A DNA stretch of 64,000 bases from Thermoanaerobaculia bacterium (GTDB lineage Bacteria; Acidobacteriota; Thermoanaerobaculia; Multivoradales; J023), in the NCBI GenBank assembly GCA_030431255.1, contig JAUIJL010000010.1, positions 124,001 through 188,000 of the forward strand, read 5' to 3'. This document shows, piece after piece, positions 1-64,000 of this stretch. Position 1 is the stretch's first letter, and each line of letters starts with the position of its first letter. The notes under the pieces are model-generated. The model did not search any database, was not told where the DNA came from, and worked only from the letters and a program-made list of their open reading frames with translations. The position numbers and the translations under genes were made by a program.

Positions 1-698
1 CCACAGCCGAGCATGACGGCGGCCGCTCGGACCCAAGGGCGTCGGCGATCCGTGGAAGCGGGTCGACACAACCACAGCACCACCACCGGCACGAAGATCA
101 ACGCATTCGCCTTTGCCAGAGCTCCAAGCCCACCGACCGATCCCGCCAAGAAGCTCCACTTCAGCGGGGATGGATTCCCCTCGCCGGTCGCCCCATCCGC
201 TTTGAAGGTCGCGCAGGCTAGGCCCACCAGCAGAAAGGCCGATAAGGTCTCCGCCCACAGAAGGTGGGAGAAACCGATGAAGGTGGGATAGAAGGCGTGC
301 AAGGCGGCGGCGCACCGGGCAACGTTTCGCCCCCCGATCAGCGCGCCGAGCCAAAAGACCAGGAGGGTGGTGGCAGTGGAGACGACGACCGTGACCAGCC
401 GAGCGGCCGGCAGAAAGTCCTCACCGAAAGCGACCATGGGAGCCAACAACAAGGAATGGAGGGGCGGCCAATGCCCTTGCCCGTAGGCGGCTTGCCAGGA
501 GCCTGCGTCCCAAACCCCGGATTCGACGAGCCGGACCGCCAGCTCGGCCCAACCCCGGGCCCGGCTCAGATAGCCGAGCTCGTCGTAGAGCGCGGGAAGC
601 CGTCCCCAAATCGCCACCGCCCAGGCGCCGAGGCGCAGCAAGAACGAAACAAGACCGATGACCAGCAGATCGCGGGGGATCCGGGGGTCGGCAGCCAC
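1..698 (-). CDS. GT39/ArnT-like membrane glycosyltransferase, partial (3' end outside window)
   Basis: An open minus-strand frame runs from a GTG at 698 off the left edge of the window; no in-frame ATG, GTG or TTG lies between the previous in-frame stop (near 774) and this GTG. The visible 232 residues start with a hydrophobic helix (DLLVIGLVSFLLRLGAW), then an acidic periplasmic motif ALYDELGYLSRARG, a GHWPPLHSLLLAP stretch and further membrane helices. The acidic residue after the first helix followed by a P-P loop is the layout of dolichyl-phosphate-mannose / lipid-A ArnT-type transferases, which move a sugar from a polyprenyl phosphate on the outer face of the membrane. Only 4 nt separate it from the sulfotransferase-GT2 gene upstream, so the two are probably one transcript for a surface glycan. 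The sugar and acceptor cannot be told. Confidence 0.7.
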   Translation of the reverse strand, partial: MAADPRIPRDLLVIGLVSFLLRLGAWAVAIWGRLPALYDELGYLSRARGWAELAVRLVESGVWDAGSWQAAYGQGHWPPLHSLLLAPMVAFGEDFLPAARLVTVVVSTATTLLVFWLGALIGGRNVARCAAALHAFYPTFIGFSHLLWAETLSAFLLVGLACATFKADGATGEGNPSPLKWSFLAGSVGGLGALAKANALIFVPVVVLWLCRPASTDRRRPWVRAAAVMLGC

Positions 699-702
699 AA
701 AT

Positions 703-2616
703 TCAAGATCCCGAGGGTTGCCGACGGCCGAACCAAGCGGCGAGGTTTGAGCGCGCTTGGGCGAGGGTGCGGCTCAAGCCGAGCGCGAGCCGAACCGCCG
801 AGCTGCTCCGGATCGTCGCCAATTCCCACTCCCGCAGATCGAGATTGTTCTGAGTTTCCTGCCAGTAGACTTCCAGCTCATCACGGGCCTTGGCCAGGTC
901 TTTGTAGGATTCCTCAAGCTCTGCAAAGAGGGCTGACGCCTTCCGTCTTGCTTCTTCTGAGCTCTCGCGATCTTCTTCAAGCTCGGTGTAGGCCTTTTCG
1001 AGCGCGGCCATCCGCTGCTGCTGTCGTCGCAGCTCTTCCTCGAGCAGCGCCGGCCATCGGGCGACCATGTGTCCCGTCGTTCGGCTCAGCTGCTCTCGGT
1101 AGCATTCGCCGTGCTTCGAGAGAATCTTCAACATCAGATCGTCTTGCGCCGGATCCGAGGCCAACTTGGAGAGCATGGAGCTGGGACGCACCCGGTAGTC
1201 GAAGGTCAGGCGGTCGGTTCGGGCGATTTCCCAACCGCTGCGCACAAAGCGGATCCACAGATCCCAATCCTCCCAAGCCGACAACCCCACATCGTAGCCT
1301 CCCTGGTCGATGACCGCGGATTTGCGAATCAACGAGCACGCATCGATGAAATTCGACTGCAGGAGAAGGTCGAAATCCAGCTCGGGGGTCACCCGTCGGC
1401 CGTTGCGCATGCCGAATTCTCGACAATCGCCGTAGACCGCCACGAGGCTCTCGTTCTGATCCAAGAGCCCGACACCGTCTTGAAGCAGGCCGGGGCGTAG
1501 ACGATTGTCGGCATCGAGGGGCAAGACGTAACGGCCCCGAGCCAATCGGACCCCCTCATTCCGGGCCCGCGACAAACCGCCTTGCTCGAGGTCCACTACG
1601 TTCAGACCCGCTGTCCTCACGTGCTCCAAGACCTCTAAGGTCCCGGCATCGGTGGAGCCGTCGTTGAGAATCCATTGCTCGACCCGCAGATCGTCCGGCA
1701 CCGCTCTCAGGCTGCGCTCCACGCTGGCGATCGCCTCTACGAGGAAGAGACCATCGTTGTGGCAAGGCGTGACGACCGAAACATCCACAGGTCCGTCGAG
1801 CGTGATTCTGCGGATCGGTGGATCCGGCACCTCCCAACGACCCGCCGAGGATACGTCCGCTGCTTCATCCAAGCACCGCAGGGTATCGATCGCCTCGGGC
1901 CAAAGCCGCTCGACCCAATAGATCAACGGATCGTCGCCGGCGAGGGATTGGAATCGCTGGGAGTCGACGAGCTCCTCGAGGTCGGCGTCGGCAAGCTCGA
2001 CACCGAGCTTGTCCCGTAGCAGGCCGACGAACCGCTCGGGCGCGGCGATCACCTCTTGGGTGCTCGCCAACAAGACGCGGTCGGGATGCCGGCGCTTGAA
2101 ATCCAATAAGCGCAGATTGTAGAAGGTCCAAATCCTGAACGCGTAATCCGGATGCTCTAGAAACACTCCGGCTCCGAGGCGTTGCATCGAGTCCGCTACG
2201 TCCCACGGAAAACGATAAAGGAAAACGAATCGTGCGTCGTCCAACGTGGCATCCCAAAAATCCAGCAGCAGGGAAGCCCGTGGATCTTTGAAGCCCCAAA
2301 TTGGATGCTCTGCTTGCTCCGCCACCAAGGACCTGGCCTCACGGGCCGCCTCCTCGGGAATCTCGGAGCTCAAATGCTCGGATGGTGTCCAACCCCAATC
2401 GGGATGCCCGCCTTCGTCGGCACGGGTCATCTGCGCCAGCATCTTCTGATGCAGACGCACGACCTCTTTGGCTTCGAAATAACCATGGGGATTGTTGGCG
2501 TCGGCTTCGATCAGCTCGTCGCCAAGATTCACGCCGAGGGCCTGGAGAAAAGAAGCGATCAGAGACGTTCCGGAGCGATGCATGCCGGTAACGACGACCG
2601 GAATAGAGGCAGTCAT
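703..2616 (-). CDS. Sulfotransferase-family / GT2 glycosyltransferase fusion protein
   Basis: 637 residues with two enzyme-like halves. Residues about 5-220 resemble the sulfotransferase family (PF13469 type): a 5'-phosphosulfate-binding P-loop, TGMHRSGTSL, sits at 10-19, followed by GFKDPR (108-113) and LYRFPWDVADSM. Residues about 277-500 are a family 2 glycosyltransferase: VSVVTPCHNDG (279-289), LNDGST (317-322), GLSRARNEG and the metal-binding DAD at 368-370. The C-terminal 100 residues form a predicted coiled coil rich in E, R and A, ending in a short basic tail. The protein probably glycosylates and sulfates, or modifies, a cell-surface polysaccharide at the cytoplasmic face. It lies directly upstream of the GT39-like gene. 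ATG start with no strong Shine-Dalgarno sequence. Whether both active sites work is unknown. Confidence 0.85.
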   Translation of the reverse strand: MTASIPVVVTGMHRSGTSLIASFLQALGVNLGDELIEADANNPHGYFEAKEVVRLHQKMLAQMTRADEGGHPDWGWTPSEHLSSEIPEEAAREARSLVAEQAEHPIWGFKDPRASLLLDFWDATLDDARFVFLYRFPWDVADSMQRLGAGVFLEHPDYAFRIWTFYNLRLLDFKRRHPDRVLLASTQEVIAAPERFVGLLRDKLGVELADADLEELVDSQRFQSLAGDDPLIYWVERLWPEAIDTLRCLDEAADVSSAGRWEVPDPPIRRITLDGPVDVSVVTPCHNDGLFLVEAIASVERSLRAVPDDLRVEQWILNDGSTDAGTLEVLEHVRTAGLNVVDLEQGGLSRARNEGVRLARGRYVLPLDADNRLRPGLLQDGVGLLDQNESLVAVYGDCREFGMRNGRRVTPELDFDLLLQSNFIDACSLIRKSAVIDQGGYDVGLSAWEDWDLWIRFVRSGWEIARTDRLTFDYRVRPSSMLSKLASDPAQDDLMLKILSKHGECYREQLSRTTGHMVARWPALLEEELRRQQQRMAALEKAYTELEEDRESSEEARRKASALFAELEESYKDLAKARDELEVYWQETQNNLDLREWELATIRSSSAVRLALGLSRTLAQARSNLAAWFGRRQPSGS

Positions 2617-2745
2617 GCCGCGGATGCTACCACGTAGGCCGGCCCCGTGGTCGGGACGATTTCGCTGGTGAAGTAGTCATGAAAGACGCCTCCGAACGAG
2701 CTTCGAAGACCTCGGCTCTTCACAGCATCGAAACGACCGCGCGGC

Positions 2746-2774
2746 TTGACCTCATAGCGGGCCGATGCTAAGTT
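2746..2774 (+). promoter_or_regulatory. Candidate sigma-70 promoter for the secreted protein at 2891
   Basis: TTGACC (2746-2751), a 17-bp spacer and TAAGTT (2769-2774) match the -35/-10 layout. A start near 2781 would leave a leader of about 110 nt that includes an AT-rich stretch (TTAATTTTTCTTTTTT, 2782-2797). Match by eye only; acidobacterial promoter consensus may differ. Confidence 0.4.
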
Positions 2775-2890
2775 TCAGCAGTTAATTTTTCTTTTTTCGG
2801 ATCTGTTTTCATCATGGGATCCCGAGCCGGAATTCCGACCCGAACCAGCCGGCCTCTCCCCCCATCTGCCCGCTTCGAAAAGGTGAAGTC

Positions 2891-3856
2891 ATGAGCAAGG
2901 TCGTCCATTTCGTCTCCGCATGCACCCTTGCCTCAGCCTTCGGCCTGGCTTGGATCGCCGGAACCGCCGGAGCACAACAGGCCGACCGAGGCCCGGGATC
3001 CTCTCCCGACAGCAACGCGATCTCCAACCCGACTCCGGACCGAGGCGGCTCTGAAGGTGAAAGTGATCGCCCCGGCGCTGAACGCGATACCGATTCCAAC
3101 GAAACCCCCTCCGCGAGCACCAGGCCTGATCTCGATCGCGAGACTCTGCGCCAGATGAGCCGAGCGGAGCGGCGGGCGGCGATGCAGGCCTATAAACAAA
3201 GCCGTGCCGACGAAGCCGCCAAGGCCGGTATCTCGGTCACCAGCGATCGCAATCTGGTGCGTCTGGATCCGCCCCGCAAGTCCTTCGAAGGCCCGTCCAG
3301 AGCACCCGGCACCAACATCACTTACGATTCCGGCACGGTCTTCGGCACCACCGGAATCGGTAGCCAAATGCTCGGCAATCGCTTCGACATGGCTTTGAAT
3401 CCTCCGGGCACCGCCTGTTGCTTCCCCGTCGAATCCAGCGGCTCCATCACCATGATCACCTTCGACATGGTGAATACCTCCGGCTCCATGGCCATCTTCA
3501 GCATCTACTCCAACATCATGGGCACCTCGGCCGTTCAGGTCACCTCGATCTCGCGCACCGTGATGACCGGCCTCAACACCTTGAGCGTGATGTCACCGAC
3601 CACGGCCAACGCCTACATGAACGGCTCTTTCCTGGCAGGCATTTGGCAATTTGATGCCAGCTCGACGGGTCTGGCGGTGGACACCGGCTCAGTAGGCGGT
3701 CAAGGATTCCACGCCATCAGCCTGAACGACGGCAAGACGGGCACCATGCTCGCCACTGTCACCACCGGCGGCGGCATGGGCTTGAATGCGATCTTCCGGG
3801 TCAGCGGCAACGTCGCCACGCCCGTGGAGCTGATGAGCTTCTCGATCGAAGACTAG
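2891..3856 (+). CDS. Secreted protein of unknown function with acidic low-complexity N-terminus
   Basis: 321 residues. An AAGGTGA ribosome site precedes the ATG. A signal peptide (residues 1-28, ending TAGAQQ) is followed by a low-complexity D/P/S/R/E segment (about 30-80), a short charged helix (RQMSRAERRAAMQAYKQSR) and a T/S/G/M-rich beta region (about 140-310) with a CC pair at ACCFP. The last residues, TPVELMSFSIED, resemble PVEL-type tails found at the ends of many secreted proteins in related genomes and at the start of Bacteroidota type IX C-terminal domains; the resemblance is suggestive only. I do not recognise the family. The final codons and stop are the first unit of a three-copy 16-bp tandem repeat. 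Probably exported and surface-associated. Confidence 0.75.
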   Translation: MSKVVHFVSACTLASAFGLAWIAGTAGAQQADRGPGSSPDSNAISNPTPDRGGSEGESDRPGAERDTDSNETPSASTRPDLDRETLRQMSRAERRAAMQAYKQSRADEAAKAGISVTSDRNLVRLDPPRKSFEGPSRAPGTNITYDSGTVFGTTGIGSQMLGNRFDMALNPPGTACCFPVESSGSITMITFDMVNTSGSMAIFSIYSNIMGTSAVQVTSISRTVMTGLNTLSVMSPTTANAYMNGSFLAGIWQFDASSTGLAVDTGSVGGQGFHAISLNDGKTGTMLATVTTGGGMGLNAIFRVSGNVATPVELMSFSIED

Positions 3857-3890
3857 TCCGATCGAAGACTAGTCCGATCGAAGACTAGTC
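3843..3890. repeat. 16-bp tandem repeat, three perfect copies, spanning a stop codon
   Basis: The unit CGATCGAAGACTAGTC occurs at 3843-3858, 3859-3874 and 3875-3890 without a mismatch. Copy 1 supplies the last codons and the TAG stop of the secreted protein. Copy 3 ends inside the stop codon (3889-3891) of the convergent foldase gene. Each unit contains the palindromes CGATCG and ACTAGT. It fills the whole spacer between the two genes. Confidence 0.95.
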
Positions 3891-5655
3891 AGTTGGGCTG
3901 AGGAGAAGCCGAGAATCGGATCTCCAGCTTCTCCAACCACTCGGCCACGATCTGAGCCTCCAGCATCTCGACCCGACGTCGGCCGATTTCGTTCTCGATG
4001 CGTCCCTTGGCCTCGTCGAAGGTCATGGGACGCGGATCTTGAGCTTCGTCGAGGCGAATCAACCACAAGCGCCCTTCACTCAGCACCCACTTGCTGAGCC
4101 GGCCCGGCTCTAGACGTCGCATCTCTCTCAGGAAATCGATCCCGAATCGCTTGGGAATTTGCCAGCGGCCCACCCAACCCACCTGCCCGCCGTTGGCGGC
4201 AGAGGGATCCACGGAATGGCGTCGAGCGGCCTCTTCCAGGCTCATCTCGCCGCCCGAGATTCGCTGCCTGATCTCGGCCCCCTGCCGGTAAACCCGTCTC
4301 AGATGCCGCTCTTCGGCGGATAGGGCGAGCACCGTCAAACGAAAGCGGGCGGGACGTACGAGCTTTTCACCTTCGGCTTCGAAGAAGGCCCGCAACTCTG
4401 GCTCCGAGATCGGTTGTAGACGGGCTTGGATTTCGCCGGCCAAGGCCTTGGCGCTCAGCACCTGCTGTTGCTTCCAAAACCACCGTCTGTCTACTTCCGG
4501 CGGCTCGTGCAGCCCCCTGGACAAGGCTTCCCGGATCGTCATCTTTCTCAACAAGAAAGCCTCGATCGCAGCGGTCAGCTTCGCCTTCGGAACGTCGGCC
4601 CATTTCAGCTGCGCCCGTTCGGTGTCGACCGCCCCCTGCCCGGCCCAGATGACCGCGGTTTCCTCGACCGTCAGCGCACCACCGTCGAATTCCACCCAAA
4701 TCCTCGGGTCATCCGATCCGTGGGGATCGGGGGCGGGCTGCGCCAAGACCTCCCAGCGGTAGGTAGCCCGAGCCCGTTCGGTCAGAGCTTGCTGTAGCTC
4801 GTGCCAGGCACGTCGATAGCTGGTTTGGATGATTTGGTCCCGCGCGATCTCCTTGAGCTCGTCGTCGGATCGGGTGACCGCATCGAGCTTTTGCTCACAG
4901 TAGAGCAGGGTGAGGCCGTCCTCCGCCTCCAACACCTCGCTCAGCTCGCCGGCTTCCAAAGCCATAGCCACCGCATCGATCTCGGGGCGAAACGTGCCCG
5001 CCCGCACGTTGCCGAGCAAGCCACCCTGCAGCCGGGTCTGGGAGTCCGACTCCTCTTCCGCCAGCCGTGCGAAGCTCTCTCCCTCCAAAACCCGCCGACG
5101 GAGCGCCGCCATCTCTTGGCGCAGCGCGTCTTTGGTCTCCGAATCCACACCGGGAGGAAAGCGCTTGAATAGGTTTCGCAGGCGTGACCTTTGGGGCCGG
5201 GTGAACGAATCACGGATTTCCAACCAGCGCCTCTCGACGTCGTCTTCCGTGACCGTCACGGCCGCCGAGACGGCTTGCTTCAGCAACGCCGAGAGCTGCC
5301 GATATCGCTGCCTTTCCAGCTCGTGACGCACCTCGATCCGCGAGTCCAGCCCAAGGCGTCGGGCTTCGTCGGCCAAGGCCAGGGTCAGGAGCATGTCTTG
5401 GACATGACGCTCGGGGCCCGCGTCAGCCGTGGCTGCGGGAGAGAAATTCACCCAATCCTCCACCAAAGCCGAAGACACGGTGCCGCGATAGCTCGCTATG
5501 GGGCCGGAGGTCGCTACGGGAGCCGTAGGAAGGGTAGGCGCGGACGTGGACGCGGGCTGATCCGCCATGGAAACCGCCGGGGCCAAGCCCGAAATCAGGA
5601 GCATCCAGATCAGGCCGACCGGCACCTCGACCGTGGCTCGCGAGTGGATTCCCAT
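3889..5655 (-). CDS. Periplasmic peptidyl-prolyl isomerase / foldase with two parvulin-like domains (SurA/PpiD-like)
   Basis: 588 residues. The N-terminus has a hydrophobic export segment (VGLIWMLLISGLAPAVSMA, about 13-31) and an A/P/T-rich linker, then an N-terminal helical chaperone domain. Two parvulin (PpiC) modules follow. The first is near 160-265, with RNLFKRFPPG, SFARLAEEESDSQTRLQGGLLGNV and the family GG/LG pattern. The second is near 435-535, with FRLTVLALSAEER, SLEEAARRHSVDPSAANGGQVGWV and the closing phenylalanine segment. The protein is expected to catalyse proline isomerisation and chaperone outer-membrane or secreted proteins in the periplasm. SurA also has two parvulin repeats, but this gene is longer and stands alone here, so I give no symbol. 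It is convergent with the secreted protein gene and divergent from the KefF-like gene. Confidence 0.8.
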   Translation of the reverse strand: MGIHSRATVEVPVGLIWMLLISGLAPAVSMADQPASTSAPTLPTAPVATSGPIASYRGTVSSALVEDWVNFSPAATADAGPERHVQDMLLTLALADEARRLGLDSRIEVRHELERQRYRQLSALLKQAVSAAVTVTEDDVERRWLEIRDSFTRPQRSRLRNLFKRFPPGVDSETKDALRQEMAALRRRVLEGESFARLAEEESDSQTRLQGGLLGNVRAGTFRPEIDAVAMALEAGELSEVLEAEDGLTLLYCEQKLDAVTRSDDELKEIARDQIIQTSYRRAWHELQQALTERARATYRWEVLAQPAPDPHGSDDPRIWVEFDGGALTVEETAVIWAGQGAVDTERAQLKWADVPKAKLTAAIEAFLLRKMTIREALSRGLHEPPEVDRRWFWKQQQVLSAKALAGEIQARLQPISEPELRAFFEAEGEKLVRPARFRLTVLALSAEERHLRRVYRQGAEIRQRISGGEMSLEEAARRHSVDPSAANGGQVGWVGRWQIPKRFGIDFLREMRRLEPGRLSKWVLSEGRLWLIRLDEAQDPRPMTFDEAKGRIENEIGRRRVEMLEAQIVAEWLEKLEIRFSASPQPN

Positions 5656-5774
5656 CTGGCTCCGTGGATTCTTTGCGTGGGGTTGGTGAGTCGTCGTGGG
5701 TGAGTCGTCTCAGCTGGAAGGTAGCGGCGGGCAGCAGTATATCCCGCACCAGAATCCCACGTTAGAATGCCGTC

Positions 5775-6398
5775 ATGATCAACGACCGCCGGCGAAATCG
5801 CGTCCTGATCCTCTTCGCTCACCCCGCATTCGAAAAGTCCCGCGTCAATCGACGGCTTGTGGATGCCATCAAGGATCTCGAAGGCATCACATTCCATGAT
5901 CTCTACGAGGCCTACCCCGAGCTGCACATCCGGGTCGAGCGGGAGCAAGCTCTGCTCGAGCAACACGACGTGGTGGTGCTGCAACATCCGTTTTTTTGGT
6001 ACTCCACACCGGCCATGCTCAAGGAATGGGAAGATCTCGTCCTACAACACGGCTGGGCCTTCGGCAAAGACGGCACCGCTCTGCAGGGTAAGAAAATCCT
6101 CAATGCCATCACCGCCGGCGGTCGGGAAAGCGCCTACCAGCCAAAGGGGTACAACCACTTCACCATCCGCCAGCTACTGGCTCCCATCGAGCAGAGCTTC
6201 AGATTGTGCGGCATGGAGTACCTGCCGCCGTTCGTGGCCCACGGCACCCACGGCATGGGCCACGAGGTCATGGACCGACACGCCGACGAATACCGGCGTT
6301 TCATCATCGCCCTGCGCGACGACACCCTAAATTGGAGCGCTTTGGCGGGATTGGAACGAGTCAACGCCGATCTCGATGCGCTTATCCGAGACGTCTGA
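5775..6398 (+). CDS. KefF-like NAD(P)H:quinone oxidoreductase, antiporter ancillary subunit
   Basis: 207 residues of the flavodoxin-fold NQO1/KefF family. The FMN-binding N-terminal loop is seen in VLILFAHPAFEKSRVNRRL (10-28), followed by VVLQHPFFWYSTPAMLKEW and the GRESAY and GYN elements near 115-125. KefF proteins bind the regulatory domain of the KefC antiporter and reduce quinones with NAD(P)H. The next gene is a KefC-like antiporter 72 nt downstream on the same strand, which supports the pairing. Length is slightly above E. coli KefF. Position and sequence strongly suggest an accessory subunit rather than a free quinone reductase. There is no gene between it and the divergent foldase. 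Confidence 0.85.
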   Translation: MINDRRRNRVLILFAHPAFEKSRVNRRLVDAIKDLEGITFHDLYEAYPELHIRVEREQALLEQHDVVVLQHPFFWYSTPAMLKEWEDLVLQHGWAFGKDGTALQGKKILNAITAGGRESAYQPKGYNHFTIRQLLAPIEQSFRLCGMEYLPPFVAHGTHGMGHEVMDRHADEYRRFIIALRDDTLNWSALAGLERVNADLDALIRDV

Positions 6399-6470
6399 TC
6401 AAACGGGGCTGACCAAAAGCGGCTGACGGTTTCCTGAACCACTCCCACCCTTACCCTCTGGAGCCTTGAG

Positions 6471-8432
6471 ATGCACGGCGAAGGATTCTTTTACCAGGCA
6501 TTTGTCTATTTGGCCGCGGCTGTGGTCTCGGTGCCGATCGCAAAACGTCTCGGGCTCGGCTCCGTTCTGGGTTATCTGATCGCCGGCGTTGCCATCGGCC
6601 CCTTCGCCCTCGGCTTGGTCGGCGAAGAAGGCCAAGATGTCATGCATTTCGCCGAATTCGGCGTGGTGATGATGCTCTTCGTGGTGGGTTTGGAGCTCGA
6701 GCCGGGACGCCTTTGGCGTCTCAGGGGGCCGATTCTCGGCTTGGGCGGCTTGCAAGTGGCTCTCTCGGCCGGGCTGTTGGCGGCGGCGGCCCTGGCTTTC
6801 GGCCAACCCTGGCGCGCGTCCCTGGCGATCGGCTTGGTGCTGGCCTTGTCCTCGACAGCGATCGTTTTACAAACCCTTGCGGAAAAGGGTTTGATGAAGA
6901 GCGATGCCGGTCAGAGCTCTTTCTCGGTGCTGCTCTTCCAAGACATCGCCGTCATCCCCCTCTTGGCGGTGCTCCCGCTTTTGGCCTCCGGAGGGGGCTC
7001 CGCGGGGGCGGTGACCGGGCACGGAGCGGGACACGCGGCAGGACAAGCTGCCGGGCACGGCGCCGGCCATGGAACGACCTGGGTTGAGGGGTTGCCCGCC
7101 TGGGGCCAAACCCTGATGGTGATCGGCGCGGTGGCGGCCATCGTCATTGCCGGTCAATTCCTGGTGCGGCCCGCGTTCCGCTTCATCGCCGGCACCCGCC
7201 TGCGGGAGATCTTCACCGCCGCCGCCCTGCTGCTCGTGATCGGCATCGCCCTATTGATGACCAAGGTCGGCCTGAGCCCCGCCCTGGGCACCTTCCTAGC
7301 CGGGGTGGTGCTGGCCAACAGCGAATATCGCCACGAGCTTGAAAGCGATATTGAGCCTTTCAAAGGTCTGCTGCTGGGTCTATTCTTCATCGCCGTGGGC
7401 GCGTCCCTGGACTTCGCCTTGATCGCCGGCGCTCCGGGGCTGATCGCCGCCCTGGTGGTGCTGCTGGTGGTGATTAAGTTGGCCGTGCTGCTGGGTTTGG
7501 GCAAGGCCTTCGGCATGGGCCTCGATCAAAACCTGCTCTTCGCCTTCGCCCTCGCCCAAGGAGGCGAGTTTGCTTTCGTGCTTTTCTCGTTCGCGCTTCA
7601 GAACCATGTCTTGGACACCGCGGTCACCAGCCCGTTGGTGGCGGTGGTGGCGGTCTCCATGGCCTTCACACCACTGTTGATGATCTTCGCCGAAAAGGTG
7701 CTGCTCCCGCGGGTCGGCACGCGCACGGAAAGCCGGCGTCCGGCAGACGTGGTCGACGAGGACAATCCGGTCATCATCGCCGGCTTCGGTCGATTCGGCA
7801 GCATCGTCGGTCGGCTGCTGAGCGCCAACGGTGTCGACACCACGGTGCTCGAGATCAATAGTGATCGGGTCGATATCCTGCGCAAGCTTGGGCTCAAAGT
7901 CTTCTATGGTGACGCTTCCCGCTACGATCTACTGCACAGCGCCGGCGCCGAGCGGGCCAAGATTCTCATCCTTACCGTCGGCAGCCTGGAGAAAACCCTC
8001 GAAATGATCGAGACTTGTCGCAAGCACTTCCCCCATTTGAAGGTCCTCGTGCGCGCCGACCATCGCTTCGACGCCTACGAGCTGATCGAGGCCGACGTCG
8101 AGCATATTTATCGCGAGACCTTGGACACCTCCCTACAAATGGGAATCGACGCCCTGCGCATGCTGGGATTCCGGGGTTATCAGGCCCGACGGGCGGCCAA
8201 TAAATTCCGCTGCCTCGACGAGGACGGGGTGCGCGAGCTGGCGACCATGCGTCACGATCGGCAGCGCTACATCAACCGCGCACGTCGTCGAATCCAGGAT
8301 CTCGAAAGCCTGCTGCAGCGCGACCTCAAAAGCGTTGAGGAAGAGCGGGACGCGGGTTGGGACGTGGAATCCGTGAGGCGAGAATTCGGTGATCCGAATT
8401 TCGCAGCTTCCGAGGCCGAAACACGCCGATGA
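6471..8432 (+). CDS. KefB/KefC-like CPA2 monovalent cation:proton antiporter with RCK (TrkA-N) domain
   Basis: 653 residues. About twelve membrane helices (residues 8-405) carry the CPA2 signatures: LGYLIAGVAIGP (33-44), FVVGLELEP, LSSTAIVLQTL (126-136) and QDIAVIPLL (157-165). A Rossmann RCK domain starts near 430 (IIAGFGRFGSIVGRLL), followed by VDILRKLGLKVFYGDASR. The C-terminal tail is a charged coil. The family exports K+ in exchange for H+ and is gated by nucleotide and thiol conjugates in the Kef branch. Odd point: the extramembrane loop at about 173-203 is an unusual Gly/Ala/His run with six histidines, suggesting metal or pH sensing. An ATG follows GGAG by 8 nt. The gene overlaps the next one by 4 nt (ATGA), so translation is probably coupled. 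Confidence 0.88.
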   Translation: MHGEGFFYQAFVYLAAAVVSVPIAKRLGLGSVLGYLIAGVAIGPFALGLVGEEGQDVMHFAEFGVVMMLFVVGLELEPGRLWRLRGPILGLGGLQVALSAGLLAAAALAFGQPWRASLAIGLVLALSSTAIVLQTLAEKGLMKSDAGQSSFSVLLFQDIAVIPLLAVLPLLASGGGSAGAVTGHGAGHAAGQAAGHGAGHGTTWVEGLPAWGQTLMVIGAVAAIVIAGQFLVRPAFRFIAGTRLREIFTAAALLLVIGIALLMTKVGLSPALGTFLAGVVLANSEYRHELESDIEPFKGLLLGLFFIAVGASLDFALIAGAPGLIAALVVLLVVIKLAVLLGLGKAFGMGLDQNLLFAFALAQGGEFAFVLFSFALQNHVLDTAVTSPLVAVVAVSMAFTPLLMIFAEKVLLPRVGTRTESRRPADVVDEDNPVIIAGFGRFGSIVGRLLSANGVDTTVLEINSDRVDILRKLGLKVFYGDASRYDLLHSAGAERAKILILTVGSLEKTLEMIETCRKHFPHLKVLVRADHRFDAYELIEADVEHIYRETLDTSLQMGIDALRMLGFRGYQARRAANKFRCLDEDGVRELATMRHDRQRYINRARRRIQDLESLLQRDLKSVEEERDAGWDVESVRREFGDPNFAASEAETRR

Positions 8433-11400
8433 TCCGTGATCTCCGCTTCCAACTCGTTCTCGGTTGTTTCGTGCTCTCCGGCCTCGCGGGTTTGATCTAC
8501 CAAACCGCATGGAGCCAACAATTCGCCTTCGTGTTCGGCACCTCGGAGCTGGCGGTGGCCACGGTGTTGGCGGCTTATATGGCGGGTTTGATGGCCGGAG
8601 CTCACCTTTCAGGACGCTTCCTGCACCGCCTCAAACGCCCGCTTTGGGTCTACGGTGTCCTGGAGCTGGGCATTGCGATTTCCGCGCTGGCTGTGCCTTT
8701 CGGTCTGCGCGTCGCCCAGAAGCTCCAAGGGGTTTGGCTGGCCGATCCTCAGCTCAGCGGCGGGACCTCGGAGACGGGCTCGGCTTTCTTCTACCTGATC
8801 TCCGCGTTCGTCATCCTCTTCGTTCCCACGGCGCTGATGGGCGCCACCCTGCCGATTCTGGCTCGTCACGCCGTGCGCGAGGATCGTCACATCGGCCCGC
8901 GGATCGGTTTGCTCTACGGCGCCAACACCGCCGGTGCCGCCGCAGGAGCGTTGAGCGCCGCTTTCTTTTTTCTACCCTGGCTCGGGTTGGGCCTCACCGT
9001 TTGGATTGCCGTGGGCCTGAATGCGGCGGTCTTCGGCTTCGCTTTGTTGCTCGAAAAAAGCGCCGCCGATCACGACCCGGCCCAAGCCGACGGCTCTGCC
9101 GACCTCGACGATGCGCCGACGATCGCCCTCGATCCCGCTCCTTCGGGCCGTTGGATTCTGCCCGTGATCTTGGTGTCGGGCATCGTCTCCTTCTGCTGGG
9201 AAGTTCTGTGGACGCGTCTGCTCAGCCACTTGCTCGGCGGCAGCATCTACGCCTTCGGCTTGATGCTGGCCACTTTCTTGGTGGGCATCGCGGTCGGCTC
9301 CACGGTCGCCAGCCGGTGGGCGGACTCCCCGGAGCGCGCCCGGGCGGGGTTCGCCCTCAGCCAGCTGGCTATCGCTCTCACGTCCTTCGGCGCTTTCCTG
9401 ATGGTGGACCGCCTTCCCGACCTGCTCGGGGACCCGGTGGGCCAGCTGCTGCATGCGTCCCTGGCGTCCTCGGCCACCCTCTTGCCGGGTGCGATTTTCA
9501 TCGGCGCCACATTCCCCTTCGCGGTGCGCATTCTCACTGCACGGGCGGCGGAAACCGGACAGGCGAGCGCCAGGGTCTATGCCTGGAATACCTTCGGCGC
9601 CATCGTCGGTGCGGTGGGCGCGGGTTTCTTTTTGTTGCCGGCCCTTGAAATCGCCGGAACCGCCCGCGCCGCCATCGCCACCAGCGCGCTGCTCGCGTTG
9701 ATCAGCGCCTCGATCCACCGCCCCTTGCGATCCGCGGTCTTGGTCGGCGCGGTCTCGCTCCTGACCTGGATCGCGGTCTTCCCTCCATCGACCCCTTGGA
9801 ACGTCTTGAGATCCTCGCCGTTGAGCGGACGCCTGGTCGAGGGCGAGGTCGCCTTCTTCAGCGTTGGACGCAGCTCGACGGTGCTGCTCAGCGAGCAACC
9901 CGGTCTGTGGCGATTGTCGACCAACGGTCTGCCGGAATCGGCGATCACCCCCAAAGGCGCCCGACAGGGGGCCTTCTCCATCGCCCGCTGGCTCTCCATG
10001 TTGCCGGTGATCAGCCGTCCCGACACGGAGTCCGCGCTGATCATCGGCTTAGGCGCCGGCATCACCGCGGCGGCGGTGCCCGCCTCGGTCGACGAGGTCC
10101 ATGTGGTGGAGCTGGAGCCGGAGGTGGTTCGAGCCAATAGAGTCCTAGCCGACCTCCGCGCTCACGATCCCCTGAGCGACCCCAGGCTGACTCTGCACAT
10201 CAACGATGCCCGCAGCCTCTTGCACCTCAGCCGGCGCACCTTCGACGTCATCGTCTCCCAGCCGTCTCACCCTTGGACCGCCGGCGCTTCTCACCTCTTT
10301 ACTCAGGAGTTCTTCGAGCTCGTGCACAGCCGGCTCGAGCCGTCGGGCGCTTTCGTGCAATGGATCGGCCTCCGATTTCTCGATGAGGACCTGCTGCGTT
10401 CCCTGCTGGCGACCCTCAACGAGGTCTTCCCCTACGTGGAGGTCTTTCAACCGCCGCCGGGAGGGGCCTTGCTCTTCTTAGCGGGAGAGCAGCCCCTCAC
10501 TCGCCCCGAAGACTTTCAGCGGGGTTACGCCTCGAACCGCGACTCCTGGTGGTTGCTGGGCCATCCGTCCGCGGAATCCGTGCTTGCCGCCCGCCGGCTC
10601 GACGCCGACGCCAGCCGCGCGCTCGGCGCCGGCGCCCCGATATCGCGAGATCTGCGCAACCTCTTCCGCACCGAATCCGCCAAGGCCATGCGCGCTCCCT
10701 TGGGTCGCCGCTCCCTCGACGAGCTGTTGAGGGACGAGGACCCCCTCTTGGCCCGGGCCCGAGAGGGTCGCCTCAAACATCCCCTATTTTTCGTTCGAAC
10801 CCTGATCCAGCGGAAGAGCTTTCAGCGGGCAGGTGCCTTGGCGGACGCCTTGGTGGATGAAACCGATCGGCGGACGGCCCAGGCCCTGCTCTGGCTCCAA
10901 AACCAACGACAGCCCCAAGCTAGACGCGCCCTCGCCCAAATCTTGCGGACCCACCCCCAAGCGGAGGAAGCTCTCGCGGCGCTGCTGCTCATGGAAGGGC
11001 AAGCGGTGATCCAGGGTCGCAGACCGGGGCTTGAAGCGCGTATTGCGGAGATGGGTGGCGACGCTACGACCGTCACGGAGGGATGGCGACATTCCGCCCT
11101 CGGGGATCGAATCGGGCTCGAAAGCTTGGAAGCCGACTTGGCCTCGATTGCACCGGAGAGCCCTTTCTTTCAGGCCTCGACCAAATTGAGAATCCATTGG
11201 CGTCAAATTTCCGGCCGTCCCGAGATGGCGTCAGAAGCGCTCCATCTCCTGGACGGCCTGTTGGCGATGGAGCTCCGTCCGAATTTGAAGCTTCTTCACC
11301 GCGCCCGGCTGGCGGTGGATGCCGAGGACTACCTGGCGGCCACGGCCAGCTATCACGAGCTGCTGCGAGCGAAGCCCAAGGCGCAAACCGCGCGGAAAGT

Positions 11401-11506
11401 GCTCGGGGTGTTACGCCAGACCGATCCACGGATCCGTCCAGCCATCAGCTATCCGGAGCTGGAGGCTGCCTTCGCCCAGCTCGCCGCGGCCGATCCGTCG
11501 CCTTAG
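8429..11506 (+). CDS. Membrane-fused spermidine-synthase-like protein with C-terminal helical repeats
   Basis: 1025 residues. The first 470 contain at least a dozen hydrophobic helices in an MFS-like arrangement, starting FVLSGLAGLIYQTAWSQQF, the usual opening of fused MFS/spermidine synthase proteins. Residues about 530-700 form a methyltransferase-fold domain like polyamine aminopropyltransferases: IIGLGAGITAAAVP (SAM/dcSAM glycine loop), VHVVELEPEVVRA, NDARSLL and DVIVSQPSHPWTAGASHLFT. The last 300 residues are helical and TPR-like. The family is known, but the substrate of the membrane-fused forms is mostly unknown, so polyamine synthesis should not be assumed. It overlaps the antiporter gene by 4 nt and precedes the C25 peptidase by 56 nt. 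The TPR-like tail is an unusual addition. Confidence 0.8.
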   Translation: MIRDLRFQLVLGCFVLSGLAGLIYQTAWSQQFAFVFGTSELAVATVLAAYMAGLMAGAHLSGRFLHRLKRPLWVYGVLELGIAISALAVPFGLRVAQKLQGVWLADPQLSGGTSETGSAFFYLISAFVILFVPTALMGATLPILARHAVREDRHIGPRIGLLYGANTAGAAAGALSAAFFFLPWLGLGLTVWIAVGLNAAVFGFALLLEKSAADHDPAQADGSADLDDAPTIALDPAPSGRWILPVILVSGIVSFCWEVLWTRLLSHLLGGSIYAFGLMLATFLVGIAVGSTVASRWADSPERARAGFALSQLAIALTSFGAFLMVDRLPDLLGDPVGQLLHASLASSATLLPGAIFIGATFPFAVRILTARAAETGQASARVYAWNTFGAIVGAVGAGFFLLPALEIAGTARAAIATSALLALISASIHRPLRSAVLVGAVSLLTWIAVFPPSTPWNVLRSSPLSGRLVEGEVAFFSVGRSSTVLLSEQPGLWRLSTNGLPESAITPKGARQGAFSIARWLSMLPVISRPDTESALIIGLGAGITAAAVPASVDEVHVVELEPEVVRANRVLADLRAHDPLSDPRLTLHINDARSLLHLSRRTFDVIVSQPSHPWTAGASHLFTQEFFELVHSRLEPSGAFVQWIGLRFLDEDLLRSLLATLNEVFPYVEVFQPPPGGALLFLAGEQPLTRPEDFQRGYASNRDSWWLLGHPSAESVLAARRLDADASRALGAGAPISRDLRNLFRTESAKAMRAPLGRRSLDELLRDEDPLLARAREGRLKHPLFFVRTLIQRKSFQRAGALADALVDETDRRTAQALLWLQNQRQPQARRALAQILRTHPQAEEALAALLLMEGQAVIQGRRPGLEARIAEMGGDATTVTEGWRHSALGDRIGLESLEADLASIAPESPFFQASTKLRIHWRQISGRPEMASEALHLLDGLLAMELRPNLKLLHRARLAVDAEDYLAATASYHELLRAKPKAQTARKVLGVLRQTDPRIRPAISYPELEAAFAQLAAADPSP

Positions 11507-11562
11507 TTCTGGTCCGAGCCGGATATTGAACCCATCTCTACCGAGGGGCGTAGAATCCAGAC

Positions 11563-14058
11563 ATGATTTTTTCCAGCCTCCGTACCAGCAAAGTCTTTGC
11601 GATCTGCCTCCTCGTCGGCGGTCTCACCTCCCTCACCCCGGCGCTCGCCGCTGCGGCCACCGAATCCACGGTGAGCTCGGAGCCGGCTCCGAAATTCAAG
11701 CTCTATGTCGAAAGCGATGGGGTCTATCGACTGACATTCCAAGAGTTGGTCGACGCTGGGTTGGATCCCACCTCAGCGGGCCTCGAATCCTCCCGACTGG
11801 GTCTTTTCCACCAGGATACGCCGATCCCGATTTGGGTGCAGGATGGCGGCGACGGGCTGCTCGGCCCCGGGGATTGGATCGAGCTGATCGCCGAGCATTT
11901 GGCCGGTGAGGTCTCCTATTCGAGCGAGGTCACGCGGTTCAACGTCTACAACCTAGCCACCGATGTCGAGAATCCCGCCCGTATGGCGGCTATCGAGGCC
12001 CTTGAGACCCAACCGACGTCTGATCGGGCTACCCACCCCAGGTCGATCCAACACCTCGAGCAAGATCAGATGTTCCTACGGCTGCCGCCCAAGAAGGGAG
12101 CACCGGTAGAAGAGCTCTGGTACTGGAAGAAGTTGGTGCACCTGCACCGCGATCCTCTGACCCAAACTATTGATCTCTCCCACCTCGCCTCGGATCCGGA
12201 CGCCAAAGTCCATCTTCGCGTCGGTCTCCGCGGTTGGTCGCGGGTACGCCGCAAGAACAACCCCGAGCTCGCGGACCATGCCCTGGTCCTGCGGTTGAAT
12301 GATCAGGTCGTCGGCACCCAAGAGTGGAGCGGCAGCGATCCTTTCGTCTTCGAGCTTCGCGATTTGCCCGCCAGCCGGCTGATCCGTGGCGAGAACACCC
12401 TCGGCCTCAAGGTGCCGGTGAGGATGGACGGCGAGAAAGCGCTGATCGACGTGGTGATGTTGAATTGGATCGAGGTGGACTACCCCCACGACGGCCGGAT
12501 CGCCGATCAACAAGCCGCATTGATCGCGCCTTCGGCGGCACAGACCCTCCAACTTACGCACGAGCCTCGCGCGGAGGCGGACGCAGGTGATTCTGCTCAG
12601 CCACAGCTCTTGGTGTTCAGTCGCTCGGGGCGGCGGCTCGTGGTCGATGACAGCGCTCAAGTGACGATCCGAATCCCCGGCGGCACCTCACCTGACGCTC
12701 CCGTCCATGCCGACCCCATCGACGACCGCGCCTTCTTCGCCACCCCCTCGGATCGCTTGGCGTCGGTTTCCGCTGTCTCGTTGGACCGTCCTTCCCATTG
12801 GTTACGGCCCGACATTCAGGCCGACTACGTGATGGTCACCCACTCCAGCCTCGCCGCCGAGGTGGAGCCGCTGGCGGAGCTGCATCGCTCCCGCGGTTTG
12901 TCCGTGGTGGTCGTGGATATTGAGGACGTCTATGACGAGACCCTGGGGGGCATCCAAGACCCCAAGGGCTTGCGGGACTTCGTCGCCTACGCCTATCACC
13001 ATTGGCAAAAGCCCGCGCCCCGCTATTTGCTGCTCGTGGGTGACGCCAGCTGGGACAGCAAAAATCCCTGGGCCAACGACGATCTCTACGCGGATTGGAC
13101 CTTTCGGCCGTGGGAAATACAACGGTTCGTCAAGAATAAGAGCACTTCCTACGCCGAGGGCGAGACTCTCAACCATCGCAACCTGATCCCGACTTGGAAT
13201 TTCACCACCCACCAAGGGCATTCGGCCAGCGACAACTACTTTGTGGCCGTGGATGGCGACGACTATCTCCCGGACTTGGCAGTGGGGCGTCTGCCCGTGG
13301 TGACGCCCCAGGAGACCCGGCAGATCGTCGAGAAGATCCGTAGCTACATGCTCGAGCCGGAAGCCGGACCATGGAACCGGAATGCGTTGTTGATCACCAA
13401 TGAAAACCGCAGCTATCAACATCGCAGCGACGTGCTTGCCGAGTGGCTGAGCGAAGAAGGATTCCAACCCGACAAGATCTACCCGCTCTCCTCGGAAGAG
13501 AGCAACGCCGAGCACACCGAGAGCCTGATCAGCGCTTTCGACCAGGGACAGCTATTCATCCACTTCCTCGGCCACGGCGGCCGCTACATCTGGCGCACCG
13601 GCCCACCGGATGTGAAGAAGAACCACGACCTCTTCACCCTCGAGGATTTGGATCGGCTGCAACCCAATCGCCGCCTTCCGATTGTGCTCAGCATGACCTG
13701 CTACTCGGCACCTTTCGACCATCCGACGGCGGATTCCATCGGCGAGAAGCTGTTGCGCATGGAGGACCGGGGCGCCATCGCGGTGCTCGGAGCTTCCTGG
13801 CGGAACTCGCCGGCGCAGCGCTGGAGCAAGACCCTGCTACAGCATTTAACCCAACCGGGCACGACCCTCGGTGAGGCCATTCGCCTCGCCAAACATGAGC
13901 TGAAACGACGGATTTTCGTGGAGACCTATAATCTGATGGGGGATCCGGCGATCCCCGTGCCTCTGCCCGATCGATCATCGGCAGACGCTTCGACCGCGGC
14001 CCTCTCCAATGCCGCCCTATCTACATCCTCCGAATCAGGAGCCCGTGACCTTGAGTAG
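11563..14058 (+). CDS. Gingipain-like (C25 family) cysteine peptidase, secreted
   Basis: 831 residues with a signal peptide (about 1-30, ending ALAAAA). A beta-rich N-terminal region starts FKLYVESDGVYRLTFQEL, a form seen in PorU-type proteins. The caspase-like C25 domain covers about 425-790: YVMVTHSSLAAEVEPLAELHRSRGLSV opens it, the catalytic His is H671 in FLGHGG, and the catalytic Cys is C713 in LSMTCYSAPF. MGDPAIPVPLP closes the domain. The family includes arginine/lysine proteases and the type IX sortase PorU. This protein lacks an obvious type IX C-terminal domain and ends in an A/S/T-rich tail. It probably processes exported proteins outside the inner membrane. It overlaps the next small secreted gene, which may be a substrate or partner. 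Confidence 0.85.
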   Translation: MIFSSLRTSKVFAICLLVGGLTSLTPALAAAATESTVSSEPAPKFKLYVESDGVYRLTFQELVDAGLDPTSAGLESSRLGLFHQDTPIPIWVQDGGDGLLGPGDWIELIAEHLAGEVSYSSEVTRFNVYNLATDVENPARMAAIEALETQPTSDRATHPRSIQHLEQDQMFLRLPPKKGAPVEELWYWKKLVHLHRDPLTQTIDLSHLASDPDAKVHLRVGLRGWSRVRRKNNPELADHALVLRLNDQVVGTQEWSGSDPFVFELRDLPASRLIRGENTLGLKVPVRMDGEKALIDVVMLNWIEVDYPHDGRIADQQAALIAPSAAQTLQLTHEPRAEADAGDSAQPQLLVFSRSGRRLVVDDSAQVTIRIPGGTSPDAPVHADPIDDRAFFATPSDRLASVSAVSLDRPSHWLRPDIQADYVMVTHSSLAAEVEPLAELHRSRGLSVVVVDIEDVYDETLGGIQDPKGLRDFVAYAYHHWQKPAPRYLLLVGDASWDSKNPWANDDLYADWTFRPWEIQRFVKNKSTSYAEGETLNHRNLIPTWNFTTHQGHSASDNYFVAVDGDDYLPDLAVGRLPVVTPQETRQIVEKIRSYMLEPEAGPWNRNALLITNENRSYQHRSDVLAEWLSEEGFQPDKIYPLSSEESNAEHTESLISAFDQGQLFIHFLGHGGRYIWRTGPPDVKKNHDLFTLEDLDRLQPNRRLPIVLSMTCYSAPFDHPTADSIGEKLLRMEDRGAIAVLGASWRNSPAQRWSKTLLQHLTQPGTTLGEAIRLAKHELKRRIFVETYNLMGDPAIPVPLPDRSSADASTAALSNAALSTSSESGARDLE

Positions 14059-14623
14059 CCATATCTCCATTTCCGCTGAATGCTCGACCCGTCCGCTGCG
14101 ATCGACCCTCGCCGTCCTTTTCGCGGTCTTCTTCACTGCGATGCTCGTCGTGAGCGTGTCCCCCGCCTACTGCCTGCCGATCGACGGCTCTTCGGACGAA
14201 GCCCCGGCTGAAGAAGAAAAGAATCCGGAAGATCTGAAGAACACCATCAAATGGCAAACCTCGAGCGAGGTCGACAATTTCGGCTTCGACGTCTTTCGAG
14301 CCGATAGCGCCGAGGGCCCCTGGGAGCAGGTCAACCCGGACACCATCGAGGGCCAAGGGACTACGGACGAGATCACCAGCTATGCGTTCGAGGATCGGAC
14401 CATCGATCCCTGCCGCGCCTACTTTTATTACGTGGAAAGCATCTCTATGAGCGGTGATCGGGAGCATTTCACGCCCGTGGGCCTAGCCAAAGCCAAGCTT
14501 TCGGCGGACGACCCACGATGCGCTGAAGCCTCGGTTTCAGAGGAAACGGATTCCAACGAGCCGGAGTCGGAGGAGTCGAGCTCGGAAGTGTCCGAACCCT
14601 CCGGCGACCCCACCCGCCAATAA
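14051..14623 (+). CDS. Small secreted protein with a fibronectin-III-like segment
   Basis: 190 residues from a TTG at 14051, chosen because AGGAG (14037-14041) lies 9 nt upstream; an in-frame ATG at 14009 without a ribosome site would add 14 residues. The TTG start overlaps the end of the C25 peptidase gene by 8 nt. The hydrophobic segment STLAVLFAVFFTAMLVVSVSPAYC is a signal peptide, perhaps with a lipid-attachment-like Cys. The middle, NTIKWQTSSEVDNFGFDVFRADSAEGPW, is the beta-sandwich pattern found in many secreted acidobacterial proteins that describe a value deviating from a norm (FnIII-like). The C-terminus is highly acidic and serine-rich. Function unknown. Coupling to the peptidase gene suggests they act together at the cell surface. 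Confidence 0.6.
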   Translation: MSSHISISAECSTRPLRSTLAVLFAVFFTAMLVVSVSPAYCLPIDGSSDEAPAEEEKNPEDLKNTIKWQTSSEVDNFGFDVFRADSAEGPWEQVNPDTIEGQGTTDEITSYAFEDRTIDPCRAYFYYVESISMSGDREHFTPVGLAKAKLSADDPRCAEASVSEETDSNEPESEESSSEVSEPSGDPTRQ

Positions 14624-14719
14624 GTCAAAAACGGGAGCCGCGGGTGGCCACAAGGCGTCCGATGGACGCCGTAGGTCGCTCTTCCCAAGGGTTCGATCCC
14701 ATGAGATCCTTGCTCCGTC

Positions 14720-16528
14720 ATGAGAAAACCCTTGCCGGCCTTCCGTTCGACCTCCCCTTGCCCCGCCACTGAATCCGAGCGTCCCTATCCCCCGCGAGCT
14801 CTCGGCTTCACGCTGGCGCTCTTCGCTTTTCTGACGTTATCGACGTCGCTGGCCGCCCAGGACGACGGGGCCGACCAAGAAGACCCGGTCAACGCCGAGG
14901 CGTTCATCGAAACCGTCGACGTGGAAGTCGTCAATATCGATGTCTACGTCAGCGACGGGGACGGCAAACCGGTGGAAGGCCTGAGCAAGGACGACTTCGT
15001 CATCTACCGGGACGGCACCCCGATTCCGGCGACGAATTTCTACGCCGTCGCCGGTGGAGCCCCGGTGCCCGGGCCCGCTCTGGAAGCTCCCACCCCTCAA
15101 CTCGAGGCCGCCACCCCGGAGCCCGTGCAGGAGCCCGATACGCCATCAGAGCCGACGGTGGACGACGAGCATCGCCTCTGGCTGATTGTCTTTATCGACA
15201 ACTTCAACATCGATCCGGTGGAGCGCAATCGCATCCTGCCCGCGGTTCGCCAATTCATCAGCCAATCCTTGCACCGGGGTGACCGGGCCATGGTCGTGAC
15301 TTACGACCGTAAGCTGGAGGTGCGGCAGCCTTTCACGAATCAGAAAAACCTGCTGCTCAAGACCTTGAGCGACATTGAGGACGACTCTGGTCTCGCCACG
15401 ATTCGAAATCGAGATCGCTACGAAGCCCTAACCCGCATCGAGGGCAGAGGCAGCCGCCCCAGCTCCTCTTTGCTCTTTGCCCGAACATACGCAGAAGAGG
15501 TCATGAGCAATGTCGACAACACAGTCGATGCTCTGGAAAGACTGATCCTCACCCTCGGAGGTCTTCCGGGAAGGAAGGCCTTGGTCCACGTCTCCAGCGG
15601 TATTCCAATGCTCGCCGGGGAGGAGCTCTTTCAAGTGGTGGGCCTAAAGTGGAATATGCCCGAGGCCTATGCGGAAATTGGACGCCATGACACAACCCGA
15701 GCCTGGGAGCGGGTCAACCGTCACGCCAACGCCCATCGAGTGGTGTTCTACACCCTCGACGCCGGGGGTCTGCGCGGCATGGAATTTGCTTCGGCCGAAT
15801 ACGCCAGCTTTCTGAACCCGAAGCTTCGTACATCTCTCGATTCGACCGTGCCCCAAAACCTTCAATCCTCACTGAGACTGATGGCTCTTGAAACCGGGGG
15901 CCGCGCGTTAGTCAACCGCAATGAGGCCCTACCGGCCTTGATTGAGGTGGCTCAGGATTTCAGGTCTTTCTACTCCCTCGGCATCCCCTCAAGCGGCGCA
16001 GATGCCGGCAGGTATCACGAGATCTCCGTCAAGCTGCGGAATCCCCAAAAAGGTCATAAGCTCAGACATCGTACGGGTTACCGTAGCAAGAACTTGGAAG
16101 GTCGCATGCACGACGGCTTACGATCCGCTCTGCTTTACGCACACGGCGAGAATCCGTTGGGAGTTACAGTCCGCTGGGGAAAGCCGGTGCCCCATGAGGA
16201 CGACCTCTACTTGGTGCCCCTGCAGCTCCAAGTTCCGCTCAAGGATCTGGTGATCCTGCCGCTCGGAGACAAACACGAGGTCCGTTTGCAGCTCTTCGTG
16301 GGAGCTGTGGGCAAAGACGGCGAGGTATCGCAAATCGATCGTGCGCCTCTGGGTGTACGATTGGCCGAAGAGCATGTGGAGGCCGCACGCAAAGAATCCT
16401 TAGTGCACACCCATAAGCTATTGCTCAGCCCGGGACGAAAGAAGGTTGGTATCTCGGTCCTGGACACCTTTGGCCGCCAGAGCTCGACCGTCACATCCTT
16501 CATCGACGTGGGCCCTGAAGGTAACTAA
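14720..16528 (+). CDS. VWFA-related secreted protein (acidobacterial VWA family)
   Basis: 602 residues. A signal peptide lies at about 25-48 (ALGFTLALFAFLTLSTSLAAQ). ETVDVEVVNIDVYVSDGDGKPVEGLSKDDF (about 55-85) is the hallmark entry of the VWFA-related acidobacterial family (TIGR03436). The VWA fold follows, with LIVFIDNFNIDP as the metal-site strand (DxN variant), then GRKALVHVSSGIP and FYSLGIPSS near 415. The C-terminal part is a beta domain. Family members are abundant in Acidobacteriota, and their ligand is unknown. A paralogue lies at 18396 and the gene ends at a bidirectional terminator. The start has no strong ribosome site, so a few residues at the N-terminus are uncertain. Confidence 0.85.
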   Translation: MRKPLPAFRSTSPCPATESERPYPPRALGFTLALFAFLTLSTSLAAQDDGADQEDPVNAEAFIETVDVEVVNIDVYVSDGDGKPVEGLSKDDFVIYRDGTPIPATNFYAVAGGAPVPGPALEAPTPQLEAATPEPVQEPDTPSEPTVDDEHRLWLIVFIDNFNIDPVERNRILPAVRQFISQSLHRGDRAMVVTYDRKLEVRQPFTNQKNLLLKTLSDIEDDSGLATIRNRDRYEALTRIEGRGSRPSSSLLFARTYAEEVMSNVDNTVDALERLILTLGGLPGRKALVHVSSGIPMLAGEELFQVVGLKWNMPEAYAEIGRHDTTRAWERVNRHANAHRVVFYTLDAGGLRGMEFASAEYASFLNPKLRTSLDSTVPQNLQSSLRLMALETGGRALVNRNEALPALIEVAQDFRSFYSLGIPSSGADAGRYHEISVKLRNPQKGHKLRHRTGYRSKNLEGRMHDGLRSALLYAHGENPLGVTVRWGKPVPHEDDLYLVPLQLQVPLKDLVILPLGDKHEVRLQLFVGAVGKDGEVSQIDRAPLGVRLAEEHVEAARKESLVHTHKLLLSPGRKKVGISVLDTFGRQSSTVTSFIDVGPEGN

Positions 16529-16617
16529 CCTCAGCTCGAAAAGTATCTTGTCTTGGGAGCGCAGACATCTTGCCGGCTCCCCTGATGCGGGCGAGACGCC
16601 GACCCTCCCAAAAGAAA

Positions 16618-16641
16618 ACGCACCCTTGCGGGTGCGTTTTT
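16618..16641. terminator. Bidirectional rho-independent terminator
   Basis: Stem ACGCACCC (16618-16625), loop TTGC, stem GGGTGCGT (16630-16637), then TTTT on the plus strand and an A-rich AAAAGAAAA before the stem, which serves as a T-tract on the minus strand. It lies between the convergent VWFA gene (ending 16528) and TPR gene (ending 16665). Confidence 0.9.
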
Positions 16642-16664
16642 GCCTACAGTAACGACTCTCGACC

Positions 16665-17939
16665 TTATTGGATGTAGGTCAACATCTCCTTGGCCGTCGC
16701 AGCCTCTGGATCATCGGGCGCCATATCGATGAATTTCTGAAGCGCCCCTTTCGCTTCATCGTTTTTACCCTTAGACAAGCTGTCCAAGCCGATGTAGTAA
16801 TAGGCCCTGGGCAACTCGGGATCGATAGCCAAAGCTTGACGACAGAGCGCAATGGCGCGGTCGGTTTCGCCACCGTTCCACATAGCCCCGGCTTGTTCAA
16901 CCAATTTTGCGCCTCCGAATTCCGGGTCGACCGCAGCCAATCGCGGAGCGATGTCCATCAACTTATCGGTTTCGCCTTGGGCGTCGAGGGCATCGTACAA
17001 AACCCGCAAGGTGTTGACGTCGTCGGAACCCAGCGCCAGAGCTCGCTCAGCTGATTCAGCGGCAGCGGCGTTCTGCCCCTTGGCCAGCTGTAGAGTTGCG
17101 ACGGCGTGGTGGGCATCCTTGAGGGACGGGTCGAGCTCCGCGGCTTTCAGGAACTTGGCCAACGCCGTGTCGTGGTCATCGGCTTTGAACGCCTCTCCCC
17201 CCTCGTTGTAGAAGCGGCGAGCCGCTGCGGCGGCGTCCTCAGCAGAATCGAGCTCCGCCGAGACCGCGTCGGCTTCGGCGGTTTTGCCCAAGGAACGCAA
17301 CGCTTGGTATTTCACCTTCAACGCATCCGCTCGGTTGATGTCCAGTCCCAGAGCCGTATCGGCAGCAGCCAGGGCCTCGTCATATTGACGCAAGTCCAAT
17401 AGCACCTGGGCCAAGGCAACTTGAGCTGGGCCAAGCGAGGGGTCTGCAACGGTAGCTTCTTCCAACCTCGCTCGCGCGGTCTCGAAATCACCTTCTTTCT
17501 GGGCGGTCAGACCGGCATTGAAGGCTGTGATCGCTTCATTGCTCGAGCCGCTGACCACCGAGCCGAGATCGCCCATGGTTTGAACGACCCTGGCTTCGCC
17601 TTTTTCCATCACAAATTCCTCGCGCATCTGGCGGGTCGAGGACGGCGAAAGGGGCTGAGTGAAGCTTTGGAAACCCGTGGCTTCAAATAGCATTTGGTAT
17701 TGATATTGGATTTGGGCGGCTTGAAAGCGAACCAGGAATTTACCGCGTTTGTCGGTGTTTACGATTTCGCGAAAGCTCGGAAGCTGCTCGGAGGTGATGG
17801 TGACCTGAACGCCCTGGATGGGGTTCTTGTCACTGTCGAACACCACTCCGCGCAGAATTCCCCCGCCCTGGGCCCAGATAGGCGAGGCGATGAAAGCGAG
17901 CAGGATCGCGGCTATGACGATATGAACGGATCGAGACAT
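16665..17939 (-). CDS. Secreted TPR protein with N-terminal carboxypeptidase-regulatory-like domain
   Basis: 424 residues. A signal peptide ends at about 24 (FIASPIWAQ). Residues 25-125 are a carboxypeptidase regulatory-like (CarboxypepD_reg) beta fold: GGILRGVVFDSDKNPIQGVQVTI. From about 150 there are at least six TPR units, e.g. SLGPAQVALAQVLLDLRQYDEALAAADTALGL and PELPRAYYYIGLDSLSKGKNDEAKGALQKFI. The architecture suggests a periplasmic scaffold that binds other exported proteins. GGAGA lies 7 nt before the ATG. It is flanked by the two VWFA-related genes and lies near a TonB-dependent receptor that has the same N-terminal fold, so it may belong to one envelope uptake or assembly system. 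The divergent spacer to 18396 holds two TATCGATA palindromes. Confidence 0.85.
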   Translation of the reverse strand: MSRSVHIVIAAILLAFIASPIWAQGGGILRGVVFDSDKNPIQGVQVTITSEQLPSFREIVNTDKRGKFLVRFQAAQIQYQYQMLFEATGFQSFTQPLSPSSTRQMREEFVMEKGEARVVQTMGDLGSVVSGSSNEAITAFNAGLTAQKEGDFETARARLEEATVADPSLGPAQVALAQVLLDLRQYDEALAAADTALGLDINRADALKVKYQALRSLGKTAEADAVSAELDSAEDAAAAARRFYNEGGEAFKADDHDTALAKFLKAAELDPSLKDAHHAVATLQLAKGQNAAAAESAERALALGSDDVNTLRVLYDALDAQGETDKLMDIAPRLAAVDPEFGGAKLVEQAGAMWNGGETDRAIALCRQALAIDPELPRAYYYIGLDSLSKGKNDEAKGALQKFIDMAPDDPEAATAKEMLTYIQ

Positions 17940-18395
17940 ATGCTGATCTCCAGGGATTGAAAGGTCATCGAGAATTCCCGTACGGCTATTCTATCGATAG
18001 AGGCGAATTCTTCGAAATACTCCCTTGGATTCGCCCATGGATCACGTCCACCACGGAATTTCTTGGCGGGTTGTTCTCGAACGTCGCGAGGAGTGGACCT
18101 GAGAGGGGGGTGAGCCGCGGTTGAAGCGAAGCCGACTGAGGATAACCTCTAGCCATGAGAAGGGCACCCGGCCTCCCTGTTTACGGCCCGTGCGGGAATT
18201 TGGATTCTACCCTGAAGCGTTCCCAAACAAGGGCCCGGCCTCGGATTGCGCGATCCCACTTCATCCAACCGATCGCTGAAATGGATGGAACGTGGCGTTA
18301 TCATATCGATATTCGGCGACGACTCGCTCCCGGGCCCACATTTACCAACCAATCAACGATCCGCCTTAAGATTCGACCATAAAGAGGCCGCAATC
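17940..18395. promoter_or_regulatory. Divergent intergenic region with paired TATCGATA palindromes
   Basis: 456 bp without a convincing gene between the TPR gene (minus) and the second VWFA gene (plus). The 10-bp palindromes CTATCGATAG (17991-18000) and ATATCGATAT (18303-18312) share the core TATCGATA; one lies 52 bp from each gene's side or about 84 bp before the other start. They could be operator sites. No confident -35/-10 pair was found. An open frame upstream of 18396 lacks protein-like composition. Confidence 0.35.
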
Positions 18396-20168
18396 ATGCA
18401 CCAAGTCCTACGTGTCTTCCTATTCGTTCTGCTTTCCGCTTCGGGCGCAATAAGCGCTGCTGTCGCCCAGGAAAACCCGGGCGACGGCTCGAAGGCACCA
18501 CGTTTTTTCACTGAGTCCTTAGATGTTCGGGTGGTGAATGTTGAAGTGTTCGTGACCGACCGCTCGGGTAATCCGGTCGAGGGCCTGACCCGAGAAGATT
18601 TCGATCTCCGGGTCGGCGGCAAAACCATCCCGATCTCAAACTTCTATGCCGAAGCCAAAGGGCAAGCCCGAGAAAGCCTTCAAGAGATCCAAGTCGAGCG
18701 GACGTCCGACTCGAGCTTTCAACCGATTGAAGAAATTGAGGCCGATCCTGAGCGGCGCGCCCATGTAGTAGTGCTGATCGACCACACCCGGATGAGGCCC
18801 GCCAACCGCAAACGCACTTTCAATGCCCTGCGCGAGGCAATCAAGGCGCTCGATGACGAGGATCTCGTCGCCGTGGTCGGGGTTGAAGGATCCCTGGTTT
18901 TTTACTCGGAATTTCTATACGACCGTGGGGCCATCGGCGACATTTTGGACGAAGCCCAAAAAGTATCCGGCCAGCTCGATGTGGTCGATTCCGAGCGACG
19001 TTTGATTTACGGCGAGCTGGCCCGAGGACAGAGTGGCGGATTCCTGGCCCGGTCCGCTGATCCGGATTCCAGCAGCTTGATCGCTCGAATTCAGGCCTAC
19101 GCCGCTCAAGAGTACAACCGAGGCTTGCAGTCGATGAATCACATCGAAAGGGTGGTCGCTACCCTGGCCGGCGTGCCGGGACGCAAAGCCGTTCTCTATG
19201 TCGGCGAGGGAATCCCCACCCGACCGGGCGAGGGTCTCTTCGTGGAATGGCGAAATCGCTTCGGCCAGGGCAATACCGATGCCGGTCCCGGAATGCGTCG
19301 GATCGATTTCAACAATGACTACACCCGAGCCGTGGGCAACTACGATCTGACCCACGCAATCGATAAGACGTCGCTGATCGCCAACCGCGCCGGCGTGACC
19401 CTTTACGCCGTCGACGCGGAAGACAGCCATGGCGGTCTATTGCGTTCTGCGCTCACTGAGCAAGGCTCGACGTCGGAGAGCGCCTCCGTGGTCGACGCCA
19501 ATTATCGAGCGACCCTCGAAGCCACCACCAAGGCGACAGGCGGTAAGCTGATCCGCTCTTCCGGTTTGTTGGTCAAGGAGCTGGAAAAGCTGACCCGTGA
19601 CTTCGATACTTTCTATTCGCTGGGTTTCAATCCACCTGAGACGTGGGAACCGGGCTCTTCCCACAACATCGAGGTCAAAGTGCGTGGCAAAGGGCGCACC
19701 GTTCGACATCGCACGGAGGTTCGCTTGCCCCAACCCGGGGAGCGCGAGGCGAGCGCGACGGTCGCCGCGTTGATGTATCAAAGCTTGGGCAACCCGCTTG
19801 AGATTAAGGCGGTGCCCGGCAGCGAGGCTCCCCGGGAAGACGGTACAGCCGCCCTGCCGATCATGCTCGAAATTCCCGTCGGCAATTTGGTGCTCGTTCC
19901 CCAAGGGGAAACCCACGTGGCTTCCCTGGCGATCTTCGTCAGTGTGAAAGACAAGGACGGAAACCCCGGGAAGGTGCAGAAGATTCCGTTTCACCTCAAC
20001 ATCCCCAATGACAAGGTGGAAGAAGCGAAGGCAAACTCCGCCCACTATCCGTTACCGGTCGCCCTTCGCCCGGGGGACCAGCAAGTAGCGATCTCCGTGC
20101 GGGACGACATCAACGGATCCCTGTCGACCATCCGAGTCGATGTGTCGAAGTTTTCGCAGTCGTTTTAA
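18396..20168 (+). CDS. VWFA-related secreted protein, paralogue of the 14720 gene
   Basis: 590 residues from the ATG at 18396, which follows AAAGAGG by 8 nt and begins a clean signal peptide (HQVLRVFLFVLLSASGAISAAVAQ); a longer frame upstream has no export signal at its start. FTESLDVRVVNVEVFVTDRSGNPVEGLTREDF is the VWFA-related family entry, followed by AHVVVLIDHTRM at the metal site, GRKAVLYVGEGIP and FYSLGFNPPE. Domain order and length match the protein at 14720, so the two are paralogues or partners. The C-terminal beta region is PLEIKAVPGSEAPREDG onward. Found on the outside of the inner membrane; ligand unknown. Confidence 0.87.
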   Translation: MHQVLRVFLFVLLSASGAISAAVAQENPGDGSKAPRFFTESLDVRVVNVEVFVTDRSGNPVEGLTREDFDLRVGGKTIPISNFYAEAKGQARESLQEIQVERTSDSSFQPIEEIEADPERRAHVVVLIDHTRMRPANRKRTFNALREAIKALDDEDLVAVVGVEGSLVFYSEFLYDRGAIGDILDEAQKVSGQLDVVDSERRLIYGELARGQSGGFLARSADPDSSSLIARIQAYAAQEYNRGLQSMNHIERVVATLAGVPGRKAVLYVGEGIPTRPGEGLFVEWRNRFGQGNTDAGPGMRRIDFNNDYTRAVGNYDLTHAIDKTSLIANRAGVTLYAVDAEDSHGGLLRSALTEQGSTSESASVVDANYRATLEATTKATGGKLIRSSGLLVKELEKLTRDFDTFYSLGFNPPETWEPGSSHNIEVKVRGKGRTVRHRTEVRLPQPGEREASATVAALMYQSLGNPLEIKAVPGSEAPREDGTAALPIMLEIPVGNLVLVPQGETHVASLAIFVSVKDKDGNPGKVQKIPFHLNIPNDKVEEAKANSAHYPLPVALRPGDQQVAISVRDDINGSLSTIRVDVSKFSQSF

Positions 20169-20198
20169 TTAGATCCTGTCCGGAAAAGCCGTCCTACG

Positions 20199-20367
20199 GG
20201 TCGGCCCAGCATCCCTGCGCGCGTCGCCTCAGAACTCGCGCCACCGCTGCTTCGCCGTCGTAAATTGCTGATGCGGATAAGCTTAAGCCGATTTGTAGGC
20301 TGAACCGCTCAGACACTCTCGGCTTTCCGTGTTCGGGGTGCTGGGCCTTTCTGATCTTCGAAACGGA
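20199..20367 (+). repeat. Dispersed repeat, copy A (about 168 bp)
   Basis: This stretch aligns over its full length with the reverse complement of 33273-33440. A hand alignment gives roughly three quarters identity, with near-identical blocks such as TGCGCGCGTCGC, CTCGCGCCACCGCTG and GCTTTCCGTG. Both copies lie between convergent genes. An open frame across the copy (minus strand, about 105 codons) is not conserved in the other copy's frame, so I read it as non-coding. It may be a MITE-like or REP-like element, or a structured RNA. Confidence 0.75.
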
Positions 20368-20376
20368 CTCGCAGGG

Positions 20377-20409
20377 GTCGGCTGGGTGGCCTACGCGCCG
20401 AGCCGACCA
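20377..20409. repeat. 8-bp inverted repeat downstream of the dispersed repeat
   Basis: GGTCGGCT (20377-20384) and AGCCGACC (20402-20409) are perfect inverted arms around a 17-nt loop. In addition TCGGCCCAGC (20202-20211) and GCTGGGCCGA (20452-20461) are 10-bp inverted arms that bracket nearly the whole spacer. Either could be transposon ends or RNA stems. Confidence 0.5.
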
Positions 20410-20481
20410 GATCCTCGAAAAGGCTAGGCTGTTTGCGAGCCGAAATCGAGGCTGGGCCGAAGGCTGAAATTCCGCCCATAG

Positions 20482-20507
20482 AAAAAGCCCTCCGAAGAGG
20501 GCTTTTT
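20482..20507. terminator. Bidirectional rho-independent terminator
   Basis: Arms AAAAAGCCCTC (20482-20492) and GAGGGCTTTTT (20497-20507) flank the loop CGAA, giving a T-tract on each strand. It separates the convergent VWFA gene and the TonB-dependent receptor gene (ending 20546). Confidence 0.9.
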
Positions 20508-20545
20508 CCACTTCTCCGGATCAGATCCGGATCAGATCACCACTA

Positions 20546-23500
20546 TCAGAAGCGCAGACGCGCACCGAGGAAGTAGCGACGCGGTTGGACGAAGTCCAGA
20601 CCGTCTAGGAACGCCACGTCGGGATCGTTGACGAGATCCTGCACGCGGATGGTCTGCTGGTCGTCGAACACGTTGAAGATGTCGAGGAAGAAGTCCGCCT
20701 CAACACGATCGGTGATCGACCACAGGTAGGACACGCGGGCGTCGAGGGTGCCGTAATCGGAACCGTCGATGAAGCCGATGGCGTCCTCTTGGATCCAACG
20801 CTCGGAGATGCCATTGGCCTCGAACGGGGTAGCCACACGGTCAGGCAGGTTGCGGGAGAACGCGCGGGCGCCGGAGCGATTGAGCGTCACACCGGAGTTC
20901 CAGCGGTAGCTACCACCGACCTGGAAGCCGTTGTCCCAGTTGTAGGAACCACTGACCTTGAGTAGATGCTCGACGAGGCCGGGTTGCACACCGGTGCGAC
21001 CGACAGCGCGAGGATCGAGGAAGAACACATCACCAGCGCCGTCGGCGTTGGAGTCGGAGTTCGAGTTGGCTTCCGCGTCAGCGTAGTTGTAGGACGCCAG
21101 CAATTGCCAGTTGTCGCTATAACGCTTACGGAAGATCAACTCAAGACCTTGCCAATCGCGGAAAGCTTCCGGCGGCAGGGTACCGATGATGAAGTTCAAG
21201 TTGGTCGGAATGTCGGCCAGGGTCGGGAAACCGAAGAACGCCGGACCCAAGAAAAGGGCGTCCGAAGCATTCAAGTCACCGTCGTAGTCGGCCGGGTTGT
21301 AGTAGAGGCTACCGTAATCCTCAAGAATGTCGGCGGTCTCACGATCGATCAAGTTGAGCTCGAACATCATGTTGGAGCCGAGATCTTGCTTGAACTGGAG
21401 CTGGATCTCGTCGGTGTAAGGGGTCTCGATGCGCGGAGCAAAGAAACCGTCCTGCTGAGCCAGGCCACCGCGAATACGGAAGGTCGTGAACTCTTGCGCT
21501 TCTTCGAGCCAAACTTGCTCTTCGATGACACGACCGGTCAAGGAACCGGCGAAATCGGTCATGTTGTTACGGACCGCGTCAAAGTAACGGCCGTAGAACA
21601 CACCGACGCTGCTGCGACCGTCGCCCTTGAGATCGTAGGCGACGGAAACACGCGGGGCCACGGCAAGGTCGAAGTCAGAAATTTCGTCGCCGGTGGAAGC
21701 GAAGTGATCCCATTGCTCGGCACGGACACCGGCGTTGATGCTCCACTTGTTCCACTGCCAGGAATCCTGGATGTAGGCTTGGTAGAAGTCCGAAGACTCG
21801 GTCTGCTCACCCTCGGACACCTGTAGGTCACGAGCGTAATTGATCTGGCCATTCGGGTTGCCGGCGGTGCTGGCAAACGTCATGTTGTTGGTGATCTCAG
21901 CGTCGGAAAGGGCGCCGTCGTTGTTGTCGTCCCACAAGCCCAGGAGAAGGGCAGCGTTCTGAGCCGACAAGTTGGCACGGAAGCCTTGGAAGTCGTCCGG
22001 AGACGCACCAAACTCAAGAGTGCTGAAGCCGACACCACCAGGGGCACAGCTACCGTCGATCTCGCAGAGACCGATGACGTTACCGATTTCCTGGGCGGTG
22101 ATCGAGGTCCAGAAAGCACCGCCGACGGTGATCTGGTTCTCGAACAGCTCGGAATCACCAAACTCGTAACCGATTTTCACGGCGTGGTCGCCGGCACCGG
22201 TGTCGAAGAGATATTCGAGGGACGCGCGGTTCAAGGTGTTGGAACGGGTTACGAAGTTATCCGTACCTGCGCCACCCAGGCGATCCGAACCGGTCGAACC
22301 GGGGCGGAAGCTGATGACGTTACCGGGGTCGCGGTTCTTCGGGAACTCGTTGAGGTCACCGTCGTGTTGGCTGGTGCTCAGCTCGAGAGCCGCAGAGCCC
22401 CAAACACGGTTGTAACCCACCGTGAAGCGGTCACCACCGGTCTCGAAGGACTCGTCGGCACTGTTCGGCACGTCACGGTTGAAGCTACCGTCTTGGTCCT
22501 CAGGATCGGACAAGAAGGTACCGGAGATCACGTCGCTACCGGTGATCGCCCAGGTCAGCTTGGCGAAGCCTTGATCCTGGGTGCGAGTCGGTCGGCGAAG
22601 GAACTCGTTGGTGTTCCGGGTAACCACGTCCTGCTCGCGCTCGACGATCCGGAAGCTGGTGAAGAACCAAGCTTTGTCGGTGACCAACGGACCGCCGAAG
22701 GTGACCGCGGTGTCGAAGGTGGAGAACGACTCATCCGCGAAGTGATCGTTGTCCTCAACCAAGCTGTCGTCTTGGAAGTAGTAGTTCACGGAACCCGAGA
22801 ATTGATTACCACCACTCTTGGTGACGACGTTGGAGATCAGGCCGGGGGCACCGACGAACTCGGCGGGGATGGCGCCGGTCAGCACGGATTGCTCCTGGAT
22901 GATCTCGGTGTTGAGATCAGCGCCGAACAGACCGTTGGTCCGATCGGTGACGTTAATGCCGTCGAAGTAGTACAGGTTGTCGGTGGAACGACCCACGCGA
23001 CCGAGGCCGTCACTGTAGTTGATGCCGGAACGGGAAGCGGGGTTGCCCTCGCTGTCGATACCGTCCTGGACGCCCGGAACCAACTGCAGGTAGTCCTGGT
23101 AGGACCGTGCAGTCGGCAGGGACTCGGTGAGCTCGAGGGTGATGTTCTGGCCGGCTTGGGTCTTGGTCACGTCGACGAGGGGGGCCTCGGCGGTGACGAT
23201 CACCTCGTCGGTCACCTCGGCGAGGCCAAGCTTGACCGCCAGAGGCCGGTTCTGACCAGCGGTCACGGTGACAGCCGTCACCGTAGCGGTCGAGAAACCT
23301 TCGAGGGAGACCGTGACGACATAGTTGGTCGCCGGGTCGAGGGCGACGATGGTCGCCTTGCCGTTGTTGTCGGTGAAAATGGTACGGCGAGTCAGGGTCT
23401 CGTCAGAGACCGCGTTGACGCTCGCACCGGGGACCGCTTGACCTTCCGTGTCGGTCACGGTCACCTCAATGCTACCGCGTTGAGCCTGGCCAAACGCCGC

Positions 23501-23551
23501 TGCCGAAGCAACGAGCAAAGCCAGTGCCATCAATGCAAAAATTCTACGCAT
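20546..23551 (-). CDS. TonB-dependent receptor with N-terminal carboxypeptidase-regulatory-like domain
   Basis: 1001 residues from the ATG at 23551, placed after a strong AAGGAGGAG site; a longer TTG-initiated frame adds only 22 non-signal residues. The signal peptide is RRIFALMALALLVASAAAFGQ. A CarboxypepD_reg fold follows (about 23-105: RGSIEVTVTDTEGQAVPGASV), then a plug (about 110-260) that includes LPTARSYQDYLQLVPGVQDG and LYYFDGINVTDRTNG. The rest is an outer-membrane beta-barrel that ends in the aromatic terminus RRYFLGARLRF. This is the Oar/SusC-like type very common in Acidobacteriota, used for import of large ligands such as glycans or peptides. No TonB box is obvious. Strong ribosome site and terminator suggest high expression. 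Confidence 0.92.
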   Translation of the reverse strand: MRRIFALMALALLVASAAAFGQAQRGSIEVTVTDTEGQAVPGASVNAVSDETLTRRTIFTDNNGKATIVALDPATNYVVTVSLEGFSTATVTAVTVTAGQNRPLAVKLGLAEVTDEVIVTAEAPLVDVTKTQAGQNITLELTESLPTARSYQDYLQLVPGVQDGIDSEGNPASRSGINYSDGLGRVGRSTDNLYYFDGINVTDRTNGLFGADLNTEIIQEQSVLTGAIPAEFVGAPGLISNVVTKSGGNQFSGSVNYYFQDDSLVEDNDHFADESFSTFDTAVTFGGPLVTDKAWFFTSFRIVEREQDVVTRNTNEFLRRPTRTQDQGFAKLTWAITGSDVISGTFLSDPEDQDGSFNRDVPNSADESFETGGDRFTVGYNRVWGSAALELSTSQHDGDLNEFPKNRDPGNVISFRPGSTGSDRLGGAGTDNFVTRSNTLNRASLEYLFDTGAGDHAVKIGYEFGDSELFENQITVGGAFWTSITAQEIGNVIGLCEIDGSCAPGGVGFSTLEFGASPDDFQGFRANLSAQNAALLLGLWDDNNDGALSDAEITNNMTFASTAGNPNGQINYARDLQVSEGEQTESSDFYQAYIQDSWQWNKWSINAGVRAEQWDHFASTGDEISDFDLAVAPRVSVAYDLKGDGRSSVGVFYGRYFDAVRNNMTDFAGSLTGRVIEEQVWLEEAQEFTTFRIRGGLAQQDGFFAPRIETPYTDEIQLQFKQDLGSNMMFELNLIDRETADILEDYGSLYYNPADYDGDLNASDALFLGPAFFGFPTLADIPTNLNFIIGTLPPEAFRDWQGLELIFRKRYSDNWQLLASYNYADAEANSNSDSNADGAGDVFFLDPRAVGRTGVQPGLVEHLLKVSGSYNWDNGFQVGGSYRWNSGVTLNRSGARAFSRNLPDRVATPFEANGISERWIQEDAIGFIDGSDYGTLDARVSYLWSITDRVEADFFLDIFNVFDDQQTIRVQDLVNDPDVAFLDGLDFVQPRRYFLGARLRF

Positions 23552-23814
23552 CCGTTCTCCTCCTTGTGGAGATGTTGTTGAAACCAGACCTTCATTTGAA
23601 AGCAAGATCCAGGCCAATTTCGGCAGGAGCCGATAAGATACACCCAGAAGGTGAATAACCTAGGCCTGTAGCCGTATTTCGTGAAGGCCGAATTGAGACA
23701 ATACTAGATTTCCACTGCGATTGGCACACGCCAGATCCAGGGTTTTGAAGTTTTGTCCGGCACGTTGAAGAAGCACAGGAAGAAATCCAGCGAAAAGAGA
23801 TCCCCGTGGTCACA

Positions 23815-25326
23815 TCACTTGCATGTGCGCCCCAAAGCCTGCAGTCGGCCTGCGGCCAACGGATTCGGTTTGGCCTCCATCGACCGGCAGTAATGGACCA
23901 CCGCGGCCTCTCGGCTACCCGTTGCTTCCAGAACAAGCCCCATGTAAAACAGGGTCTGGGCATTGCTCGGGTCCGCCGCCAGGGCGATCTTGAAATGATC
24001 CAGGGCAGCATACGGTTGTCCGGTTTGCGCCAAAGCGCTACCCCAATCGTTGTGGACCCAGATCGGAACCTCTGCCGTGGAAGCTTCGGCCCGCGCGAAG
24101 CTTTCCAAGCCTGCCTGCAGATCTCCTGAGAGCACCTTGGCGCGGCCCAACAGCCAAAGCGCTTCGGCATCGTCCGGATCCATCTGAAGAGCCTGCTCGA
24201 GATGCGGGATCGCCGCCCCTGCTTTTTGGTAGTCGATCAGCAAACCGGCGAGCTGCACCCGGGGTTTAATCCGCGCCGGATCCAGGGTCAACACGCGCTC
24301 GAGATGGCGGCGCGAAAGCTCCGGTCGATTCAGGTGGCCTAAGGCCGTGGCAAGTTGATTGTGGGCGTCCGGACTGTCGGGCAAAAGGTCGACCACGATC
24401 TGCAATCCCCGAGCCGCCTGTTCGAAATCACCGTTGTCCAAAAAGGCTTTGGCCCGCTCCCAAATCAACACGGAGCTGACACCTTCCGAAACCACCTGGC
24501 CCATCAAAGGGTCATCGTAAAGATTGTAGATGGCCGCGCCACGAGCCCGCTGGGCAATTTCCCGAGCTTCGTCTCGCCGCCCCTGACGCATGAAAACCTG
24601 TCCCAACGTCGAGAGAGCCTGGGCGTGACGGGGCTCTTCCCGCAACACCCTTTCGAGCAAATCCTCGGCATTCTCGAGCTTGCCCCGGGCCAGCTGAACC
24701 TGAGCCAGGGTGACCCGGGCGGGCTGAAGGCCGGGCTCGATCTCCAGCGCTCTACGCAGCTCCTTGGCCGCCGCGTCCGGCTGGTTGTCCGCCACCAAGA
24801 CCTTCCCCAACCGCATGTGGGCGGGGGCATAACCCGGATTTAGATCTAGGGCTCGACGGAAGGATTTCGCCGACGCCGTGAGGTCGGTGCCGACGACGCT
24901 CAACACATCGCCCAGGTAATAGGGCCAACGTGCGTCGGTCAAATCGAGCTGCTGGGCTCGACGATAGGCCGCTGCCGCTTCCTCCCACAGCTCGTGGGCG
25001 TGGCAGACCATGCCGAATTGGCCCCAAGCCGTGGCCGATTGCGGATTCTTCAGCACCGCTGCTCGGGTCTCTTCCAGTCGCTCGGCGACCCGCTCTTCCA
25101 TGTCGGTCATGTCCGGCTGGGGAACACCCTCCGGGTCGGCTGGGATCGATGGAGTTTGGGCACCGGCGACCGACTCCCTTTGCGGCTTTGTCGACGACGA
25201 GCTCTCCGCCACCCCTTCTGGACCCGTTCCGCAGCCACAGACCAGGCACGGGATCGCGGCCACCACCAAGATCATCCGCCATGAAGAAGGCCCGACAAGA
25301 GGACGTGTGCGAATCGAGGGGCTCAC
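23815..25326 (-). CDS. TPR lipoprotein, partner of CRTAC1
   Basis: 503 residues from a GTG at 25326 that overlaps the CRTAC1 stop by 4 nt (GTGA). The N-terminal hydrophobic segment ILVVAAIPCLVCGCG ends in a lipobox-like V-C-G-C, so it is probably a lipoprotein. After a proline/serine linker come at least nine TPR units, e.g. SATAWGQFGMVCHAHELWEEAAAAYRRAQQL and PGYAPAHMRLGKVLVADNQPDAAAKELRRAL. YNLYDDPLMGQVVSEGVSS (near 270-290) is a loop seen in TPR proteins that sit beside CRTAC1 genes. Likely a periplasmic or surface scaffold working with its two operon partners. Confidence 0.82.
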   Translation of the reverse strand: MSPSIRTRPLVGPSSWRMILVVAAIPCLVCGCGTGPEGVAESSSSTKPQRESVAGAQTPSIPADPEGVPQPDMTDMEERVAERLEETRAAVLKNPQSATAWGQFGMVCHAHELWEEAAAAYRRAQQLDLTDARWPYYLGDVLSVVGTDLTASAKSFRRALDLNPGYAPAHMRLGKVLVADNQPDAAAKELRRALEIEPGLQPARVTLAQVQLARGKLENAEDLLERVLREEPRHAQALSTLGQVFMRQGRRDEAREIAQRARGAAIYNLYDDPLMGQVVSEGVSSVLIWERAKAFLDNGDFEQAARGLQIVVDLLPDSPDAHNQLATALGHLNRPELSRRHLERVLTLDPARIKPRVQLAGLLIDYQKAGAAIPHLEQALQMDPDDAEALWLLGRAKVLSGDLQAGLESFARAEASTAEVPIWVHNDWGSALAQTGQPYAALDHFKIALAADPSNAQTLFYMGLVLEATGSREAAVVHYCRSMEAKPNPLAAGRLQALGRTCK

Positions 25327-27170
25327 GGACCGCCCTCACCCCGGCGCAGGGTCACCACTCGATCCACCTCGACGCCGGTGAAGGTCTCTTGCTTGCCATC
25401 CGGCCAGCGGACGCGAACCGCTTCCACCTTATCGGCCTCTCCCAGGCCGAAATGGGCCCGGGGATCGCTACTGGACAAATAGCTCATGGCGCTTTGCACG
25501 GTGCGCATCTGACGCCGGCCACCGACCTCGATCTCCACACGCGCCCCGAGAGCTCGACGATTCAAGCTCGGATCCACTGCGTCCACCAGCAACCAGTGGC
25601 CGTTCCCGGGCCGGGATCGATACACCCGTGCAGGGCCTTCCAGGTTGCTGACCACCAAATCGAGGGCACCGTCACCGTTGAGGTCACCGGTGGCCAAACC
25701 ACGGCTGACCTCGATCGGTCGCACGAAATCCCGTGCTTCCGCCTCGGCAATGCGGAATTGGCCCTGATCATTGAGGTAGATCAGATTCGGCTCCGCGTAA
25801 GGATTCCAAGGGCCCGCCAATTGATCCGTCAGGGGGTCGCCCCGGGTGACCCGGCCGTTGGCGATCGCCAAGTCCAGATCGCCGTCCAAATCCAAGTCCA
25901 AGGGCGTGGTGCCGAAGCCGGTGTACGGGGTGCTGGCGGCAGCCAAGCCCACCTGGGCGGTTTGATCCTCGAATCCGATACCGGTGCCGAGGTTGCGGTA
26001 GAAGGTATTCGTTTCGTCGCGGAGATGGGTAATAAAAAGGTCGAAGTCGGAATCGTTGTCGAAATCCGCTGCCACCACGCCCATGCCGGCCTCATATAAC
26101 CCGGATGAGTTGACGCTCGAGCCCATGATCAGGGCATCGTCGACGAACGTCCCGTCCTTCTGGTTGATCCACAGCTGGTTGGGGTCGCCGTCGTTGGCGA
26201 CGTAGATGTCGACCCAGCCGTCGTCGTCCAGATCTTCGCAGACCACGCCCAGACCCGCGCCGGTCACCTCTTGGATGCCCGCCGAGGCGCTGATGTCTTT
26301 GAAGGTGCCGTCGCCCTGGTTGTGCCACAGCACGTCGGTGCGGTCCTCAAAGCTGCTGGGGCCGCAATACTCGCGGCGACCTGCTTTGTCGGTGCATTGG
26401 ACATCCGGGTCGTAGACCACATACCGCACCACGTAGAGGTCGAGGAAACCGTCGCGATCGATGTCGCAGAAAGCCGCGCTGCTTGCCCACTCCAGCTTCG
26501 GATCGGAATTCGAGCTCAAACCCGCGGATCGGGTCACGTCCTCGAAAGTGCCGTTCCCTTTGCTGCGATAGAGCCGGTCGACGCCGATGTTGGCGACGAA
26601 GATATCTTCGTCGCCGTCGTTGTCTATGTCCCCCACCGCGACGCCGGTACCGTAACCAGGATCTCCCAAGCCCGAGCCGACCAAGCCGGCGCCGTCGGCA
26701 ACCGGATTAAAAACACCGTTTTCTTGCAAATAGAGACGATTCCGTGGCCCGTCTTTGGCTTGGCTCTGCCCGAGCTCGGGAGCGCCCGACACAAAGTAGA
26801 GGTCTAAATCCGAATCCCCGTCGGCATCGAAGATCGCGACGCCGCCGCCCATCATTTCCGGAAACAGCAAGTCGCCGGCGGCACCGCTTTGGTGCTTGAA
26901 ATCGATTCCCCAAGCCTCGGTCGTTTCGACCAGCAGGGGCTCTGCGGATCCAGCACCGCCATCGGCAGGAGCCGGCGGTGGGGTCGTGGCGCCTGGATCG
27001 CCGGTGCGGGCATCGCCGGGAGCGGACGTTCCAGCGGAATCCGGATCCGACGAGGAGCCCGTTCCGTCGGCACAGCCCATGGGCAGGCAGGCGATGCAGA
27101 TCGCCGATGCGATTCCGGCAAGGCGGGTGAAAATTGAAGCGGGACGAGGTCGTTCAGGTCGGCCAAACAT
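25323..27170 (-). CDS. CRTAC1-family lipoprotein (FG-GAP repeats plus ASPIC/UnbV domain)
   Basis: 615 residues. LAGIASAICIACLPMGC at about 17-33 is a lipoprotein signal with lipobox LPMGC. After an A/P/G/T-rich linker there are repeated calcium-binding FG-GAP/VCBS blades: DADGDSDLDLYFVSGA, DIDNDGDEDIFVANIG, DIDRDGFLDLYVVRYV, DLDDDGWVDIYVANDG, DFDNDSDFDLFITHLRD and DLDLDGDLDLAIANG. The last 100 residues are the ASPIC/UnbV domain (RRALGARVEIEVGGRRQMRTV to FGLGEADKVEAVRVRWPDG). Family members are extracellular beta-propellers, and their ligand is unknown. The middle gene of a three-gene operon with two TPR proteins. Confidence 0.92.
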   Translation of the reverse strand: MFGRPERPRPASIFTRLAGIASAICIACLPMGCADGTGSSSDPDSAGTSAPGDARTGDPGATTPPPAPADGGAGSAEPLLVETTEAWGIDFKHQSGAAGDLLFPEMMGGGVAIFDADGDSDLDLYFVSGAPELGQSQAKDGPRNRLYLQENGVFNPVADGAGLVGSGLGDPGYGTGVAVGDIDNDGDEDIFVANIGVDRLYRSKGNGTFEDVTRSAGLSSNSDPKLEWASSAAFCDIDRDGFLDLYVVRYVVYDPDVQCTDKAGRREYCGPSSFEDRTDVLWHNQGDGTFKDISASAGIQEVTGAGLGVVCEDLDDDGWVDIYVANDGDPNQLWINQKDGTFVDDALIMGSSVNSSGLYEAGMGVVAADFDNDSDFDLFITHLRDETNTFYRNLGTGIGFEDQTAQVGLAAASTPYTGFGTTPLDLDLDGDLDLAIANGRVTRGDPLTDQLAGPWNPYAEPNLIYLNDQGQFRIAEAEARDFVRPIEVSRGLATGDLNGDGALDLVVSNLEGPARVYRSRPGNGHWLLVDAVDPSLNRRALGARVEIEVGGRRQMRTVQSAMSYLSSSDPRAHFGLGEADKVEAVRVRWPDGKQETFTGVEVDRVVTLRRGEGGP

Positions 27171-27244
27171 GCGCCGATCTTAGCAGCAGGAATGCCGCTC
27201 GTATACGCCGCTGCCGAAGCGACATGGGCCTGAAGAAGGCCGGA

Positions 27245-28546
27245 TCAGGCGCCGCCGGAACGGCGTTCGATCTTCGACAGAGCTTGCTCAATGGCGCGGA
27301 TCCGCTCCGGGTCTTCGGTGAAGTCGAGGGCTCGACGCAGGCTCGCACCGGCTTTGGCGAATCGCCCCAATCGAAAGTACGCCTCGGCCAGATGCTGATG
27401 GAAAGTGGCCTCGTCCACTTGGCGGGCGATGGCCCGGCGGAAATGACCCCGCGCCTGCTCCGGCTGGTCGTCCTTCAGGGCCCGCAGGCCCAAGCGGTAG
27501 TGGTGGAAGGGATTCTGTTTGAGAAAGCGATCGCGCTTTTTGATCCAACGGTCGGCTTCCGAGGCTCTGCCGAGGGCGGAATAAAGGTTGGCGAGGTTGG
27601 TCGCCGCCTGGGAGCTTCCCGGCTCCTGCCGGAGAATACCCAGGAGATTCGCCTCCGCCTCCAGCGTTTCACCCGCCCGACGCTGGGCGACCGCCAGGTT
27701 CAGCCTCGCCGGGGTGAAGGTCGGATCCAAGTCGAGCGCTTTGTGGAAATAGGCGATGGCCCCCGACGGATCATCGCGGTGCAGGGTCAGCCTTTGGGCG
27801 CCGACATTATTGTAGAAGTGCGCCCGCATACGTGGCTCTTCAATCCGGCGCCGTGCCCGATATTGGCGCTCGGACCAAGGCAGGAAATCCACCTGCACCA
27901 CCCCGTTCGCCATCTCTACCTCGGCGAACATATGCCAATGGTTGAAGCTGACATCTCCTTGTTGGCTCCAACCCGTGACCTCGTCGACCTCGACGAAGTG
28001 GGTGACAAACCCCAGATGTCGAGCCAAGGACACGAAAAGCAGTGTGAACGACAGGCAATTGCCGGTAGCGCGCTCAAAGGTCTCCGCCGCGGTGAAGGTA
28101 CCGTGGGTGCCGTAGGTAATGCCCAGACCGTCTTCGGGATCGAAGATCGCTTCCTGCAATTTTCGCAGCCGAGTCTCCCGCTGCATATTCGGCGTGATGC
28201 GCTCCGCCAGGAACGACGCCATGGCCGGTGTCACCGCCAAGGGATCGATGTCCGGAACCGCGGCCTCTGCGCGCGCGGAGCGCAGGATGGTCGAGCTGGG
28301 GTCGGCCACGGACTGCCGATATAGCTGAGGACGATCGACGGCGTTGAACGCCGTCACCGGTCTGGAAGCTACGGGCGTCGGCGAGCCGCTGAATGGCGGG
28401 GCCTGGGCATCGACGGTTCGTGGGCCCGCGCAGACGAGCGCGAGGACGATCCCGATGCCAGCCCGCAAGGGCCGGCGGCGGGATGTTCGACCGCGGGATA
28501 AAACGCGGGAAGGAAGTGGGCCATTGGAGTAGATGAGCTCAGCCAT
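27245..28546 (-). CDS. Exported transglutaminase-like / TPR protein
   Basis: 433 residues from the ATG at 28546; an in-frame ATG at 28639 would add 31 residues of non-signal composition. RRRPLRAGIGIVLALVCAGPRTVDAQ is an export signal. About 95-250 resemble a transglutaminase-like fold of the SirB1 type, with GLGITYGTHGTFTAAETFERATGNCLSFTLLFVSLARHLGF (probable catalytic Cys in GNCLSFT), then HFVEVDE and FNHWHMFAEVEM (His). From about 255 there are at least five TPR units. The gene precedes the CRTAC1 gene by 74 nt. The transglutaminase fold plus TPR layout is known in bacteria, but the activity is untested. It probably crosslinks or processes envelope proteins. Confidence 0.72.
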   Translation of the reverse strand: MAELIYSNGPLPSRVLSRGRTSRRRPLRAGIGIVLALVCAGPRTVDAQAPPFSGSPTPVASRPVTAFNAVDRPQLYRQSVADPSSTILRSARAEAAVPDIDPLAVTPAMASFLAERITPNMQRETRLRKLQEAIFDPEDGLGITYGTHGTFTAAETFERATGNCLSFTLLFVSLARHLGFVTHFVEVDEVTGWSQQGDVSFNHWHMFAEVEMANGVVQVDFLPWSERQYRARRRIEEPRMRAHFYNNVGAQRLTLHRDDPSGAIAYFHKALDLDPTFTPARLNLAVAQRRAGETLEAEANLLGILRQEPGSSQAATNLANLYSALGRASEADRWIKKRDRFLKQNPFHHYRLGLRALKDDQPEQARGHFRRAIARQVDEATFHQHLAEAYFRLGRFAKAGASLRRALDFTEDPERIRAIEQALSKIERRSGGA

Positions 28547-28674
28547 AGCCCACAATGATAGCAAGGGCCGAGCCCGACCATCCGCGGATCCGTCACGCCT
28601 AGCGGGCGACTCGCACACGCATCCCCAGCCCCTTACCATTCGGCGCGCCGAACAGACGGCCGGGGGGTGGGACC

Positions 28675-29979
28675 TCAGACGCGTTCCAACACCATCGAGA
28701 AGCCGAGACCGCCCCCGGCACAGATGGACACGAAGCAGGTGTTGTGGTCGGCCCGCTGCATTTCGTGGGCCGCTTGACCGATCACCCGCGTTCCCGTGGC
28801 GCCGAAGGGATGTCCCATGGCGATCGACCCGCCGTTGGGGTTCATGGCGTCCATGTCCACGGTGCCGATCGGCGCGCTCAGCCCCAGCTGCTCGGCGTGC
28901 TCCTTGGATTCGAAGCGGCGCACGGTGGCGAGCACCTGGCCGGCGAACGCCTCGTGCATTTCCACGAAATCGATGTCGGCCAGGGTCATGCCGGCCCGTT
29001 TGAGGGCGACCGGCGCCGAATAGGTGGGACCCAGGAGCAGATGCTCCTTTTGGATGTCGATGCCGGCCATGGCGTAGGAACGGATAAAACAGAGCGGCTC
29101 GTAGCCCAGCTCCTCAGCCTTTTCCTCGCTCATCAACAACAGCGCCGAGGCACCGTCGGTCAGGGGCGACGCATTGCCCGCGGTCACCGTGCCGTAGCTC
29201 TTGTCGAAGACGGGCCGCAGACGGGCCAGCTGCTCGACATCGGTCTCGGGACGGATATCCGTGTCGCGATCCAGGGCCGGGTCGAATTTCGGCGGCATGT
29301 GCACGGTCATCACTTGATCCGCCAGACGTCCCGTCTCATAGGCCCGATGAGCCCGATGGTGGCTTTCCACCGCCCAAGCGTCCTGCTCCGAGCGCGGGAT
29401 CGACATCTCTTTCGCCATCAGCTCCGCGTGCTGCCCCATGCTCATGCCCGTGGTCGGCTCGTTGATGCCCGGAGCCTCGGGAGCCAAATCACCGAAGGAA
29501 AGCCCCTTGAGGGCTCCGAGGCGGGAGCCCATATTCTTGGCTTTCGAGGCCGCTTGCAGGGCGTGGGTGAAGGTTTTGGAAAAGAGCACCTGATGCTCGG
29601 ACATGCTGTCGACACCACCGGCGATCACCACATCGGCATGGCCTAGGGCGATCTCATTGGCGCCGTCGATCACCGAGCGAGCGGACGAAGCGCAGTAGAA
29701 CTGCACCGTCGAGGCCGGCACGTCCGAAGGCAGCGGGCTGTGGAAGACCACCTCCCGGCCCACGTGAGGGCCGTTGATCGGCGCCGCCGCACAGCCGAAG
29801 GACAAGTAGTCGACCTGCTTGGGCTCGAGCTCCGTGTGGTGCAACAAACCCCGCACCGCTTCAGCCCCCAGCTCCGCCGAGGTCACGTCCTTGTAGATCG
29901 TCCAAGCACGGGCAAAAGGAGTACGCCTAGCAGCGACGATGGCCACTTTGCGACCGCTACCGTTGGTGGGAAATGCCAT
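28675..29979 (-). CDS. Acetyl-CoA C-acyltransferase (thiolase, FadI/FadA-like)
   Basis: 434 residues from the ATG at 29979, which follows GAAAGG by 7 nt; an upstream in-frame ATG (30045) lacks a site. The nucleophile Cys is C96 in FYCASSARSV, followed by GGVDSMSEHQV, and the two C-terminal catalytic motifs are MHEAFAGQVLATV (His in the NEAFA-like box) and GHPFGATGTR plus CAGGGLG. The enzyme cleaves 3-ketoacyl-CoA with CoA in beta-oxidation, in the cytoplasm. It is divergent from an FadJ-like gene, and together they form the two halves of a trifunctional complex. The pairing and sequence favour FadI over the biosynthetic AtoB type. Confidence 0.9.
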   Translation of the reverse strand: MAFPTNGSGRKVAIVAARRTPFARAWTIYKDVTSAELGAEAVRGLLHHTELEPKQVDYLSFGCAAAPINGPHVGREVVFHSPLPSDVPASTVQFYCASSARSVIDGANEIALGHADVVIAGGVDSMSEHQVLFSKTFTHALQAASKAKNMGSRLGALKGLSFGDLAPEAPGINEPTTGMSMGQHAELMAKEMSIPRSEQDAWAVESHHRAHRAYETGRLADQVMTVHMPPKFDPALDRDTDIRPETDVEQLARLRPVFDKSYGTVTAGNASPLTDGASALLLMSEEKAEELGYEPLCFIRSYAMAGIDIQKEHLLLGPTYSAPVALKRAGMTLADIDFVEMHEAFAGQVLATVRRFESKEHAEQLGLSAPIGTVDMDAMNPNGGSIAMGHPFGATGTRVIGQAAHEMQRADHNTCFVSICAGGGLGFSMVLERV

Positions 29980-30035
29980 GAATATGCCTTTCTCGAACCG
30001 AATTTCAGGATGTCTTGCGATGGGAGGAGCCGACC

Positions 30036-30130
30036 GCGAGGTCATTGAAGCGAGGTCACTGAATTCATGATGAGAGCTTCGTCATACATCATGAGGATTC
30101 GCCGTGAGGATTCATCTTGAGGATGCTTCG
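30036..30130. promoter_or_regulatory. Repeat-rich divergent control region between the beta-oxidation genes
   Basis: The 400-bp spacer between the thiolase and FadJ-like genes carries a 14-bp tandem pair GCGAGGTCATTGAA / GCGAGGTCACTGAA (30036-30049, 30050-30063), an inverted repeat TCATGATG (30065-30072) / CATCATGA (30087-30094), and three direct copies of TGAGGATTC-like units at a 13-bp period (30092, 30105, 30118). The region further right holds a possible promoter, TTGACG (30165) with TAAAAT (30190), at a long 19-bp spacing. The rest of the spacer shows nothing else. Confidence 0.45.
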
Positions 30131-30379
30131 AAAAGCTGACGCCGTACCGCGGCAAAATTTCCGCTTGACGGCACCATCCTACCGGTAAGTAAAATAAGCG
30201 TCAAGGCGACATATCTCCCGTCCCAATAGACTTTCCCGCCGACGCCCACGAGCCCTCGCGCCTGACGCTTTGCGGCACAAGTCATCGACAAAGGGCCGAT
30301 ATCTGCTAAGCTTGAGCTGCTGCCGACAGGCCCCTATTCCCCACCCGCAACGACATCATCACCAACCAGGAGCCCCACC

Positions 30380-32581
30380 ATGTCCACCGAGAATCCTGAG
30401 ACCACTGCCGACACCACGAGCTCCGATTCCCCCGCCTTGCCCGTGGAAGCTCAGGCTCCGGGACGGGTGGTGATCGAGGACGACGTCGCTTGGATCCACC
30501 TCGACGATCCCTCGAGCCCGAGCGTGAACACGCTCAACAGCCGTTACTTCGAATGGTTCGAGCAACAGATCCAAGAGCTTTCCCAACAGTCGATCCGCGG
30601 AGCGGTTTTCATTTCCGACAAACCCGGCATCTTTGTCGCGGGCGCGGATATCGACGAGCTCAAGGGCCTGCAAGATCCAGCCGAGGTCAAGGAAATGATC
30701 ATGCGCGGCCACGAGCTGGTCAGCGGTTTTGCGGACCTCTCCTTCCCGCTGGTGGCGGCCATCGACGGTGCCTGCTTGGGCGGCGGTCTAGAGCTGGCCT
30801 TGGCTTGCGACTACCGAATTTGTACGACTGCCGACCACACCAAGCTCGGCCTGCCGGAGGTTCAGCTCGGCCTCTATCCCGGCCTGGGTGGCACCCAACG
30901 CCTGCCGCGGCTTATCGGCGTGCCGGAGGCCTTGGACCTCATTCTCACCGGCAAGTCCATCAACGCCCGCAAGGCTAAGAAGCTGGGCATCGTGCACGAC
31001 ACCTGTCACCCCACAGCGTTGCGTCAAGCTGCCCTGCGCTGGCTCGCCAAGGGCAAGCCCAAGGCCGCGCTGCAGCGCCCCAAGAAAGTGAAAAAGAGCC
31101 TCTTCGCCAAGGCCGGCGATCTGCTCGCCCGCACCCCCGGCGCCAAGAACTTGATTTTCGACAAAGCCCGAGAAACCGTGCTCAAGAAGAGCGGGGGCCA
31201 CTACCCGGCACCGCTGAAGGCGATCGAGGTGGTGAAGGAGGGCATTTCCATGCCCCTCGACGAGGCCCTGCGATTGGAAGCAGAGGGTTTCTCGAGCCTG
31301 GTGATCGATCCCGTGGCCAAGGGCCTGATCTCGATCTTCTTCACCAAGAACGAGGTCGAGGGGCGAGCCAAGAAAATGGCGGCCGACGCCCGCGAGGTCG
31401 ACCGCATCGCCGTCTTGGGAGCCGGCTTCATGGGCTCCGGGGTCGCCCAGGTGTTGGCCCACAAGGGCTACGAGGTGCTGCTGAAAGACCGCGATCACGA
31501 AAGCCTCGGCCGCGGTCTCAAACATTGCAACGACCTCTTCGCGGGATTGGTGAAACGCAAAAAATACCGCCCCGTGGATCAGAAGATGGCCATGGCGCGG
31601 ATCCTGCCGACCATCGACTACAAGGGTTTCTCCCGGGTGCCGTTCCTGATCGAAGCGGTTTTCGAAGATGTCGGCGTGAAGCATAAGGTCATCCAAGAGG
31701 TGGAGGCGCACGCCCCCGAGGACATGATCTTCGCGTCCAACACCTCCACCATCCCGATCGGTGAGCTGGCCAAGGCGTCGAAGCGGCCGGAGAATTTCAT
31801 CGGCATGCATTTCTTCAGCCCGGTCCACAAAATGCCGCTGCTGGAGATCATCAAACACGACAAAACCTCCGACGAGGCCCTCGCCACCACCGTGGAAATC
31901 GGCCGCAAGATGGGCAAAACCGTGATCGTGGTCAACGACGGTCCCGGCTTCTTCACCAGCCGGGTGCTGGGCCCCTTCGTCAACGAGGCTCTGTGGCTGC
32001 TCTCCGAGGGCGCGCGCATCGACCAAATCGACAAGGCCGTCACCGGTTGGGGTTGGCCCGTCGGTCCGTTGGCCCTGCTCGACGAGGTGGGCATCGACAT
32101 CGCCCAACACGCCGGCGCGGTGATGTTGGAGCACGCCGGCGAGCGCGCCGCGCCGTCACCTGTCTTCGATCTGATGATCCAAAGCGGTCGCAAGGGCCGC
32201 AAGGGCGGCAAGGGCTTCTACAACTACGCCCGCAAGCCCAAGCAGGTGGACGAGTCGATCTACGACCTGATCGATTGGCAGGAGGGTCAGGTGCCCGAGC
32301 AAGAGATCATCGAGCGCACCTGGATGGCCATGCTCAACGAAACGGCCCTGTGCATCGAGGACGGCATCATCTCCAACCCCAACGACATCGACATCGGCGT
32401 GATCTTCGGCTTCGGCTTCCCGCCGTTCCGCGGCGGCATCCTGCGCGAGGCGGATCGTCTCGGCCTCGACTACGTGGTCGGCCGGCTGGAAACTTATGCC
32501 GAGCGTCACGGCGACCGCCTGAAGCCCGCCCAGCTACTTGTGGATATGGCGAAGAAGAACGAGACCTTCCACAAAAGCTGA
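30380..32581 (+). CDS. fadJ: 3-hydroxyacyl-CoA dehydrogenase / enoyl-CoA hydratase (fatty-acid oxidation alpha subunit)
   Basis: 733 residues with the FadB/FadJ order. Residues about 30-220 are the enoyl-CoA hydratase: GIFVAGADIDELKG and DGACLGGGLELALACDYRI hold the oxyanion-hole glycines, with EVQLGLYPGLGGTQRL (the second catalytic Glu). The 3-hydroxyacyl-CoA dehydrogenase NAD loop VLGAGFMGSGVAQV is at about 344, followed by FIEAVFEDVGVKHK, FIGMHFFSPVHKMPLLEI (catalytic His) and GFFTSRVL; RKGRKGGKGFYNY marks the C-terminal domain. It hydrates enoyl-CoA and oxidises the 3-hydroxyacyl-CoA in the cytoplasm. The thiolase gene is divergent and 400 bp away. The symbol is by similarity to the FadJ branch. 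Confidence 0.9.
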   Translation: MSTENPETTADTTSSDSPALPVEAQAPGRVVIEDDVAWIHLDDPSSPSVNTLNSRYFEWFEQQIQELSQQSIRGAVFISDKPGIFVAGADIDELKGLQDPAEVKEMIMRGHELVSGFADLSFPLVAAIDGACLGGGLELALACDYRICTTADHTKLGLPEVQLGLYPGLGGTQRLPRLIGVPEALDLILTGKSINARKAKKLGIVHDTCHPTALRQAALRWLAKGKPKAALQRPKKVKKSLFAKAGDLLARTPGAKNLIFDKARETVLKKSGGHYPAPLKAIEVVKEGISMPLDEALRLEAEGFSSLVIDPVAKGLISIFFTKNEVEGRAKKMAADAREVDRIAVLGAGFMGSGVAQVLAHKGYEVLLKDRDHESLGRGLKHCNDLFAGLVKRKKYRPVDQKMAMARILPTIDYKGFSRVPFLIEAVFEDVGVKHKVIQEVEAHAPEDMIFASNTSTIPIGELAKASKRPENFIGMHFFSPVHKMPLLEIIKHDKTSDEALATTVEIGRKMGKTVIVVNDGPGFFTSRVLGPFVNEALWLLSEGARIDQIDKAVTGWGWPVGPLALLDEVGIDIAQHAGAVMLEHAGERAAPSPVFDLMIQSGRKGRKGGKGFYNYARKPKQVDESIYDLIDWQEGQVPEQEIIERTWMAMLNETALCIEDGIISNPNDIDIGVIFGFGFPPFRGGILREADRLGLDYVVGRLETYAERHGDRLKPAQLLVDMAKKNETFHKS

Positions 32582-32661
32582 AGGGCGCAGATTTTTGGCA
32601 GGCGGGGTGGCGGCCCCGAGATGATAGAATCTCCTCTCCAACCGTCCATGAGGAGAGTGAG

Positions 32662-33252
32662 ATGATTCAAAGAAGCGAGCCTATCGCCGCGAAGCCCCTT
32701 GCCTTGACCCGCGCCCTATTGGTCGGCGCCCTAGTGCTGACGGTCCCCGTATCGGTCTTCGGCGAGGAGGCTACCGCTGAAACCGCCGCCGAAACCTCGG
32801 TGGACGCGGCGAAGGTCTTCAAGCAATTGAAGTCGTTCGAAGGCACCTGGAAAGGCTCCGCCAAAGGCGAAGGCGGGGACGAGATGGAAGAGTCCCCAGG
32901 CGCGGTCCACGAATTTCGCGTGGCATCGGCGGGCACGGTGGTGATGGAGACCATGAACCAAGGCACCGACCACGAGATGATCAACATGTATCACCTCGAC
33001 GGCGACGAGCTCCGTCTTACCCACTACTGCGCGGGCGACAACCAACCCCACATGAAGCTCGACCGCGATGCCAGCACCTCGGACAAGCTGATCTTCAAAT
33101 TCGTCGGCGGCACCAATCTCGACCCGGCGGTCGACCACCACATCCACGGCGTGGAGATCTCGGTGAAAGACGAAAATCACATCATGAGCTCGTGGATCGG
33201 CTACGGCGGCGGCGAGCAGACCGGCGTCATGCATTTCGACCTCGCTCGCTGA
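32662..33252 (+). CDS. Secreted protein with a lipocalin-like GTW motif, function unknown
   Basis: 196 residues from the ATG at 32662, preceded by AGGAGA; a much longer frame in the same phase runs through the FadJ gene and is a shadow. The signal peptide (about 17-36) is followed by a T/A/E linker. The body starts KVFKQLKSFEGTWKGSAKGEGGDEMEESPG: the GxW near the N-terminus of a beta-barrel is typical of small lipocalin-like or DUF1579-type proteins. Later strands are HEFRVASAGTVVMETMN, GDELRLTHYCAGDNQPHMKL and MSSWIGYGGGEQTGVMHFDLA. It probably binds a small hydrophobic ligand in the periplasm. No partner is evident; the FadJ gene is 80 nt upstream. Confidence 0.7.
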   Translation: MIQRSEPIAAKPLALTRALLVGALVLTVPVSVFGEEATAETAAETSVDAAKVFKQLKSFEGTWKGSAKGEGGDEMEESPGAVHEFRVASAGTVVMETMNQGTDHEMINMYHLDGDELRLTHYCAGDNQPHMKLDRDASTSDKLIFKFVGGTNLDPAVDHHIHGVEISVKDENHIMSSWIGYGGGEQTGVMHFDLAR

Positions 33253-33272
33253 CTCAATAAGCTCGTTCAGCT

Positions 33273-33440
33273 CTGGCGTTTCTGAGGACCTGGAAGGCGC
33301 GGCGCACCGAGCACGGAAAGCGAAGCTTGTCTGAGCGATTCAGCTGTTGAATCGGCCCAAGACTCACCACATCAGCAGCTTGCAACGGCAAATCAGCGGT
33401 GGCGCGAGCTCGTAGCGACGCGCGCAGGTCGCCGCGCCGA
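33273..33440 (-). repeat. Dispersed repeat, copy B (about 168 bp, inverted relative to copy A)
   Basis: The reverse complement of this stretch aligns with 20199-20367 (see copy A). On the minus strand it follows the end of the metallophosphoesterase gene; on the plus strand it follows the secreted protein gene. Homology ends just inside the stop region of the plus-strand gene on one side and near 33445 on the other, although weak similarity (GTCC-GAA) may continue for about 20 bp. Confidence 0.75.
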
Positions 33441-33540
33441 CCCCACCGAGAAACCGATTCTGGACGAACCCACATAGATCGCATCTTGTAGCAAGGTTGG
33501 TGAGCCGATGGAGGCTGAGTAGACCGGCCAGCTGTGTGAG

Positions 33541-33567
33541 CCCGATCAGCAGTGCGAGCTGATCGGG
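33541..33567. terminator. Strong hairpin at the end of the metallophosphoesterase gene
   Basis: CCCGATCAGC (33541-33550) and GCTGATCGGG (33558-33567) are perfect 10-bp inverted arms with a 7-nt loop. A further CCCGATCAGC at 33573-33582 overlaps the stop codon of the minus-strand gene, so two alternative stems are possible. There is no T-tract, so it may stabilise RNA ends rather than terminate alone. Confidence 0.6.
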
Positions 33568-33577
33568 ACGAGCCCGA

Positions 33578-34303
33578 TCAGCAGACTGGGCGGATCTCGC
33601 CCAGCTCTTGCTCTTTGCCCGTCTGAAGGTTCACATGACGGGCAAAGATCTCGCCTCCGATCAGGCGCAGCTCGCCGTATTGCAGCTTGGCGAATGGGGG
33701 ACCCAGAGCGCCGGCGTTGAGCACCAAGCGATGGTTGAGGCGCTGGACCCCGGCCGCTTCGTGGATGTGCCCACAAACGGTGACCCTAAAGCGGGAGAGG
33801 GCCAGCTCACGGATGCTGCGACTGCCGACTCGCCGACCCCAAATCACCCGATCCCGGGCTCCCCGAGGCGGGGTGTGGGACAGCAGGATGTCGTGGTCCT
33901 CAACCTCGATGTGGGCGATCTCGTGCTCGTCCCATTCATAGGGAAAGCCGAAACGAGTCGGACCGGCCCCGCCGATGCCGAAACAGGTCAAGTCTCCAAT
34001 TCGGCTGCTCCGGTGATCCAGGGCCCCGGGGCCGTCGAGCTCTTTGGGGTCGTGGTTGCCCGGCACCCAGAGCACCGGAACCCCCAGGGCGTCGTCGAGA
34101 CATTTCAGGGCAAAGTGCAGCTCTTGCTCAACTTCCGGAAGGGCCGGATCTTCGTGGCGCGACGACCGGGTGAAGTCACCGACCATCAGCACCCCATCCC
34201 AAGGGATGTCCGACACTTCCGACACCAACGTTTCGATAGCGTCCCGCGCTCCGTGGGTATCGCCGATCACCAGAATCCGTGTTTGAGCAGACCCGTCGTC
34301 CAT
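33578..34303 (-). CDS. Calcineurin-like metallophosphoesterase
   Basis: 241 residues with the full set of metal-site motifs: VIGDTHG (12-18), MVGDF, VPGNHD, LLSHTPP and CGHIHEAAG, followed by VLNAGALG. These fit the binuclear calcineurin-like phosphoesterase family (YfcE/MJ0936-like group), cytoplasmic, which cleaves phosphomono- or diesters. Substrate unknown. ATG start. A strong hairpin follows the gene. The neighbour on the same strand is the S41 protease gene 65 nt upstream, with no evident functional link. Confidence 0.87.
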   Translation of the reverse strand: MDDGSAQTRILVIGDTHGARDAIETLVSEVSDIPWDGVLMVGDFTRSSRHEDPALPEVEQELHFALKCLDDALGVPVLWVPGNHDPKELDGPGALDHRSSRIGDLTCFGIGGAGPTRFGFPYEWDEHEIAHIEVEDHDILLSHTPPRGARDRVIWGRRVGSRSIRELALSRFRVTVCGHIHEAAGVQRLNHRLVLNAGALGPPFAKLQYGELRLIGGEIFARHVNLQTGKEQELGEIRPVC

Positions 34304-34368
34304 GCCCTGAGCTTGACAGACATATCGTAGGGTTTCCAGCCCACACAGGTCGGCGGCTCAGACCGGCC

Positions 34369-35757
34369 CTATTCGCGAGCGTTGGGCTCCTCGCGACCAT
34401 CCCCGTAGAGGCCCACCAAAGTCTCGACCTCGCCCCCTGACCCGCGCTCGAATCGCACACGAAACCCTTCAACACCGTCGAGCCGGAAGCGATCCTCACC
34501 AACCGCGATCAGCTCCACCTTAGGCGCCTTGCCCCGGCGGTAGATCAAGCGATCACCCTCCAAAGAAATCTCCCGCGGCCCGTATTTGCCGACGAAGCTT
34601 TGCTTTTGCTCCGTGCTGAGCACCGGCCCGTCCGCAGCGATCTCCTTTGCCCAACGCAGCTGCCGAGCACGGTCGGAATCGCTTTCGACCGTCTTGAGGA
34701 TGTCGTCGAGGGCTTTGGCGTAGGCGACATCGAGCGCGCGATCCGCCGGCACTTTAATGTGGGGCTCCACGCCGGTGCCTTCCCAATTGTCACCGGTGAT
34801 GGGATTGACGGCGCGGCCATAGGGGACGGACATTTCAATCCTGAGCTCGGGGAATCGCTCGATGTTGATCGGGTGGGCGCCGCCGCCGGTGGTTTCCCCC
34901 ACCAGGGTAGCTCGTTCCATATTGCGCAGGTTGTAGCTGAATTCCTCGGCGGCGGAGAAAGTCCGGCTACTGGTGAGCACGAAAATCGGCGTGTCTACCA
35001 TGCGGGGTCCGGGCACGTTGGCCTGGGTCCAAAACTGCCGCGTGCGGTCGCCCTCGCGCACGTAGAAGCTGTTCAAGTGCTGGGGCTCTTCGAAAAAATA
35101 GCTCGAGATCAGCTGAATCATGCTCGGCGAGCCGCCACCGTTACGTCGCAGGTCGATGATCAGGGCATCACTCTGAGCCAAAAATCGCATGGCCGCGTGA
35201 GCTGTCTCACCAGCCAGACTCGCGTCAATGAAACCACGGAGGTCCAAATAACCCACGTTGCCTTCTAGGATCTCAATCTTCTTGAAGCCGCCATTGCCCA
35301 TGCGCACCTGCTCCAGGCGTCGAGCGTGACGTTCTTCTTGCGAGATCTCCTCGACGCCCGACAGGTCCTCCGGCGGCATGGGTCGCACCCACAGATGAAG
35401 GTCCTTGCTCACCGAGCGCAGATCCTCGGTCAGCCGATGGGTGAAGGCGTCCGGATCCTCGAGGTCGTCGTAGGCGCCGGATTGCGCTTGCTCGCGCACA
35501 TGTTTCGCCATGTTTTCGGCCACATCGCCGAAAATATAGCTTTGATCGAGCGTCGAGCTCACCCTGTCGATGATTTCCAGGCGCGCCTCAGCGTCGAGCC
35601 CGTCGGCGGCGAAACCCGCCGAGGTCGCGGTGAGCAACAGCAGCAAGCCGAGCATACCGGCCCTCATGCTTCGGACGGTGACGGCCGCCGATTTTCGAGC
35701 TCGGCGATTGCCCACAGGCTCGCGGTCAGAGTGGGCGGTGGCAACAGTGTATTTCAT
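34369..35757 (-). CDS. Exported S41-family serine protease without a PDZ domain (IRBP-like)
   Basis: 462 residues from the ATG at 35757, which follows AGGAGAG; an in-frame ATG at 35850 lacks a site. A hydrophobic export segment MRAGMLGLLLLLTATSAGFAA starts near 31. A helical N-terminal domain (EIIDRVSSTLDQSYIF...) of the Peptidase_S41_N type is followed by the protease fold: NVGYLDLRGF, ALIIDLRRNGGGSP and VLTSSRTFSAAEEFSYN, where Ser268 is the predicted nucleophile, then LVGETTGGGAHP. No PDZ domain is visible, unlike Ctp/Prc proteases. The C-terminal part is a small beta domain. Likely periplasmic and acts on peptides or cell-envelope proteins. Confidence 0.83.
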   Translation of the reverse strand: MKYTVATAHSDREPVGNRRARKSAAVTVRSMRAGMLGLLLLLTATSAGFAADGLDAEARLEIIDRVSSTLDQSYIFGDVAENMAKHVREQAQSGAYDDLEDPDAFTHRLTEDLRSVSKDLHLWVRPMPPEDLSGVEEISQEERHARRLEQVRMGNGGFKKIEILEGNVGYLDLRGFIDASLAGETAHAAMRFLAQSDALIIDLRRNGGGSPSMIQLISSYFFEEPQHLNSFYVREGDRTRQFWTQANVPGPRMVDTPIFVLTSSRTFSAAEEFSYNLRNMERATLVGETTGGGAHPINIERFPELRIEMSVPYGRAVNPITGDNWEGTGVEPHIKVPADRALDVAYAKALDDILKTVESDSDRARQLRWAKEIAADGPVLSTEQKQSFVGKYGPREISLEGDRLIYRRGKAPKVELIAVGEDRFRLDGVEGFRVRFERGSGGEVETLVGLYGDGREEPNARE

Positions 35758-35944
35758 GGTGGGCTCTCTCCTGGTTCTCTCGTGGAAATCAACATCGAGC
35801 AGCCCGCGACACGACGGTCTCCGTGCCTGCTTTGACGGGCGCTCATTCATAAGACGAACGAGCAGCCATGAGGTTCCGTCGAAGCCGAATCTTTCGTCCC
35901 CAAAAGGGCTCCGCCGGTCCCAAACGGCCTGCTACACTGCGGCC

Positions 35945-36517
35945 ATGATCCGAAGCTCCTTCGCCCGTTGGGTGTCCATCATCGGCCATCCCTTCGCGCT
36001 GCTCCTGCTCTATGTCATCGCGGGGGTTTCGTTTTACTTACCTTGGCAGCAAGCGGTCCTGGCGACCGTCATCGTGTTCTTCGTCGCCATCTTGCCCCTA
36101 ATCTTCTATTTGCAGCGTCAAGCCAAAACCGGCATCACCAATTTCGACGTCTCCGCCCAAGAGCTGCGGGGTCCGGTCTACGGCATGGGCCTCGCCTTGG
36201 GCCTTGTGCTGGCAGCGGTGTTCTACGGATTGGGTGCGCCCCTAAACCTCTTGGGTGCCCTGTTGGTGGGAGTGGGCATGGTGGTGATCGCCTCCCTGGT
36301 GAACCTCAAGCTCAAGGTGTCCCTACACTCCGCTTTCGCGGTATGGGTCGCCTTCGGGCTGTGGCAGCTTCACCCCCGGCTCGGGGCGGCCCTCATCGCC
36401 CTGGCGGCGCTGGTGGTTTGGTCCCGTCTGGAGCTGAGCCGGCACACTCGAGCCGAGGTCATCGCCGGGGTGGCGCTCGGCGCGTTGATGTCGATTCCGC
36501 TCTACTTCCTGAGCTGA
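35945..36517 (+). CDS. PAP2-superfamily-like membrane protein (divergent phosphatase motifs)
   Basis: 190 residues from the ATG at 35945; a longer frame upstream overlaps the S41 protease and has no membrane pattern. Six predicted helices. The helix pair KLKVSLHSAF and WSRLELSRHTRAEVIAGVALG resembles PAP2 motifs 2 (P/S-x-x-H) and 3 (SR-x5-H-x3-D), but the final Asp is Glu and the usual PSGH is VSLHS. The motif-1 KxxxxxxRP is not clear. It could be a weak lipid phosphatase or an inactive relative. Divergent from the S41 gene and convergent with the CoxM gene. Confidence 0.6.
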   Translation: MIRSSFARWVSIIGHPFALLLLYVIAGVSFYLPWQQAVLATVIVFFVAILPLIFYLQRQAKTGITNFDVSAQELRGPVYGMGLALGLVLAAVFYGLGAPLNLLGALLVGVGMVVIASLVNLKLKVSLHSAFAVWVAFGLWQLHPRLGAALIALAALVVWSRLELSRHTRAEVIAGVALGALMSIPLYFLS

Positions 36518-36518
36518 G

Positions 36519-37391
36519 CTAGCCTGAAATCCGATCCACCGCCGCCGTCAGAACGCGACGGGTGAGGGTTCGGGCTAGGTGGCGCCGATAGGCCGGCGTG
36601 GCGTGCAGGTCTCCCGGTGGATCGATGTCGTTCACTACTGCGTCGGCGGCTGTGCTCACCAGCTCGGCGCTCGGTGCCTGACCCACCAAGATCTCGACGA
36701 CACTGGGCGCCGCCGTGGGACCGTCCCCCACCGACAGCAAGGCGACGCTCGCCTCCTCGACCACTCCGTCCCGGGCCTTCAACCGAGCCGCGACCCCGCA
36801 CAGGGCGAAGTCGCCGTGGCGTCGCGACATCTCCGTAAAGGCCCAGCCCTCCCCCGGACCGACCGAGGGCAGCTCAACCGCCGCCAACAGCTCATGGGGC
36901 TCAAGGGCGGTTTCGAATAAACCGGTGTAGAAATCTTGGGCGTCGATCCACCGTTCGCCGTCTCGGCTTTTGGCCAGGCATCGACCGCCGAGGGCCAAAA
37001 GCACCGCCGGCAGCTCCGCCGCCGGGTCGGCGTGGGCCAAGCTACCGCCGAAGGTGCCCCGATTTCGAATCTGTGGATGGGCCACCCACGGCATGGTTTC
37101 GTGGACCAACGGCACATGCTTTCGCACCAGGGGATGACGCTCGACGGTCCGTTGGCGTGTCATGGCACCGATACGAACGTTTTGCCCTCCGTCTAGCCTT
37201 TCGATGCCCGTCAGCTCCGACAAACGGCCCAGGTCAATCAAGATCTCTGGACGAGCCAAGCGAAAATTCATCGCCGGCACCAGGCTTTGGCCACCGGCCA
37301 ATACCTTCGCTTCGTCGCCGTGCTCGGCCAAAAGGGATAACGCTTCGTCCAGGGTGTTGGGGGCGAAATAGTCGAAGACCGGAGGTTTCAT
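36519..37391 (-). CDS. FAD-binding subunit of a molybdenum hydroxylase (CoxM-like)
   Basis: 290 residues of the xanthine dehydrogenase/CoxM FAD subunit family. VLAGGQSLVPAMNFRLARPE (near 30-50) and IRNRGTFGGSLAHADPAAELP (near 108-128) are the two FAD pyrophosphate-binding loops. It passes electrons from the 2Fe-2S subunit to an acceptor. It overlaps the CoxL-like gene by 4 nt (ATGA), and is the last gene of the operon; order in transcription is propeller, CoxS, CoxL, CoxM. It ends 2 nt from the convergent PAP2-like gene. Confidence 0.9.
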   Translation of the reverse strand: MKPPVFDYFAPNTLDEALSLLAEHGDEAKVLAGGQSLVPAMNFRLARPEILIDLGRLSELTGIERLDGGQNVRIGAMTRQRTVERHPLVRKHVPLVHETMPWVAHPQIRNRGTFGGSLAHADPAAELPAVLLALGGRCLAKSRDGERWIDAQDFYTGLFETALEPHELLAAVELPSVGPGEGWAFTEMSRRHGDFALCGVAARLKARDGVVEEASVALLSVGDGPTAAPSVVEILVGQAPSAELVSTAADAVVNDIDPPGDLHATPAYRRHLARTLTRRVLTAAVDRISG

Positions 37392-39748
37392 GATCCAGAC
37401 TCCTCGGTCGACGCGATCCCTTCGCGGTCGTGCAGCAGCTCGAATAATCGGTTGGGAGATAAGGGAATCTCGAGGATTTCGAGCCCTTCATCCCGCAGGG
37501 CATGCTCCACCGCTTGGGCGAAAAGAGCTCCCACCGGGATGGCGCCGGCTTCTCCCGCGCCTTTGATACCCAGGGGATTCAAGGGAGAGGGTGTCTCCAC
37601 ATGATCACCGACGACGTTGGGCACGTCCATGGAGGTCGGTAGGAGGTAGTCCATGAACGAGCCGTTGAGCAGCTGGCCGTCGTCGCCGTAGAGAATTTGC
37701 TCGTAGAACGCGTTGCCGATGCCCTGGGCCACACCCCCTTGGATTTGCCCCTCCAAGATCAGCGGATTGATCACCGTGCCGCAATCGTGCACCACCACAT
37801 AGCGAAGGATCTTGACGTCGTAGGTTTCGAGATCTACCTCCACCTCCATGGCGTGCACCCCACTGGCGGTGGAGCCGTGCTTGGGACCGAAGTAGGTGGT
37901 GGCTTCTAGACCCGGCTCGGTGCCGGGCTCGACGGCGCCGCGCATGGGATTGGCCAGACTCGCCAGCTCGCCGAGCTCGATGGCCTTGGCCGGCACCCCT
38001 TTCACTTGGGCCTTGCCGTCCACCAGCTCCAGATCCTCTTCCGGCGCTTCCAAGAGCTCGCCGGCCATCTTGAGGATCTTCTTGCGCACGTCGAGGGCGG
38101 CCGCGTGACAGGCGTTGCCGGCGACGACCGCACCTCGGCTGGCGAAGGTGCCGGCTCCCCAATGAAAAAGGCGGGTGTCGCCGGTGACCACCCGAATCTT
38201 GGTGGGATCCACCCCGATCTGCTCGCCCACCACCTGGGCGAAGGAGGTGAAATGCCCTTGTCCCTGGGTGCCCACCCCGGTGACGACGCTCACGGTGCCC
38301 GACGGCTCGACCGTGACTTTGGCACCCTCATAGGGACCGATGCCCGTCCCTTCCACATAACAAACGATGCCGATGCCACGGCGTTTATGGGGCTCGATCT
38401 CCGATGACCCGGACTCGAAGCCGGCAAAATCGATCAGCTTGACCGCCTTGTCCAGGGCCGGCTCGTAGTTGCCGGAGTCGTAAACCAGGCTGGAAAAATC
38501 TTGGTAGATCAACCCGTGGTCATGGGGAAAAGCGTCCGGCGGCAAGAAGTTGCGACGCCGAATCTCGACCACGTCCAAACCCAGCTCCTTGGCCGCCAGA
38601 TCCAACAATCGCTCCATGACGAAAACGCCGTGTTGGCGTCCCGCCCCACGGTAAGGGGTCACCAGGGTTTTGTTGGTGTACACCACCGTGAACTCGCTGC
38701 GGTAGTTGGGCACATCGTAGGGGCCGAGCAGGGTGCATTGACTGTTGATCGGCACGGTCAAGCCGTAGGGGTTGTAGGCCCCCGCGTCGTGGATAAAGGT
38801 GTCTTCCACGCCCAGAATCTTGCCGTTCTCGTCGACCGCCAGAGCCGCTTCGTGGATCTGGGCCCGCTCGTGGGTGGTCGCCACGAAGTTCTCGGCCCGA
38901 TCCTCGATCCACTTCACCGGCCAGCCCAGCCGCATGGAGATCCACGGCAGCAAGACCTCCTCGGGATAAAACATCATGATCTTGGGGCCGAATCCGCCAC
39001 CGATGAACGGTGCCACCACCCGCACCTGAGATTCGGCCAGACCGAGCATGCCCGCCAATCCGTTGCGAATGGCGATCGGCGCCTGGGTGGTGTCCCAAAT
39101 CTCTAGCTGTTGATCGCGGGCATCCCACGACGCCACGATGCCGCGATTCTCCATGGCCGCCGCGATGCCGTGATCGTAGAAGAAACGACGGCGGACGACC
39201 CTGTGCGCCTTATCCACCACCGAATCGAAATCCCCTTTGCTCTGCACCACGTGGGCGGCGAGGTTGGACTCCAAATCATCGTGAATCTTGGGAGTGTCCG
39301 GATCCAGCGCCCCTTCCAAATCCACCACCGCGTCCAGGGGCTCGATATCGACGAAGATCTCCTCCGCCGCGTCCTCGGCGATATAGCGACTGCGGGCCAC
39401 CACCACCGCGATCGGCTCTCCCACGTGGCGCACCTTGTCCTTGGCCAGTGGAACTTGCATCCGTGGATGGAATACGGCGCCTTCAATGGGTGGGGCGGGC
39501 AGCAGCAGCGGGCCCGGCTGATGGTAGTCACCGAGATCCTCGGCGGTGTAGACCGCCACGACGCCCGGCCTTTCGAGGGCGGCCTGGACGTCGATCTCAA
39601 GGATCCGCCCATGGGCGAAATCGCTGCGTTTGAAGGCCACGTGCAACATGCCGGGCAGGGTCACGTCGTCGACGAATAGGGCCTTGCCGGTGAGCAGCCG
39701 GTGGTCCTCGTTGCGCTTGAGCGGTTTGCCGAAATAGCGGGTTTCCAT
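37388..39748 (-). CDS. Molybdopterin-binding large subunit of a molybdenum hydroxylase (form II CoxL-like)
   Basis: 786 residues from the ATG at 39748, one nucleotide after the CoxS stop. The MoCo-binding layout is present: FGKPLKRNEDHRLLTGKALFVDD at the start, GGGFGPK near 250, then the signature PYRGAGR near 363 and GTQGQGHFTSFAQV near 530, with GAGEAGAIP near the end. True aerobic CO dehydrogenases (form I) carry AYxCSFR at this loop; the AYRGAGR form marks form II, whose substrate is usually unknown. So this is probably a hydroxylase of an unidentified small organic substrate in a CoxS-L-M operon rather than a confirmed CO dehydrogenase. Confidence 0.9.
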   Translation of the reverse strand: METRYFGKPLKRNEDHRLLTGKALFVDDVTLPGMLHVAFKRSDFAHGRILEIDVQAALERPGVVAVYTAEDLGDYHQPGPLLLPAPPIEGAVFHPRMQVPLAKDKVRHVGEPIAVVVARSRYIAEDAAEEIFVDIEPLDAVVDLEGALDPDTPKIHDDLESNLAAHVVQSKGDFDSVVDKAHRVVRRRFFYDHGIAAAMENRGIVASWDARDQQLEIWDTTQAPIAIRNGLAGMLGLAESQVRVVAPFIGGGFGPKIMMFYPEEVLLPWISMRLGWPVKWIEDRAENFVATTHERAQIHEAALAVDENGKILGVEDTFIHDAGAYNPYGLTVPINSQCTLLGPYDVPNYRSEFTVVYTNKTLVTPYRGAGRQHGVFVMERLLDLAAKELGLDVVEIRRRNFLPPDAFPHDHGLIYQDFSSLVYDSGNYEPALDKAVKLIDFAGFESGSSEIEPHKRRGIGIVCYVEGTGIGPYEGAKVTVEPSGTVSVVTGVGTQGQGHFTSFAQVVGEQIGVDPTKIRVVTGDTRLFHWGAGTFASRGAVVAGNACHAAALDVRKKILKMAGELLEAPEEDLELVDGKAQVKGVPAKAIELGELASLANPMRGAVEPGTEPGLEATTYFGPKHGSTASGVHAMEVEVDLETYDVKILRYVVVHDCGTVINPLILEGQIQGGVAQGIGNAFYEQILYGDDGQLLNGSFMDYLLPTSMDVPNVVGDHVETPSPLNPLGIKGAGEAGAIPVGALFAQAVEHALRDEGLEILEIPLSPNRLFELLHDREGIASTEESGS

Positions 39749-39749
39749 C

Positions 39750-40316
39750 TCAGCTCTCCGCTCCGCCGACATCCTCGGGGGACGATCCTTCGGCCATCAT
39801 TTCGGCCGCCAACGCCACACCTTCAACGATCTTCTGGTAGCCGGTACAGCGGCACAAATTGCCGGAAAGGGCGATCCGAATTTCCTCCTCCGTGGGATTC
39901 GGATTCTCTTCCAAAAACGGCACCATCGACATCAAGATGCCCGGCGTGCAGAAGCCACATTGCAACCCGTGACTCTCCCGCAAGGCCTGCTGAAGGGGAT
40001 GCAAGGTATCTCCGGAAGCCAGCCCTTCCACCGTCACCAGCTCGCGCTCGTGGGCTTGCACGGCGAGCACTAGACACGAACGGACGGAGTCACCGTCCAT
40101 CAACACCGTGCAGGCACCACAAACGCCGTGCTCACAGCCCACGTGGGTACCCGTCAAACCCAGGTCGTGGCGCAGGAAGTCGGACAGCAACAAACGCGGC
40201 TCCACGACCCCGTGTCGTTTTTGCCCGTTGACGGTCACTGTGATCGGTATTTGTCGACTGGACGTGCCCTGCTCGGGCTGCTGTGAGCTCGGATGTTCTC
40301 GGGTCATAGTGTCCAT
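39750..40316 (-). CDS. 2Fe-2S subunit of a molybdenum hydroxylase (CoxS-like)
   Basis: 188 residues. The plant-type ferredoxin cluster lies in CEHGVCGACTVLMDG plus a later Cys (RSCLVL), and the second cluster in QCGFCTPG and NLCRCTGYQKI. This is the family layout for the small iron-sulfur subunit. It conducts electrons between the molybdenum site and FAD. The start is 1 nt after the stop of the propeller gene upstream, so the whole operon is likely one transcript with coupled translation. A methionine three codons in (40307) is an alternative start. Confidence 0.92.
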   Translation of the reverse strand: MDTMTREHPSSQQPEQGTSSRQIPITVTVNGQKRHGVVEPRLLLSDFLRHDLGLTGTHVGCEHGVCGACTVLMDGDSVRSCLVLAVQAHERELVTVEGLASGDTLHPLQQALRESHGLQCGFCTPGILMSMVPFLEENPNPTEEEIRIALSGNLCRCTGYQKIVEGVALAAEMMAEGSSPEDVGGAES

Positions 40317-40317
40317 C

Positions 40318-41493
40318 TTAGTCCATGCGCAATCGAGCCACTTTGCCCCCGGCCCCGGCCGCCCAGACTTCGCCGTCAGGGCTGAGGCTCAAGACGTGAA
40401 ATCCTTCTTCGCCGAGCTTCTTCCAAGTCTTGCCGTCGTCGAAGGAGACATCGGTTCCCAAGGGGCCGCTGGCCAACCAGGCCCCGCCGTGGCCTCCGCC
40501 TTCCTCACCCGCCGACCAAGAAGGCACCCAGATCACGCAGGACCGGAACCCGGAAAGACCGCTACCGTTCTGCCAATGCATGCCGCCGTCATGGGTAGAC
40601 ACCAGCGTGCCCTCGAGACCCGCCTCATCTCGGTAGTCACCGCCCATGGCCAATCCGCGGGACGGATTGCGAAACGCGACGGAGAACACACCCGCCGAGG
40701 GCTCCCCGCTCCGTAGACTGGTTTCCGCGAAGGACCAAGACTCGCCGAAATCCTCGGTGCGCAAAATCCGCGCGGAGGGTCCGCCGAATCCGATCCAGGC
40801 GCTTCCACCCTCAGCGACGGCGATGCCGGTGCCGCTGGCGGCAAAGCCGGCTTCCCCTTCCCGCGGCGCCGGGAATCGGTCCGCGGACAGCTCCGTCCAA
40901 CTCTGGCCGGCGTCTTCGGTCACGGTCACCAAGAAGCTGCCGTCCACGGGGTCGCTGTAGGCGATTCCCCGCTTTCGATCCTCTCCGGGCCAAAACGCGA
41001 ATCCGTCGAAGAAAGCAGCCTCGCTGGGATGCTCGTAGACCACCGTGTAGGAGTTTCCGCCGTCGGTGGTGCGATAGAAGCGAGCGGGTTGTCCGGCCAC
41101 CTGCAACACGGCGGTATCCGCCCCCCAAGCCTCAACGTCACGGATTTCGAAAGTCTCGCTGCCTTCCGGTGCCGGGGAGCTCCAAGTCTTGCCCCCGTCC
41201 ACGGTCCGACGCACCGTGCCCTCGGAGCCCGTGACCCACACCACACCATTGCCGGCCGCATAGAGACCCCTCAACGTGGATTTGGTCTGAGCATCGACAT
41301 GAACCCAGGGGCCGCTTTCTGGACGTTCCGCAGGCTTGCTGTCGGTTTTCTTTTGATCGTCGGCCAGCGCCGAGCCGACCCCGGGTCCCAGCTGAACCGC
41401 GGCCAGAACCGCGATTCCCAAGATGCTCACCACCTGTCTCAAGCCCTGCGACAGGGTTTGAGAATGCCACCTGATCATCGATCGCTCCATCAT
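40318..41493 (-). CDS. Exported Ycf48/BNR-type beta-propeller protein
   Basis: 391 residues from the ATG at 41493, with GGAGG 10 nt upstream; an ATG at 41478 with GGAG at 6 nt is also possible. Export signal SQGLRQVVSILGIAVLAAVQLG. Repeated propeller blades contain the asp-box-like pattern: RRTVDGGKTW, YRTTDGGNSYTVV, VTVTEDAGQSW, LRTEDFGESWSF, VSTHDGGMHW and VSFDDGKTWKKL. This is the Ycf48/BNR class of seven-bladed propellers, which often scaffold complexes in the periplasm. It ends 1 nt before the CoxS gene, so it may help the molybdenum hydroxylase or its electron acceptor. Confidence 0.8.
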   Translation of the reverse strand: MMERSMIRWHSQTLSQGLRQVVSILGIAVLAAVQLGPGVGSALADDQKKTDSKPAERPESGPWVHVDAQTKSTLRGLYAAGNGVVWVTGSEGTVRRTVDGGKTWSSPAPEGSETFEIRDVEAWGADTAVLQVAGQPARFYRTTDGGNSYTVVYEHPSEAAFFDGFAFWPGEDRKRGIAYSDPVDGSFLVTVTEDAGQSWTELSADRFPAPREGEAGFAASGTGIAVAEGGSAWIGFGGPSARILRTEDFGESWSFAETSLRSGEPSAGVFSVAFRNPSRGLAMGGDYRDEAGLEGTLVSTHDGGMHWQNGSGLSGFRSCVIWVPSWSAGEEGGGHGGAWLASGPLGTDVSFDDGKTWKKLGEEGFHVLSLSPDGEVWAAGAGGKVARLRMD

Positions 41494-41556
41494 CGACCGT
41501 GCGCCTCCATCGTCCGCTCCTGTGAATTTGTCGGCACAGTCTAACCGACTCGTCGC

Positions 41557-42093
41557 GTGCTTCCACTGCCGCGAATCAATCGTCGTTCGCGCTGTGTTGC
41601 CGATCAAGCCTTCTTGGAATCTCTCCCAGAGAATCTCATCGAGCCCGTCAACGATCCGGTCGCGGCATTGCTCATGCTCGAAAGGGCGGAAACCGAGGAT
41701 GACCTCATCGAGGGTATCGAGGCGATGCTCAAAGTCACCAGTGCTTCCGACTCGGAGCAGCTGCGGAACGACATGCTAAAATGGCTCCGTCGGAACGTGC
41801 TGCCCTTCCGATACCCCGGCCACGCACTACCCGAGGTCCAAAACCTCCTGGAGAAACCTCAGATGCTCGCAGAAACCGTCAAATCCTGGCCAAAAGAGTG
41901 GCTGGCTCAAGGTCGAACCGAGGGACTCGCCGAGGGACACCGCGTTTCCATTTTCGATGTCTGCCGGCTACGAGGCTTGGAGCTGTCAAAAAAGCAACGC
42001 CGTGTGATCGAAGAGACCTACGACCACGAGCAGCTCAGGGAGTGGCTGAGCAGGGCCATTCAAGCCGAAACGCCCGATGACATTTTCGCTTAA
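41557..42093 (+). pseudogene. Fragment of an Rpn-type (PD-(D/E)XK) recombination-promoting nuclease
   Basis: 178 codons in a frame that resembles only the C-terminal half of Rpn-family nuclease/transposase-like proteins: MLKWLRRNVLPFRYPGHALPEVQNL, then EWLAQGRTEGLAEGHR, the G-Q/E-G repeat typical near the end of the family. The N-terminal PD-(D/E)XK nuclease domain is absent; the region upstream belongs to the promoter of the propeller gene. The start is an unlikely ATG without a ribosome site. Probably a decayed remnant of a mobile or selfish gene, in the divergent spacer with the molybdenum hydroxylase operon. Confidence 0.6.
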
Positions 42094-42105
42094 GACCGCC
42101 ACCTG

Positions 42106-43116
42106 ATGGATTCCGTCGATGTGGTGGTGATCGGCGCCGGACCCGTGGGTCTGGCCTGTGCTATCGCCGCCCGACGGCGTGGCCTGACCGCGCGAGTGAT
42201 CGACAAAGGACCGTTGGTTTGCTCCTTGGTGGGTTATCCCAACCAAATGGAGTTGTTCTCCACCCCGGAGCTGATCGAAATCGGTGGCCACCCCTTTGCG
42301 ACCCGACGCTACAAACCCACCCGGGAAGAAGCCATCGACTATTATCGTGGGGTCGCCCGCAGCGAGCAGCTGGATCTTCGGCTTTACGAAAAAGTGCTAC
42401 GGGTGGAAGGAGAACGCGACGCCTTCTCCGTGATGACCGAGAAGGGAACGCACTCTTGTCGCCGGGTGGTGGTGGCCACGGGATTCTTCGATGTCCCGAA
42501 CCGGCTCGGGCTGGAAGGCGAGCAGCCTCCGCGGGTGATCCACTATTACAAAGAGCCCTATGCCTACACCGGGCAGGAAGTCGCAGTAGTCGGAGGCAAG
42601 AACTCGGCGGCCAAGGCGGCTCTCGACTGCTATCGAAATGGCGCCCGGGTGACCCTCATCCACCGCGGCGAGAGCCTTTCGGACCGGGTCAAGTATTGGC
42701 TGCGTCCAGACCTGGAAAATCGCATTCAAGAGGGAAACATCCAGGCCTTTTTCAGCTCGGAAATCCGCGCCATCGAAGAGGGACGGTTGCTGCTGGAAAC
42801 GCCCGACGGCCCGCGCAGCATCGCCAACGACTTCGTCATCGCCATGACCGGCTACCGGCCGAGCTACGACTTTCTGGCAACCCTAGGCATGGATATCCAC
42901 AAAGATCGAGCGCGCACGCCGGTCTACGACGACACCACCTTTGAAACAAATCGACCCGGGTTGTACTTGGCGGGCACGGTCTGTGGAGGCTTGCACACGG
43001 GCCGTTGGTTCATCGAAAACGGCCGGCACCACGCGGAGCAAATCGCCGAGCACATCGCATCAGGTCACGCTCCGGAGGTGGACTTGGCCAATCGGCATTG
43101 GGTCACGGCCGAATAG
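42106..43116 (+). CDS. ypdA: YpdA-family bacillithiol disulfide reductase-like flavoprotein
   Basis: 336 residues of the two-dinucleotide-binding-domain reductase fold. The FAD loop VIGAGPVGLACAIAARR (8-24) and the NADPH loop VAVVGGKNSAAKAAL (near 160) are clear, and YPNQMELFSTPELIEIGG is the family's distinctive middle segment. The end, GLYLAGTVCGGLHTGRWFIENGRHH, is highly conserved in YpdA. The enzyme reduces oxidised bacillithiol with NADPH. It has no classic CxxC redox site, which is normal for YpdA. Its presence suggests a bacillithiol-type thiol pool. ATG start; a fragment of an Rpn-type gene precedes it by 12 nt. Confidence 0.88.
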   Translation: MDSVDVVVIGAGPVGLACAIAARRRGLTARVIDKGPLVCSLVGYPNQMELFSTPELIEIGGHPFATRRYKPTREEAIDYYRGVARSEQLDLRLYEKVLRVEGERDAFSVMTEKGTHSCRRVVVATGFFDVPNRLGLEGEQPPRVIHYYKEPYAYTGQEVAVVGGKNSAAKAALDCYRNGARVTLIHRGESLSDRVKYWLRPDLENRIQEGNIQAFFSSEIRAIEEGRLLLETPDGPRSIANDFVIAMTGYRPSYDFLATLGMDIHKDRARTPVYDDTTFETNRPGLYLAGTVCGGLHTGRWFIENGRHHAEQIAEHIASGHAPEVDLANRHWVTAE

Positions 43117-43146
43117 CGTTGGGTTGCGGAGAGAACGTCGCGATCG

Positions 43147-43428
43147 TCAGATGCCCATGCCGCTCAACATCATCGAGACCCGGTTGGCGGCCTCGGTGAT
43201 GCGCGGATGCTCGGCTTCGAATTGCTCGCCGAAGTGACGCAACCCTTCCAGCAGAGAGCCCCAGCTCTCGTCCTCGCCGGGATCCCGATCCCCTAGATCA
43301 CCGATTTGCCGTTCCAAGTCTGCGATCAATCTGCTCGCTCGGGATTTGATCTCCTGCTGGTCGTCGGGAAGCTGGTCACGCAACACCCGAAGCCCGTCCA
43401 CGGATTTGTGCAGATCATCGAGACTCAT
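43147..43428 (-). CDS. DUF4404-family small protein
   Basis: 93 residues, fully helical and highly charged, matching the DUF4404 pattern: an N-terminal LRVLRDQLPDDQQEIKSRASRLIADLERQI coiled coil and the C-terminal FEAEHPRITEAANRVSMMLSGMGI. The family is of unknown function, often found near stress or membrane genes. It ends 30 nt from the convergent YpdA gene. ATG after GAGCTACCC (weak ribosome site). Confidence 0.72.
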   Translation of the reverse strand: MSLDDLHKSVDGLRVLRDQLPDDQQEIKSRASRLIADLERQIGDLGDRDPGEDESWGSLLEGLRHFGEQFEAEHPRITEAANRVSMMLSGMGI

Positions 43429-43587
43429 GGGTAGCTCCTAAGCCGGCCGGCGAATGGTGGGGGTTCCTTGAAGCTTGATTCTATCTCAATAACCCGCACC
43501 GATCGTCGCGGCCTCGACACCTCCGACGGATCCAACCCCGCACTGGCCGGGCCCATGGATGAGACCCGCTGGTAGACTGCGGTCGCC

Positions 43588-44229
43588 ATGAGCTGGGTAT
43601 CCAAATATGAAGTGGAGCTGCCGTCCGCACGCTCTTTGACTTCCTCCGCCACCTCGCCCGTGGAGTGCAAGGGCATCAACATCACCAGCTTTTTCACCAC
43701 CGTCGAGCGCCTCTTTCCTGAAGTGGATCTCGGTGGGTTGGTGGAGCAGATGTCGCCGGCGGTCCGAGCCGAATTTAATCCACGAAAGGTGCTCGTCGGC
43801 GGTTGGTATCCGGTGGCTTGGTATCGGGAGCTGCACGGTGCCCTCCAAGCCACGGTCGGATCGGGACCGGAGCTGAGCTTTCGAATGGGCTACGAGAACA
43901 CCCGAGCAGACTTCACCGGCAACGGCGTCTACCGATTCGTCGCCAGATCCTTGGGACCGAGCACGGTGCTCACCCTTGGCGCCCGCATCTTCAATTTCTA
44001 CTGGCGTCCCGCCAAGATGAAAATCGTGCCGATCGGCCAGGGCAAGAATCACGGACGTGGACGTTGGACCGGCTGCCTGGGGTTCGATCGAAACGTATGG
44101 CTCGACCTTTTCGGCAGTGTTTACGCGGTGTTGGAGCTTTCAGGCGGGCAGGACATCGAGCTCGCCCCCTTGGACGCGTCCGAGGACCTGTCGACCATGC
44201 TGATGGAGGCTCGATGGAAGGTCTCTTGA
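43588..44229 (+). CDS. Hypothetical protein, possibly DUF2378-like
   Basis: 213 residues without a signal peptide or membrane helix. The middle, AVRAEFNPRKVLVGGWYPVAWYRELHGAL, resembles the WYP-x(3)-Y-x-E-L element of the DUF2378/TIGR02265 family known mainly in Myxococcota, followed by helical segments and RIFNFYWRPAKMKIVP. Function unknown. It sits between DUF4404 and the trypsin-like protease and shares neither strand context nor an operon sign with YpdA. The family assignment is a guess from short motifs. Confidence 0.55.
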   Translation: MSWVSKYEVELPSARSLTSSATSPVECKGINITSFFTTVERLFPEVDLGGLVEQMSPAVRAEFNPRKVLVGGWYPVAWYRELHGALQATVGSGPELSFRMGYENTRADFTGNGVYRFVARSLGPSTVLTLGARIFNFYWRPAKMKIVPIGQGKNHGRGRWTGCLGFDRNVWLDLFGSVYAVLELSGGQDIELAPLDASEDLSTMLMEARWKVS

Positions 44230-44272
44230 CCCGTCCCAGCAAGGAAGCAGCCACCGTGGCCGGATCGACGAC

Positions 44273-46576
44273 TTGAAAATCGCCGACACCTCGAGTCGAC
44301 ACTTGGCGGCTGGGGTGGTCACGATGCTCGCTCTGGCAATGGGTGCCGCGGGACCGACCTCCGCTCAGGAACCGGTGCCATTCGACCGACGCGAGGTCTT
44401 TCTCGACTCTGGATTCGTCGAGGGCCGAACGGCTGATTCCGGGCCGAGTGACAGCTCATCGTCGGATGCCGAGGTCGTGTTCTCTCAGGAGCTTTCCGCG
44501 CCCGGTGCCGAATGGCTGCGGCTTTATTTTCACCAAGCGATCTTGGGCACGAACCACCGGGGACGTGCCATCGGGGGACGTGCCATCGGGGGACGTGCCC
44601 GGCTGAGGATCACGTCCTTGGCAGATGGCGCAGTGCAAACGCTCGACGCCGAGACCTTGCGCCACTGGCGGTATTCCAGCGCCTACTTCAACGGCGACAC
44701 GGTCCGCGTCGAGCTGCTCGCCCACCCCGGCTCAGCACCGAGCCGAGTCCGAATCCAAGAGCTCGACGCCGGCCTCCCACTGATCGACGGGTGGGCCAAA
44801 TCCATCTGCGGATCCCTCGACGATCGCACCTTGAGCGACGATGAACGGATTGCCAGGGTGATGCCGGAGGGCTGCACCGCTTGGTTGATCGACGACGCCC
44901 ACGGCTGTTTCCTCTCAGCCGGCCACTGCCACGGCGCTGGATTCGACGTGGTGCAATTCAACGTGCCCCTATCCGAGGAGGACGGCACGGTGACCCACCC
45001 CGGACCCGAGCATCAATATCCCGTCGATCCAGCGTCGATCCAATTTTCCGATCAGGGCATCGGCAACGACTTCCTTTACTTCGGCGCGTTCCCCAACGGC
45101 CAAACCCAGCTCACTCCCCTCGAGGCCCAGGGACGAGCTTTTGCCCTCGGCACCCCACCCATTTCTGCGAGTGATCAGGCCCTGAAGGTCACCGGTTACG
45201 GCAGGGTGGACGGGAGCCAGGGCACGCCCCAGAGCTGGAATCAAGCCCAACACAGCCACGACGGCCCGCTGACCTCGGTATTGCCCGACTCCCTCCAATA
45301 TCGAGTCGACACCACCGGCGGCGATTCGGGCGCGCCGGTGATCGATAGCTTCAGCGGACAAGCCATCGGCATCCACTCCCACGCGGGCTGCACCGAAGAG
45401 GGTGGAGCCAATCACGGCACCTCCATCGTGCAGCCCGCTTTGTGGTCCGCGCTCTCCCAACCCATGGGTATTTGCGCCGGCGGGGCCCCGGAGCTACGGG
45501 TCGAGCTCGCCTCCTCCTTGCCCGTGCTCATCCAACCCACGGGCCTGGAGCTTTCTATTCAAACCCTCGATCGCCAGGGACAACCCGCAGCTGCCACCGC
45601 CGCCACCCTCCTCTATGACCAAGGCGAGGGGGAGATTCCCGTGGCCATGATCCCCGTGGCCATGATCCCCGACGGCCAGCCGGCCGCCGACCACCGGACG
45701 TCGAACGACACGGCCGGCGGGACGACCTTCGTCGGATCCTTGCCCGCCTTGGCTTGTGGCCGTGAGGTGACGTTTCGATTCGAGGTGCAGACCGCGAACG
45801 GCGCCGTCGTCAGGCATCCTTTCTCCGCAGACAACCACGCGGGACGGGTCTACCGGCGCCCCGTGGCCCTTTCCCTCGACGAGACCTTTCGCGACGATTT
45901 CGAAATCGATCTCGGCTGGACCGTGAACGACGATCCGAGCCTGCAGTCGGGCACCTGGGAACGCGGCCGTCCCGCCGGCTACGGCCTCGAAGGCGATCCC
46001 CCCTGGGATGCGGACTCCTCCGGTCGGGCTTTTCTGACCTACAACTCAGGCGGCAACACCGACGTGGACGACGGCGCCACTCGCCTCACCTCACCCACCC
46101 TCGACGCCGCCGGTCCAGATCCACACCTCCACTATTGGCGCTGGTGGGACGATCAAGGATCCAGCGACGACGTCCTGCTCGTCGAGCTGTCCAACGACGA
46201 CGGTAGGTCTTGGATCCCCCTCGAATCCGTGGGACCGGGCCTTTTCGGCCAGTGGATCCAACAGAGCTTTCGCATCGCCGACGTCTTAACCCCCACCGAC
46301 CAGCTCAAAGTCCGCTTCACCGCCGCCGACCTGGGTGAAGGCCACTTGATCGAAGCCGGCGTAGACGGTGTGCGAATCTCCAACGGCCCCACCGGTTTCT
46401 ACTGCGGCGAGCTGTTCAGCGACGGATTCGAAAGCGGCGATGCTCGGGCTTGGTCGTCGGCAGTTCCACAGCTCGACCGATCCATAGCTCAAGGATCCGA
46501 CGCTTTGTCACCGTCCAGCGCCGGCAGGGCGTCCAGTGCATTCAAGGCCTCTTTCGCCTCCCGAGTCTTCCGTTGA
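44273..46576 (+). CDS. Secreted trypsin-like serine protease with a C-terminal DGFESGD tail
   Basis: 767 residues from a TTG at 44273 (GGA 8 nt upstream); no other in-frame start precedes the signal peptide LAAGVVTMLALAMGAAGPTSAQ. The trypsin-fold catalytic triad is visible: H218 in LSAGHCHG, D266 in GIGNDFLYF and S352 in TTGGDSGAPV, with disulfide-forming cysteines around it. A beta domain follows, and then a MAM/lectin-like module (about 530-680: DDFEIDLGWTVNDDPSLQSGTW to VDGVRISNGPTG). CGELFSDGFESGDARAWSSAVP near 700 is a C-terminal motif common in secreted proteins of this group. Thirty-five extra residues follow it and overlap the convergent kinase gene by 88 bp. Confidence 0.82.
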   Translation: MKIADTSSRHLAAGVVTMLALAMGAAGPTSAQEPVPFDRREVFLDSGFVEGRTADSGPSDSSSSDAEVVFSQELSAPGAEWLRLYFHQAILGTNHRGRAIGGRAIGGRARLRITSLADGAVQTLDAETLRHWRYSSAYFNGDTVRVELLAHPGSAPSRVRIQELDAGLPLIDGWAKSICGSLDDRTLSDDERIARVMPEGCTAWLIDDAHGCFLSAGHCHGAGFDVVQFNVPLSEEDGTVTHPGPEHQYPVDPASIQFSDQGIGNDFLYFGAFPNGQTQLTPLEAQGRAFALGTPPISASDQALKVTGYGRVDGSQGTPQSWNQAQHSHDGPLTSVLPDSLQYRVDTTGGDSGAPVIDSFSGQAIGIHSHAGCTEEGGANHGTSIVQPALWSALSQPMGICAGGAPELRVELASSLPVLIQPTGLELSIQTLDRQGQPAAATAATLLYDQGEGEIPVAMIPVAMIPDGQPAADHRTSNDTAGGTTFVGSLPALACGREVTFRFEVQTANGAVVRHPFSADNHAGRVYRRPVALSLDETFRDDFEIDLGWTVNDDPSLQSGTWERGRPAGYGLEGDPPWDADSSGRAFLTYNSGGNTDVDDGATRLTSPTLDAAGPDPHLHYWRWWDDQGSSDDVLLVELSNDDGRSWIPLESVGPGLFGQWIQQSFRIADVLTPTDQLKVRFTAADLGEGHLIEAGVDGVRISNGPTGFYCGELFSDGFESGDARAWSSAVPQLDRSIAQGSDALSPSSAGRASSAFKASFASRVFR
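44559..44599. repeat. 15-bp in-frame tandem duplication
   Basis: GGGGACGTGCCATCG occurs at 44559-44573 and 44574-44588, with an 11-bp partial third unit to 44599. It encodes a G-R-A-I-G repeat in the protease propeptide region. Confidence 0.9.
45637..45666. repeat. 15-bp in-frame tandem duplication
   Basis: CCCGTGGCCATGATC occurs at 45637-45651 and 45652-45666, encoding V-A-M-I-P twice in the beta domain that follows the protease. Confidence 0.92.
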
Positions 46577-48630
46577 TCCGCACTCCGTAGACTGAGGCGG
46601 ATCTCGTAGGCGGCCTGCAAGTGGACGCGCGCGCTTTGGAGATCACCGCGATCCCGAGCGATCAGCCCGAGGTAGTAGTCGACGCTCGACATTTTCCATA
46701 GATCGGGCTCTTCCGACCGACGCCAGCGCTCCGAGGCCAGCTCCAGCTCGCCGTGGGCGTCTTCGAGCCGACCGGCCGCGTACAAGCCCGCGGCCAGGTT
46801 CTTGTGGGCGTTGGCGATGGTGGCGTGATCGCCGGGATCGAGCTGAATCTTGGCGTTTAGAGCCTTGCGGAAGAAGGCGATGGCGGAGTCGTTTCGCCCG
46901 AAGGATTTTTCAATGCTCGCGAGATTGCTGAGGGCGGACGCCAGCACATTCAGATGCTCGTCGCTCGATGTCCGTCGCAGGATGCTCTCGGCTTGTTGGA
47001 GGTATCCGCTCGCTTCCTCGTTTCGTCCCAGATGGAGCAAGGCCACCCCCAAATTGTTGGCGGCCAAGGCGACTTCGGGATGATCGGTCGGCAAATGTTT
47101 CTGACGAAGGTCCAAGCATTCTCGTAAACGCGGCTCAGCGTCGGCGGCTCGGCCCATCTGCCGCAAAGTCTGACCGGCGGCCCCCTGAAACGCCGCTCTG
47201 AGCAGCGGCTGGCCTTCGAAGGTCTCCTCTCGATCCAACAGCTCGACGATGTGGTCTAGCAGCTCGAGGGCGGCGGCGTTTCCGCTCCTATTCAAGGCCG
47301 CGGGCTCCAACAATGCCATCACGAACTTTCCCATTTCTCGGGACGTGTCCGCCACCTGCCTCCCCTGCTCCAGTCGCATTTGAGCCTGGGCCTGCGCCAA
47401 GCGACGATCCGACCGCTCGAGCCACCAGCCGGCCACCAACGCCACCGCGACCGCCGCCGCCAGGGTGCCTCGCCAGTGGCGCGCCAACCATTTTTGGACC
47501 CGGTAAGACCAGCCACCGCGGGCTTCGAGGGGCAGACCATCGAGATAATTCTGGAGATCCCGTTGCAGAGCTTCGACCGAGGAATACCGCCGGCTCGGGT
47601 CCGGGTCGAGGGCTTTGAGCACCAGGCTGTCCAAATCTCCGGTCAGCTGTCGGCGCAATCGACCCCGATCCGCCTGCTCTCCGCGCACTACCCGCGAGCT
47701 CGGGCGGGTCGGTGGTGAGGATTGGGAGCGCCCGGACATGGGGTCTTCGACGCCGCCGAACGGGCTGCTGCCGGTGAGCAGCTCGTAAAGCACCACCCCC
47801 AAAGAATAGACGTCCGAGGCGGTGGTCACCGCTCCGCCGGTCAATTGCTCGGGGCTGGCGTATTCCGGGGTGAGAGGCACCAACAGTCGGGTCGAGGGGG
47901 TCTTGCCGACCTCGCTGAGGTCCTTGGCCACCCCGAAATCCAGCAGCTTCGGGACCCCTTCTTGGGTGACGAAAATGTTGCCCGGTTTGAGATCCCGGTG
48001 GATGACCAGGTGACGGTGGGCGTGGGCGACTGCTTCCGCCACCCGGATCATCAACCCCAGGCGCTCGCGCAAGGAGAGCCCGCGCCGGGCGCAGTAGAGG
48101 TCGATCGGCTCCCCATCCACCAGCTCCATGACGAAGTAGGGACGGCCGTCTTCGAGGGAGCCGGCGTCGAGCAGACGGGCGATATTCGGGTGTCGGAGCT
48201 CCGCCATCAGGCGACGCTCCGACAAGAACCGATCCCGCAGCTCCGAAGGCCCACCGGCCAATCGAATGACCTTCACCGCCACCCGCTCCTCGTAGGTGTC
48301 GTCGGCCCGCTCCGCCAAGTAGACGTCTCCCATGCCCCCCGCGCCGATCGGCGACAAGATGCGGAAGGCACCCACCCGGTCCCCCTCATCTAAGGGACCG
48401 CCGCCGACCTCCGGCAACACGGCTTGGTTGAGGAAGCCGTCCGTGTCCGGAGCGTGGCCGAGAAGCTGCAGAGCCTCTTTCAGCAGCAGCTCGTCGCCCT
48501 CGCACTGCTCGACGAGGAAGGCCCGCCGCTCGGGCTCCGGAAGCGCCTGGGCATCGCCCACCAAGTCCTTGAGGCGTTGCCAATCGGGCGCCGCCTGCGA
48601 CGACTGAGAGGCCGACGACGAAGGGATCAC
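46489..48630 (-). CDS. Membrane Ser/Thr protein kinase with C-terminal TPR domain
   Basis: 713 residues from a GTG overlapping the previous stop (GTGA). Residues 15-75 (DWQRLKDLVGDAQALPEPERRAF...GFLNQAVLPEV) are the small N-terminal domain found in this kinase group. The Hanks kinase follows: IGAGGMGDVY (95-104), catalytic Lys K120, HRDLKPGN (211-218), DFG (231-233) and YASPEQL (257-263). A membrane helix lies near 390-405 (LAAAVAVALVAGWWL), and the outside part is TPR repeats that match many tetratricopeptide units. Kinases of this type are usually encoded next to ECF sigma factors or anti-sigma genes. It is translationally coupled to the sigma-like membrane protein upstream, which is its probable partner or substrate. 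Confidence 0.92.
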   Translation of the reverse strand: MIPSSSASQSSQAAPDWQRLKDLVGDAQALPEPERRAFLVEQCEGDELLLKEALQLLGHAPDTDGFLNQAVLPEVGGGPLDEGDRVGAFRILSPIGAGGMGDVYLAERADDTYEERVAVKVIRLAGGPSELRDRFLSERRLMAELRHPNIARLLDAGSLEDGRPYFVMELVDGEPIDLYCARRGLSLRERLGLMIRVAEAVAHAHRHLVIHRDLKPGNIFVTQEGVPKLLDFGVAKDLSEVGKTPSTRLLVPLTPEYASPEQLTGGAVTTASDVYSLGVVLYELLTGSSPFGGVEDPMSGRSQSSPPTRPSSRVVRGEQADRGRLRRQLTGDLDSLVLKALDPDPSRRYSSVEALQRDLQNYLDGLPLEARGGWSYRVQKWLARHWRGTLAAAVAVALVAGWWLERSDRRLAQAQAQMRLEQGRQVADTSREMGKFVMALLEPAALNRSGNAAALELLDHIVELLDREETFEGQPLLRAAFQGAAGQTLRQMGRAADAEPRLRECLDLRQKHLPTDHPEVALAANNLGVALLHLGRNEEASGYLQQAESILRRTSSDEHLNVLASALSNLASIEKSFGRNDSAIAFFRKALNAKIQLDPGDHATIANAHKNLAAGLYAAGRLEDAHGELELASERWRRSEEPDLWKMSSVDYYLGLIARDRGDLQSARVHLQAAYEIRLSLRSADQRKTREAKEALNALDALPALDGDKASDP

Positions 48631-51290
48631 GGCCAGACGTCCTCCTCTTTTTCAGTCTCGGTCACCCGGAAACGATGACGGATCACCGTCTCGCCGTCAC
48701 GAACCACCTCGATCATGAAGTTGCCGGGCGGAAGCAACCGTTTGGGCACCCGCCAAACCCAGTCTCCGTACATCTCCACGCCCGTGACCTCCAGCTCCTT
48801 GACCACTTCCGCCCGCGGCTCCGCGGAGGCCGACCCCCGATCCGTTCGCAACAGACGGACACGGTCCCCGTGGGCCGCGGGAACTTGGATCAACACCGAG
48901 CGCGCTTGGGGATCCAAGGTCACGGTCTGGCCCGAGTTGCGGGTCGTGCCCGGGGGCACGAACAACCAGCCGGTCACCAGCTCCGAGCCGTCCAGCTCAT
49001 CCAGCCGATGCTCGAAGCTTTGTTCCATTTCCGCCAGCTGCGTTTCGGTCTCAGCCTTCAACGCGTCCAATTGCTGTTCGGACTGGGTCTCCAACCGGCT
49101 CAAATCTTCCCGCAGATTTCGATTCTCAGATTCAAGCTGCTCTCGGACTTCCTCGGCTTGGGCCCAACGGGGATCGAGCTCCGGATCGTGCCAAAGCCTG
49201 CCCACCAGCACTCCCGCCCCGACCGCGGCGAGCAATGAAGCTGCCATGGCCAATGACCTCAGGTTGCTAACCGGAGCCACCGTCGTGACCGACGGACTCG
49301 CGGCCGCCGCCGCGGCGACAAACTGAAGGGTTTGGACCGGCGGATCTAGAGGGTCGCCGTCCTGCGCGGCCGGCTGGGATTCGGTCGCTGTTTGGGATTC
49401 AGCCGAGCTCTCGACGAGATCGGTTGAGCTCACCGGCGTCGTGACGGTGAGCACTGAGCCCATGTCCCCGGCCGGCTCACCTCCGAGCTCACGGATCCAG
49501 CGACGACGCTCTTGATCCAGCGCCCGGATCCAGCTTCGGTAATCCGGGTCGACATCGGTTTCCCACGCCGGGTCGTCCGCTTCGATTCGACCTGCCTCCA
49601 CCTCGGAGCGATGCCGTCTCAGGGGTTCCAGCACGGCTTCCGACCATTGGGTCGATCCGGAGCCAGGCAGGTCCGAGGCGGTCCAAAAACCCAACCCCAC
49701 ACGAGCCACGAGGCGGTCAAAGGGAGGCTCCGCCCTGGGTCGAAGATCCCTCGAGCCGCACCAGGGCTCACCGTCGACGGGCACTAGAAGCTTGCGGTCA
49801 CCCACGACCTCCAACACCAGCCATTCCGCCTCCGGCCCGGAGGTTTCCCCAAAATCCCAAAGCCGACCGACGGACGCCGCCTCCACCTCCCCGGCTTGCT
49901 GCTTCGAGACCTCGATGGTCGAGCCCTCGGCGGCCCCATCGCCCACCGTCCGTGACTTCCGCGCGGCGCTGAGGCTCTGGGCCAACAGCTGCTGCCGAAA
50001 ATCGCTGGACGAGCTCATGCGATGTGTCTCCTTGTCGGGCTCAAATGCGGATGCGGAATCTCTCTGAGACAGACTAACAAGATTCGCCGCTTCAGTGCTT
50101 TCGAGACACGGCAAGATCTGCTGTTTGAGAGTCGTCATCAGATCTTTGATCCGATCGTGGCGTAGCGACAACAGCCGCCCGAGCTCTCGATCACTGGGAA
50201 AGCCGTCGCCCTTGAACAAGTCCGACCATCGGCGATCATGGCTCGATCCGGGACCGGTGGCCATGGCCCGAGCCCAAATCCCCAGGAGACGCCACAAACG
50301 CCGGAGCTGCTCACGGGTGCGCTGCTGGGCGTCGACGCCATCGATCCGCTGCTCCACACAGCCGGCCAACGCCTGAAAGCGATCCCGGGCTTCCTCCACG
50401 ATTCGTGGATCGTCCCAGGCGCCCAACGGCTCCGCGTCCGCCTCGCCGGTGGTCCAGATGCGCGCCAGCGGCTGCCATTCTTGAAATAGAACCGCTAGGC
50501 GGGAACGGGTATCCCGGGTCAAGGCCTGGACCAAGATCTCGAAACGTACCGTGTCGATACCGTGGGAAGGCAGATCGAGCAGCAAATCCGCCAGCCGAGC
50601 CACGACCTGCTCCGACTCGCGCCCCTTGGCGGTCAGCCAGTCGACGAAGAGCTCGTCGTTCCACAGGCGAACGTGCTCGTCCAAGTCGGCAATTGCCGAC
50701 GGGCCGTCCGCCCGACGACCGCCCAGGTGCAGAACGCTCGCCGACTGGATCTTGGCCCCGCCGTCGAGCAAGGTGACCAGCCCCCGGTCGACCCCCATCT
50801 GGGCGGCGGAGCGCAGCCATTGGTAGAGGCGTTGACCCAGGGGATCCCGGGCCGACTGCCGCTCGTGGATCGCCTGGTCGATCGCTCTCCGCACCACCGC
50901 TTCCACCGTCCTGCCCTTTTGCACGTAACGGGTCAAGGTGGGCAAACGTTTGACGAATACCTCGACGTAAACCTCCTGCACCAGCTCGTCCAGGGCGTCT
51001 CGAGTACCTCCCTTGGGCACTCCCTCACCATCCGCCGAGTCGTGTTGGACCCAGCTGCCGGCTCCGAGTATTCCCAGGTAGACGGGACGGCGGTCCCACA
51101 TCCCTCGCCGCTGGAGCGCGCGTCGAACCCATCGACGCAGCAGGGTCCACACATCGTCGAAATCTCCGCCGGTCGGCTCGTCCTCTTTCGACAGCAAACC
51201 GATCCAGCGGGTGAATCGATGCTCTTCCACCCCTCCGGTGGTGGATTTTTCGCGTTCTTTTTCTGTGGTGCTTCCAAACAAAATCTGCAT
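48627..51290 (-). CDS. Sigma-like N-terminal region fused to a membrane and coiled-coil protein
   Basis: 887 residues from the ATG at 51290 (GGGGAG 8 nt upstream). The N-terminus resembles sigma-70 region 2: DELVQEVYVEVF-KRLPTLTRYV plus RAIDQAIHERQSARD (about 98-150), and SDRELGRLLSLRHDRIKDLMTTLKQQI (about 365-395) resembles a region-4 helix-turn-helix. The second half (about 425-887) is a linker, a membrane helix (about 678-700: LAMAASLLAAVGAGVLVGRL), a coiled coil (about 707-765) and a C-terminal beta domain, probably outside the membrane. An internal ATG at 50018 follows a perfect AAGGAG, so a separate 463-residue membrane product is possible. Overlaps the kinase gene by 4 nt. I know no described family with this exact layout. 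Confidence 0.6.
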   Translation of the reverse strand: MQILFGSTTEKEREKSTTGGVEEHRFTRWIGLLSKEDEPTGGDFDDVWTLLRRWVRRALQRRGMWDRRPVYLGILGAGSWVQHDSADGEGVPKGGTRDALDELVQEVYVEVFVKRLPTLTRYVQKGRTVEAVVRRAIDQAIHERQSARDPLGQRLYQWLRSAAQMGVDRGLVTLLDGGAKIQSASVLHLGGRRADGPSAIADLDEHVRLWNDELFVDWLTAKGRESEQVVARLADLLLDLPSHGIDTVRFEILVQALTRDTRSRLAVLFQEWQPLARIWTTGEADAEPLGAWDDPRIVEEARDRFQALAGCVEQRIDGVDAQQRTREQLRRLWRLLGIWARAMATGPGSSHDRRWSDLFKGDGFPSDRELGRLLSLRHDRIKDLMTTLKQQILPCLESTEAANLVSLSQRDSASAFEPDKETHRMSSSSDFRQQLLAQSLSAARKSRTVGDGAAEGSTIEVSKQQAGEVEAASVGRLWDFGETSGPEAEWLVLEVVGDRKLLVPVDGEPWCGSRDLRPRAEPPFDRLVARVGLGFWTASDLPGSGSTQWSEAVLEPLRRHRSEVEAGRIEADDPAWETDVDPDYRSWIRALDQERRRWIRELGGEPAGDMGSVLTVTTPVSSTDLVESSAESQTATESQPAAQDGDPLDPPVQTLQFVAAAAAASPSVTTVAPVSNLRSLAMAASLLAAVGAGVLVGRLWHDPELDPRWAQAEEVREQLESENRNLREDLSRLETQSEQQLDALKAETETQLAEMEQSFEHRLDELDGSELVTGWLFVPPGTTRNSGQTVTLDPQARSVLIQVPAAHGDRVRLLRTDRGSASAEPRAEVVKELEVTGVEMYGDWVWRVPKRLLPPGNFMIEVVRDGETVIRHRFRVTETEKEEDVWP

Positions 51291-51667
51291 GGCTAAAGCT
51301 CCCCTAACAATTACAAGTCTCATCCCCCCAACGACTTAACCACCCCATACGGCCAAGCTCCCCCCCCCACGCGAACGCTGCTCGGACGCAATTTCGAACC
51401 CATCTTCGAAAATTCTTGAAATCTATTTTGAAAAACCGTCCAATCCGCCGTTTTTGATCCGTTAGCAAGAAGCGAAACCCAGAAGACACCTCCGTTGAGG
51501 AGGTAACTTCCTGAACTCGCGCGATTTAGGAGCCAACACTCAATCTCGGAACGCCGTCCGCGGCGGTCCCTGACCGCGAGCCCCGCGCTCGCCCTGGAAG
51601 AGCTGCGCACCGAAAACCGGTTTCGGTGGCGCGGCTCCGGGCGAGGCGGGCTCTCCGGAGATCGAAG
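51291..51667. other. Divergent intergenic region with hairpins
   Basis: 377 bp between the sigma-like gene (minus) and the repeat protein (plus). ACCTCC (51488-51493) and GGAGGT (51499-51504) form a perfect hairpin with the loop GTTGA, which could hide a ribosome-like GGAGG. ACCGAAA (51609-51615) and TTTCGGT (51621-51627) form a second stem. No sigma-54 consensus and no GAAATGTC box were found here. A long minus-strand frame crosses the region but is a shadow of the repeat protein gene. Confidence 0.5.
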
Positions 51668-52870
51668 ATGACTCATGAATCGTTCCGCTCGAAGTCCGCG
51701 CTCTTGTCGGTTTCCTTGCCCACAGCTTTGGTTTCGCTCCTGTGTCTTCTCTACCTGATCTATTCGCCGCCGGCCGCTTCTGCGATCCACCCTTGCGACG
51801 AGGCGTGGTCCTTGGACCTGCCGGCCTCTGAACGCGGGGTCACCCATGAAGGCGTTGCGGCGTTCAGCGTGGAGGCTGCCGCTTCTCGCTGGCTGGTGGT
51901 CGAGGCTCAACGGATCGACACCGTCGACCACCGTGCCGCTGAACGGCCCGAGGTCCGACTTTTCGACCACGCATGCCGCGAGCTGCAACCGCATCCAACC
52001 CTGCCGCGTCTGTTGGGACGTGCCGTGCACTTCGTTCGGCAATCCGGACCGATCTACATCCAGCTCGAAACCGACGAGCCTCGAGCGGGCTTCTTGATCG
52101 ATGCCTGGCTCGGCTCCGGACGCAACGAGCTCAGCTTCGACCCGTGGTCGAAAACCGACGATCCCGATCCCGTGCCCCAAGAGCCCGTCGACGAATGGGA
52201 TGAGCTGCGATCCGACGTCGCCAAGAACGACGATCCCGATCCCGTGCCCCAAGAGCCCGTCGACGAATGGGATGAGCTTTGGACCGGCGTCGCCAAGAAC
52301 GACGATCCCGATCCTGTGCCCCAAGAGCCCGTCGACGAATGGGATGATCTGACCAGCGGCTCGGAATGCCGGACCGCGCTGACCAAGAACGACGATCCCG
52401 ATCCCGTGCCCCAAGAGCCCGTCGATGAATGGGACGAGCTGCGGACGGAGGACATCGAGCGCTGTCGCATCGATGCACGATCTCAGGCCCGGGAGATCCC
52501 CGGTCTCGGCATCCTGGCCTCGACCCGCGACGGCCTCGAGCTGCGCTCCTTGTGCGCCTGGGCCGGGCATCCCAACCTGCTCGGGACCCTGACTTGCGCC
52601 CGACCCCTTCGTCTCGCGGACACGGGTCAAGTCGAGGTCACCTCGATCCTCTTCGACCGCCCGGAGATCCTGGCGATCGAGCTCGATCGACATTCCGTGC
52701 TGTCGGTGATCGGCGCCGAGCGTCCAAGTCTGCTCGATAGCGAGGGTCACGGAATCCCGGCCGAGCAAGAGGCTATTTGGGAAATTCCGAGCGGTCGCTA
52801 CTTCTTGCAAGCTCACCCCGGCGGCTCCCAATTCTCCGTGTCGATCCGAGCGGGTTCCCGTCGGCATTAG
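51668..52870 (+). CDS. Secreted protein with four acidic DDPDPVPQEPVDEWDEL repeats
   Basis: 400 residues from the ATG at 51668, which follows GGAG by 8 nt and starts a signal peptide (LLSVSLPTALVSLLCLLYLIYSPPAASA); an upstream in-frame start adds only basic residues. Residues 48-150 form a beta domain with ASRWLVVEAQRIDTVDHR. Four acidic proline-rich repeats, DDPDPVPQEPVDEWDEL, follow at about 163-258, then a second beta domain. A protein at 58174 has the same plan, a signal peptide, a beta domain and acidic repeats (DNEDEEQEVDPNEGGFT). Its neighbours are a kinase, sigma-like and ECF genes, so it may be the secreted output or sensor of that system. Acidic repeats could bind calcium or a surface polymer. 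Confidence 0.78.
   Translation: MTHESFRSKSALLSVSLPTALVSLLCLLYLIYSPPAASAIHPCDEAWSLDLPASERGVTHEGVAAFSVEAAASRWLVVEAQRIDTVDHRAAERPEVRLFDHACRELQPHPTLPRLLGRAVHFVRQSGPIYIQLETDEPRAGFLIDAWLGSGRNELSFDPWSKTDDPDPVPQEPVDEWDELRSDVAKNDDPDPVPQEPVDEWDELWTGVAKNDDPDPVPQEPVDEWDDLTSGSECRTALTKNDDPDPVPQEPVDEWDELRTEDIERCRIDARSQAREIPGLGILASTRDGLELRSLCAWAGHPNLLGTLTCARPLRLADTGQVEVTSILFDRPEILAIELDRHSVLSVIGAERPSLLDSEGHGIPAEQEAIWEIPSGRYFLQAHPGGSQFSVSIRAGSRRH
52157..52440. repeat. Four 50-bp coding repeats in the secreted protein
   Basis: Near-identical 50-bp cores start at 52157, 52229, 52301 and 52391 and each end in GATGAGCT or a one- or two-base variant. The periods are 72, 72 and 90 bp. Inter-repeat linkers are much less conserved than the cores, which suggests duplication with later gene conversion or selection on the core peptide. 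Confidence 0.95.
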
Positions 52871-52889
52871 TTTTCGTCTCTCATCTTTC

Positions 52890-52926
52890 GGCTCATTGAG
52901 ATCGCTTTTCGCGATTTCAATGAGCC
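52890..52926. terminator. Strong hairpin after the repeat protein gene
   Basis: GGCTCATTGA (52890-52899) and TCAATGAGCC (52917-52926) are perfect 10-bp arms, with GATCGC / GCGATT extending the stem inside. The tetraloop is TTTT. A second CTTTTCGCGATTT follows at about 52928. Position and strength suggest termination or 3' protection; there is no long T-tract. Confidence 0.7.
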
Positions 52927-52993
52927 ACTTTTCGCGATTTCGCCGCGTTTCTTGATTGTCACCGCGCTTGAGCCGACGCAAGGAGAATTCGAC

Positions 52994-53218
52994 GTGGCCG
53001 TTTCGCGAAATCCGCCCGAGCCGACAGAAAGATGGCAACGCTGCAAACAGATTGTTTGCAGTATGCTCACCCAGGATCGAGAAACTTGGCCGACCCTGCT
53101 GGTCAAAGAATGTGGTGACGATGTAGAGCTCTTTCTCGACGCGGCTTGTTTGATTCGGCTCAGCCTGAGAGTCGGAGACTTCATTGAAGAGCCGGCCCTG
53201 AGGAAGGTTCTGCCATGA
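52994..53218 (+). CDS. Stand-alone kinase-N-terminal-domain protein coupled to an ECF sigma factor
   Basis: 74 residues from a GTG at 52994, chosen because AGGAGA (52981-52986) lies 7 nt upstream; a TTG 42 bp earlier lacks a site. The sequence PTERWQRCKQIVCSMLTQ...LLVKECGDDVELFLDAA...GDFIEEPALRKVLP aligns with the first 65-75 residues of both kinases in this locus (shared W-Q-x2-K, L-x2-C/L-x2-D, and F-x-(D/E)-x-P/L spacing). It has no kinase domain. Its stop overlaps the ECF sigma gene start by 4 nt (ATGA), so the two are co-translated. It may act as an adaptor that competes with, or presents, a kinase N-terminus to the sigma factor. Confidence 0.65.
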   Translation: MAVSRNPPEPTERWQRCKQIVCSMLTQDRETWPTLLVKECGDDVELFLDAACLIRLSLRVGDFIEEPALRKVLP

Positions 53219-53859
53219 GCTCTATGTTCCATCCTTCGGGGGTCGGCAAAACCGGTGAGACCATGACCGCTGCCCTGCCCGAAGAATTGACCGCTCTCCT
53301 GCTCGCTTGGAGCGATGGTGACCCCGAGGCCCTGCAGGAGCTCATGCCCCTGGTCAGCAACGACTTGCGGGTCATGGCCCGGCGATACCTCGCACGGGAA
53401 GGGGATCGCCATATTTTGCAGCCCACGGCATTGGTCAACGAGTTCTTCCTCAAGGTCAATGATCGCCGGAGTGTTCAGTGGGAGAACCGCGCCCACTTCT
53501 TCGGCTTCGCCGCCCAGACCATGCGACTGATCTTGGTCGATTTCGCCCGACATCAGAAAAGAGCCAAACGCGGCGGTGGCGAAAATCCGATGATGCTCGG
53601 CCCGGAGCTCGACGATCTGGCGGGCGCCGACCAACCTTCTCGAGTGGAAATTCTCGCCCTTCATCAAGCCCTCGATCGATTGGAGGCCCAGGATCCACGC
53701 ATGGCCTCGGTGGTCAAGCTCCGCTACTTCGTCGGTATGACCGTCCAGGAAACAGCCGCCGCCCTCGACCTCTCACCCGCCACGGTCAAGCGCGAGTGGC
53801 AATTCGCCCGCCTATGGCTGTTCCGGGAGCTCAACGGCGACGGCGATCCGCCCAACTGA
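53215..53859 (+). CDS. ECF-type RNA polymerase sigma factor (TIGR02999-like group), first copy
   Basis: 214 residues from the ATG at 53215, after AGGAAGG at 7 nt. Regions 2 and 4 are recognisable: DPEALQELMPLVSNDLRVMARRYLAREGDRHILQPTALVNEFFLKV, the group-typical FFGFAAQTMRLILVDFARHQKRAKRGGG, and a region-4 helix-turn-helix DLSPATVKREWQFARLWLFREL. This sigma group of Acidobacteriota and Planctomycetota usually lies beside TPR-tailed Ser/Thr kinases, as here. Its N-terminal extension of about 20 residues precedes the usual start of the family. It follows a stand-alone kinase-N-domain gene with a 4-nt overlap. Confidence 0.9.
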   Translation: MSSMFHPSGVGKTGETMTAALPEELTALLLAWSDGDPEALQELMPLVSNDLRVMARRYLAREGDRHILQPTALVNEFFLKVNDRRSVQWENRAHFFGFAAQTMRLILVDFARHQKRAKRGGGENPMMLGPELDDLAGADQPSRVEILALHQALDRLEAQDPRMASVVKLRYFVGMTVQETAAALDLSPATVKREWQFARLWLFRELNGDGDPPN

Positions 53860-54028
53860 GGCTCATACCGGGCTCTCGGTCCCCATCTTCCTCCCCTCCC
53901 TACCAGAGGTACCGAAAGCCTGAAAGGAAAACGCGCTGAACAGCGCGAAATGGGCTCAAATATTCCCGACGATTATTCGGGCGGTCATCTTTGTGGTCTC
54001 TGCTCTGTCTGTCGCTGTGGTAATTTTA

Positions 54029-54064
54029 CCCTGCTGCATCTATCGACCCTGCTGCATCTATCGA
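54029..54064. repeat. 18-bp tandem duplication in the leader of the DUF1318 gene
   Basis: CCCTGCTGCATCTATCGA occurs at 54029-54046 and 54047-54064 without a mismatch, about 50 bp before the chosen GTG start of the DUF1318 protein. If an upstream start were used it would be coding and encode a C-C-I-Y-R repeat, which I consider less likely. Confidence 0.93.
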
Positions 54065-54112
54065 CAGAGCGGGCGGCTCACCCTCGCCCGACCACGGAAG
54101 GGAGTGCCCACA

Positions 54113-54829
54113 GTGCCGACACCCAGACATATCACCCGAACCCGCCGTGCCGGCTTGCTCGCTCTGATCACCGGATCCGGCAAAGCTCTGCTGTGGGTCA
54201 TGGCCTGCGCAGGCGCCTTGGCTTGCATCACGATCAATGTCTATTTTCCGGAAGCCGCGGTGCGTGATCTTTCGGAAAAAATTGAAAACGCGGTCGCCGA
54301 GGAGGCGGCCAAGGCCGCCACGGCAGAGGACTCCGGGGACGTCGATGCGCCTTCGGAATCCGCGAGCGCCATCGACGCCCCTGCCCGACCGTCAGACCTT
54401 TTGCGGCAGGCGGTGTTGAGCTGGGCACTGGAATGGACAGCCGACGAGGTGATGGCCCAGCCGTCGTCCGGAGTTGCCGCGCCCGAGATCACCAACCCTG
54501 CGATCCGCAAGATCGTCGAAAGCCGAGGTCAACGGCTACCGGAGATTCAACCCTTCAAAACATCCGGGGTCTTGGGAGAAAACAAGGACGCCTTGTTGGA
54601 GCTTCGCAGCCTCGATTCCCTATCGCTTCAGGATCGAGCCAAGGTTCAAAAGCTGGTCAAGGCCGAAAATGCCGACCGGGAGCGGATGTTCAAGGAGATC
54701 GCCGCCGCCACCGGAACGGATCTCTCCCAGCTGCCGCAAATCCAAGCCACCTACGCAGCTACCCTCCGGGACAATGCCGCGAAAGGTGAGTGGATTCAGC
54801 TACCTGACGGGACCTGGAAGCAAAAATAG
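54113..54829 (+). CDS. DUF1318/YdbL-family envelope protein
   Basis: 238 residues from the GTG at 54113 (GGAAGGGAG 8 nt upstream; a second GTG at 54104 is possible). A membrane segment (near 18-40: GKALLWVMACAGALACITINVYFPEAAV) is followed by an acidic linker and the DUF1318 domain (NPAIRKIVESRGQRLPEIQPF to LPDGTWKQK). CITINVYFP is the hallmark motif of DUF1318/YdbL proteins, which are often lipoproteins that accompany YdbH-like envelope proteins. The role is unknown. It sits between two ECF sigma genes on the same strand, which is unusual for the family. The partner gene is not in the window. Confidence 0.78.
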   Translation: MPTPRHITRTRRAGLLALITGSGKALLWVMACAGALACITINVYFPEAAVRDLSEKIENAVAEEAAKAATAEDSGDVDAPSESASAIDAPARPSDLLRQAVLSWALEWTADEVMAQPSSGVAAPEITNPAIRKIVESRGQRLPEIQPFKTSGVLGENKDALLELRSLDSLSLQDRAKVQKLVKAENADRERMFKEIAAATGTDLSQLPQIQATYAATLRDNAAKGEWIQLPDGTWKQK

Positions 54830-54856
54830 TCATTCACCGCTTCAGGATCACGAGGA

Positions 54857-55429
54857 ATGGATCAACCCCCGAGCGAGGTCACCCGACTCCTGGATGCGTG
54901 GAGTGAAGGCGACCAGGGGGCCCTGCCCAAGCTGATGCCGTTGATCGTCGAGGATTTGCGCCGGCTGGCGCGCAAATATATGGCGGTCGAGAACCCGGGC
55001 CATACTCTCCAGCCCACCGCTTTGGTCAACGAGCTGTTCTTGAAGCTGTTGGGCAAACGCAGCGTCAGCTGGCACAACCGCGCGCAATTCTTCGCCTTCG
55101 TGGCCAATATGATGCGTCGGCTGCTGGTGGATCATGCCCGGATCAAACAAGCCGCCAAACGGGGCGGCCGACAGGTGGTGCTCTCCCTCGACGAGACGAT
55201 TCGCGTTCCCGAGTCGCAAAAAGATCCGGAGCTCTTGGCCTTGGACCAGGCTCTTCACCAGCTCGCCCAGCTCGATTCCAGGCAAGCGAGGATCGTGGAG
55301 ATGCGTTATTTCACGGGCCTCTCCATCCAGGAGGTGGCTGAGGTAGAAGGCATCTCCCGGACCACGGTCAAGCGGGAGTGGCGCACCGCCCGGATGTGGT
55401 TGATGAAGGAAATCGAAAGTCTCAAGTGA
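54857..55429 (+). CDS. ECF-type RNA polymerase sigma factor (TIGR02999-like group), second copy
   Basis: 190 residues. TRLLDAWSEGDQGALPKLMPLIVEDLRRLARKYMA, HTLQPTALVNELFLKLLGKRSVSW and FFAFVANMMRRLLVDHARIKQAAKRGGR are the group-typical region 2; the helix-turn-helix is EGISRTTVKREWRTARMWLMKEI. It is clearly homologous to the ECF at 53215. The next gene, 126 nt downstream on the same strand, is a kinase whose N-terminal domain resembles the small protein at 52994, so it is probably a kinase-sigma pair. ATG after AGGA. Confidence 0.92.
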   Translation: MDQPPSEVTRLLDAWSEGDQGALPKLMPLIVEDLRRLARKYMAVENPGHTLQPTALVNELFLKLLGKRSVSWHNRAQFFAFVANMMRRLLVDHARIKQAAKRGGRQVVLSLDETIRVPESQKDPELLALDQALHQLAQLDSRQARIVEMRYFTGLSIQEVAEVEGISRTTVKREWRTARMWLMKEIESLK

Positions 55430-55555
55430 CCATTTTCGTCCGTTTTTTCGCGTTCTTGTCCATATCCCCCATCGAACGGACCCCAGACCTTCTGGAAGGC
55501 AATCCGTTCGGCATCAACCCTGAGCTCGAGCCACGAGCAAGCATCAGGAGATCCT

Positions 55556-58132
55556 ATGGACGCCGAAAGATGGCAAGTGATCAAGGGCTTTCTCGATCGC
55601 CTTGCGGAGTTGCCGCGCTCAGAACGGTCGGAGCTGCTAAAGGATCTTCGCGAACGCGACCCACAGCTCAACCAAGAAGTCCTCTCCTACCTGCCCTACG
55701 GAGAGACCGCTGAGAGCTTCATCGACGAGCCCCTCTGGCAATTGCTCACACAAACCTCCGGAGCGCCGACCCGAGCCCCGTCTCCCCTCCTCGGTTCCAC
55801 CCCCAAACCTTCATCGAAAAGCGGCGAAACGACCGACCTTCGCATTGGTCCTTACCGGCTGAAGGAGCTGCTCGGCCGAGGGGGCATGGGAAAAGTGCAC
55901 CTTGCCGTGAGGGAGGACGACTACGAGCAAAAAGTCGCGATCAAGCAAACCATCGGCCCTCTTCTGAGCGATGAGATGGAGGCCCGATTCGCCAACGAGC
56001 GCCAAATTCTAGCCAACCTTCAGCACCCCGACATCGCCAGGCTGCTCGACGGCGGCACGGATTCGGACGGCATGCCCTATTTGGTGATGGAATTCGTCGA
56101 AGGCGAGCCGATCAACGAATATTGTGAAAACCATCAACTCGATCTCCGGCAACGGCTGAGACTTTTCCGCAAGGTCTGCAAAGCCGTGCACTTCGCCCAT
56201 CAACGGCTGGTGGTTCACCGCGATCTCAAAGCCGGAAATATTCTCGTCACTGCCGACGGTCGGCCCAAGCTGCTGGACTTCGGCATCGCCAAGCTGCTCC
56301 AAGAGTCCGCCGATTCCGATCTCACCTCGGAAGGCCGGGTGCCGTTGACCCTCTCTTGCGCCAGCCCCGAGCAATTGATGGGCGAGCCCATTTCCACCGC
56401 CGCCGACGTCTACGCCCTGGGATTGCTGCTCTACGAGCTATTGGCCGGCGTCAAGGCCTACGACCTCGACGACCTCGATTACAGCTCGCTCGTGCGCAGC
56501 ATCTGTCTACAGGAGCCGCCGAAACCCAGCGTTGCCGCGGGATCCAAGCCTGGAGACCACCGGCGATTCTCCAACACCACAGGCACCGAAAGCACCGATC
56601 CGCAGCACCGACCCAGTGCCGTGGATCCCTCGGCGGGCGAGCTCTCTGAAGCGCCGAGACCAGACGCCGCCACCCTAAAAGCTCGGCGACGCCGGAGCCG
56701 CCGGCTGAAAGGCGATCTGGACGCCATCGTCATGAAGGCGATCCGCAAGGAGCCACGCCACCGTTACGAATCCGCCGCCGACCTGGCCGACGATGTTCTG
56801 AGCTACCTGCAAGGGCTTCCGGTCCAGGCTCGAAAAGGAAATTGGCTCTACCACACGGGCAAACACCTGAAACGGAATCGTCCCGCGTTGGTGGTGCTGC
56901 TTCTGATCGCCGGCCTGGCAGTGACCTCCACGGTCATGTGGCAGCTCGCGGAACGGCGGGAGGCCGATGCCTTGGCCGCGAATGCCGAGACGGAAGCCAT
57001 GAACAGGTTCCTCACCGAGATGCTCAAATCCGCCGACCCCGACCGCTCCAAAGGCGAGGAGCTGACGGTGAAGGAAGTGCTGATGGCGAGCCAGGACCGC
57101 ATTGCCGCCAATCTCGGCGAATTCCCCGATCACCAAATCGACATGTACGACGTCTTTGCCCAAGTCTTCTACTCCCTCCGAGCCTACGACCAATCTCTGG
57201 CCATGCGCCAACGGGCCCTCGAAGAGCTGAGGCGCAGATTTCCGGAGGAAAGCGACCATATGGCCACCAAGATCGCCAACGTGGGAGCCGCACATTACGC
57301 GCTAAAAGACTACCGAGCTGCCGAGAGATTTTTCAGGGAAGCCGTCGCCATGCGCGAGAAGCTGGGTCTTGCGCGTTCCGAGTCCACGAGCACGATCAGG
57401 AATCTGGCCAGCTGCCACCTCAAGCTCGGCCGATATGAGAAGGCCAGAAAGGGATTTGAAGAGGTTCTCGAAATCCGCCTCAACGACCCGGAATCGGATC
57501 CCCCGAAACTAGGCTCCGCGTATCACGGCCTCGGCACCTTCCTGAATACCATCGGCGACTATCCCGCAGCGATCGAGAATTTGAGCCGAGCCCTCACCCT
57601 GCGCCTCGAAACCGAAGGCAGCCTGCATTCCAATACCGCTTCGACTTTGTCGGCATTGGGAAGCGCCCATCTCGGCAACGGAGACCCGAAACGAGCCCTG
57701 GTGCTTTTGCGCAGGGCCCTGGCGGCTCGCGAGCAGCTCTTCGGACCGACTGCGGGCCCCGTGGGCTTCAGCCACCGGCTCTTGGCGGAGGCGAATCTCG
57801 GTCTCGGATCCGTCGAATCGGCCGATCGCCACGCGGACACGGCCCTCGAAATCCTTCGCTCCATTCACTCGACCACATCCTGGGAAGTGATCCACGCTGA
57901 GATTGTCAAAGGCAAGTGCTTGACCCGTCTGGGCAGAGTCTCAGAGGCCGAAGCTCAGTTGTTGACCGCCCTGGAAAAGCTGCATGGTCAAGAGCATCCT
58001 CTTCGCCTCCATTTGACCCTAGCCTTCAGCGCGTTGGTCGACCTCTATGAAGCGGCCGATCTCGACGAAAAAGCCCGGTTGTACCGGGCAGAGCTGGCAA
58101 CTTATAGCCTGAGCACCGAATCGGCTCCCTAG
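55556..58132 (+). CDS. Membrane Ser/Thr protein kinase with C-terminal TPR domain
   Basis: 858 residues from the ATG at 55556 (AGGAGATCCT immediately upstream). Residues 3-65 are the same small N-terminal domain (DAERWQVIKGFLDRLAELPRSERSELLKD...). The kinase has GRGGMGKVH (107-115), catalytic K130, HRDLKAGN (221-228, Ala in place of Pro), DFG (241-243) and CASPEQL. A membrane helix lies near 443-465 (ALVVLLLIAGLAVTSTVMW), and the rest is TPR-like and probably outside. It is in the same arrangement as the kinase at 46489. Pairing with the ECF at 54857 suggests it controls that sigma factor by phosphorylation. Confidence 0.92.
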   Translation: MDAERWQVIKGFLDRLAELPRSERSELLKDLRERDPQLNQEVLSYLPYGETAESFIDEPLWQLLTQTSGAPTRAPSPLLGSTPKPSSKSGETTDLRIGPYRLKELLGRGGMGKVHLAVREDDYEQKVAIKQTIGPLLSDEMEARFANERQILANLQHPDIARLLDGGTDSDGMPYLVMEFVEGEPINEYCENHQLDLRQRLRLFRKVCKAVHFAHQRLVVHRDLKAGNILVTADGRPKLLDFGIAKLLQESADSDLTSEGRVPLTLSCASPEQLMGEPISTAADVYALGLLLYELLAGVKAYDLDDLDYSSLVRSICLQEPPKPSVAAGSKPGDHRRFSNTTGTESTDPQHRPSAVDPSAGELSEAPRPDAATLKARRRRSRRLKGDLDAIVMKAIRKEPRHRYESAADLADDVLSYLQGLPVQARKGNWLYHTGKHLKRNRPALVVLLLIAGLAVTSTVMWQLAERREADALAANAETEAMNRFLTEMLKSADPDRSKGEELTVKEVLMASQDRIAANLGEFPDHQIDMYDVFAQVFYSLRAYDQSLAMRQRALEELRRRFPEESDHMATKIANVGAAHYALKDYRAAERFFREAVAMREKLGLARSESTSTIRNLASCHLKLGRYEKARKGFEEVLEIRLNDPESDPPKLGSAYHGLGTFLNTIGDYPAAIENLSRALTLRLETEGSLHSNTASTLSALGSAHLGNGDPKRALVLLRRALAAREQLFGPTAGPVGFSHRLLAEANLGLGSVESADRHADTALEILRSIHSTTSWEVIHAEIVKGKCLTRLGRVSEAEAQLLTALEKLHGQEHPLRLHLTLAFSALVDLYEAADLDEKARLYRAELATYSLSTESAP

Positions 58133-58173
58133 GGTCGAGTTTCTTAGGCCAGACCCAGGGAGCCGGCGGATGC

Positions 58174-59163
58174 TCAAGGAGCGGACAAGAGCTCGATCCA
58201 CTGCCGAGCCAGGGCCCGCCGATCCGCCGGAGCATCGCACGAGTCGCCTGACCAGTGGACCGTCAGGATCAGGTGCTCACCGTCAGTCTCGCTATCGATG
58301 GTGAAACCGCCCTCGTTCGGATCCACTTCCTGCTCCTCGTCCTCGTTGTCCAGCGAAGCGTTGGAGCTCACCGGTTTTGTGCCCGTGAAACCACCCTCGT
58401 TCGGATCCACTTCCTGCTCCTCGTCCTCGTTGTCGAGATTCGAAGGCGAGGTCCCGTTCCAAATGCGCACGTCGGACCTCAGCAGGTAGCTCGGGTCGGC
58501 CGGTCGATGCTCGAGGCTCGGATGGATGCCCGTACCGATCTCGGCTCGCAAAGTCGCTCGACCGTCGAATGCATCCGCCTCAAAGCTCATCAGCTGACCC
58601 AGGTGCCGCCCTTGGCCCCCCGGCGGCCCAGCCCTGAGGCCACGGGATGCCCACCGGCTTCCGCCCGTTTGCTCGACGGAGTAGAGGTCCACTCCGTGCA
58701 CGAAGAAGCCTCGATCGGCGTGCCACACGCGGAATTGGAACGGCACCGCTGCCACTTCAATCCAGCGCATTTGAACCGACATCCCCTTACCGTCGACCCG
58801 TAGGCCATAGACTCCGGCCTCGGTGAAGGCCAACACCCGGCGGTTCGACGAGGTTTCAACAACCCGCCCTCCCCACCCGGAGCCACAACCATCCAGCTCG
58901 GCCGTGAGCTCACCTTTCGAAGACTCGATCACCAGCACGGAGGGGCTCGTCACCTCTAACAAGAGCCGGGTCGGTCCCGCGTCGCCGGCCCATTGCAAGC
59001 CTTGAGGAGAGGTCAGCCAATGGGCAGCTCCACAATCCATCGCCGCTTGCGAAGGGGCTACCCACGCGGCGACCATCATAGCTGCGAGCCAACACGAAAG
59101 CATGACGGATGAGCTGGGGCCGAACGACGAACGAATGTTTTTCGAAACCATTTGATGAAACAT
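58174..59163 (-). CDS. Secreted protein with two acidic DNEDEEQEVDPNEGGFT repeats, likely sigma-54 controlled
   Basis: 329 residues from the ATG at 59163, after AAGGGAG. The signal peptide is SSSVMLSCWLAAMMVAAWVAPSQAA. The body has cysteines (DCGAAHW, LDGCGSGWGG) and beta segments up to about 230; two acidic repeats, DNEDEEQEVDPNEGGFT, follow at about 243-288, then a short C-terminal region. The plan resembles the protein at 51668. The gene lies on the minus strand with a perfect sigma-54 promoter about 150 bp upstream and a sigma-54 activator gene divergent from it. That makes it the best-supported target of the local activator. Confidence 0.78.
   Translation of the reverse strand: MFHQMVSKNIRSSFGPSSSVMLSCWLAAMMVAAWVAPSQAAMDCGAAHWLTSPQGLQWAGDAGPTRLLLEVTSPSVLVIESSKGELTAELDGCGSGWGGRVVETSSNRRVLAFTEAGVYGLRVDGKGMSVQMRWIEVAAVPFQFRVWHADRGFFVHGVDLYSVEQTGGSRWASRGLRAGPPGGQGRHLGQLMSFEADAFDGRATLRAEIGTGIHPSLEHRPADPSYLLRSDVRIWNGTSPSNLDNEDEEQEVDPNEGGFTGTKPVSSNASLDNEDEEQEVDPNEGGFTIDSETDGEHLILTVHWSGDSCDAPADRRALARQWIELLSAP
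58301..58434. repeat. Two 50-bp coding repeats in the second secreted protein
   Basis: The 50-bp units at 58301-58350 and 58385-58434 differ at one position (by eye). Both encode the minus-strand peptide DNEDEEQEVDPNEGGFT. The unit length equals that of the repeats at 52157-52440, though the sequences differ. Confidence 0.95.
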
Positions 59164-59305
59164 GGTGCTCCCTTTCCAGTTCTCGAATTGGGCGCACGAA
59201 TCCCGTCAGCACCACAAGTTGCTTTTTTTCAGTTGCTTAGGAAGTAATCCCAAGCCCTAAATTTCTCGGGTTGTGCGCGCTTTTCTTTACGCAAACACCC
59301 ATAAT

Positions 59306-59321
59306 TGCAACCGACGTGCCA
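59306..59321 (-). promoter_or_regulatory. Sigma-54 (RpoN) promoter, perfect consensus match
   Basis: On the minus strand the sequence TGGCACGTCGGTTGCA (59321 down to 59306) matches the TGGCACG-N4-TTGCW consensus at all specified positions. Transcription would start near 59295 and run into the secreted repeat protein gene (start 59163), giving a leader of about 130 nt. Sequence match only; no transcript evidence. Confidence 0.8.
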
Positions 59322-59359
59322 GGATTTGATAGAGATTTCAGATCATTTTTAAGGTTTCT

Positions 59360-59433
59360 GAAATGTCGGGGCTCGACATAGAAATGTCCGACATTTCAAA
59401 ACGGGCTCAAGAAATGTCGGAGCTTCGAATGTC
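59360..59433. promoter_or_regulatory. Candidate enhancer: GAAATGTC boxes with a 17-bp palindrome
   Basis: GAAATGTC occurs in direct orientation at 59360-59367, 59381-59388 and 59411-59418. At 59381-59397 it pairs with GACATTTC around a central C to form a perfect 17-bp palindrome. Partial sites occur at 59375 (GACATA) and 59427 (GAATGTC). The array is about 65-140 bp upstream of the predicted sigma-54 start and between the promoter and the activator gene, the usual position for an activator-binding site. Confidence 0.7.
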
Positions 59434-59534
59434 GAGAAATAGGAGAGGAGCCAGTGGGTCTTGGACATCTCGGCACCGGCGACCGGAGCCCATAGAGCCA
59501 CGACTCCGAATCCCAGGGCTGGTAAGATAGCGGC

Positions 59535-61205
59535 GTGCGCAGGCTCCCTACGTCGCCAGAAGACGACTCGACCTACCTAGGCCATCTCGACTCGGTCACT
59601 CGATCTGCCACCCACACCGTGGATCGAGCGGATATCCGACTACCTGGGCTGACCGTGTTGTGCCATCCAGATCTGCGTCGAGTGGGAGAGCGGGCGTTGC
59701 TTCCGGCCTTGGCCTCCGATCAGGAAGCCCACCTCTCTCGGCTCGAGCCCCTTTTCTCACAGCCCGGCAGCGCCGAGCGAAGACCCCTTGCGGACCCTCG
59801 CCTCAGCCGTAGCGCCCTGCTCCTGCGTCCCACGGGCGGCGGTGGCGTCCAGCTCGTCAATCCGAGCGGTCGCATTCGGATTTCCGTCGACGGCGCGCCC
59901 GTTCACGACCAGATCGACATTTCCCGTGAGCGCATCGAGACCGGTGTGATCTGGTTGATCTCCAATCAGGTCCTGCTGGCCCTCCATCTGATGGAGCCTT
60001 TGAGTCGTGACGAGCCGAGCTTCGGTTTGGTGGGCGAAGGGCTCGGCACTCAACAGATTCGCCGTCAGATCTCGAGTGTGGCGGACCTCGATGTGCCTTG
60101 CCTGATCCGTGGTGAAACCGGCACCGGCAAGGAGTTGGTGGCACTAGCCATACACAAGGCGTCCGCCCGTGCCGAGCGCCCCTTCGAGGCCCTCAACATG
60201 GGTGCCATTCCCCCGACGTTGGCCGCTTCCGAGCTTTTCGGCGCCCTGAAAGGAGCTTTTACCGGCGCCGACCGCAAACGATCGGGCGCGTTTTCCCGCG
60301 CCGACGGTGGCACCTTATTTCTGGACGAGATTGGCGAGACCCCCCCGGAAGTTCAAGTCCTGCTGCTGCGGGCCTTGGAAACCCATCGGATCCGTCCCGT
60401 GGGTGGAGATCGAGAAATACCCGTCTCGGTCCGGATCCTCGCCGCCACCGACGCGGACCTGGAAGGGGCCATCGCCGACGGCCGATTTCGGGAGCCCCTG
60501 GTCCACCGACTGAGCGGTTACGAAATACACCTCCCCCCCTTGCGCCACCGGCTAGAGGACTTCGGTCGCCTCTTGGTGCACTTCCTGGGATTGGAGCTGG
60601 ACAGCGTCGGGGAGAGCGGCCGACTCAAGGGGAGAGGTCGAAGACCGTGGCTGCCCGCATCGCTGGTGGCCAAGCTGGCCGCCTATTCCTGGCCGGGCAA
60701 TATTCGCCAGTTGCGCAACATCGTCCGACAATTGGTGATCGCCAATCGGGGTCGAGAACAGCTCGAATTGACACCGGACTTGGAATCCAAGCTGACGTCG
60801 GATGCCGCTTCAAGTCCAGCCCAGCCAACGGCTACCCAGCCGCCCCGGGAGCCCTTCGCCGCGCACCCACAGCCTCCCGTCGCCACGAATCCCACAGCCG
60901 CCGAGGGCGCTGATCGACCGACCTATCGAAATCCCGACGAAATCGACGAGCAAGAGCTGCTGCAAGCCCTAAAGGCCAACGCGTTCAAGCTCCAACCCAC
61001 CGCGGCGACCCTGGGCATTTCCCGAACCTCCCTCTACGCCCTGATCGAAAAGTCCACACGCCTGCGCAAGGCCAAAGACCTCACCCAACAAGAAATCCTA
61101 GACGCAAAAAACCGCCACGGCGCCGATTTAGACGCCATGGCGGCAGAGCTGGAAGTCTCACGCAAGGGCTTGCGCCGACAGATGACCCGCTTGGGCTTCG
61201 ACTAG
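59535..61205 (+). CDS. FHA-domain sigma-54-dependent transcriptional activator
   Basis: 556 residues from a GTG at 59535. The N-terminus carries LTVLCHPDLRRVGERALL and an FHA-like beta domain (about 88-152: DPRLSRSALLLRPTGG, NPSGRIRISVDGAPV, VIWLISNQVLLALH), a phosphothreonine-binding fold. The AAA+ sigma-54 activation domain follows: Walker A GETGTGKE (193-200), GAFTGA (240-245), which contacts sigma-54, and Walker B GGTLFLDEIG (258-267). A Fis-like helix-turn-helix, PTAATLGISRTSLYALI, lies near 493-510, and a second DNA-binding-like helix pair is at the end. FHA-type activators are commonly controlled by Ser/Thr kinases in Myxococcota. Here two such kinases are close by. Confidence 0.9.
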   Translation: MRRLPTSPEDDSTYLGHLDSVTRSATHTVDRADIRLPGLTVLCHPDLRRVGERALLPALASDQEAHLSRLEPLFSQPGSAERRPLADPRLSRSALLLRPTGGGGVQLVNPSGRIRISVDGAPVHDQIDISRERIETGVIWLISNQVLLALHLMEPLSRDEPSFGLVGEGLGTQQIRRQISSVADLDVPCLIRGETGTGKELVALAIHKASARAERPFEALNMGAIPPTLAASELFGALKGAFTGADRKRSGAFSRADGGTLFLDEIGETPPEVQVLLLRALETHRIRPVGGDREIPVSVRILAATDADLEGAIADGRFREPLVHRLSGYEIHLPPLRHRLEDFGRLLVHFLGLELDSVGESGRLKGRGRRPWLPASLVAKLAAYSWPGNIRQLRNIVRQLVIANRGREQLELTPDLESKLTSDAASSPAQPTATQPPREPFAAHPQPPVATNPTAAEGADRPTYRNPDEIDEQELLQALKANAFKLQPTAATLGISRTSLYALIEKSTRLRKAKDLTQQEILDAKNRHGADLDAMAAELEVSRKGLRRQMTRLGFD

Positions 61206-61930
61206 CTCGCCGAGGCCTTGATGCTGTCTGCGAGCTCGACCAACCAGAGGTGGAGGGGCAGCAAGAGCTTGCAGCGTTCCACGCAGCGCTCGATCAGCCG
61301 CGGATCGCTCAGATCTTCGGGCGGAAAGTAAGGGGTCTCCGCCCAGATGCCGTGGTGTTTGAGCAGGTTTGCCCGCGGATGATCCGATTCGAATCCGCGG
61401 GGCACTCGCTTGTAGTGCTCGCCGCCGATGGAGGTGACCTCGGGACGGGCCGACAGATCGTCGAGGATACCGCTCAATCGAGAGCCGCGTGGGTCGTCGG
61501 CAACGGCTTCCCGCCAGGGCTGTAAGGCCTCCTTGGGAAAGCGATACCAGCCGGTCATGGGCATCAGTCCCTGATCCGGTGCTAGGTGGAAGTAGAAGCC
61601 TGGGCGTTCGGTTTTCTTGCCGTCTCCGTTCCAAAACACCATGCCCAAATGGGTCTTATAGGGTGTTTTATCTTTGGAGAACCGGGTGTCTCGGTAGATC
61701 CGAAAGAGCGAGCCGCTGCCGTTGAGCCGGGTGTCGTATCGCAGGCCCGGCGCCAGCTTCACCAATTGCTCGCCCAAGCCGAGGATGAAGCTTTGGGCCG
61801 GCTCTTGGACCTTCTTATTGAACGTAGCCTTGTGCTCTTCAAACCATTCGCGACGATTGTTGTCGCGAAGATCGTTCAGAAATTGCAGGCCTTCGTCCGG
61901 AAATCCGTCAAACGGTTTGATCCTAGCCAT
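61202..61930 (-). CDS. DUF2461-family protein (TIGR02453)
   Basis: 242 residues with the family opening FDGFPDEGLQFLNDLRDNNRREWFEEHKATF and the middle SGSLFRIYRDTRFSKDKTPYKTHLG, then PGFYFHLAPDQGLM and RGFESDHPRANLLKHHGIWAE. The function of DUF2461 is unknown. It overlaps the convergent activator gene by 4 nt and ends 6 nt before the signal peptidase gene on the same strand. ATG start with a weak ribosome site. Confidence 0.85.
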   Translation of the reverse strand: MARIKPFDGFPDEGLQFLNDLRDNNRREWFEEHKATFNKKVQEPAQSFILGLGEQLVKLAPGLRYDTRLNGSGSLFRIYRDTRFSKDKTPYKTHLGMVFWNGDGKKTERPGFYFHLAPDQGLMPMTGWYRFPKEALQPWREAVADDPRGSRLSGILDDLSARPEVTSIGGEHYKRVPRGFESDHPRANLLKHHGIWAETPYFPPEDLSDPRLIERCVERCKLLLPLHLWLVELADSIKASAS

Positions 61931-61936
61931 GTGGTC

Positions 61937-62725
61937 TTAGGGTAGCTTGCTGAAGAATCGATCCCACCGCGGTTTCCAATAGTCCTCGCGGTCGAAGGAG
62001 AGCGCGACCGCCGTGGCCCGTCCGAGGATCTCTTTGCGTTTCACGTACCCGAAGTAACGGGAATCGCGGCTATTGCCTCGGTTGTCACCCATCACGAAGA
62101 AATGGCCCTCGGGCACTACGAACGGACCCGACGGTGAGACGGATCCGCGAATCGAGCTCATGATCGGATGGCTACGTCCTTCGATCTCCTCCGCCGCAAA
62201 GAGATATCCGGGCTGCTGGTCCTTGGCGATTTGGTTGACGATCTCGGGATCCAATCGATCGTAAATCGCGCGTTTTCCGTTGCGGAAGAGGTAGATTCCC
62301 CGCACTTCCAAGGTATCTCCGGGCAGACCCACCACCCGTTTGACCAAGCGCTTGCTGTCTTCAGGAGACCGCAACACCACCACGTCTCCCCAGGATGGAT
62401 CTTCCCATTGGGCGATTCGGATCGTGGTAAACGGAACTTTCAGATCGTAGGCGACTTTGTTGATGAAAATCCGATCCCCTTCGAGGATCGTCGGTTTCAT
62501 CGATCCAGTCGGCACATCGTTCCAATCCGCCACCGCGGAGCGGAAGCTGAACATCACCAAACCGATCACCAACAGGGGTTTAACCCACTCGCGCCAAAAG
62601 AGCCGTCCATGTCGCTTCCAGCCCTTGGGCTCCGGCCGGCTCGGGCCCGCCTGTCCGCCTTGGGTATCGACGGCCTCAGATGTATCCGCCTGAGGGGCGT
62701 TTGTTTGTGTGCGTGCTTCCATCAT
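61937..62725 (-). CDS. lepB: Signal peptidase I
   Basis: 262 residues from the ATG at 62725 (AGGA 5 nt upstream); a GTG at 62761 would add 12 residues. One membrane helix (near 50-65: VKPLLVIGLVMFSFRSAV) is followed by the SPase I boxes: DVPTGSMKPTILEGD with the catalytic Ser75, DRIFINKVAYDL, SKRLVKRVVGLPGDTLEV with the catalytic Lys129, and GHFFVMGDNRGNSRDSRYFGYV. It removes signal peptides from exported proteins on the outer side of the inner membrane. This window encodes more than ten exported proteins. The long charged N-terminal cytoplasmic tail is unusual but not unique. Confidence 0.93.
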   Translation of the reverse strand: MMEARTQTNAPQADTSEAVDTQGGQAGPSRPEPKGWKRHGRLFWREWVKPLLVIGLVMFSFRSAVADWNDVPTGSMKPTILEGDRIFINKVAYDLKVPFTTIRIAQWEDPSWGDVVVLRSPEDSKRLVKRVVGLPGDTLEVRGIYLFRNGKRAIYDRLDPEIVNQIAKDQQPGYLFAAEEIEGRSHPIMSSIRGSVSPSGPFVVPEGHFFVMGDNRGNSRDSRYFGYVKRKEILGRATAVALSFDREDYWKPRWDRFFSKLP

Positions 62726-62802
62726 CTCGATCCTCAGCGATCCGGTGTCTGAATTGAGCACCGGATCTCAGATTGCGCCGTGCTCGGCGGCCGGCTTGGG
62801 CG

Positions 62803-63807
62803 TCAGCCGACCTTCCACGTATCCCCGGCGCTGAGCAGCTCTTCGAGACTGCCCGTGCCCTGCCGGTCGATCTCATTCTGGATCTGAGCGCCCACGGACT
62901 GCTCAAAGACCGGCTGCTCCACCGCTCGTAACACCCCGAGTGGGGTCGGAAATTCCGGCGGCAAGAGCTGGGTCGCCATTTGTGCCAGCAGAGGGTTGGT
63001 TTCGTCCCAAACCAGGCAGTCTTCTTCGGTCAATCCGTTGCCGAGGTCTTTCACCTCGAGACGCATGCCGTTGAGGACGATGCCCTGGGCGCCGCCGTTG
63101 AAGACCAACGGCTTGCCGTGCTCCAGGTATACCGCCTGGGATTCACGGTTGGCCTTGTCGGTCATGTATGCAAACGCGTGGTCGTTGAAAATGTTGCAGT
63201 TCTGATAGATCTCGACGAAAGCCGAGCCGCGATGCTCCGCCGCTCGACGCAGGGTATCCACCAAGTGTTGTTGGAAGATGTCGACGCTGCGGGCGACGAA
63301 AGAAGCGCCCGCGCCGAGAGTCAGCGCCAGGGGATTGAACGGCGGATCGATGGAGCCCACCGGGGTCGACGAGGTCCGCTTGCCCACCTCACTGGTGGGG
63401 GAATACTGACCCTTGGTCAAACCGTAGATGCGATTGTTGAACATCAAGATCTTGATGCCCACGTTGCGCCGCAGGGCGTGGATCAGATGATTGCCACCGA
63501 TCGACATAGAATCGCCGTCACCGGTGATCACCCAAACATCGAGATCCGGACGTGAGGTCTTCAGCCCGGTAGCGATCGCCGGCGCGCGTCCATGGATGGT
63601 GTGGAAGCCGAAGGTATCCATGTAATACGGGAAGCGGCTCGAGCAGCCGATACCCGACACCACGACGAATTTTTCCTTCGGGATGCCGAGCTCGGGCAAT
63701 AGGGATTGAACCGCCTTGAGGATGGCGTAATCCCCGCATCCCGGGCACCAGCGGACATCTTGATCGCTCTGAAAGTCTTTGCGGGTCAGTGTGGCCGTTT
63801 CAGTCAT
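62803..63807 (-). CDS. korB: 2-oxoacid:ferredoxin oxidoreductase beta subunit (KorB-like)
   Basis: 334 residues of the TPP-binding beta subunit. RWCPGCGDYAILKAV (residues 19-33) holds the CxxC near the TPP site. SGIGCSSRFPYYMDT and HGRAPAIATGLK follow, and GDGDSMSIGGNHLIHALRRN with MFNNRIYGLTKGQYSPTS forms the TPP/Mg site. The enzyme oxidises 2-oxoglutarate (or another 2-oxoacid) with ferredoxin and CoA, in the cytoplasm. It overlaps the alpha-subunit gene by 8 nt. The KorB assignment over PorB is by overall sequence. Confidence 0.9.
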   Translation of the reverse strand: MTETATLTRKDFQSDQDVRWCPGCGDYAILKAVQSLLPELGIPKEKFVVVSGIGCSSRFPYYMDTFGFHTIHGRAPAIATGLKTSRPDLDVWVITGDGDSMSIGGNHLIHALRRNVGIKILMFNNRIYGLTKGQYSPTSEVGKRTSSTPVGSIDPPFNPLALTLGAGASFVARSVDIFQQHLVDTLRRAAEHRGSAFVEIYQNCNIFNDHAFAYMTDKANRESQAVYLEHGKPLVFNGGAQGIVLNGMRLEVKDLGNGLTEEDCLVWDETNPLLAQMATQLLPPEFPTPLGVLRAVEQPVFEQSVGAQIQNEIDRQGTGSLEELLSAGDTWKVG

Positions 63808-64000
63808 TGCCGACCTCCATCATCTCTTCGATCTTGGCGAGAATCTCATTGCGGGTAAACGGCTTGCCCTGCACCTTGCTGTAGGTCACGATGTCTTTGA
63901 GGAATTTGCCCCGCAGGAGCAAAGCCAATTGTCCGGTATTCATTTCCGGCATCAGGACCTTGTCGAAGCGCGACAACACGTCGCCGAGGTTTTTCGGGAA
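63800..64000 (-). CDS. korA: 2-oxoacid:ferredoxin oxidoreductase alpha subunit, C-terminal fragment (KorA-like, partial)
   Basis: The minus-strand frame is open to the right edge of the window, so only the last 66 residues are seen: PKNLGDVLSRFDKVLMPEMNTGQLALLL, then RGKFLKDIVTYSKVQGKPF and IEEMMEVGND before the stop (TGA at 63802-63800). LMPEMNTGQL is the conserved C-terminal element of KorA. The stop overlaps the KorB start by 8 nt, as in the usual korAB operon. Confidence 0.88.
   Translation of the reverse strand, partial: FPKNLGDVLSRFDKVLMPEMNTGQLALLLRGKFLKDIVTYSKVQGKPFTRNEILAKIEEMMEVGND

Follow-up and report, generated by a model that had tools for sequence, protein, structure and literature searches.

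The closest described relatives of the circuit presented here are the FHA-type sigma-54 enhancer-binding proteins of Myxococcus xanthus, reportedly described by Jelsbak, Givskov and Kaiser in 2005. These proteins, like the activator in our window (the whole stretch of 64,000 nucleotides analysed here), combine an FHA-like N-terminus, an AAA+ domain with the GAFTGA motif and a helix-turn-helix (HTH), occur as several paralogues and have a proposed link to Ser/Thr kinases. Unlike them, the window activator has an FHA part that is too diverged for Pfam and has not kept the SRxH histidine, and apparently has a second HTH-like segment. A kinase near the activator (38 of 49 loci) and a sigma-54 site reading away from it (14 of 58) are further differences.

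A second comparison is offered by the kinases linked to ECF sigma factors. PknS of Xanthomonas citri, with one membrane stretch and a periplasmic TPR part, phosphorylates its ECF factor EcfK (PMC13147305), and PknS-EcfK and PknT-EcfP of Vibrio parahaemolyticus are ECF43 systems in which the ECF factor is encoded adjoining the kinase (PMC13147305, PMC8999054; accessible text in both cases). PK55, a kinase of the window, resembles PknS in having a kinase domain, a single membrane stretch and a TPR part beyond it. At the sigma2.2 position, as judged by eye, where the accessible text gives QTTA for ECF43, both window ECF factors have QPTA, the threonine being common to both; the window factors are PF07638 proteins, likened to ECF43 by this motif. 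Unlike the PknS and PknT systems, for which the accessible text (PMC13147305, PMC8999054) mentions no acidic-repeat protein, the window encodes such a protein.

Sigma-54 itself was proposed in 2011 as a controller of the bacterial exterior (PMC3162934). Our genome resembles this theme, as far as the accessible text sets it out: seven of its 11 exact sigma-54 sites precede an open reading frame (ORF) with a signal-peptide-like start, as judged by eye. Neither "FHA" nor "Acidobacteri" is mentioned in the accessible text of that paper or of a comparative sigma-54 study of 2025 (PMC12316311). A literature search covering mainly freely accessible papers found nothing on sigma-54 together with Acidobacteria and the FHA domain, and no description of the arrangement of the window circuit.

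In the window, a sigma-54 promoter and a box array very probably let the neighbouring activator switch on SEC58, an exported-looking acidic-repeat protein (Table 1). The region 59306-59468 is likely to be the control region of SEC58, used by sigma-54 and by the divergent activator through the box array.

Table 1. Features of the locus and its surroundings, in window coordinates.
Feature	Position	Strand	Remarks
PK46, Ser/Thr kinase with TPR	46489..48630	minus	
REG48, 898 residues	48627..51323	minus	one membrane stretch
ECF-type promoter-like CCAATCCGCCGTTTTTGATCCGTTA	51440..51464	plus	upstream of SEC51
SEC51, second exported-looking acidic-repeat protein	51626..52870	plus	DDPDPVPQEPVDEWD x4, 52157-52435
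ECF sigma factor	53215..53859	plus	PF07638, LQPTALVNE
ECF sigma factor	54857..55429	plus	PF07638, LQPTALVNE
PK55, Ser/Thr kinase	55556..58132	plus	membrane stretch residues 444-462, C-terminal TPR domain beyond
SEC58, exported-looking protein	58174..59163	minus	acidic repeats LDNEDEEQEVDPNEGGFT at 58384-58437, 58300-58353
Sigma-54 -24/-12 promoter TGGCACGTCGGTTGCA	59306..59321	minus	predicted start point about 59295
GAAATGTC box 1	59360..59367	plus	
Seven ATGTC/GACAT cores	59363..59468		59363, 59375, 59384, 59390, 59414, 59429, 59464; candidate activator sites
17-bp palindrome GAAATGTCCGACATTTC, boxes 2 and 3	59381..59397		once in genome
GAAATGTC box 4	59411..59418	plus	
Sigma-54 activator	59535..61205	plus	FHA-like N-terminus (divergent), AAA+, GAFTGA 60252-60269, Fis-type HTH

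The promoter TGGCACGTCGGTTGCA consists of TGGCACG, N4 and TTGCA, with 0 mismatches to TGGCACG-N4-TTGCW and with GG and GC at the fixed spacing. An earlier note on this DNA had claimed a perfect match on the minus strand, and a pattern scan bore this out, finding no other exact match in the window. Placing the GC at -13/-12 puts the predicted start near 59295 by arithmetic, in agreement with the start claimed in that note, and leaves a leader of 132 nt to the ATG at 59163. The promoter lies in the 371-bp gap between the divergent genes of SEC58 and the activator and reads away from the latter; neither a sigma-70-type promoter-like site nor a terminator-like site was found at 59100-59600. The 10.19-Mb genome holds 11 exact sigma-54 sites versus 2 for the reversed pattern used as control, and one match to rpoN (PF04552, E 5.9e-67). 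The weaker matches in the window carry no meaning, because 11 sites with up to two mismatches were found versus 9.33 expected.

The three direct boxes and the 17-bp palindrome reported earlier were recovered as well. GAAATGTC stands on the plus strand at 59360, 59381 and 59411 and on the minus strand at 59390, and the copies at 59381 and 59390 together make up the palindrome GAAATGTCCGACATTTC, whose next best counterparts in the genome differ by 2 mismatches. In the 212 bp from the promoter to the activator start, the four copies of GAAATGTC, both strands counted, compare with a shuffle mean of 0.016, and the seven ATGTC/GACAT cores with a shuffle mean of 0.39 and a maximum of 4 (0 of 2000 shuffles reached seven). 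Four of the seven cores sit inside full GAAATGTC half-sites. The boxes are located at about -65 to -123 relative to the predicted SEC58 start, which is a usual spacing for sigma-54 enhancers. A genome search for further promoters preceded by the boxes, as the earlier note had proposed, came back empty: GAAATGTC in either orientation was absent within 400 nt upstream of all 10 other exact sigma-54 sites. We therefore regard GAAATGTC as specific to the window locus, and a genome-wide GAAATGTC regulon was ruled out on this result and on the single occurrence of the palindrome.

The gene divergent from SEC58 encodes a GAFTGA activator, as the earlier note had read it. Pfam identified PF00158, the lid and HTH_8, with Walker A and GAFTGA in place, and the C-terminal HTH scored 28.8 bits against PF02954 (cut-off 22). 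Beyond this Fis-type HTH, 16 aligned members keep an LxVSxxxL segment (LEVSRKGLRRQMTRLGF in the window), which to the eye looks like a second C-terminal HTH. The N-terminus follows the pattern LTVLxHPDxxRVGE...LSR...PLADxRLSRxP...VDG...GVVLLL...RIVLLLH, and the claim that it is of FHA type stood only in part. The Pfam FHA models did not match the window activator, and FHA was absent among the matches listed (25 of 36 families) for the 16 alignment members. When 13 N-termini were made into a profile and searched against PDB sequences at E<=10, the sole match was 3gqs_A (E 0.0044, 51 positions over the SRxH-like core), which we take to be an FHA domain structure. R69, S91 and R92 are invariant in the 16 sequences and the SRxH histidine is replaced, with positions assigned by eye. 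This weak profile match suggests that the N-terminus may be a divergent FHA-like domain. A single-sequence AlphaFold2 model of the activator reached a pLDDT of 38.5 and was not taken into fold searches. The genome itself has 45 Pfam FHA matches, the position of the activator not included, and many of them, judged from coordinates, fall within other sigma-54 activators; the subfamily of the window activator is therefore placed on a separate branch.

This subfamily is large in its own genome, with 17 full-length or nearly full-length paralogues at 40-51% identity; 71 matches were found there in all, counting the activator itself and two second pieces. No match to the activator in 58 other genomes exceeds 54% identity, and SEC58 had 0 matches in 97 others, so a clear orthologue of either was not found there. 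One protein in the gammaproteobacterium Parahaliea mediterranea (L132) matches activator residues 35-550 at 35% identity, and by this similarity the subfamily may extend beyond the class of the host.

In 58 subfamily loci drawn from the own and related genomes, 14 sigma-54 sites with up to one mismatch point away from the activator and 2 point towards it, the own genome supplying six of the 14. The reversed-pattern control, run on 49 loci, gave 0 sites reading away and 1 reading towards. The other nine loci had no called activator ORF and were added by hand coordinates; they contributed 0 sites reading away and one reading towards. In 38 of 49 loci the activator has a Ser/Thr kinase gene at a distance of at most four called genes. 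By informal comparison, this proximity exceeds what spacing alone gives, the own genome having 159 kinase matches in 10.19 Mb, or about one per 64 kb.

Box arrays are less regular. They were significant at 4 of the 14 activator-divergent sigma-54 loci and, by the same script, at 4 of the 44 other loci, and a box array as a general mark of divergent activator loci was accordingly rejected. The boxes vary with the locus: CTCGAC at L100 and L130, ACGTCG at L111 and ATGTCG in the window. These four loci were significant and the other ten were not; neither L213/L123 nor L098 showed a significant array. L047, L100, L110 and L130 share one target family and the promoter TGGTACGNNGYTTGCT. The 160 nt upstream contain 4, 9, 3 and 7 copies of TCGAC/GTCGA, respectively. 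In the 6-mer test, 0 of 500 shuffles equalled the 7 copies of L100 and 1 of 500 the 5 copies of L130, the repeated 6-mers of both lying about one helical turn apart, and L047 and L110 were not significant. The target family itself (L047:8060-8704, L100, L110:9078-9698, L130:7035-7661) consists of small proteins of about 210 residues with TGGTACG-type sigma-54 sites and TCGAC boxes upstream of their genes; they have the motif xxFRxELGINLxAAPVPQTNPNMRIFPLQNAL, and the member tested had no Pfam match. A separate exact sigma-54 site (L011 / L048:12560), 2.1 kb from an activator paralogue, has five GACAT in the roughly 91 nt upstream, two of them as GACATT.

Two loci in other genera allow a closer comparison. 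L213 and L123, which are the same locus, belong to another genus of the same family and contain an ECF factor, a kinase, an exported acidic-repeat gene, a sigma-54 site and an activator, with the order of the window mirrored. The sigma-54 site has one mismatch and is divergent from the activator, and the acidic-repeat gene is convergent with the kinase. Its repeats TKEGDEIDPVLL, four copies of which the last two are altered, have no sequence relation to those of SEC58. No box array was detected: the top 6-mer occurs twice, and 495 of 500 shuffles were as good. The earlier note had held that boxes and promoter missing from orthologous loci would speak against its circuit; at this locus the promoter recurs, with the one mismatch, and the boxes are absent. 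In L212, from another genus and overlapping with L119, an exact sigma-54 site stands beside a gene of the acidic-repeat family described below, 6.7 kb from a subfamily activator. Directly upstream of this site is an array of GACAY boxes, 8 with both strands counted (mean 1.59, reached by 0 of 1000 shuffles). The site is on the strand opposite to the acidic-repeat gene and reads to a divergent gene. This downstream gene (L212:9041-12649) encodes an exported-looking protein of 1166 residues, whose C-terminus presumably resembles a CHAT protease.

SEC58 has two copies of its 18-residue repeat LDNEDEEQEVDPNEGGFT, in which 8 of 18 residues are acidic. It led to a family of acidic-repeat proteins (ARPs), defined in the present analysis, whose members turned up in the surroundings of activators and of PK55 relatives and, after that, in a search with the member L225. 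A typical ARP is exported and has 2-5 acidic repeats between beta-type domains; gene starts were picked by a rough signal-peptide score. The L225 search gave matches in 28 of 98 genomes; in 10 of the 28 the only match was an open frame of at least 886 residues, which was left out, as were two shorter places. In its own genome it hit two places, neither of which is SEC58 or SEC51. SEC58 and SEC51 are 18% and 21% identical, respectively, to the first sequence of the ARP alignment and match the L119/L212 protein with E 2.9e-5 and 9.5e-5 (BLAST with filters and composition adjustment off), so that they appear to be distant ARP relatives at best. We place SEC58 with the family because, besides showing this weak match, it has acidic repeats and a predicted export signal, and because its gene lies antiparallel to a PK55-type kinase.

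By script, acidic repeats were present in 18 of 27 ARP loci and in none of the other 9, and were thus no longer taken as an invariable feature of the family. In 20 of the 27 loci a kinase lies close by, always on the opposite strand (20 of 20, TPR kinases). Seven of the 27 loci were reached from the window, from the activator or from the kinase; of the 20 found by sequence alone, 13 have a kinase within four genes, on the opposite strand in 13 of 13. The PPC domain PF04151 stayed below its cut-off of 25.9 bits with L225 (23.7) and L284 (17.0), and four other ARP members and SEC58 did not match it in Pfam. NCBIfam had nothing above cut-off in L225, L237, SEC58 or SEC51. The idea that ARPs generally accompany ECF loci was rejected: a scan of 40 of the 60 strong ECF matches (>100 bits) in the genome, the two of the window not among them, found an exported acidic-repeat ORF at only 2, under a strict filter that may miss diverged ARPs. 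Twenty-seven control loci gave 2 such ORFs, different proteins in one locus. One ORF of the ECF scan was an already-known ARP and the other, with a DDSEDD repeat, was L329. This exported-looking protein (L329:5481-6011) has DDSEDDYEDD repeats and its gene adjoins an ECF gene.

The upstream regions of ARP genes fall into different promoter classes. The motif CCA-N15..18-CGTTA, a layout typical of ECF promoters, was found on the strand of the gene in 11 of 28 regions, SEC51 included, and on the opposite strand in 0; the shuffle mean of 0.35 overstates the evidence, as the motif was chosen after viewing the same sequences. The SEC58 upstream region does not contain it. A sigma-54 site on the strand of the gene within 500 nt upstream was found for four of 27 ARP genes (SEC58, L213, L225 and L237) and not for the other 23. 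The two sets of regions, 11 and four, do not overlap, and thirteen regions have neither. With a background of 0.0165 sites per kb and strand at one mismatch, about 0.3 chance sites were expected versus 3 found, the window's own included; at up to two mismatches the chance expectation is about 1. The sigma-54 signal across ARPs is modest. Other acidic-repeat genes, among which the earlier note had suggested looking for the promoter, do exist, but with only 4 of 27 having a site on their own strand and about 1 expected by chance, sigma-54 as a general control of ARPs was rejected. Because the set is small and chance gives about 1, only the window and L213, both with an adjacent activator, are strong cases. 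SEC58 may be an ECF-type ARP gene that was moved under sigma-54. Between SEC51 and the ECF gene at 53215, the window also contains four TCGCGAAA/TTTCGCGA matches at 52907-53010 (52907, 52930, 53001 and 53003), of which the last two overlap to form a single palindrome; this is possibly another operator array.

The kinases and ECF factors complete the locus. PK55 has the active-site motifs HRDLK and DFG, and the ECF factor encoded at 54857 is its probable partner. In both window ECF factors LQPTALVNE replaces the acidic sigma2.2 motif, by position as judged by eye. PK46 showed no membrane stretch at the threshold used; its residues 388-404, a hydrophobic run of 17, may form a short one. REG48 had no match in Pfam or NCBIfam, and its relatives adjoin 7 of 27 ARP genes.

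These results bear on three other explanations of the region. The promoter could be real and the GAAATGTC array the operator of another dimeric regulator, or serve the activator's own gene, with another of the dozens of activators in the genome opening the promoter. With 71 activator matches there, it cannot be taken for granted which activator is the cognate one; the palindrome resembles a dimer operator, and the genes flanking the array diverge. However, the boxes are upstream of a sigma-54 site at enhancer distance, boxes of the GACA type also precede the exact site in L212, significant arrays occur upstream of the divergent promoter in three other subfamily loci, and 59100-59600 has no sigma-70-type promoter-like site; we consider this explanation rather unlikely.

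It is improbable that SEC58 answers chiefly to the adjoining ECF/kinase pair, as other ARP genes would, and that its sigma-54 site is minor or a relic. SEC58 is convergent with the ECF-linked kinase and 11 of 28 ARP upstream regions have CCA-N15..18-CGTTA, but SEC58 is without that motif while its sigma-54 site is exact. Coincidence of promoter match and boxes, to which the reversed control lends some ground (about 2 exact matches expected genome-wide), seems highly improbable for a site that reads away from a GAFTGA activator in a 371-bp gap and for an array reached by 0 of 2000 shuffles.

The preferred reading, control of SEC58 by sigma-54 and the divergent activator, would work as follows. 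RNA polymerase with sigma-54 would sit on 59306-59321 in a closed state until the activator acts. The activator encoded from 59535 would use its C-terminal HTH to bind the ATGTC array at 59360-59468, would oligomerise and would open the promoter through its GAFTGA loop, and SEC58 would be made for export with its acidic repeats. A Ser/Thr kinase would pass the signal on through the activator's divergent FHA-like domain, and the likeliest such kinase is the neighbouring membrane kinase PK55. We infer such kinase control of the activator, and PK55 is plausible as the signal source. Of the circuit put forward in the earlier note, the promoter, the array and the divergent GAFTGA activator held up, and the recurrence of the divergent arrangement, the one syntenic locus and the rpoN match support it; its FHA part stands without a Pfam match.

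A further reading, which we regard as tentative and doubtful, is that ARPs are exported ligands of the neighbouring kinases, with the repeats read as linear motifs by the TPR domain across the membrane, and that SEC58 has moved to sigma-54 and an FHA-like activator while SEC51 is still on an ECF-type promoter. Repeat motifs of ARPs include DDEIEIDPDPF, EEVDPNPGAF, EDGEILPL and DEWDEL. EEVD is a TPR-binding motif, and tryptophan-acidic determinants are read by kinesin light chains; binding of the repeats by the TPR domain is suggested by this likeness of EEVD and DEWDEL to TPR-binding motifs, together with the gene pairing and the predicted export and topology. We put the ligand reading lower because the ARP family search misses SEC58 and SEC51. 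If it is true, a second pathway would set the ligand supply to PK55.

The window locus offers a compact candidate sigma-54 circuit that lends itself to experiment, and it opened the way to a family of exported proteins, most of them with acidic repeats, whose tested members have no Pfam or NCBIfam match above cut-off. Since SEC58 and SEC51 stand in different promoter classes within one window, the two can be compared directly. How the periplasmic region of PknS activates this kinase was left to later work in the accessible text of PMC13147305. As to what ECF-linked receptor kinases sense by their periplasmic TPR parts, the ARP family offers concrete candidates: its genes are antiparallel to those of the kinases, and its repeats resemble motifs.
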